DNA of 21,914 nt from IMG/VR virus record IMGVR_UViG_3300013286_000071, positions 1 to 21,914 of that record; one strand, written 5' to 3'. The notes under the pieces were generated by a model, which saw nothing but the letters and a program-made list of their open reading frames with translations, was not told where the DNA came from and searched no databases. The number at the start of each line of letters is the position of its first letter. Within the stretch, counting starts at the first letter, position 1. The position numbers and the translations under genes are program-made. Below are positions 1 through 21,914 of this stretch, piece after piece. Source of the stretch: a virus.

Positions 1-76
1 CGTACCATGTCCAATCAACAGTAACCTCATCCCAAATCAAATAGGTGATAAATTTGCCTGTATCGCCGTCTTCCAT
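1..76 (-). CDS. Hypothetical protein, N-terminal fragment cut by window edge
   Basis: Reading leftward from ATG at 76-74, 25 codons (MEDGDTGKFITYLIWDEVTV...) run open off the left edge. A strong ribosome binding site, GGAGGG, lies about seven bases before the ATG, inside the last codons of the upstream small membrane-peptide gene. The two genes are two bases apart, so they are very likely co-transcribed and translationally coupled. The visible segment is rich in Trp, Asp and Ile and has no recognisable motif. The family cannot be named from this fragment. The call rests on the ribosome binding site, the tight junction and the absence of stops. Confidence 0.5.
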   Translation of the reverse strand, partial: MEDGDTGKFITYLIWDEVTVDWTWY

Positions 77-78
77 GA

Positions 79-195
79 TTAAGCCCTCCAAACAAAAATA
101 TCAAGGGCAACCACTACCAAGGCGATGATGGCAACAATGTAAACAGCGATTGCTGTCCAGTCAGTAGGTTTTGTGTATTTTTCAATTTCAAACAT
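79..195 (-). CDS. Small single-span membrane peptide, 38 aa
   Basis: The ATG at 195-193 is preceded by AAGGAA at suitable spacing (AAGGAACCTAAATG). The 38-residue product starts with a charged stretch (MFEIEKYTKPTDW). It continues as one hydrophobic helix at roughly residues 14-35, rich in Ala, Val and Ile, and ends in WRA. It would be an inner-membrane peptide with a short cytoplasmic N-terminus. It is the first gene of the leftward unit diverging from the cro-like gene, and a plausible promoter sits at 243-271. No family is recognised. Short membrane peptides beside phage regulators can act in lysis timing, superinfection exclusion or toxicity, but nothing here chooses among these. Confidence 0.5.
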   Translation of the reverse strand: MFEIEKYTKPTDWTAIAVYIVAIIALVVVALDIFVWRA

Positions 196-242
196 TTAGG
201 TTCCTTAAAGTACAGCTTGCGTTGCGCTACTGCATGGACTGA

Positions 243-271
243 ATTATTAACCTTGATTAACTTAATTGCAA
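243..271 (-). promoter_or_regulatory. Candidate leftward promoter with operator-like palindrome
   Basis: On the minus strand, TTGCAA (271-266; 4/6 match to the -35 consensus) and AATAAT (248-243; 5/6 match to the -10) are separated by exactly 17 bases. They lie about 50 bases before the 38-aa membrane gene. The spacer contains ATTAACTTAAT (256-266), a perfect 11-bp palindrome around a central C. A repressor bound there would block the promoter. The natural candidate is the adjacent Cro-like protein; this link is inferred. Confidence 0.4.
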
Positions 272-310
272 GCACTTTGTTTAATGTCCGACTAATTTGT
301 GGGGGTTTTG

Positions 311-341
311 TTGTTTAGCTACCTTAACTTAGAATTAAGCT
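311..341 (+). promoter_or_regulatory. Candidate cro promoter overlapping operator-like repeat; possible leaderless start
   Basis: TAGAAT (330-335; 5/6 match to -10) lies six bases before the ATG at 342, so transcription would begin at or next to the start codon. The -35 region (around TTGTTG, 308-313) is poor. No convincing Shine-Dalgarno site precedes the gene. The -10 lies inside CTTAACTTAGAATTAAG (323-339), whose ends CTTAA and TTAAG are inverted repeats. It shares TTAACTTA with the palindrome at 256-266. Two copies of one motif over two divergent promoters suggest autoregulation. Confidence 0.35.
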
Positions 342-500
342 ATGACTAAATCAGAATTAATCAAACTTGCAGGTTCAGGGCGTGAGCTTGCCAAAATATT
401 AGGTGTTTCTTTTCCAGCGGTTAGCCAATGGAAAGAGCAGATTCCTGAGTTGCGCTTGCGCCAGTTAAAGGATTTGAAGCCTGATTGGTTTAGGGTATAG
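342..500 (+). CDS. Cro-like helix-turn-helix transcriptional regulator
   Basis: A 52-aa protein that is nearly all a helix-turn-helix: residues about 14-32 (RELAKILGVSFPAVSQWKE) match the Cro/XRE pattern of helix 2, turn and recognition helix. A PELRLRQL helix and a C-terminal DWF follow, as in lambda-type Cro proteins of this size. It would bind short operators as a dimer and repress early or lysogeny promoters. The matching palindromic motifs upstream at 256-266 and 323-339 are plausible targets. The start codon lacks an obvious ribosome binding site, and a -10-like box lies just before it, so a leaderless mRNA is possible. No CI partner is visible in the window, so whether this phage is temperate cannot be decided. 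Confidence 0.8.
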   Translation: MTKSELIKLAGSGRELAKILGVSFPAVSQWKEQIPELRLRQLKDLKPDWFRV

Positions 501-594
501 TTGAGACTTGGCTACCCTTAGCGGGGGAAAAGGCGATTCGTTACCGCCCTGCCACAGTTTCTTTCTGTAACGGCGACCGACAACGTGAGGTTTT
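501..594 (+). promoter_or_regulatory. Leader between cro-like gene and replication gene with alternative stems
   Basis: The 94 bases contain no ORF. CGTTAC (539-544) can pair with GTAACG (567-572). ACAG (554-557) can pair with CTGT (565-568). The two stems share bases and so exclude each other. No U-tract follows, so it is not a rho-independent terminator. A GAGG ribosome binding site for the next gene lies at the end. A regulatory role is only a possibility. Confidence 0.2.
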
Positions 595-1362
595 ATGCAC
601 TACTATCAATTTAATATTGGCGATTACCGCGCCGCCACAGCACATTTATCCAATGACGAAGATTTGGCTTACCGCCGACTTTTGGATATGTATTACGACA
701 CTGAAGATCAAATCCCATTGGATACCCAGTGGGTTGCCAAGCGGTTACGTTTAAATATTGAAGTTGTAAAAGCTGTTTTACAAGATATGTTTAAGTTAAC
801 TGAATTGGGTTGGCATAACGCTAGATGCGAATTAGTTATTGAGCAATATCATGCTATGGCTGAGAAAAATAGGATTAATGGTCGTCTTGGTGGACGTAAA
901 AAGAACCCAATGGCTACCGACTCGCAACCCATCGCTAAGGCAACTATAAACGATAAACCAATAACCAATAACCATATAAATACCTCTATATGTCCACCTG
1001 ACGGTGAACCTGAACCGCCGATTAAGAAATTACCCGAATGCGACCACAAAGCGGTTATCGAGCTGTACCACCAAAACTTGCCAACAATGCGGCGAGTGGA
1101 GGTTTGGAACGAAACTAGAGCTGGTTACCTTAGACAACGCTGGCGGGAAGTGGCTGCGGAGCTTGCACAGGAAAAAACCATTGAAGCAGGCGATGTGCTT
1201 AACTGGTGGGCTGAGTTTTTTCAATCTGTTGGCAAATCAAGATTCTTGACTGGCAGAGTCAATTGCAAGGATGGTCGGGCTTTTGTTGCCGATCTAGAGT
1301 GGCTTATCAAACCAAGCAATTTTGCAAAAATAGTGGAGGGAAAATATCATGGCAATAACTAA
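595..1362 (+). CDS. YdaU/DUF1376 family phage replication-associated protein
   Basis: 255 aa. The N-terminal 90 residues carry the DUF1376 (YdaU) signature: MHYYQFNIGDY, LAYRRLLDMYYD and a two-helix run ending in RINGRLGG. A low-complexity linker (about 100-150) follows. The C-terminal domain (about 150-255) has W..FF..V..S.FL.G and a DLEWL...NF.KI..GKY end, seen in replisome-organiser proteins of the lambda O type. This two-part layout suggests a winged-helix DNA-binding protein that helps start phage replication, probably by recruiting a host or phage helicase. No helicase-loader gene is visible behind it. GTGAGG six bases before the ATG supports the start. It heads the early operon, and its end overlaps the next gene. 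Confidence 0.75.
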   Translation: MHYYQFNIGDYRAATAHLSNDEDLAYRRLLDMYYDTEDQIPLDTQWVAKRLRLNIEVVKAVLQDMFKLTELGWHNARCELVIEQYHAMAEKNRINGRLGGRKKNPMATDSQPIAKATINDKPITNNHINTSICPPDGEPEPPIKKLPECDHKAVIELYHQNLPTMRRVEVWNETRAGYLRQRWREVAAELAQEKTIEAGDVLNWWAEFFQSVGKSRFLTGRVNCKDGRAFVADLEWLIKPSNFAKIVEGKYHGNN

Positions 1363-1579
1363 GTTCACCCAACAAAAAGATGATGCGTTTGACGATGTAC
1401 AGCGTTTAATGTGTTTGGTTCACGGTTGTCAAAGCCGCTGGTCTGTACACATGGAGGGCGATAAACCCAAATGCTCAAAACACGCTTGGCAGAAAGAAGA
1501 TTACAAAATGCCTGACTTAAAAGAAGTTTTTAAGACCAGCCCTATCAAACATTGGCAGGATGACCAGGAGGTGTTTTAA
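1349..1579 (+). CDS. Small Cys/His-rich phage protein, 76 aa
   Basis: The gene begins inside the end of the DUF1376 gene (14-base overlap) with GGAGG before its ATG. Residues 22-45 hold a pattern of CLVHGCQSRW, then about ten residues, then CSKHAW. The two Cys-His pairs could bind one zinc ion. The C-terminal third is charged and helical (PDLKEVFKTSP). Small proteins of this type occur in early operons of Burkholderiales-like phages, but no function is known to me. The stop overlaps the next ATG as TAATG (1577-1581), so the two are translationally coupled. Confidence 0.7.
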   Translation: MAITKFTQQKDDAFDDVQRLMCLVHGCQSRWSVHMEGDKPKCSKHAWQKEDYKMPDLKEVFKTSPIKHWQDDQEVF

Positions 1580-1815
1580 TGGACAGAAATGAAGCAAACC
1601 GACTTCTTGACCGACACAAAGAAACACGTCAACTTAGCTACGCTGACACCACAGCAGCGCTTAGAGCTACTGGAGACTATGAAGACGATGGAAGCGCGGG
1701 AATGGATAGCGAGATACCGCAAGAAATTGAAAGACCATGGGAAAACGAATGCTTCAGGTTGGTGGTCGAAAGTCTTGTTAGACATCGAGAAAAAGCGTGG
1801 GTTACCCGCCGCTAA
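1579..1815 (+). CDS. Hypothetical early protein, 78 aa (dual-frame region, upstream frame)
   Basis: This frame has the better translation signals: a perfect AGGAGGT about seven bases before ATG 1579, and a TAATG overlap with the previous stop. The first 36 residues (MDRNEANRLLDRHKETRQLS..., then ALRATGD) look like a real small phage family with an EANRLLD helix and a terminal TGD. After about residue 40 the protein becomes less convincing, and in the last third it reads like the shadow of the other frame. Either it is a true gene embedded in an overlap, or only its start is used and a +1 frameshift joins it to the 1589-1858 frame. Confidence 0.5.
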   Translation: MDRNEANRLLDRHKETRQLSYADTTAALRATGDYEDDGSAGMDSEIPQEIERPWENECFRLVVESLVRHREKAWVTRR

Positions 1816-1858
1816 TGATTTACGCAGGAGGATGAATGCGATACGCAGCTCGGACTGA
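1589..1858 (+). CDS. Hypothetical helical protein, 89 aa (dual-frame region, downstream frame)
   Basis: Reads +1 relative to the 1579 ORF. Residues 20-85 are strongly protein-like: TPQQRLELLETMKTMEAREW, then ARYRKKL, GWWSKVLLDIEKKRG and a DLRRRMN end. I associate this with a short phage family carrying the WW...IE..RG...LRRRMN pattern, function unknown. It is basic and all-helical, which would suit nucleic-acid binding. Its own start is weak: ATG 1589 is about 17 bases from the strong AGGAGGT that serves ATG 1579. It may be reached by reinitiation, a frameshift, or a start I cannot identify. Its 3' end overlaps the VRR-NUC start by 23 bases. Confidence 0.6.
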   Translation: MKQTDFLTDTKKHVNLATLTPQQRLELLETMKTMEAREWIARYRKKLKDHGKTNASGWWSKVLLDIEKKRGLPAANDLRRRMNAIRSSD

Positions 1859-2102
1859 TGAAAACCAAGCCGCCATAGTTAAGGCGTTGCGGAATGCTGG
1901 CGCTTATGTGTGGATTATTGGCCTGCCAGTTGACCTTTTGGTGGGGTATGGCAACCACACATTCTTGGTAGAAATTAAAAGGGACTCTAAAGCCCTTCTA
2001 ACGCCCTTACAAGCCGACTTTTTTGAAAGTTGGTGCGGAGGTACATTGGCTAGGATTGACAGCCCTGAAGCGGCTCTTAGGATGATTGGAGTTGTAAAGT
2101 GA
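1836..2102 (+). CDS. VRR-NUC domain nuclease
   Basis: 88 aa, a stand-alone VRR-NUC domain of the PD-(D/E)xK superfamily. The expected core is present: Asp33 in GLPVDLLV, then E46-x-K48 in FLVEIKRD, then a Gln in LTPLQADF (Gln59). These residues coordinate the metal and the scissile phosphate. Phage versions are thought to act as structure-specific nucleases, for example Holliday-junction or flap cleavage, during recombination and packaging. GGAGG five bases before the ATG fixes the start, inside the previous gene. The length is normal for single-domain members. The TGA overlaps the following GTG start as GTGA, so the next gene is coupled. Confidence 0.85.
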   Translation: MRYAARTDENQAAIVKALRNAGAYVWIIGLPVDLLVGYGNHTFLVEIKRDSKALLTPLQADFFESWCGGTLARIDSPEAALRMIGVVK

Positions 2103-2428
2103 AACCCGAAGAAGCAGCACAGCAGATTAGAGACAAAGCGCCAGCTTACGGCGAAGCTAAAGCCCAGCGGGTTTACCTTGAAGAATTTCGCAAAAGCCAA
2201 AAAGCGCTATTAATGCGAGATGCGCTAAATATGGGCTTTGAGGCCGCCAACGCGCAAGAACGCGAAGCGTACGCCGACCCTGCCTACCAAAAGTTACTCA
2301 AGGGCTTGGCTGCGGCGATTGAGCAGGAGGAAACCCTTAAATGGGAGATTGAAGCAGCTAGATTGGACATTGAAATTTGGCGTACACGCGAAGCTACAAA
2401 CCGTATGCAAGACAGGTCGCATCAGTGA
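2099..2428 (+). CDS. Hypothetical helical early protein, 109 aa
   Basis: The start is GTG at 2099 (GTGA overlap with the VRR-NUC stop), with GGAG about seven bases upstream. The protein is entirely helical and charged. A central DPAYQKLLKGL and a C-terminal LKWEIEAARLDIEIWRT, followed by an ATNR, resemble a small family found beside recombination genes in many siphophages and podophages. No catalytic motif is visible. It lies between two nucleases, which suggests a role in DNA recombination or as an accessory subunit. That role is inferred from position only. Its TGA again overlaps the next GTG. Confidence 0.7.
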   Translation: MKPEEAAQQIRDKAPAYGEAKAQRVYLEEFRKSQKALLMRDALNMGFEAANAQEREAYADPAYQKLLKGLAAAIEQEETLKWEIEAARLDIEIWRTREATNRMQDRSHQ

Positions 2429-2679
2429 ACAACAAACCCACAAAGAAAGAACGCGAGCATTTAGCCACAATCAAGGAAATGCCTTGCGGGGTATGTGACG
2501 CGGCTGGTCCATCGGATGCCCATCACATTGTCCAGCATGAGCAATACCTTTGCATACCGCTATGTAAAGACTGCCACCAAGGGTCGTTTAATGGCATCCA
2601 CGGCCAAGCAAGGATTTGGAGTGTCTACAAAAAGACCGAAATGTCAGTCCTTAACGAAACCCTGAGAAACTTGCTTTAA
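2425..2679 (+). CDS. HNH-type zinc-binding nuclease-like protein
   Basis: 84 aa from GTG 2425, chosen because it gives the same GTGA overlap as the previous junction. An ATG further upstream at 2377 would add 16 residues with no good ribosome binding site. Motifs in order: C21-x2-C24, the HH pair at 33-34 (AHHIV), then C47-x2-C50-H51 and His59. This four-cysteine zinc knuckle around an HH pair is the HNH/treble-clef layout, closest in feel to the RecA-dependent nuclease Ref and related small phage HNH proteins. It would nick or cut DNA during recombination or packaging. It is the last gene of the early operon. Its TAA overlaps the stop of the convergent gene. Confidence 0.75.
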   Translation: MNNKPTKKEREHLATIKEMPCGVCDAAGPSDAHHIVQHEQYLCIPLCKDCHQGSFNGIHGQARIWSVYKKTEMSVLNETLRNLL

Positions 2680-2897
2680 TATTTCCGCATTGATGGCAGA
2701 GGCGCCTTCTTTTGGTTGGCCTCATGTGAACGGTGCATGGGGTGAGCATGAGCCATATCAGTCTTTTCGTGCTTTTTCAGCTCTTTTTCAAGCGCTGCAA
2801 CCTTGCGGTTTTCTTTTTTGTACTCACGTTCAACGACGTATTCCTTGGCTTCTTGAGCTTTGGGTTCGCCTTTTGTAAGTGTAAAGTTTGTAGCCAT
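2676..2897 (-). CDS. Small highly charged coiled-coil protein, 73 aa
   Basis: Leftward gene with an excellent ribosome binding site (AAGGAG before ATG 2897). After a short leader (MATNFTLTKG), residues 12-48 form a Lys/Glu-rich helix (EREYKKEN, ALEKELKKHEK) that could form a coiled coil. The tail is rich in His, Met, Pro and Lys. There is no membrane segment or catalytic motif, and no family is recognised. Its 3' end meets the HNH gene tail to tail with overlapping stops (TTAA, 2676-2679). At its 5' end it diverges from the acidic gene. The coding strand is opposite to the early operon, so it is probably expressed separately. Confidence 0.65.
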   Translation of the reverse strand: MATNFTLTKGEPKAQEAKEYVVEREYKKENRKVAALEKELKKHEKTDMAHAHPMHRSHEANQKKAPLPSMRKY

Positions 2898-2974
2898 CGT
2901 TTCTCCTTAGATGAACTGTCATATTAAGACTTTAACATTTTACTCGGCAATCGTGCCATAACAAGGGGTTTATT
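2898..2974. promoter_or_regulatory. Divergent intergenic region, candidate promoters both ways
   Basis: 77 bases separate the divergent charged and acidic genes, so promoters for both should be here. Leftward, TTGCCG and TTAATA/TAATAT lie 17-18 bases apart (4/6 matches). Rightward, TTAACA (2932-2937; 5/6) is followed 19 bases later by CATAAC (4/6). Both are weak matches. AGGGG for the rightward gene and AAGGAG for the leftward gene are clear. Confidence 0.3.
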
Positions 2975-3256
2975 ATGTACAAGATTGAAATTAGCATTGG
3001 TGATTATGAGTGGTCTAGTGATTCAGTGACTATTGAAACAAACGATTTTGACAAGATCGCTATTATTCAAGAGTTCATCGAATTCCAACAAGCATACGGC
3101 TGGGCTGTTGACTATGACGTTACAGACGAATACTTGGAAGAAGCCAACGAAGCTGAAGAAGCTGAAGAAGCTGAAGAAGTTGAAGAAGCTGAAGAAGTTG
3201 AAATCGGCGAAGTCGTTGAAGACGAAGACGGTATGATTTGGGAACGTGTGGCATAA
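2975..3256 (+). CDS. Strongly acidic repeat-containing protein, 93 aa; moron-like
   Basis: The N-terminal ~55 residues look globular and beta-rich (MYKIEISIGDYEW, TIETNDFDKIAI), then helical. Residues about 56-76 are an uninterrupted EEA/EEV stretch from a 9-bp tandem repeat, and the end is DEDGMIWERVA. I count 33 acidic residues against 3 basic ones, a net charge near -30. AAGGGG before the ATG supports the start. The gene has its own divergent upstream region and its own terminator (3277-3303), and it opposes the late operon. Phage proteins this acidic sometimes mimic DNA and inhibit restriction, CRISPR or polymerase (Ocr is the classic case). That is a hypothesis here, not an assignment. 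Confidence 0.75.
   Translation: MYKIEISIGDYEWSSDSVTIETNDFDKIAIIQEFIEFQQAYGWAVDYDVTDEYLEEANEAEEAEEAEEVEEAEEVEIGEVVEDEDGMIWERVA
3155..3199 (+). repeat. Tandem 9-bp repeat GAAGAAGCT/GAAGAAGTT, five copies
   Basis: Five consecutive 9-base units lie inside the acidic gene, differing only at C/T in the eighth position, with a partial copy just before. Because the unit is a multiple of three, slippage would change the length of the acidic EEA/EEV tract without breaking the frame. Confidence 0.9.
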
Positions 3257-3276
3257 TCTTTATGCAGTTGTCTGTA

Positions 3277-3303
3277 GGGGGGTCTTAGGACTCCCCTTTT
3301 TTT
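3277..3303 (+). terminator. Rho-independent terminator after the acidic gene
   Basis: GGGGGGTC (3277-3284) pairs with GACTCCCC (3289-3296) with one G-U wobble across a TTAG loop. Seven Ts follow. In the opposite direction the stem has an A-C mismatch and no U-tract, so it should act mainly on rightward transcription. It isolates the acidic gene from the late operon coming toward it. Confidence 0.9.
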
Positions 3304-3514
3304 ATTCAATATTGTGATCTGCTTCTACGTCTCTAGCCAGTTGTCTCCAATCTAAGCTACGTCTGTATAACGTATATATACGCTCTTCACTTAGCGGTTC
3401 AGAACGGCGGTTTAGCCTGTCGTTTGCTTCAGCAAGGGAAAGCTGGGTTTCATTCAAAATGCTATGCAGCTCTTTGATTTCTGCCCTAAGAAAATTTACA
3501 AGGTCATACGTCAT
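3302..3514 (-). CDS. Small helical phage protein, 70 aa
   Basis: Start chosen at ATG 3514 (MTYDLVNFL), not the in-frame ATG at 3547, because AGGGG lies eight bases before 3514 and nothing comparable precedes 3547. This gives an 11-base overlap with the metallophosphoesterase stop. Residues 5-40 form a heptad-like helix (RAEIKELHSILNETQLSLAE). The C-terminus, ending in LARDVEADHNIE, resembles the (F)ARAIE..HGI ending of many small phage proteins of unknown function. It is the last gene of the leftward late operon. The stop codon overlaps the T-tract of the convergent terminator. Confidence 0.65.
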   Translation of the reverse strand: MTYDLVNFLRAEIKELHSILNETQLSLAEANDRLNRRSEPLSEERIYTLYRRSLDWRQLARDVEADHNIE

Positions 3515-4463
3515 AAACTTTACCCCTAAATTCAATTTTGCCCTCATCCCATTTATGGACTAACTCTGGCCACAAAAGTCGTCCTTCATGGAATGTAAGT
3601 ATGGCAAAGCCCGACCGCCAGTTAGTTGGACCATCCTCAAGGTAATTTATAAATTGTGGTCCATTAGGCTCCGCAAGGGTTCCAGTATCAACACCGTAAC
3701 GTGTGCCGTTATAGTCAGAGTAGGGTGTTACCTTCAGGCTGTGTAAATGCCCTGTAACCATTGTTTTGCCCGACATTGAGGTGTTGCCATGGGTAGCGTG
3801 GATACCGCCCTTCCAGCGGTGTTTAACCACTACTTCATCGGTAGGCCAACAGCTCCAGCATGGATGCCATGTAGGGAAATGGTCTTTTAGCGAAAAGCCT
3901 TTGACAAACTCATATTGAGGTGCGTTGGCTGCTAGGCGATTCTCAAACCTTGCATCATGGTTGCCAAGTGTCCATATAAGGTTTACATTGCTTCTGGCTT
4001 TCTTAGCTTCATCTTCTATCTCACCAAGAGATATTTCACAGGCTTTAAGTTCTTGGATTACCGATGGCGTTGAATCCCATCCAATGCGAGGAAAGCGAGA
4101 AATAGAAGCGCCATCAAATACATCTCCATTGGCAATAATGGCTTTAGGTTGAAACTCTTTAATTGCCCAAAGAACACCTTTAAACGCCGTTGTATGTATG
4201 CCTGGCCAAAAATGAGCATCGCTAAAAACCAAAACAACACCATTTTCAATACCTAATTCTTTTCTTACTGGATTCTCAGGCTTGTTAATAGATGCGAGTT
4301 TATAACTAGAAACAAGCGCCAAGCCCATTTTGTCTTCAATATCTTTGCGCCGCCTAAGAATCTGTCGCTCATCCATTCCAATAGCAAGCGCCATCTTTTT
4401 CCCTGATTTGTGCGTATTCCAAATTTCTACAAACTCTTCATCGCTATAAACTGGCTTTGGCAT
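3504..4463 (-). CDS. Calcineurin-like metallophosphoesterase with N-terminal HTH
   Basis: 319 aa. Residues 1-50 resemble a helix-turn-helix (KMALAIGMDERQILRRRKDI). From about 75 the metallophosphoesterase motifs follow in order: SDAHF (81-85), NGDVFDG (112-118), GNHD (167-170), H222-x2-H225 in GIHATHG, and GHLH (238-241). These ligands hold two metal ions for phosphate-ester hydrolysis, so the enzyme should be active. Similar phage proteins are annotated as DNA exonuclease or phosphoesterase, and the DNA-binding N-terminus makes a nucleic-acid substrate plausible. The actual substrate is unknown. GGAG of the ribosome binding site lies in a short hairpin (4466-4482). It sits between the endolysin and the terminal gene of the late operon, an odd place for a DNA-metabolism enzyme. 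Confidence 0.85.
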   Translation of the reverse strand: MPKPVYSDEEFVEIWNTHKSGKKMALAIGMDERQILRRRKDIEDKMGLALVSSYKLASINKPENPVRKELGIENGVVLVFSDAHFWPGIHTTAFKGVLWAIKEFQPKAIIANGDVFDGASISRFPRIGWDSTPSVIQELKACEISLGEIEDEAKKARSNVNLIWTLGNHDARFENRLAANAPQYEFVKGFSLKDHFPTWHPCWSCWPTDEVVVKHRWKGGIHATHGNTSMSGKTMVTGHLHSLKVTPYSDYNGTRYGVDTGTLAEPNGPQFINYLEDGPTNWRSGFAILTFHEGRLLWPELVHKWDEGKIEFRGKVYDV

Positions 4464-4465
4464 GA

Positions 4466-4482
4466 CAACTCCATTGAAGTTG
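4466..4482 (-). promoter_or_regulatory. Hairpin covering the metallophosphoesterase ribosome binding site
   Basis: On the minus strand, CAACTTC and GGAGTTG pair over seven positions (one G-U) across an AAT loop. The 3' arm contains the GGAG Shine-Dalgarno bases three to five nucleotides before the ATG. Folding would hide the ribosome binding site, so translation may be limited or regulated. Confidence 0.4.
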
Positions 4483-4526
4483 CCTGAAATTAAACTAAAT
4501 CAATGACAAGCAAATGAAACTTAATG

Positions 4527-4955
4527 TCAAGCGTACTCTCTTGTACCTGATTTGTCTATTATTAACGACATTAGTCTAGGTTTTGCATCATCAACGTTTG
4601 GAATTGAAACGTGTGTCCAAGAATTGAATTCTCGAATGCACTGGTCGTAAGGCAAGCCCGATGCAATGATGGCTTTGACAACCTCATCAGGGGTCATGCC
4701 TGGCACTCTAATATCCGCAGCACACCCGCGCCGATGTTGTGATTTGTCAGACGATCCAACGGCTTGGTTTACTTCAGCACTGCGAAACGCGCTATTCACC
4801 ATAATTGGCTTGCCGCCCAACACTTCTTTGACTTGCTCTAAGAATTCAGCCAGCCGCACAAGATTAGCAACCTCGGCATCATTTGGGGTGTTGTCAAACT
4901 GCCGATGTTCAGTAACAGTTAGTTCTTCAAATGTAAAATGTTCTGTGAGGTTCAT
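4527..4955 (-). CDS. Peptidase M15 family endolysin
   Basis: 142 aa, the length of single-domain phage endolysins of the M15A / D-Ala-D-Ala carboxypeptidase type. It has the zinc-site motif H74-x2-G77-x-A79-x-D81 within SQHRRGCAADI. The second zinc-site half is E109 followed by H115 in the segment SWTHVSI, and Arg58 is in SAFRS. These residues place the active site in the standard order. The enzyme would cut peptide crosslinks in the cell wall at lysis. There is no signal peptide, so it needs the neighbouring holin to reach the wall. The start overlaps the holin-like stop by four bases (ATGA), so the two are coupled as a lysis pair. Confidence 0.9.
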   Translation of the reverse strand: MNLTEHFTFEELTVTEHRQFDNTPNDAEVANLVRLAEFLEQVKEVLGGKPIMVNSAFRSAEVNQAVGSSDKSQHRRGCAADIRVPGMTPDEVVKAIIASGLPYDQCIREFNSWTHVSIPNVDDAKPRLMSLIIDKSGTREYA

Positions 4956-5446
4956 GGAGTTGGACTCGATTTATGGAGAAGTTCGTCCTTTTTTTGGCTA
5001 CCAGCAGACGACCCAAAATAAAACGCAATAATTCCCGTCCAAGCTGTACCCAAACTGCCTAACATCAGCATCAACGCATCAGATGTTTTAAAGTGTTCGG
5101 TCATCAGACCAACCAAAATGCCAAAGAACCCTAAAGTCACGGCGATGGCCATCAGGCCAGGTATATAAGACTGGGTACTAGCTTGCATCTCCCGAGCTGA
5201 TTTGCGGTCGTCTACGGCAATCTTTTCAAAGTCTAAGCCTAATTCTTGGGCGCGTGCTGCCATAGCAATTTCGGCTTGTTTAATAGCGCCTATTTGTTCT
5301 GCTGATAACTTGCCCTCTGCGATGGTCTTATTAACGTCTTTAGGGTCAACGCCAATAGCTTTGCTGATAGCGTCAACCGCCAAGCCAGCCAATGGACCAC
5401 CGAATGCTGTTGCAATAGTGGGTGCTACTTGTTTTAGCCAATCCAT
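4952..5446 (-). CDS. GTA-type 3TM holin
   Basis: 164 aa. The N-terminus (about 8-30, APTIATAFGGPLAGLAVDAI) is a hydrophobic or amphipathic helix. A long charged helix follows with AIKQAEI, then AARAQELGLDFEK and the DDRKSAREMQ block typical of the GTA_holin_3TM family. Two clear membrane helices are at about 95-115 and 125-147. The short tail is polar. It would collect in the inner membrane and open it at the time of lysis. The adjacent, coupled M15 endolysin strongly supports this role. Proteins of this family are also annotated simply as hypothetical, and direct evidence for the holin function is limited. Confidence 0.8.
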   Translation of the reverse strand: MDWLKQVAPTIATAFGGPLAGLAVDAISKAIGVDPKDVNKTIAEGKLSAEQIGAIKQAEIAMAARAQELGLDFEKIAVDDRKSAREMQASTQSYIPGLMAIAVTLGFFGILVGLMTEHFKTSDALMLMLGSLGTAWTGIIAFYFGSSAGSQKKDELLHKSSPTP

Positions 5447-5715
5447 TATTTTTCCTTTGCTTTGTTAATTAACTTCTGAACTTGCTCTTGCTGGTGCTTT
5501 GCTTCTTGCTTGACTTCAAGCACATCTACAAACAATATACCCAATAAGGGTAGCAACATAACCACAAGCACACAAGCTGCAATCCATCCCATCACGTTTT
5601 CCCAATCTTGACTAACACTCCTACTAGGAGCCACATATATAGGAGGAATAGGATAGTCGCCAGCAGATAAGCCTGTTTTTCTCTTAGCAGCCGTTCCTCT
5701 TCCTTGCGTTGCCAT
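5446..5715 (-). CDS. Single-span membrane protein in the lysis region, 89 aa
   Basis: AAGGAATC before ATG 5715 is a good ribosome binding site. The N-terminal 40 residues are basic and Pro-rich (GRGTAAKRKTG, PIPPIYVAPS). A membrane helix runs over about 43-64 (IAACVLVVMLLPLLGILFV). The C-terminal 25 residues are a Glu/Gln/Lys coiled coil (KQEAKHQQEQVQKLI). The first 41 codons overlap the end of the upstream gene in another frame. Its TAA/ATG junction with the holin is a one-base overlap. The position before the holin and endolysin allows a lysis role, such as an inner-membrane spanin or regulator. No lipoprotein partner was found, so this stays open. Confidence 0.7.
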   Translation of the reverse strand: MATQGRGTAAKRKTGLSAGDYPIPPIYVAPSRSVSQDWENVMGWIAACVLVVMLLPLLGILFVDVLEVKQEAKHQQEQVQKLINKAKEK

Positions 5716-6254
5716 GATTCCTTGTCTCTTTTCTGTCGTGCCTTGTCCTGCTCTTCCTTGATAACGTCACGCATTTCAAAGGTTTTGCTATACAACGCAC
5801 CCATTTCTTTAGGTGCGCCGTATACCATTGCTTCCCTGATTTCCACCTCCAGCGCCGCCATTTGATCTTGCGCCATTACCCGCTTAAGGGCTGCTTCCAT
5901 CAAGTTGGCATCAGGGTCATAAACCGTTTTGCTCTTCTCTTCCTCTTCCCTTATGTGCGCCGCCAACTGTTCTTGCAATTTAAAAAACTGTGTGAGCTGG
6001 CCAACAATGTCAGCCATAACTTGCGTTTCATCAACAGCTACATACTTTTCTTTTTTTGTCTTTTGCGCCACAGGCTTGGGCGACCCAAAGAGCTTTGACC
6101 AAAACGACCGTACTTGTCTAACATCCCCGACAATTTCTTCAACAGTAGACTTGACCTCCATGAAAGAAGTCTTAGCCTGCTTATAAAGGTCACAACCTTG
6201 CTTAATAGCAGCAACACACGCATTCGCAGCAAAGAGAATTGAAATAGGGTCAAT
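5592..6254 (-). CDS. Coiled-coil protein with C-terminal membrane anchor; probable AUU start
   Basis: From ATG 6161 the product is 189 aa, but the frame stays open and protein-like upstream. An ATT at 6254-6252 gives 220 aa beginning MDPISILFAANACVAAI, a typical phage N-terminus. AAAGG lies six bases before the ATT, and the upstream stop ends two bases away, whereas ATG 6161 has no clear ribosome binding site. Middle: basic linker (PKPVAQKTKKEKY), then long helices (IREEEEKSK, EVEIREAMVYG, EEQDKARQKRDKESWQRKEEE). End: one membrane helix at about residues 195-215. It looks like a tail-anchored structural or lysis-accessory protein. The family is not named. The 3' end overlaps the next gene in a different frame. 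Confidence 0.75.
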   Translation of the reverse strand: MDPISILFAANACVAAIKQGCDLYKQAKTSFMEVKSTVEEIVGDVRQVRSFWSKLFGSPKPVAQKTKKEKYVAVDETQVMADIVGQLTQFFKLQEQLAAHIREEEEKSKTVYDPDANLMEAALKRVMAQDQMAALEVEIREAMVYGAPKEMGALYSKTFEMRDVIKEEQDKARQKRDKESWQRKEEERLLREKQAYLLATILFLLYMWLLVGVLVKIGKT

Positions 6255-6256
6255 TT

Positions 6257-6460
6257 TTAGCCTTTGTGTAGCCAGTTGGTTACATAACCAATCACGCTAG
6301 AAATAGCTGAAACAACAATCATGCCCATCCAAAAACCTCCTTTGGATTGATTAGCTAAAGCCAAAAGCGTTTCCATGCCATGTTCTAGCTTGTCAATTTT
6401 CTTTTCCAGCTCTTCAACTTTTTGCCAAAGAACGCCGTATTTGACTGGATCAATTTCCAT
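6257..6460 (-). CDS. Small coiled-coil/membrane protein, holin-accessory-like, 67 aa
   Basis: Residues 10-40 form a heptad helix (VEELEKKIDKLEHGMETLL). Then comes one membrane helix (about 44-63, WMGMIVVSAISSVIGYVTNWL). This helix-then-anchor layout is that of XhlA-type and other small holin-associated proteins. The start is ATG 6460. The ribosome binding site is weak (AAAGACC), so it may depend on translation from upstream. It precedes the coiled-coil membrane gene with a two-base gap. Membrane or lysis accessory is the best guess, and nothing more specific is visible. Confidence 0.6.
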   Translation of the reverse strand: MEIDPVKYGVLWQKVEELEKKIDKLEHGMETLLALANQSKGGFWMGMIVVSAISSVIGYVTNWLHKG

Positions 6461-6471
6461 AATTAGGTCTT

Positions 6472-6513
6472 TTATTGGAATCCATTACCGATTGGTAAGA
6501 GTAGGTAAGCCAT
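6472..6513 (-). CDS. Possible 13-codon mini-ORF
   Basis: ATG 6513 is preceded by AAAAGGA at five-base spacing, as strong as the ribosome binding sites of real genes here. It encodes MAYLLLPIGNGFQ and then stops. The binding site overlaps the stop codon of the 790-aa gene. It could be a coupling device for the weakly initiated 67-aa gene, or a remnant of a tailspike-like N-terminus (compare LSPIGGAGWQFF in the 17093-17590 protein). Confidence 0.25.
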   Translation of the reverse strand: MAYLLLPIGNGFQ

Positions 6514-6523
6514 TATTGTCCTT

Positions 6524-8896
6524 TTATTTCAACTTTAACAAATCTCTTATAGGCACAAATCGTTCTTGTATTTTTTTTAATGCTTCAGCTTCAGCTTGAG
6601 CAATTTTTTTGGCCTGACTTTTTTCAAATTGTTTGCCTACTAATTCATGGGCTACTACAGCTGGAACACCCATACCAGCACCTCCTGTGGCAAATTCGGC
6701 CGCAGCCGCAGCACCTTTTTTGGCAAATTGTTCACCAACTTTGCCCATCAATTTTTGTTCAACATTTATTTTTTGAACTGCTGCGCCTTTATAACCTACA
6801 TCAGTTTTTAAAATATGTGCAGCGTTATGGTAGTCACGAATATCCGCCATTTCTTCAGGCGTAAATAAACGATTCATGACTTCTTTGTTGTCTTCCATGT
6901 AAGTTGTTAATTTACTTGGTGTTTTTTGATTGATGGCTTGGTTCAAAAATTGAGATTTAATTTCAGCTTTTGCTTTTTGCGCCTTTGGTTGCATTTCAGC
7001 AGGCATTTTGTCTAAAGTATCAATAATATGAGTAAATTGATCTACGCCCAAACCAGCTATTTTGCTTGCTACTTTTTCTACATCAACTTTTCTGTTAATG
7101 CCATTAGGACCACTTTGATCCAAAATATTGGCTATGCCATTTGGGTTATCCAATGTGTCTTTTTTCAATCCGTGCAATGCTCTTGCATCGTTATAGATTG
7201 CTTGGTCTGCATGAGCAAAAACATCGTTATCAATAGATTCTTTTAGCAAACGATGTATGCCAGCATTTTGTGGTGTCCATACATTAGGACTATTTAACCA
7301 TTTGCGTAATTGTTCTGCTGTATGAGCATTTGTGTCTAACAAATTTCCTTCTTTGTCTATCATGCCAAGTTTAATCATTTTGGCATTAGTGGCTCTAGCT
7401 AATTTATCATTGTCAGCCAATTGTGTAACTGATTGGTCATTTAACAAATCTTTAGTAAAATTTGTTTGCACTGGAATTTCTTTAGCAGTTTTATCTCGTT
7501 CTGCATAAAGTTTATTTATTTCATTGTCCAAATGATTTCCATATTCCTCAAATGGGGCTAACAATGTATTGCCGCGTTTATAGGATGTAGCTTCATCTAA
7601 ACCAAGCGTTCCACCTGATTTTTTAATTAATGATTCACCATAATTATTGAGTCGCCTTTGTTCGTCAGCTATTTTTTCTGCTAACAAGTTACCTTGAGGT
7701 GTATCAGTTCTTGATACATCAAAATTAGTAGCACGTTCTTTACCTTTACCTTCAATAGCAGCCATATCAACTAGATGATCTTCACCAAGTACTTTTTGCA
7801 AAACCTTAGCTCTTGCATATTGTTCATCTAATGGCAAACCTTTTTCAGAATAATTCAATTCAGTAAATGGTGCATTTGGTGTTGTTGGTTTTGCTGTACC
7901 TAAGTCAACTTGTGCAACAGGTTCACCTGTAGGCGTTGTAACTGTTTCAGTAGCTGGTTTTGGTTGCCCTGAGGCTTTTTGTTGTTCAAATTGTTGTTGA
8001 AGTTGATCTATATTTCTTGTTAATTCTAGCCCCGCAACAGGTTCAGTTTTACGAGTTGCACCTATTGTTTGTGCTAAGTTGGTTTGTGGTTGTGTTTTTT
8101 GTGCAAATTGACTTCTTAATTGTGATTCGGCTGCACCAGCTAATGGCGCAAATCCAGCAACTTCAGGAATCATGCTTGGAGGAATACGCAACTCCTCCAT
8201 AAGTTTGCCAACTTTTCCTAAAATTTGTTGACCTTGTTCAGTTTTTGGTTGATATGTCAAAGCCTGTTGAACTTTTGCCGCAGTATTTTGACCAGCTTGT
8301 ATGCCTTCGGCTGTGCCATATTTACCGCTACCTAATGTGCTTAAAACTCCGAGTGGAGCAGCAACGAGAGGCGCAACAGTTCCAGTAACTAAACTTAGAC
8401 CAGCTTCACCCAAACCACCCATTGCCGATGTACTTTGATTAACCTTTTGCTGAATTTGCCCCATTGGGTTAATTTGTGGTCGTGCTGCTTGCGTTGGATC
8501 AAATCCAGCATAAGAACCACGACCAGCGCCTGCTGTGCTTGTTTGCGTTGGCTCTGCTGTTATTGATTGCCAAATATCGGCAAAATTTGTGCTCTCAGGC
8601 GCAGAAATTCCAGTAGAAGTTACTTGTGTAGGCGCAACAGATGATGGCATTGTTTTGCCCATATAAGCTATTTCACGTTGCAAGGCAGCAATGTCGCCTT
8701 GGTGTTGTGCTTTTGCTTGCGGGTCAACAATTAACGCAGATTTATCTTGCAAAGTTTTCAATTCATTTTGCTTTATAGCCAATGCAAATTGATCACGTTG
8801 CGCCTGCACATCAGAAGAAATCCGAGTAGACGAATCTTTAACGCTTGGTTTTGTAGACGTTACTGGTTCTTCCCATAAATCAGCAAATGTAGCCAT
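6524..8896 (-). CDS. Large internal virion / DNA-ejection protein candidate, 790 aa
   Basis: The longest of three consecutive large proteins after the neck genes, in the place where P22 has its ejection proteins gp7, gp20 and gp16. The N-terminus is polar, Gln/Thr-rich and partly disordered, with the motif FADLW at residue 4 repeated as FADIW near 104. A glycine/alanine-rich hydrophobic stretch lies at about 158-195 (GLSLVTGTVAPLVAAPLGVL). Long helices follow, and a second hydrophobic patch (AAAAAEFATGGAGMGVPAVV) is near the C-terminus. The end is basic. No lytic transglycosylase motif was seen. Helical, membrane-prone, low-complexity composition suits a protein injected with the DNA. The assignment rests on position and composition. 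It starts by a TAATG overlap with the previous gene. Confidence 0.65.
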   Translation of the reverse strand: MATFADLWEEPVTSTKPSVKDSSTRISSDVQAQRDQFALAIKQNELKTLQDKSALIVDPQAKAQHQGDIAALQREIAYMGKTMPSSVAPTQVTSTGISAPESTNFADIWQSITAEPTQTSTAGAGRGSYAGFDPTQAARPQINPMGQIQQKVNQSTSAMGGLGEAGLSLVTGTVAPLVAAPLGVLSTLGSGKYGTAEGIQAGQNTAAKVQQALTYQPKTEQGQQILGKVGKLMEELRIPPSMIPEVAGFAPLAGAAESQLRSQFAQKTQPQTNLAQTIGATRKTEPVAGLELTRNIDQLQQQFEQQKASGQPKPATETVTTPTGEPVAQVDLGTAKPTTPNAPFTELNYSEKGLPLDEQYARAKVLQKVLGEDHLVDMAAIEGKGKERATNFDVSRTDTPQGNLLAEKIADEQRRLNNYGESLIKKSGGTLGLDEATSYKRGNTLLAPFEEYGNHLDNEINKLYAERDKTAKEIPVQTNFTKDLLNDQSVTQLADNDKLARATNAKMIKLGMIDKEGNLLDTNAHTAEQLRKWLNSPNVWTPQNAGIHRLLKESIDNDVFAHADQAIYNDARALHGLKKDTLDNPNGIANILDQSGPNGINRKVDVEKVASKIAGLGVDQFTHIIDTLDKMPAEMQPKAQKAKAEIKSQFLNQAINQKTPSKLTTYMEDNKEVMNRLFTPEEMADIRDYHNAAHILKTDVGYKGAAVQKINVEQKLMGKVGEQFAKKGAAAAAEFATGGAGMGVPAVVAHELVGKQFEKSQAKKIAQAEAEALKKIQERFVPIRDLLKLK

Positions 8897-10242
8897 TATT
8901 GCAATACTCCCAATTGTCTAGCTTTTTTAACCATTGCTGACATTTTTGCTTGCTCGGCAGCAGACATGGACTTACGCAATTTTTCTACTTCTTCTCTGGT
9001 AGTTTCTTGGAAAATGCGCGGATCAGATATTGAATCAAAATCTGTTTTACGTGCAGTATATTGTGCGGCATCATTTTGTACGGGCGTTAAATAATTACTT
9101 CTTGCCAATTTCATTTTTTCAATGCCAGTTAATTGATCTACAACTTTGGCAATACCCTCTTTGCTCATCTTATTATTTGGATTGGCAAATTGAGCTAATG
9201 CTCTAGCTGCATCAGTGTTACCGCCAGCTAACTGCAACAAAGCAGAATTTTTCATCAATTCATCTGTAGACGCTGTTTCAAGTTTTCCAACGTCCATTCC
9301 TAACATTTGTGCAAAATTAGCAACCATTTGCCTACGATCAGCAGTTGGTCCAGTAAAAGCATCTGGCGCAAGTCTTTTTATATTTTGCAATATTCCAATT
9401 CTTGTTGGCGCTTCTTTAGCTTCAGCAATTGTTCTAGGCAAATCTTCGCTAATTACATTCGCGCCTGCTGTTAATGCAGCGTTTTGTGCAGGGGCTACAT
9501 TTGTAGTTAAAGGAACAGAACTTCCACCAGCAGGACCAATCAAGCGTTTTTGACCAGTTACAGGATCAACAATTTCTTGCGTTGGCGGTAATTGCTGAAT
9601 GTATGCTGTTCCAGGTAAAACTGTGCCAGGCACATAAGGTGCGAATTGAGATGTAGATACTACTCCACCGCCAGCACCAGTATTGATAGGAACGCCACTT
9701 GGTTGCATAGCTGTTAATCTTGCGCCTTGATCCAAAGTTGACAATAATTTATCTTTCAAAAATTGTCTTGTGGCAGATGGATTTTTTGCTTGTTCCAAAT
9801 ACGGTTGAATAAGTTGATCTGCTTGATCTTTTGTTATTCCAAGAGCATTTGCTTGTTCTTCACCATATTTTTTTATCAATGCTTGCAAAGCATCTGGATT
9901 TACAGCTTCTGGATTTTGTTCAGCCGAAATCATTAGTGGATGATTAATTAAAGGCGTCAAACGATTTGCAATACCAATAACTTTTTTATTGGCAAAATCC
10001 ATTTGCATACTTTGAGTTGATGTAGTTGCTTGCTTTGCTTTTTCTTCAGCTTCTGTAATGCTTGGTTGCAAAGTACCTTCTGCTTTGGCGACTTCAGCAG
10101 CTTTGGATTTAACTTCCAAAGGTGTCAGTTGTTGTTGTCGTTGATACGCTTGCGCACCTCGAGCCATGTTCACCATGTCGCCAAGTGTCATTTGCGGAGG
10201 GGCTGCAACGCCAGGTAATTGTGGAATATTAAAATCTGCCAT
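8896..10242 (-). CDS. DNA-ejection / internal virion protein candidate, 448 aa
   Basis: Begins MADFNIPQLPGVAAP, then a Gln-rich helix (ARGAQAYQRQQQLTP). The N-terminal half is Ala/Gln/Lys-rich coiled coil. The middle (about 190-260) is Gly/Pro/Thr-rich and likely disordered. The C-terminal half is helical with DRRQMVANFAQMLGMD and an ending that contains DPRIFQ, MSAAEQAKM and KKARQLGVLQ. That ending resembles phage internal proteins I have seen next to gp7-like genes. Its place after the gp7-like gene matches P22 gp20. Sequence identity to gp20 is not claimed. It has a good ribosome binding site, and a TAATG overlap with the downstream 790-aa gene suggests stoichiometric expression. Confidence 0.65.
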   Translation of the reverse strand: MADFNIPQLPGVAAPPQMTLGDMVNMARGAQAYQRQQQLTPLEVKSKAAEVAKAEGTLQPSITEAEEKAKQATTSTQSMQMDFANKKVIGIANRLTPLINHPLMISAEQNPEAVNPDALQALIKKYGEEQANALGITKDQADQLIQPYLEQAKNPSATRQFLKDKLLSTLDQGARLTAMQPSGVPINTGAGGGVVSTSQFAPYVPGTVLPGTAYIQQLPPTQEIVDPVTGQKRLIGPAGGSSVPLTTNVAPAQNAALTAGANVISEDLPRTIAEAKEAPTRIGILQNIKRLAPDAFTGPTADRRQMVANFAQMLGMDVGKLETASTDELMKNSALLQLAGGNTDAARALAQFANPNNKMSKEGIAKVVDQLTGIEKMKLARSNYLTPVQNDAAQYTARKTDFDSISDPRIFQETTREEVEKLRKSMSAAEQAKMSAMVKKARQLGVLQ

Positions 10243-10243
10243 T

Positions 10244-10945
10244 TTATTTACCTATTGCGTTGTAAGCATTCATGAAATTACTTCCAGAAACGTCAGAACC
10301 GCCACCTTGGTTTTTCATCAATGATGCCAAAAACCCAGCATTACCAAGATTTGATAAACCACCAGCATAAGCATTTGCCGCACCGATTTGACCAGCACCA
10401 ATGGCAGATGCGCCACCAATACCAAGCTGTCCAAGGTTAGTAGCCACGTTTTGACCAAGAGCTTGCGTTTGTCCTTGCGATACCTGTCCAAGGCCAGCAA
10501 TACCCGCTAAAGTGTTGTAAATGCCTGTTCGCTGATTTAAATATTGCGGTAAACCAACATTTGTAGCATAGTCGGTTGCAAATTTAGTTCTAGCCATATC
10601 AACATTAGAACCACCACCACCAACATTAGCCGATTGACCCGCAGCGCCTACGCCTTGGTTTAAACCAAAAGTAAAACCTGGCATATTTTGTAAATCTTGT
10701 GCCGTAACTTCTTTTGTGAAATATGGCAACATATCTTGAATTTTTGTCAATGCACCGTAGCCAGCTTGACGATATGGGGCCTGCTGTTGGTTCAACGTGT
10801 TGAACATTTGCATTTGTTGAGCAGCCGCATCCCGCGTAGCTTGCGCTTGCAAATCGGCAGCATTGGTTGCTGCGCTTGCTTGTTTTTGAGAACTTGCATA
10901 CCCCAAAAGGGCTGATCCACCAATTGCTACAGCTACCCATGTCAT
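10244..10945 (-). CDS. P22 gp7-like DNA transfer (ejection) protein candidate
   Basis: 233 aa. The N-terminus has a hydrophobic helix (WVAVAIGGSALLGYASSQ), then an Ala/Gln coiled coil and QQAPYRQAGYGALTKI, a QxxPYxxAGxxAL pattern common in this protein type. A PGFTFGLNQG segment follows. The C-terminal half is Gly/Ala/Gln-rich (GLGQVSQGQTQALGQNVATN) with repeated amphipathic helices. P22 gp7 is ejected ahead of the DNA and helps build the channel across the envelope. The composition, length and place after the neck genes all fit. The start overlaps the cupin stop by four bases (ATGA), and AAGGA precedes it. Confidence 0.75.
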   Translation of the reverse strand: MTWVAVAIGGSALLGYASSQKQASAATNAADLQAQATRDAAAQQMQMFNTLNQQQAPYRQAGYGALTKIQDMLPYFTKEVTAQDLQNMPGFTFGLNQGVGAAGQSANVGGGGSNVDMARTKFATDYATNVGLPQYLNQRTGIYNTLAGIAGLGQVSQGQTQALGQNVATNLGQLGIGGASAIGAGQIGAANAYAGGLSNLGNAGFLASLMKNQGGGSDVSGSNFMNAYNAIGK

Positions 10946-11379
10946 GATATTTCCTTTAATTTCAACTTGTTTGCCGAATCAAATAATGCCAATGTATCTG
11001 GCTCAATCAATTCAGCTTCAATTTCATCAAGATCGGTTTTATCAGTTCTGTGAATCGTAATGCCAATAGCATCAGTCACAGCCAGAGTAACGCGTTTTGT
11101 GCCTGGCTGTGATTCAACTACATCACCCGCCTGCAAGCGTTTCATACCGTTTTCAGTCCACGCAATTATCTCCCCTTTAGCGCATAAAAAAAAGTGGGGT
11201 TCTTTATGAATTTTGCCCACAATTAGCGTCCCAGCAGGGCGGTGCAATTTTCTCATGTACATACCAAGGCTAAACAAATGTTCAGTTTGCAACTCAGCTT
11301 GCGGCATATTGACCATTTCATGCTGCAATTTCTCAATCATTTCTCGGTCAACGTGTTTTGGCAAATCCAAATCATTCAA
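10942..11379 (-). CDS. Cupin-fold phage structural-region protein, TTG start
   Basis: 145 aa. Starts with TTG at 11379-11377: GGAGG lies six bases before it and TTGA overlaps the previous stop. No in-frame ATG nearby fits better. Residues 35-115 show a single cupin barrel: a Gly-x-Tyr-x-Arg strand, HRPAGTLIVGKIHKEPHFF, KGEIIAWTENGMKRLQAGD, then QPGTKRVTLAV. The end, TDLDEIEAELIEPD, belongs to the same phage family as I know it. His residues in GKIHKEPHFF could bind metal, but a catalytic role has not been shown. It lies between the gp10-like and gp7-like genes, where P22 has gp26 and gp14. It may be an assembly factor or small virion component. Confidence 0.75.
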   Translation of the reverse strand: MNDLDLPKHVDREMIEKLQHEMVNMPQAELQTEHLFSLGMYMRKLHRPAGTLIVGKIHKEPHFFLCAKGEIIAWTENGMKRLQAGDVVESQPGTKRVTLAVTDAIGITIHRTDKTDLDEIEAELIEPDTLALFDSANKLKLKEIS

Positions 11380-11636
11380 AATACACCTCCTTGAACGCCA
11401 TTTAAAGCGGTGAAATCTGTAAATTTACCGCCAGCAGGAGTTGTTAAACCAATTGTAGAGCTATTGATTGTCACGCCATCAATCGTGCCGCCTTTGATAA
11501 TTGATTGATTAACAGTTTGTGTAATGACGTTTGGATTCATCAACCAAAGTAACCATTCTTGGGATGGCCGACCTGTTTTAACATCCAAAAAAGCAGAAAA
11601 AGGGATGTTAATGTTGGTATTTGGTGCGGTAGCCAT
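11376..11636 (-). CDS. Small neck-region protein with a fibre-type module, 86 aa
   Basis: Starts by a one-base TAATG overlap with the gp10-like stop. The first 40 residues (NINIPFSAFLDVKTGRPSQE, then WLLWLMNP) look like a short adaptor. The rest, from GTIDGVTINSSTIGLTTPAG to KFTDFTALNG, is a beta-type repeat motif that also occurs in the 1085-aa fibre. P22 encodes the tail needle gp26 at this place. This protein is much shorter than gp26 (233 aa) and is not a coiled coil, so needle function is not supported. It may join a fibre or plug the tail tip. Function unknown. Confidence 0.65.
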   Translation of the reverse strand: MATAPNTNINIPFSAFLDVKTGRPSQEWLLWLMNPNVITQTVNQSIIKGGTIDGVTINSSTIGLTTPAGGKFTDFTALNGVQGGVF

Positions 11637-13114
11637 TAGTTCTCACCCACTTCAGCTTTTAATTCCGCAGAAACTATGACCGCCTTTACGGGATCGCTGA
11701 CAACTACCTCAAAAATCCTATCCCGCGACCAACCCAAACGCCGCCAAAGCGCACGATTTGCATATTGCCCAATTTGCCCAATGGTTACCCAATGCTCGTT
11801 TGACCAAGTAGAACCGCCATCGCTTGACCAGCGCAACATGGCTTGCGGATTAGACCCTTGGTCTGTACTTAAACCAACGCCTGGCTGAAATTGAATTTGG
11901 AATGATTCAAAATATTGTCTTTGCAAATTGTTTGTAATGTGAGGCGCTCGACGTAATCTGCGAATAGTTGCACCGTCTTCAGTATAAACAGCGTTTTCAA
12001 CACTATACAGCTTGCCATTTTGATAATCACCGACAATGTACATATTGTTAAAATACGCACCGCAATTAGATCGATGGCGCGTATACACTGCGCTACTTGA
12101 ATTCCAAGACAACCATTTGTGCCATGCTTTAGTAGAGGTATCAAAAACCCAAGTCAAACCATTATTGCCAACACTAGGAAATGTCACCACATACATTTCA
12201 TGGCCTTCAATCTGATAAGTGTAAGCAATAGCATCTTCAACTATTTGACCAATCAAAGACTGTTCAACGGCATGGGTTGATATCCTAAGCCATGTATATC
12301 CTTGCATCAATTTGATTTGAGCAATACCGCGAGTATCACGCGAAACACAAGCAAATGAATCAGCAACACGCGCAACTGAATATTGAGCAGCGCAACCAGA
12401 TTGGCTAAAAGTTCCTGGTACTCTTTGAAATGGGAAAGTGGTTATTCCCGCAATTGTGTTACCAACATCTACCCAAACTTCGCTAGTCACTTCGCCCAAT
12501 AAATAAACTTGACGCCGATCAACAATAAGTGTCACTAATTGGTCAGCAGACCCATCAGCCGATCCATAAAGCGCTTGAGTTGACAAACGCGAACTAAGAT
12601 CAGTACACGCCCAATTTTGTGAATTTATCTGGTTGTAAATATTGTAATTGTCAATATTATCAACAACTGATGCACCCACCCACGGGCCATCACTTGTTGG
12701 TAAAAGTGTAAATGTGTTTGTTGCAACTACCCATGTGTATCTGCTTGGCCCATCAACAATGTAAGCAATTAAACCATTCGCAGTGGTAATGTTTTCAGAA
12801 ATTGATACTTGTCCTGTGTAAGTAGCCAATGTACCAATTTGAGTAGCTACCATTGAAGTATTAATTTGGTAAACAATATTACCAGCAACGGCAATTAAAA
12901 TATTTTCGCCTGGCATAGTGTGCAAACCGCGCACTTCAGCATTTGCTAATTGAGTTTGCAACAAAAGTCCAGGCGTAGGATATAACGCCACAATTCCTCG
13001 CTCACCAGGTTGTTTATTAGGATCAGCTTCAGCAAAAAAGTTAATGCTCTCCTGTGCATCTTGATAAATGCTTGGCGCTTCGTAACTTGGACCGACAAAA
13101 CCAAAATCTGGCAT
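11636..13114 (-). CDS. P22 gp10-like packaged DNA stabilization protein
   Basis: 492 aa, close to the 472 aa of P22 gp10. The N-terminus (MPDFGFVGPSYEAPSIYQDA, QESINFFAEAD, GIVALYPTPGL) is the family signature. The body is a run of beta-propeller-like strands with VRGLHTMPG, AVAGNIVYQI, LITLIVDRRQVYLLG-type and TSEVWVDVGN segments. A later FPFQRVPGTFSQSGCAA and DTRGIAQIKL follow, and the C-terminus (WSSDGGSTWSNEHW, ALWRRLGWSRDRIFEV) is also characteristic. The protein forms a ring below the portal after packaging, retains DNA and joins the tail tube to later parts. It directly follows the gp4-like gene as in P22. Confidence 0.9.
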   Translation of the reverse strand: MPDFGFVGPSYEAPSIYQDAQESINFFAEADPNKQPGERGIVALYPTPGLLLQTQLANAEVRGLHTMPGENILIAVAGNIVYQINTSMVATQIGTLATYTGQVSISENITTANGLIAYIVDGPSRYTWVVATNTFTLLPTSDGPWVGASVVDNIDNYNIYNQINSQNWACTDLSSRLSTQALYGSADGSADQLVTLIVDRRQVYLLGEVTSEVWVDVGNTIAGITTFPFQRVPGTFSQSGCAAQYSVARVADSFACVSRDTRGIAQIKLMQGYTWLRISTHAVEQSLIGQIVEDAIAYTYQIEGHEMYVVTFPSVGNNGLTWVFDTSTKAWHKWLSWNSSSAVYTRHRSNCGAYFNNMYIVGDYQNGKLYSVENAVYTEDGATIRRLRRAPHITNNLQRQYFESFQIQFQPGVGLSTDQGSNPQAMLRWSSDGGSTWSNEHWVTIGQIGQYANRALWRRLGWSRDRIFEVVVSDPVKAVIVSAELKAEVGEN

Positions 13115-13123
13115 TTTTAATCC

Positions 13124-14095
13124 TTATCTTGCAAAACCGCCGCTCAAAATCCAGCCAGCATCTTTAGCCCTGCCAACCAACAAAGCATCTGGATACCTTG
13201 ATGTTTGAATTGGTCTCATGTTTGTGCGTTTAATTGTGGCTTTAGCTTGCGCTGCATAACCTTGAATCATTGCCATTTGGATTTGATTAGATTTTCCATA
13301 CATTGGCATCAAACGTTCTGCTAAACACCATCTAAGCGCAATTGAATAGGCTTGCGGCAAAACAATTGTGTCGTTGATTGACAAATATCTGCGGAAAATC
13401 GTATCCGCAAACAAGTGCATTTCACCTTGACTAGGGTTAGGCCAAACAAAAATGTTGCCCAAAATCTCGGTGGGCTGGTAATACAACGCTTTTGGCCAAG
13501 GGCCAGACAACGTTTTTAAACCAATCATCTCATAATCTTCAAGCGCCAAAATAGCCACAGGGTAATCAAGACCGCCATTGACAATAGGCACACCGTTGGA
13601 GTTTGTGTTAATTCGCACAAACGCTGAGTTAATTACCAAAGGACGTTCATAGTAAGCGCTGATTGTTGTTGACGCAACGGTTTGGGATATGCTGACTGTA
13701 TATGTACCGATTTCATTAACATTACCGCCTGCCCCTGTTCCAAACCCTGTAATCGTAGTTCCCGCCGTGATGCCTGTGCCGCTTATGAATTGACCCAAAG
13801 CAATAGCGCCTGAGTTAATTGCAGTGACAGTAAGAACGTTGCCTGCAATGCTGCCGACAAAGTTAGCGCCGACCTGACCAGTTGGACCGATGGTGTATTG
13901 AGTTTGGCCTGGCGTAATAGGAAACACAATCTCAGTCTTATAAAAGACCATCATATCCTCGTTTGACCATTGGTCAAGCATATCATTAAGCATATCTAAT
14001 GCATCTTGCACTTCATCAGCCGTTGGCACTTCACCAGCGGCAACAGCGCCAATGTCTTTCATTGCTCGGGTGATAATGTCAATCGGTTGTAACAT
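13124..14095 (-). CDS. P22 gp4-like tail accessory / head-tail joining protein with inserted module
   Basis: 323 aa, about twice P22 gp4 (166 aa). The N-terminus ([18 protein letters not shown], then [20 protein letters not shown]) is the helical portal-binding part of this family. It then has [18 protein letters not shown]. An unusual Gly/Thr-rich module follows at about 78-148. The family pattern then resumes at [11 protein letters not shown], with [19 protein letters not shown] and [13 protein letters not shown] near the end. The protein would close the portal after packaging and provide the platform for the gp10-like ring. P22 gp4 also has cell-wall hydrolase activity; nothing here shows whether this one does. 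AAGGA before the ATG fixes the start. Confidence 0.85.
13652..13864 (-). other. Inserted beta-rich module inside the gp4-like protein
   Basis: Residues about 78-148 ([51 protein letters not shown]) interrupt the family pattern and read as a separate beta-sandwich-like insert. The same type of module occurs in many unrelated phage structural proteins, which suggests recombination. It is probably surface exposed on the neck. Confidence 0.65.
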
Positions 14096-14125
14096 GGCTT
14101 TTCCTTATGCTGCAATTTTTATTAA

Positions 14126-14389
14126 TTAACAATCAATTGCATCGGCAAATTCTTCTTTTGTTTTTAAGTTTAAATATGCTTGGGCAATAAAATTGTTTAA
14201 ATCCATATTTGGCTGAAATGAAAATGATAATTTTTGGACTAATTGCCCTTCTTTTTTATCATATACATTTACATCAAACAACATCTGATGTTTGTTACCT
14301 GAATAAGTTTCAACTTTAATGTAAGCAGCATTAAATATGCTATCTTCATCAAAATTATTTTTTAATGTTAATTTTTTAGATAAAGCCAT
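14126..14389 (-). CDS. Small protein following the tailspike gene, 87 aa
   Basis: Start chosen at ATG 14389 (MALSKKLTLKN), where AAAGGA precedes it. An in-frame ATG at 14476 would extend it into the spike gene without a ribosome binding site. Residues 20-75 are alternating beta strands (AAYIKVETYSGNKHQMLFDV, KLSFSFQPNMDLNNFIAQAY). The end, LKTKEEFADAIDC, has a terminal Cys. Similar short proteins (NFIAQAY...LK..PEF..A.DC) occur in tail regions of environmental phages. It may be a spike chaperone or minor tail protein. No direct evidence decides. Confidence 0.7.
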   Translation of the reverse strand: MALSKKLTLKNNFDEDSIFNAAYIKVETYSGNKHQMLFDVNVYDKKEGQLVQKLSFSFQPNMDLNNFIAQAYLNLKTKEEFADAIDC

Positions 14390-14405
14390 TTTTTTTCCTT
14401 TAAAT

Positions 14406-15881
14406 TTATTTTCCAACCCAACCAGTATTTCCTGCGCCAGTTTCTTTAACATAAAAAGATGTGCCAGCACCTCCATTAGTTCTTAAATAAATAGAACCAA
14501 GAGGCGCAATTACAACACCTTCAGGAGATGTGATGCCTGAATATATTTTTGATGTAGTACCTTGAACACCAATCGCTCCTGGGAAACGATAACTAATAAA
14601 GTCTGCAAGCAATGCAGCACTTGCGTTTGATGTAATATTGTTATCCAAAAATAAATTTGAATTGATTGTGTTTCCTGATGTTGGGGGTATGCCACTAGGA
14701 AAACTTATGTAATCACAAGCCTGCCTATCATTTTGGCTCATTAAAGAATTATTAAGATAAGAGACGTTAAGAAAAATAAGTGCTGCATTATTCCCCCCGC
14801 TATAAGGAAACTGTGGGCTACGATATAAAGCGCAGTTTTGAATTCTTAAAAATTGAATCGCTGCAATTCCTGAAGCCGATCTTAGATGTAATCCGCAAGC
14901 AACCAATTCTCCCGTGATATTTGTTAAACATATATCTTGTATAAATCCACCCGCATACGATGCAGATGAATCATAAATTTGCATACCAGCAGCCATCAAA
15001 GCTACGTTTGTAGGCGGTTGACGGTCGTAACCCAATAACGGATCAATCCAAGAACCATCATTTTGTTGTCCATCTTGGTATTGACCATTGCCTGAAAAAT
15101 CAGAATTATTTACATACAGATGTTTTCTGATTTCTTGAAAATATAAACCATTTAAACGGTTAAAAGAAAATTGACAGCCCTCAAATGCTAAATTATCTAC
15201 AGGGCAATCTACGCCTGTTGTAATGCCAACCGCAAAACCTTGCGCATTGCAAAATCTTACTTGCACATTGAACATTTCAGTATTTTCTAAACCGCGTTTG
15301 AACCATATACCATTGTTGCCAGTTCCAATAACAGTAATGTCTCTAATTGGGGCATGGTTCGCACCCGCATAAACAGTTGGTACTGCGGTAGCAATGCCTG
15401 ATTGCAATGTTGCTCTATGAAAGCCAACAACGGCAAAACCTTGAATATTTATGCGTTTTCCATTAGCGCATTCAAGAATGTTTCCGTTGAAATCAGAAAC
15501 AATACAACATCCATATGCCGTTCCAGCAATCATTTGGGCAAACGTAAATGCAAGTCCTTGTGCATTTCTATCAAAATAATAGTTGCCGTTTGGTGTTGAA
15601 CCAAGAACTGGAACACCTGTAGGGCTAAGTAAATAGTATGGATCAGCACTACCAGGCTGACCACTTAAAGAACGAATAATAGCATTGCCTATTTGTAATG
15701 TTGTTGCAGTGTAATAACGTTTATCTTGCAAAAAGATCGCAACATTGTTTGCAGCAGAATAATTAAATGCTAATTGCAATGCGGCTGCATCATTTGTTAC
15801 ACCATCGCCAACAGCGCCAAAATCCTCAACTGTGAGGTTTGTCGTGTTTATCATTGAAAAACTTACTTTTGTGAGGCTCAT
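14406..15881 (-). CDS. Tailspike with pectate-lyase-type beta-helix
   Basis: 491 aa. The N-terminus carries LTVEDFGAVGDGVTNDAAAL, the standard entry to the right-handed beta-helix of pectate_lyase_3 / phage tailspike proteins. About 15 turns follow (residues 40-430), with repeated NV/NI-type strand ends such as DITVIGTGNNGIWF, VQVRFCNAQGF and LAFEGCQFSFNRLNGLYF. The C-terminus, GSIYLRTNGGAGTSFYVKET, is a trimerising tail-tip ending common in environmental phages. It probably binds and cuts surface polysaccharide. Catalytic acids cannot be placed by eye. It lacks a P22-type head-binding domain, which may be supplied by another protein. AAGGAAT precedes the start. Confidence 0.85.
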   Translation of the reverse strand: MSLTKVSFSMINTTNLTVEDFGAVGDGVTNDAAALQLAFNYSAANNVAIFLQDKRYYTATTLQIGNAIIRSLSGQPGSADPYYLLSPTGVPVLGSTPNGNYYFDRNAQGLAFTFAQMIAGTAYGCCIVSDFNGNILECANGKRINIQGFAVVGFHRATLQSGIATAVPTVYAGANHAPIRDITVIGTGNNGIWFKRGLENTEMFNVQVRFCNAQGFAVGITTGVDCPVDNLAFEGCQFSFNRLNGLYFQEIRKHLYVNNSDFSGNGQYQDGQQNDGSWIDPLLGYDRQPPTNVALMAAGMQIYDSSASYAGGFIQDICLTNITGELVACGLHLRSASGIAAIQFLRIQNCALYRSPQFPYSGGNNAALIFLNVSYLNNSLMSQNDRQACDYISFPSGIPPTSGNTINSNLFLDNNITSNASAALLADFISYRFPGAIGVQGTTSKIYSGITSPEGVVIAPLGSIYLRTNGGAGTSFYVKETGAGNTGWVGK

Positions 15882-15900
15882 TTTTATTCCTTAACTTTTA

Positions 15901-16065
15901 TTAAGCTATAGGTTTTGGGGGGTTAATGACAGAATTAACAAAAAGTTCTACCATACTGTCTAATTCTCCATCATTACAAATAATCAACGTTTCATATTTA
16001 ATCCCATTGATAAGAATTGAAATTAAGGTTTTATTTTCGTTAGTTTCTACAATTGTATATTCCAT
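15901..16065 (-). CDS. Small protein following the 339-aa fibre gene, 54 aa
   Basis: The start overlaps the fibre stop by one base (TAATG, 16063-16067). The protein (MEYTIVETNENKTLISILIN, IKYETLIICNDGELDSMVEL) has a beta-hairpin followed by a helix ending SVINPPKPIA. The gene is too short for many gene callers. The tight coupling to the fibre, the sensible composition and similar short proteins behind fibre genes in other phages make it likely real. It could be a fibre assembly factor. Function unknown. Confidence 0.6.
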   Translation of the reverse strand: MEYTIVETNENKTLISILINGIKYETLIICNDGELDSMVELFVNSVINPPKPIA

Positions 16066-17084
16066 TATGTACTCGCAGTTGTTCTGAATGATGTAACTTT
16101 AAAAACAGTTGATCTTGCACTAGCAAAAAGTTTATAAGAACCACCACTAGAATAAAATCGATAATCTCCAGATGCAGATGTATTTGTAAAATACGCAGTT
16201 GTAGTGGAGTTGCTTATAACTTGAGTTCCACCACCGCCACAAAGAAGCAAAGCATTACATCCACTAAAGCCTGAATCGCAAACAAGAATTAGTCCCGAAA
16301 AATTAGCACCAAAATCAATAGAGTTTCCTGAACTAACCGTAACTGAACAAGTTGCCCCGTCAAACGTTGGCGTAGGGGCTAAAGTTGCGTAAGTTAAAGC
16401 AATTAAAGATGTGCTTGTTTGGTTAAAGCCAGGCATACTTAAATTGCCTGATGTTCCCAAATTTCCGATTGACGTACTTCCATTTGTACCGAAACCTAAA
16501 GGGATAGAACTACCAGTAGTAATACCTTTACCAGTTGTGCTTATGACTACATTGCCAGTAGATAAAGTTTGATCCCCAACTATTGTAGGCGTAGTAATTG
16601 ATGGGCTTGTTGAAAATACCAAATTGGTGCTGGTTGTACCAGTTGCACCTGATGCTGTATATCCAGTAATGTTGTTGAAAGACGCAATTCCAGCAGAAGA
16701 TGCATTTGTTCCACCATTGGCAACAGGCAATATGCCTGATATATGCGTTGTTAAACCAATTTTCCCCCAACTAGGAGCTATTGATATACCACCTGAAATT
16801 AAAGCATTACCTGTTGCAACATCAGGTAATTTGGCTAATGTGCTAGTAGAATCTGCATAAATTAAATCTCCAACCGCAAATGATGTTAAGCCAGTTCCAC
16901 CAGCAGAAGCAGGACGAACTCTCCAACCAATTACTTGCACCACGTTAGAATTGTCTTTATAAAACAATTTACCATCAGTAATGTTTATTCCCAATTCACC
17001 AGCCGCAAGATTTCCAGCAGTTGGCGTATTAGTGGCTGTACTAGAGTAGTACAGTTGAATTGGAGTAAAACCAGTTTGTGCCAT
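16065..17084 (-). CDS. Tail fibre protein, 339 aa
   Basis: The N-terminus (FTPIQLYYSSTATNTPTAGN, LAAGELGINITDGKLFYKDN) is the widespread fibre-attachment repeat beginning many phage fibres. Next come segments of the GGTGLTSFAVGDLIYADSTS type and PVANGGTNAS, typical shaft units. Residues 130-225 are Ser/Thr/Gly-rich shaft. The last 100 residues (PTFDGATCSVTVSSGNSIDF, LILVCDSGFSGCNALLLCGG) form a Cys-containing globular tip that could bind receptor. AAGGAAT precedes ATG 17084. It follows the adaptor-like protein and may be mounted on it. Receptor unknown. Confidence 0.75.
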   Translation of the reverse strand: MAQTGFTPIQLYYSSTATNTPTAGNLAAGELGINITDGKLFYKDNSNVVQVIGWRVRPASAGGTGLTSFAVGDLIYADSTSTLAKLPDVATGNALISGGISIAPSWGKIGLTTHISGILPVANGGTNASSAGIASFNNITGYTASGATGTTSTNLVFSTSPSITTPTIVGDQTLSTGNVVISTTGKGITTGSSIPLGFGTNGSTSIGNLGTSGNLSMPGFNQTSTSLIALTYATLAPTPTFDGATCSVTVSSGNSIDFGANFSGLILVCDSGFSGCNALLLCGGGGTQVISNSTTTAYFTNTSASGDYRFYSSGGSYKLFASARSTVFKVTSFRTTAST

Positions 17085-17092
17085 GTTATTCC

Positions 17093-17590
17093 TTAATTAA
17101 ACATGACTTCAATTGAAGAAGTGTAAGGAGGTGCAGTAGAAAATGTTAAAACTGCCCCCGCCAAACTGTATGTGTTTTTTTGTTGATATACACCATTAAT
17201 GTATACAGAAGTAAAGTTTTCACCAAAAGGAGCTAAACTTAAAGTAAAATTTACAGTTACACCATCACCAGTAAAATTTTGAACTTGATTTGATGCCGCA
17301 CCAATACCTGAAATGTTGTCGTAAGTCGCAATTAATGTGCTTGCTGCCGTAAAAATTGAAAATTTGTAAGAGCTAGCAGTCAGCCAAATTTCTCCAGTTG
17401 ATACACGACCAGCGGAATTTAAAACAATTGGATTTGCATGGGCAATATTTCCAGCACTTGTTGTGTAAGTGGTTTGTGGCGTTGTTGTACCCGCTGCATA
17501 GGTGTATATCAATCCACCCGATAATACTGTTCCATCGTTATTAAAGAATTGCCATCCTGCGCCTCCGATTGGTGATAAAAATACAGCCAT
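17093..17590 (-). CDS. Tailspike head-binding/adaptor-like protein, 165 aa
   Basis: The start (FLSPIGGAGWQFFNNDGTVL, SGGLIYTYAAGTTTPQTTYT) followed by NPIVLNSAGRVSTGEIWLT is the pattern of the N-terminal particle-binding domain of podovirus tailspikes. Residues 105-165 (FTGDGVTVNFTLSLAP, SVYINGVYQQKNTYS, LTFSTAPP) form a second small beta domain that usually links binding domain and shaft. No catalytic or receptor domain follows, so it is an adaptor without its own spike. It may serve as the base onto which the 339-aa fibre or the separate spike is mounted. AAGGAAAAAAT precedes its ATG. Confidence 0.8.
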   Translation of the reverse strand: MAVFLSPIGGAGWQFFNNDGTVLSGGLIYTYAAGTTTPQTTYTTSAGNIAHANPIVLNSAGRVSTGEIWLTASSYKFSIFTAASTLIATYDNISGIGAASNQVQNFTGDGVTVNFTLSLAPFGENFTSVYINGVYQQKNTYSLAGAVLTFSTAPPYTSSIEVMFN

Positions 17591-17599
17591 ATTTTTTCC

Positions 17600-17893
17600 T
17601 TAAATATTTGGTGTGAAAACTTGCGGCAACCAAGGAGCAATAACAGTCTTTTGACTTTCTAACGTTGCCAATTGTTCATCTAAACGTGTTTTGACCTGTG
17701 CGCCAATGTCATCAGTTACCCATTTAATAACCATTTCTTCAGTTATATCTGCAAAAGGTACATTTAGAGCAGGCTCGGCAAATTTCCACCATCCCTCAGT
17801 TTCAACTGTATTATCGCCCTTTACTTCAGCGCAAAAATACCGTGTGCTGGTAATCAACTCGCCATCAGCTTGTATTTCTAAAATTTTCCACAT
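17600..17893 (-). CDS. Small protein following the long fibre gene, 97 aa (DUF7936-like)
   Basis: The stop of the fibre overlaps this start as TGATG. GGAGG lies eight bases before ATG 17893. The fold pattern is a beta meander (MWKILEIQADGELITSTRYF, AEVKGDNTVETEGWWKF) followed by ADITEEMVIKWV and a long helix with RLDEQLATLESQ. That strand-then-ITEE-xxIxWV-then-helix layout matches small phage proteins I associate with DUF7936; the family call is from memory. A role in fibre folding or attachment is suggested by tight coupling only. The C-terminus is hydrophobic (APWLPQVF). Confidence 0.7.
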   Translation of the reverse strand: MWKILEIQADGELITSTRYFCAEVKGDNTVETEGWWKFAEPALNVPFADITEEMVIKWVTDDIGAQVKTRLDEQLATLESQKTVIAPWLPQVFTPNI

Positions 17894-20800
17894 CAGAATG
17901 TGCCTCCTGTAACACCACCAGTAGACGTTAAAACGCCCGTAGATGGATTAAATTTGAGTTTAGTGGATGATACCTTCATTGGCAAATTTCCTGAAGTAGA
18001 AGTCACCCAAGACAAGTACATATCGGATGCTGTGCTGGTGTCATCAGTGATGGCAACATTCGTTGCATTTGTTGCGGTTGTGGCTGTAGTTGCGCTTGTA
18101 GCACTTGTTGCGGTAGCTGCATTGCCACCAATAGATAAATTAGCTACTGCGGTTGTGCTAGATACTACAAATGGGGCTGTTCCTGTTGTTACAGTTGAAG
18201 TAATTACACCAGATGCTGATAGAGTAGTAAATGCGCCTGTTGTGGGAGTTGTAGCACCAACTGTGCCATTAATATTGATTGATGCTGTGCCTGTAAGGTT
18301 AGTTACTGTTCCGCTAGAAGGTGTACCTAATGCACCACCCACTGAATATTTATTGTTAAAAGTAGTCCAATCAGTACTTGTAAGATAACCACTAACAGCA
18401 GTTGTGGCTGCAGACATAGATATAGCAGGGTTAGCACCTCCACTAGATACTACGGGCGCAGTTCCAGTTACAGTCAAAACACCTACAGGTACATCTCCTG
18501 AGCCTAGAAGATTTGTGCCATTGACTGTTTTAATGTTTGTGCCACTAACTAAAGCAGCTTGTTTGTTGTTAAAAGTATTCCAGTCGGTAGAACTTAAAAC
18601 TCCACGATTTGTAGCAGATGCAGTAGGTACATTTAATGTAATAACTGGAGTTGTTGTATTTGTAACCACACTAGAACTTAGGTCTGTGCCAGTTGTGCCT
18701 AAAGTTAAAGCTGCAACGCTAGTAACAGTACCTAAATTGCCTGTTAAAGCTACACCATTAGCACTTAAAACACCTGTAGAAGGTACAAAACTTAATTTTG
18801 TAGAGCTTGTGGTTGCAGAATTATTCCCTGTTGTTGCTACTGATAAAACAGGATAATAAGTAGAAACAGAGCTTGTATTATCTGTAATAGCAATATTGGT
18901 AGCATTAGTTGCTGTTGTTGCTGTTGTAGCAGACCCTGCCGAACCGTCAATGCTTGTGCCTGTCAAGCTGATTGATGCTGATGCCCTGTTAAGCAATACC
19001 GCAGTTGTGCCAATGTAAATCGTGGAATTACCCAAAACCGCGCTAGGAATAGTTCCCGACAGATTACCCGCTGTCAAACTAGTCAGACTTGCGCCCGACC
19101 CGCTGAATCCTGTAGCCGTTAAAACGCCTGTAGAGGGTACATATTGCAGCTTAGTTGAGCTGACGTACTCAGTCGTTAAATTACCCGCTGTAGCGGCTGC
19201 AAACAAAGGATAACGGGTGCTTGCGGTGGTTGTATCGTCAGTTACTGTGGTATACGCCGTAGGAGTAACCCAGCTCGGTGCGCTTGAGCCGTTTGACTGT
19301 AAAACCTGTCCAGTAGTGCCAACAGCGGTTACCGCCAATGCACTTGTACTAGCACCATAAACTATGCCGCCAGCAACAAAAGCAGCCGATTGCCCTGTGC
19401 CGCCTCGGTTATAAGCAATAGTTGATCCGTTCCATGTGGCGCTTGTAATAGAACCAGCGTAATCTAAAGTATTTGTTGACCAAGATACATTGGATGGGGT
19501 TAAATCGTGTTTGTCCCAACTACCAGCGGCGGGCGTATTAGTCAATAAATTAACAACAACATATCCACCAGAGTTTATTGTGGCAACAGTTGTAGAAGAG
19601 TTATTTTGAACAGTAATAGTGCCGGAACTTTGATTGTTATTAAATGTAAATGTTGCCCCAGCAGGCAAAGTAGTCGCATCAGGCAACCTTATTATTTGTC
19701 CACCGGAACCAGTTATTTGATAATTTTGGGCAGTTGATGCCGTTAAAACTATTGTTGTTCCGCTTGCCGCTTGTGATACATAACTTTCAAACAAACAATT
19801 AGTGGTGATATTCCCATTGGCATCACGCAAAACAACAGAATTTGCACCACTTGAACTTGTAACGCCTGTACCGCCATTGGCCACATTTAGCGTTCCTGAC
19901 AAAGTTATTACGCCAGTTGTATTGCTTGATGGCGTAAATCCTGTTGTTCCAGCAGAAAATGTGCTTACAAAACTGCCTGACAAGGCCGATGTAGGAATGG
20001 TCGTAGAAGCTGTTACAGCGCTTGTGTCGTTGCCATATAGATAACCAGTAAGACCTAGCGTTTTAAGCGTTGTAACCGCCGCAGAACCGCCTGTAATAGC
20101 CACAGCATTAGCGTTTTGGGTTGACATTGTGCCAAGCCCAGTAATATCTGTATTTGGAATGGTGGAAACAGTGCTAAATGCAGATGTTCCACTTGCTTTC
20201 AAATATCCAGCAGTAAATGTGGTAGCGCCCGAACCACCATAGGCCACACCAATTGTGCCTGCATTCCAAGTACCCGCAGTAAGCGTTCCAACACCAGTTA
20301 TACCGGTGTAAAAGCCTGAAATCCTTGCGGTATCAATCGTTCCCGATGTGATTTGGGTAGCTGCAATAGCAATATTGGTATCAGCCAACGCGGTTAATTG
20401 ACCTTGCGCGTTAACAGTTGCGGTCAAAGTCTTGGATGTCGAGCCGACCGATGCCGCGGTCACACCAGTATTGGTAATGCTAAATGTGTTAGATGCAAGC
20501 GTTAACCCTGTGCCTGCAAAATAAGTGCTGGCCGCTGAGAATTGCACCCAAGGCATGGCAGTAACGCCAATTGTGCCGCTAGTGGGCGCAGTACAAACCC
20601 AGCCGGTGTTAGCTTGGCCGCCATTCAAAATGACGGTGTACGCGCCTGCCACTTCCGACCACACATCCATATCTGTTGATCGAGTCCACGAGCTGGCCGA
20701 TGCAATGTAGATACCATTTTGGGAACTTGTAGACTGATTCTTTACAAGCACTCGGTCGCCGGCAACAGTCGTGTAGCTGTCAATTGTCTGCAAACCCGAC

Positions 20801-21150
20801 AAGGTGATATTTACCGTGGTAGCTACCGCACACGCGGCTTTTGGTCCTAAACCCTGTGCAACCGTGTCAACATAAAACTTGTTAGCAATATCAGTGTTTG
20901 CCGATGGGGTCGTGCTAATTGACCCAGTGGTAGTAGATATATTAGTAAAAACCCCAGTAGACGGTGTAATTGACCCGATAGGGCTTGAATCCAGCGTACT
21001 AAGGGTAATCGCTAACCCCGACTGAATAGGGTTTAAAGTGGCGTAAAAAGGCTGACCCTGACCAATAAAAGTTTGAAACGTGCCATTAACTGCAAAGTAC
21101 GCTTGTACCGGCAGTAAGTTTTGGTCTAAGACTTTGGCCGGATCAGCCAT
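17893..21150 (-). CDS. Long repetitive tail fibre, 1085 aa
   Basis: The N-terminus (MADPAKVLDQNLLPVQAYFA) is the probable tail-binding end. Residues 52-75 hold a PIGSITPSTGVFT unit, and about 85-205 carry a fibre domain with LSGLQTIDSYTTVAGDRVLV. Then comes a long Ser/Thr/Ala/Gly shaft. Three copies of an ITDDTS...TSGNL...STKL.F.PSTGVL repeat lie at about 634-680, 747-797 and 1029-1075. STDWNTFNNK and STDWTTFNNK lie at about 855 and 925. The protein ends right after the third repeat with no chaperone or globular tip. It probably makes a trimeric, extended fibre for host attachment. AAGGAGCAGGC before the ATG supports the start. Confidence 0.85.
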   Translation of the reverse strand: MADPAKVLDQNLLPVQAYFAVNGTFQTFIGQGQPFYATLNPIQSGLAITLSTLDSSPIGSITPSTGVFTNISTTTGSISTTPSANTDIANKFYVDTVAQGLGPKAACAVATTVNITLSGLQTIDSYTTVAGDRVLVKNQSTSSQNGIYIASASSWTRSTDMDVWSEVAGAYTVILNGGQANTGWVCTAPTSGTIGVTAMPWVQFSAASTYFAGTGLTLASNTFSITNTGVTAASVGSTSKTLTATVNAQGQLTALADTNIAIAATQITSGTIDTARISGFYTGITGVGTLTAGTWNAGTIGVAYGGSGATTFTAGYLKASGTSAFSTVSTIPNTDITGLGTMSTQNANAVAITGGSAAVTTLKTLGLTGYLYGNDTSAVTASTTIPTSALSGSFVSTFSAGTTGFTPSSNTTGVITLSGTLNVANGGTGVTSSSGANSVVLRDANGNITTNCLFESYVSQAASGTTIVLTASTAQNYQITGSGGQIIRLPDATTLPAGATFTFNNNQSSGTITVQNNSSTTVATINSGGYVVVNLLTNTPAAGSWDKHDLTPSNVSWSTNTLDYAGSITSATWNGSTIAYNRGGTGQSAAFVAGGIVYGASTSALAVTAVGTTGQVLQSNGSSAPSWVTPTAYTTVTDDTTTASTRYPLFAAATAGNLTTEYVSSTKLQYVPSTGVLTATGFSGSGASLTSLTAGNLSGTIPSAVLGNSTIYIGTTAVLLNRASASISLTGTSIDGSAGSATTATTATNATNIAITDNTSSVSTYYPVLSVATTGNNSATTSSTKLSFVPSTGVLSANGVALTGNLGTVTSVAALTLGTTGTDLSSSVVTNTTTPVITLNVPTASATNRGVLSSTDWNTFNNKQAALVSGTNIKTVNGTNLLGSGDVPVGVLTVTGTAPVVSSGGANPAISMSAATTAVSGYLTSTDWTTFNNKYSVGGALGTPSSGTVTNLTGTASININGTVGATTPTTGAFTTLSASGVITSTVTTGTAPFVVSSTTAVANLSIGGNAATATSATSATTATTATNATNVAITDDTSTASDMYLSWVTSTSGNLPMKVSSTKLKFNPSTGVLTSTGGVTGGTF
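17926..19250 (-). repeat. Three-copy repeat in the long fibre gene
   Basis: Three related units of about 140 bases lie at roughly 19110-19250, 18759-18910 and 17926-18064. Each encodes (I/V)TDDTS, then SGNL or similar, then SSTKLxFxPSTGVL. Codon choices differ between copies, so the duplication is old or the copies were gained separately. The second and third are preceded by TATTATNATN low-complexity tracts. Confidence 0.75.
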
Positions 21151-21159
21151 GCCTGCTCC

Positions 21160-21501
21160 TTAAGATTGGTCGGCAGCGGGTGTAACGTACAAAGTGCCAG
21201 TAGCAGACGCGCTGATAGCTGTTACATAGTACGGTGTGGTTGAGGTAGCCAAAATGATGGGAAGCGTCATGCCAGCAGGCAAAACGTAATCAGCAGGCGT
21301 ACCATCAGTAGGCAACACGGCAGCGCCAGGGTCAGTCGGACCCCATTTGATAGCAATCGGCGATGTGCCGGTGTTAAGAAATGAGGTGTAATTGATCTGG
21401 TCGTTGGTCGTGTCGTCAATCAAAACAGCGGCGTGTGAGCTGCTGGTTACCGACAAAGCATAAGTCTTGCCGGCATTGCGTTGGACTGATGAGCTGGCCA
21501 T
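21160..21501 (-). CDS. Small beta-rich structural-region protein, 113 aa
   Basis: Begins two bases after the previous stop. The ribosome binding site is weak (GGCAGGC), so translation may depend on coupling. The sequence is beta-rich and nearly free of charge (NAGKTYALSVTSSSHAAVLI, TGTSPIAIKWGP, PYYVTAISASATGTLYVTP). It looks like a compact beta-sandwich such as head decoration or minor tail proteins. Homologues seem common next to phage capsid and tail genes, but no experimental role is known to me. It lies directly before the long fibre. Confidence 0.7.
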   Translation of the reverse strand: MASSSVQRNAGKTYALSVTSSSHAAVLIDDTTNDQINYTSFLNTGTSPIAIKWGPTDPGAAVLPTDGTPADYVLPAGMTLPIILATSTTPYYVTAISASATGTLYVTPAADQS

Positions 21502-21503
21502 AA

Positions 21504-21830
21504 TTAGCCTGCCGTTGAGGGTAATGGACCTTCGGCGCGCACAATTTGGAACTCATACAAACCAGCGCTAGGAGTAACTGAGCCAGCTGTAAAGTTACCA
21601 AATTGAACAGTCAGAACGTTTGCAGTCAAGCAATCGGCTTCAACTATAAACACACCGCTTATTTGGTTAGCAATATAACCTTGAGCAAGGATAATGTCGG
21701 TGGTTTGCAAGCCAGGCACAGAGAACGTTTGATTGCTAGTTGCTTGAGCAGAAACGGCTGTTGGTGTGATATTGATTGAAATGTAAAAAGTTTCGTGGGA
21801 ATTGCCACGAGTGACGGTCGTTGAAGACAT
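21504..21830 (-). CDS. Small beta-rich structural-region protein, 108 aa
   Basis: First gene of the late leftward block, with AAGGAATC before ATG 21830. The protein is beta-rich and Thr/Ala/Val-rich (TFYISINITPTAVSAQATSN, FSVPGLQTTDIILAQGYIAN, CLTANVLTVQFGNFTAGSV) and ends RAEGPLPSTAG. A single Ig-like or decoration-protein fold is likely. Its position just after a terminator suggests it begins a new transcription unit downstream of the capsid genes. The function is not known. Minor capsid or neck protein is the best guess. Confidence 0.7.
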   Translation of the reverse strand: MSSTTVTRGNSHETFYISINITPTAVSAQATSNQTFSVPGLQTTDIILAQGYIANQISGVFIVEADCLTANVLTVQFGNFTAGSVTPSAGLYEFQIVRAEGPLPSTAG

Positions 21831-21869
21831 GATGATTCCTTTTAAAGAATGAATTGATTGTACTATCAG
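21831..21869 (-). promoter_or_regulatory. Possible promoter for the late tail block
   Basis: Between the terminator and the first gene, the minus strand has TACAAT (5/6 match to -10) a few bases after the T-tract, with no good -35. If the terminator is efficient, a promoter is expected here, but this one is weak and may need a phage activator. Confidence 0.2.
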
Positions 21870-21901
21870 AAAAAGAAAAAGCCACCCCTTTTGAGAGTGG
21901 C
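21870..21901 (-). terminator. Rho-independent terminator upstream of the tail block
   Basis: On the minus strand, GCCACTC (21901-21895) pairs with GGGTGGC (21887-21881), with one G-U. The loop is TCAAAAGG. A TTTTTCTTTTT tract follows. It would stop or attenuate leftward transcription coming from genes to the right. In the other direction the tract is only CTTCTCTT, so rightward action would be weak. Confidence 0.8.
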
Positions 21902-21914
21902 CTTCTCTTAGGTC

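What the first reader, a model, noticed from the sequence alone, without database searches (positions are those of the whole stretch)
2898..3303. Moron-like cassette encoding a very acidic repeat protein
A single rightward gene with its own upstream region and a strong terminator lies against the late operon. Its product has about 33 acidic and 3 basic residues of 93, with a tandem EEA/EEV tract that can change length by slippage. Independent transcription and extreme acidity are features of accessory phage genes such as DNA-mimic anti-defence proteins. The globular N-terminal half is conserved-looking, not low complexity, so it may carry the specific activity.
Basis: partly seen in the sequence, partly recalled or inferred. 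Interest (0 to 1): 0.55.

Follow-up and report, generated by a model that had tools for sequence, protein, structure and literature searches.

The report
Portable acidic-protein gene shared by phages
The spot holds a real gene for a small, very acidic protein of unknown function that freshwater phages of two unrelated kinds share, often as a self-contained unit with its own start and stop signals; the idea that it disarms bacterial defences is possible but untested.

Summary
In detail: one rightward 93-aa gene (2975-3256), 33 acidic and 3 basic residues, a 9-bp repeat tract, a terminator. It is a genuine, conserved phage gene: at least 100 IMG/VR relatives, none found in INPHARED, PLSDB, GTDB genomes, Pfam, PHROGs or PDB. 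The N-terminal ~50 residues are conserved (predicted beta-beta-alpha, no fold match), the tail keeps its charge but not its sequence, and the EEA/EEV repeat is peculiar to this phage. In the window's lineage it is a constant gene beside a metallophosphoesterase. In unrelated HTVC023P-like phages it is an occasional cassette between major capsid and cement genes, beside an HNH endonuclease; no other window gene was found shared. Promoter, leader hairpin and terminator mostly accompany the gene. So 'moron-like' is partly right; 'anti-defence DNA mimic' is untested. My leading guess, at 0.35, is a polyanionic effector that binds a host nucleic-acid-binding protein.

The parts
2916..2938 (+). Promoter-like element: GTCAT box (CTGTCAT 2916-2922) 10 nt before a -10-like TAACAT (2933-2938)
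   Evidence: Strict form in 86 of 97 distinct upstream regions; the 11 others have a variant box at the same spacing. Strict pattern 74 times at this gene and nowhere else in 585 kb of loci L001-L080.
2944..2958 (+). Leader inverted repeat TCGGCAATCGTGCCA just after the -10; weak in the window (GGCA/TGCC, 4 bp)
   Evidence: Same place in relatives with at least four unrelated stem sequences; z below -1 in 61 of 74 distinct leaders, but -0.2 in the window.
2963..2968 (+). Ribosome-binding site AAGGGG, 6 nt before the ATG
   Evidence: Sequence; similar in relatives.
2975..3256 (+). Gene for the 93-aa acidic protein
2975..3133 (+). N-terminal domain, residues 1-53, predicted beta-beta-alpha, family core IIxEFIEFQ...W...Y
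   Evidence: AlphaFold2 of residues 1-58, mean pLDDT 83; invariant columns; dN/dS 0.17.
3137..3202 (+). 9-bp tandem repeat encoding the EEA/EEV tract, specific to this phage
3203..3253 (+). Conserved C-terminal motif (EIGEVVEDEDGMIWERVA)
   Evidence: Alignment; replaced by WY-YDEE repeats and/or a TYVITRIEE-like end in other backgrounds.
3276..3303 (+). Intrinsic terminator AGGGGGGTCTTAGGACTCCCCT followed by T run

Best explanation
The gene encodes a small polyanionic effector. Its folded N-terminal beta-beta-alpha domain would dock on a conserved host (or phage) protein, and the charged, sequence-variable tail plus a short C-terminal motif would occupy a nucleic-acid-binding surface, in the manner of phage DNA mimics; target unknown (RNA polymerase, nucleoid protein, nuclease or restriction enzyme). 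SHOWN: the gene is real and selected; N-domain conserved; charge kept while tail sequence drifts; in the window type and in HTVC023P-like phages it is flanked by its own promoter-like element and terminator; it occurs in unrelated phage backgrounds without other window genes; in the window lineage it is constant. INFERRED: transcription by host RNA polymerase from the -10-like element, high stable expression from leader hairpin and ribosome site, nucleic-acid mimicry, any host target. Constancy within the lineage and a strictly conserved N-domain fit a conserved target better than one particular defence system.
For: Charge: 33 acidic/3 basic of 93; 109 distinct full-length members have net charge -53 to -21, median -33. 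dN/dS 0.17 N-domain, 0.44 tail, 0.28 C motif. Terminator 77 of 78 vs 3 of 600; promoter pattern private to the gene in 585 kb. Of 32 window proteins only this one hits the 34 loci of the other background (31 of 34). Capsid-to-cement distance 134-188 nt in most loci where both are found, 749-1065 nt in others; occupied vs empty site compared. Tree mixes backgrounds: 5 label changes where 2 are the least possible.
Against: No functional homologue or fold match (best PDB Foldseek E 2.3 full chain, 3.4 domain). In the sister clade it is a late-operon gene without own promoter, so early host takeover is not general. Acidity alone is common in unrelated proteins; the tail's charge may serve solubility or flexibility only. 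The usable structure model covers the N-domain only and is of modest confidence (pTM 0.54).
Confidence: 0.35

Rival explanations
1. Late or virion-associated accessory protein (capsid, packaging or release), made together with structural/lysis genes and given its own promoter when inverted or moved.
For: Sister clade: directly behind the phosphoesterase, in late direction (13 loci). In the other background it sits between major capsid and cement genes. Constant neighbour of late genes in the window lineage.
Against: Own promoter-like element and terminator separate it from those operons in most loci. The capsid-cement site also holds GIY-YIG- and HNH-like ORFs (named by eye), so position there may reflect insertion, not function. 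Rare among capsid relatives (2 of 68).
Confidence: 0.25
2. Anti-defence DNA mimic in the strict sense (anti-restriction, anti-CRISPR).
For: Composition close to Ocr (34 acidic, 6 basic of 116; abstract of PMC4872106). Occasional in one background.
Against: No homology to any such family; constant and conserved in the window lineage, unlike the usual patchiness of anti-defence genes (recalled); late-operon position in the sister clade.
Confidence: 0.15
3. Regulator or lysis-timing factor working with the adjacent phosphoesterase/endolysin genes.
For: Neighbours the phosphoesterase in both orientations in the window lineage; M15 peptidase divergent just upstream in 54 of 69 group-1 loci with enough sequence.
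Against: Neither the phosphoesterase nor the M15 peptidase of the window was found in the 34 loci of the other background.
Confidence: 0.12
4. Passenger of a homing-endonuclease unit with no benefit to the phage.
For: In 30 of 34 loci of the other background a convergent HNH gene follows; the 4 misses end at the contig edge.
Against: Constant in the window lineage; purifying selection. An HNH neighbour of the same family was not sought systematically in group-1 loci.
Confidence: 0.08

Closest known systems
Ocr of phage T7 (DNA mimic, anti-type I restriction)
   Same: Small phage protein with extreme acidity: 34 acidic/6 basic of 116 (abstract, PMC4872106) against 33/3 of 93 here.
   Different: No detectable sequence or fold relation; here a short folded N-domain plus low-complexity tail.
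Gp44 of phage SPO1 (acidic DNA mimic that inhibits RNA polymerase)
   Same: Folded N-terminal ~55 residues followed by a very acidic flexible region and a C-terminal part (abstract and section 16 of PMC8208478).
   Different: Gp44 is 237 aa and its N-domain binds DNA; this N-domain is itself acidic (net -7 to -11 over residues 1-50). No homology shown.
Phage morons (self-contained extra genes with own promoter and terminator; definition recalled)
   Same: Insulated unit, occasional in HTVC023P-like phages, present at unrelated places.
   Different: Constant in the window's lineage and part of the late gene run in a sister clade; expression in a lysogen cannot be judged.
HTVC023P-like podoviruses (carriers in the second background)
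   Same: Capsid protein of carrier L169 is 62-72% identical to that of named isolates incl. HTVC023P, DSL-LC04 and Pag-Yong1.
   Different: The capsid regions of those three isolates lack the gene.

Membership tests
Phage moron | Own promoter | tested here: inconclusive
   Conserved -10-like element with upstream box in 97 distinct upstream regions, strict in 86; not seen at the gene in 13 sister-clade loci; transcription not measured.
Phage moron | Own terminator | tested here: met
   77 of 78 relatives vs 3 of 600 random stretches; the sister clade was not in this count.
Phage moron | Extra relative to close relatives (presence/absence) | tested here: inconclusive
   Met in HTVC023P-like phages (2 of 68); not met in the window lineage (75 of 80, misses at contig ends; 26 of 28 with phosphoesterase at 68% or more, 0 of 37 below).
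DNA-mimic protein (Ocr/Gp44 type) | Extreme acidity | tested here: met
DNA-mimic protein (Ocr/Gp44 type) | Binds a DNA-binding protein in place of DNA | not testable with these tools
   Needs biochemistry.
DNA-mimic protein (Ocr/Gp44 type) | Shared fold with a known mimic | tested here: inconclusive
   No Foldseek match below E 2.3 (PDB) or 0.43 (BFVD); a missing match does not exclude.
Anti-defence protein | Inhibits restriction or CRISPR | not testable with these tools
   No PADLOC match says nothing on counter-defence; no functional homologue found.
Capsid decoration / virion protein | Present in virions | not testable with these tools
   Only position argues for it.

The most novel reading that the evidence does not exclude
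A previously undescribed family of polyanionic phage effectors with a modular build (small beta-beta-alpha docking domain, charge-conserved tail, exchangeable C-terminal module), carried as a promoter-hairpin-gene-terminator unit that moves between unrelated freshwater phages, partly beside HNH endonucleases in a capsid-cement insertion hotspot, and fixed in one lineage because it hits a host factor common to many hosts.
Probability: 0.3. Interest if true: 0.62.

Novelty: new member of a known kind. Interest (0 to 1): 0.42.

Why it matters
Small acidic phage proteins include strong inhibitors of host transcription, recombination and restriction, but they are hard to find by homology. A family with a conserved docking domain, about a hundred natural variants, and both fixed and occasional occurrences gives a ready panel for finding the target by pull-down and for testing whether charge or the N-domain carries the activity.

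Tried and rejected
Lone-gene claim: I thought the gene might be the only rightward gene among leftward ones; only 2 of 30 loci had no other rightward ORF of 100 aa or more within 4.5 kb, so I dropped it. Standard sigma-70 promoter: a -35 hexamer 17 nt before the -10 can be read in HTVC023P-like leaders (TTGCAA, by eye) but not clearly in the window type; I claim only the box and the -10. Leader hairpin in the window's own copy: not supported statistically (z -0.2, mononucleotide shuffles). Host: two contigs in Methylococcales and Bacteroidetes MAGs match the window's Hc3 protein; they disagree and may be binning errors, so no host is claimed. Full-length structure: mean pLDDT 69, tail unreliable. 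VIA-align second look: only common small folds, best Z 3.7 to a designed mini-protein, protein G variants next; that no known family is listed is not evidence of a new fold. Link to the other acidic proteins of the hotspot (L236, L269, L292, L298): hhalign E 0.0005 but probability 30% over 30 columns, suggestive only. Genome contigs: no relative of the protein (its one scan for this protein). Literature: the listings of the searches showed no description of this family; sequences cannot be searched there.

Full report
The observation. Reading 2975-3256 on the + strand gives a 93-residue protein with 33 acidic and 3 basic residues. A 9-bp unit is repeated 7.3 times at 3137-3202 and a terminator-like hairpin with a T run lies at 3276-3303. 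The upstream neighbour 2676-2897 runs the other way; downstream, 3302-3547 and a metallophosphoesterase (3504-4463; phrog_221 E 3e-28, Pfam Metallophos) converge on it. The window is a 21,914-base virus record with a head-closure Hc3 protein (phrog_578, E 6e-99).

A family exists. There was no match in INPHARED phages, PLSDB, GTDB genomes, none beyond noise in Pfam and PHROGs, none in PADLOC or PDB sequences. Across 74 N-domains nine columns are invariant: M1 D24 K27 I31 F34 F37 Q38 W43 Y47. dN/dS (simple counting, pairs with pS 0.1-0.6) is 0.17 in residues 1-50, 0.44 in the tail and 0.28 in the C motif. Among 109 distinct full-length members net charge is -53 to -21; three or more EEA/EEV units occur in one, the window's. 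So charge is kept and tail sequence is not, and the repeat is a local expansion.

Window lineage: constant. Among the 80 loci nearest by phosphoesterase, 75 hold the gene, always convergent with it in that set; the 5 without it end 170-331 nt after the phosphoesterase. A second sample seeded from an INPHARED relative that lacks the gene (MW202879) gave 79 new loci: of those with 900 nt or more downstream, 17 of 17 with a phosphoesterase at least 72% identical to the window's, 9 of 11 at 68-72%, 0 of 26 at 64-68% and 0 of 11 below have it. It was therefore gained in, or lost outside, this lineage.

The result against 'moron'. In 13 loci of that second sample (L349-L351, L354, L359, L371, L372, L376, L381-L384, L392) the gene is on the same strand as the phosphoesterase, its ATG 10 nt after the phosphoesterase stop codon, with a ribosome site in that gap and no box/-10/hairpin in between (L351 is cut by the contig end). 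There it looks like a member of the late gene run. Its protein ends in TYVITKIED or close to it, as many members of the other background do (TYVITRIEE-like).

Second background: occasional cassette. A scan with a divergent member found loci on contigs up to 61 kb; in the one annotated, L169, the neighbours are a portal protein and a major head protein that is 62-72% identical to that of isolates such as HTVC023P, DSL-LC04 and Pag-Yong1. The gene follows the capsid gene and is followed by a convergent HNH gene in 30 of 34 loci; the other four end there. Among the 80 nearest capsid loci, 2 of the 68 with 500 nt or more downstream hold it. The capsid-to-cement distance is 134-188 nt in most loci where both are found, 422 in one, and 749-1065 nt in others; the inserted block ends just before the cement gene's own promoter (by eye). 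Of 32 window proteins searched against these 34 loci only this one matches (31 of 34). L307 carries the gene and an HNH gene without any capsid match in its 10.4 kb, perhaps a third setting. A tree of 57 N-domains needs 5 background changes where 2 are the minimum; with only 59 columns this shows mixing, not a count of transfers.

Expression signals. A GTCA-type box 10 nt before a TANNAT element lies at fixed spacing before the gene in both backgrounds: strict in 86 of 97 distinct upstream regions, variant in 11. In 585 kb of loci L001-L080 the strict pattern occurs 74 times at this gene and never elsewhere, so it belongs to the unit. Right after it comes an inverted repeat with at least four unrelated stems (TGGCA/TGCCA, GCRGC/GCTGC, one long GC-rich, TACAGC/GCTGTA), folding with z below -1 in 61 of 74 distinct leaders (mononucleotide shuffles), though not in the window. 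It may be an mRNA 5' hairpin or an operator; I lean to the former because position is kept while sequence changes. A terminator is present in 77 of 78.

Structure. AlphaFold2 gives strands 2-7 and 17-22, a helix 25-41 and a short helix 51-57 for residues 1-58, mean pLDDT 83. Foldseek finds nothing below E 3.4 in PDB for the domain, nor below 2.3 (PDB) or 0.43 (BFVD) for the full chain.

Interpretation. The composition resembles that of Ocr (34/6 of 116, PMC4872106 abstract), and the folded head plus acidic flexible region recalls SPO1 Gp44 (PMC8208478 abstract and section 16), an RNA polymerase inhibitor. 'Works like' is plausible; membership is not shown. The best guess is a polyanionic effector with a conserved partner (0.35); a late or virion role (0.25) gained weight from the sister clade and from the capsid-cement position. 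The strict anti-defence reading stays at 0.15.

By the way. The cement gene of HTVC023P-like phages has a striking covarying leader RNA, without an Rfam match at gathering score in the sources scanned; see the noticed items. It may deserve its own follow-up more than the acidic gene does.

Noticed in passing
Leaders of the cement gene in HTVC023P-like phages, e.g. L222:2646-2730, L228:3964-4046, L304:3988-4072 (HTVC023P), L305:3950-4034 (DSL-LC04): Covarying, apparently double-pseudoknotted leader RNA: a 5-nt upstream arm pairs with the loop of a hairpin (5 of 5 pairs in 53 of 53 leaders, 8 pair types; mean 30 of 53 after shuffling loops), a second helix (6 or more of 7 in 44 of 53; mean 18 shuffled), and a third reaching the ribosome site (6 of 6 in 53 of 53; mean 25 shuffled). 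The leaders were picked by a core pattern (56 distinct from 114 loci with a capsid match; 53 after thinning). No Rfam match at gathering score in 12 sources; at E up to 5 in 3 loci only sub-threshold matches lying mainly upstream of the leader.
   Followed up: partly
L222-L301, between major capsid and cement genes: Insertion hotspot: besides the acidic gene + HNH, it holds GIY-YIG-like ORFs (L239, L259, L290), other HNH ORFs, a GNAT-like ORF, and other acidic proteins with WY-YDEE repeats (L236, L269, L285, L292, L298) (names by eye except the HNH matches).
   Followed up: partly
window 505-573 (+): Rfam match int-alpA RNA (RF02996), 42.2 bits, above its gathering score of 35.8, just upstream of the DUF1376 replication gene.
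   Followed up: no
window 2676-2897 (-): Lysine-rich 73-aa protein encoded divergently to the acidic gene; no Pfam or PHROG match; found in 5 of 80 family loci.
   Followed up: no
window 1836-2102 and 2377-2679 (+): Small nuclease-like proteins (phrog_93 endonuclease E 2e-6; phrog_1588 E 3e-15 with weaker HNH matches) in the rightward gene block.
   Followed up: no
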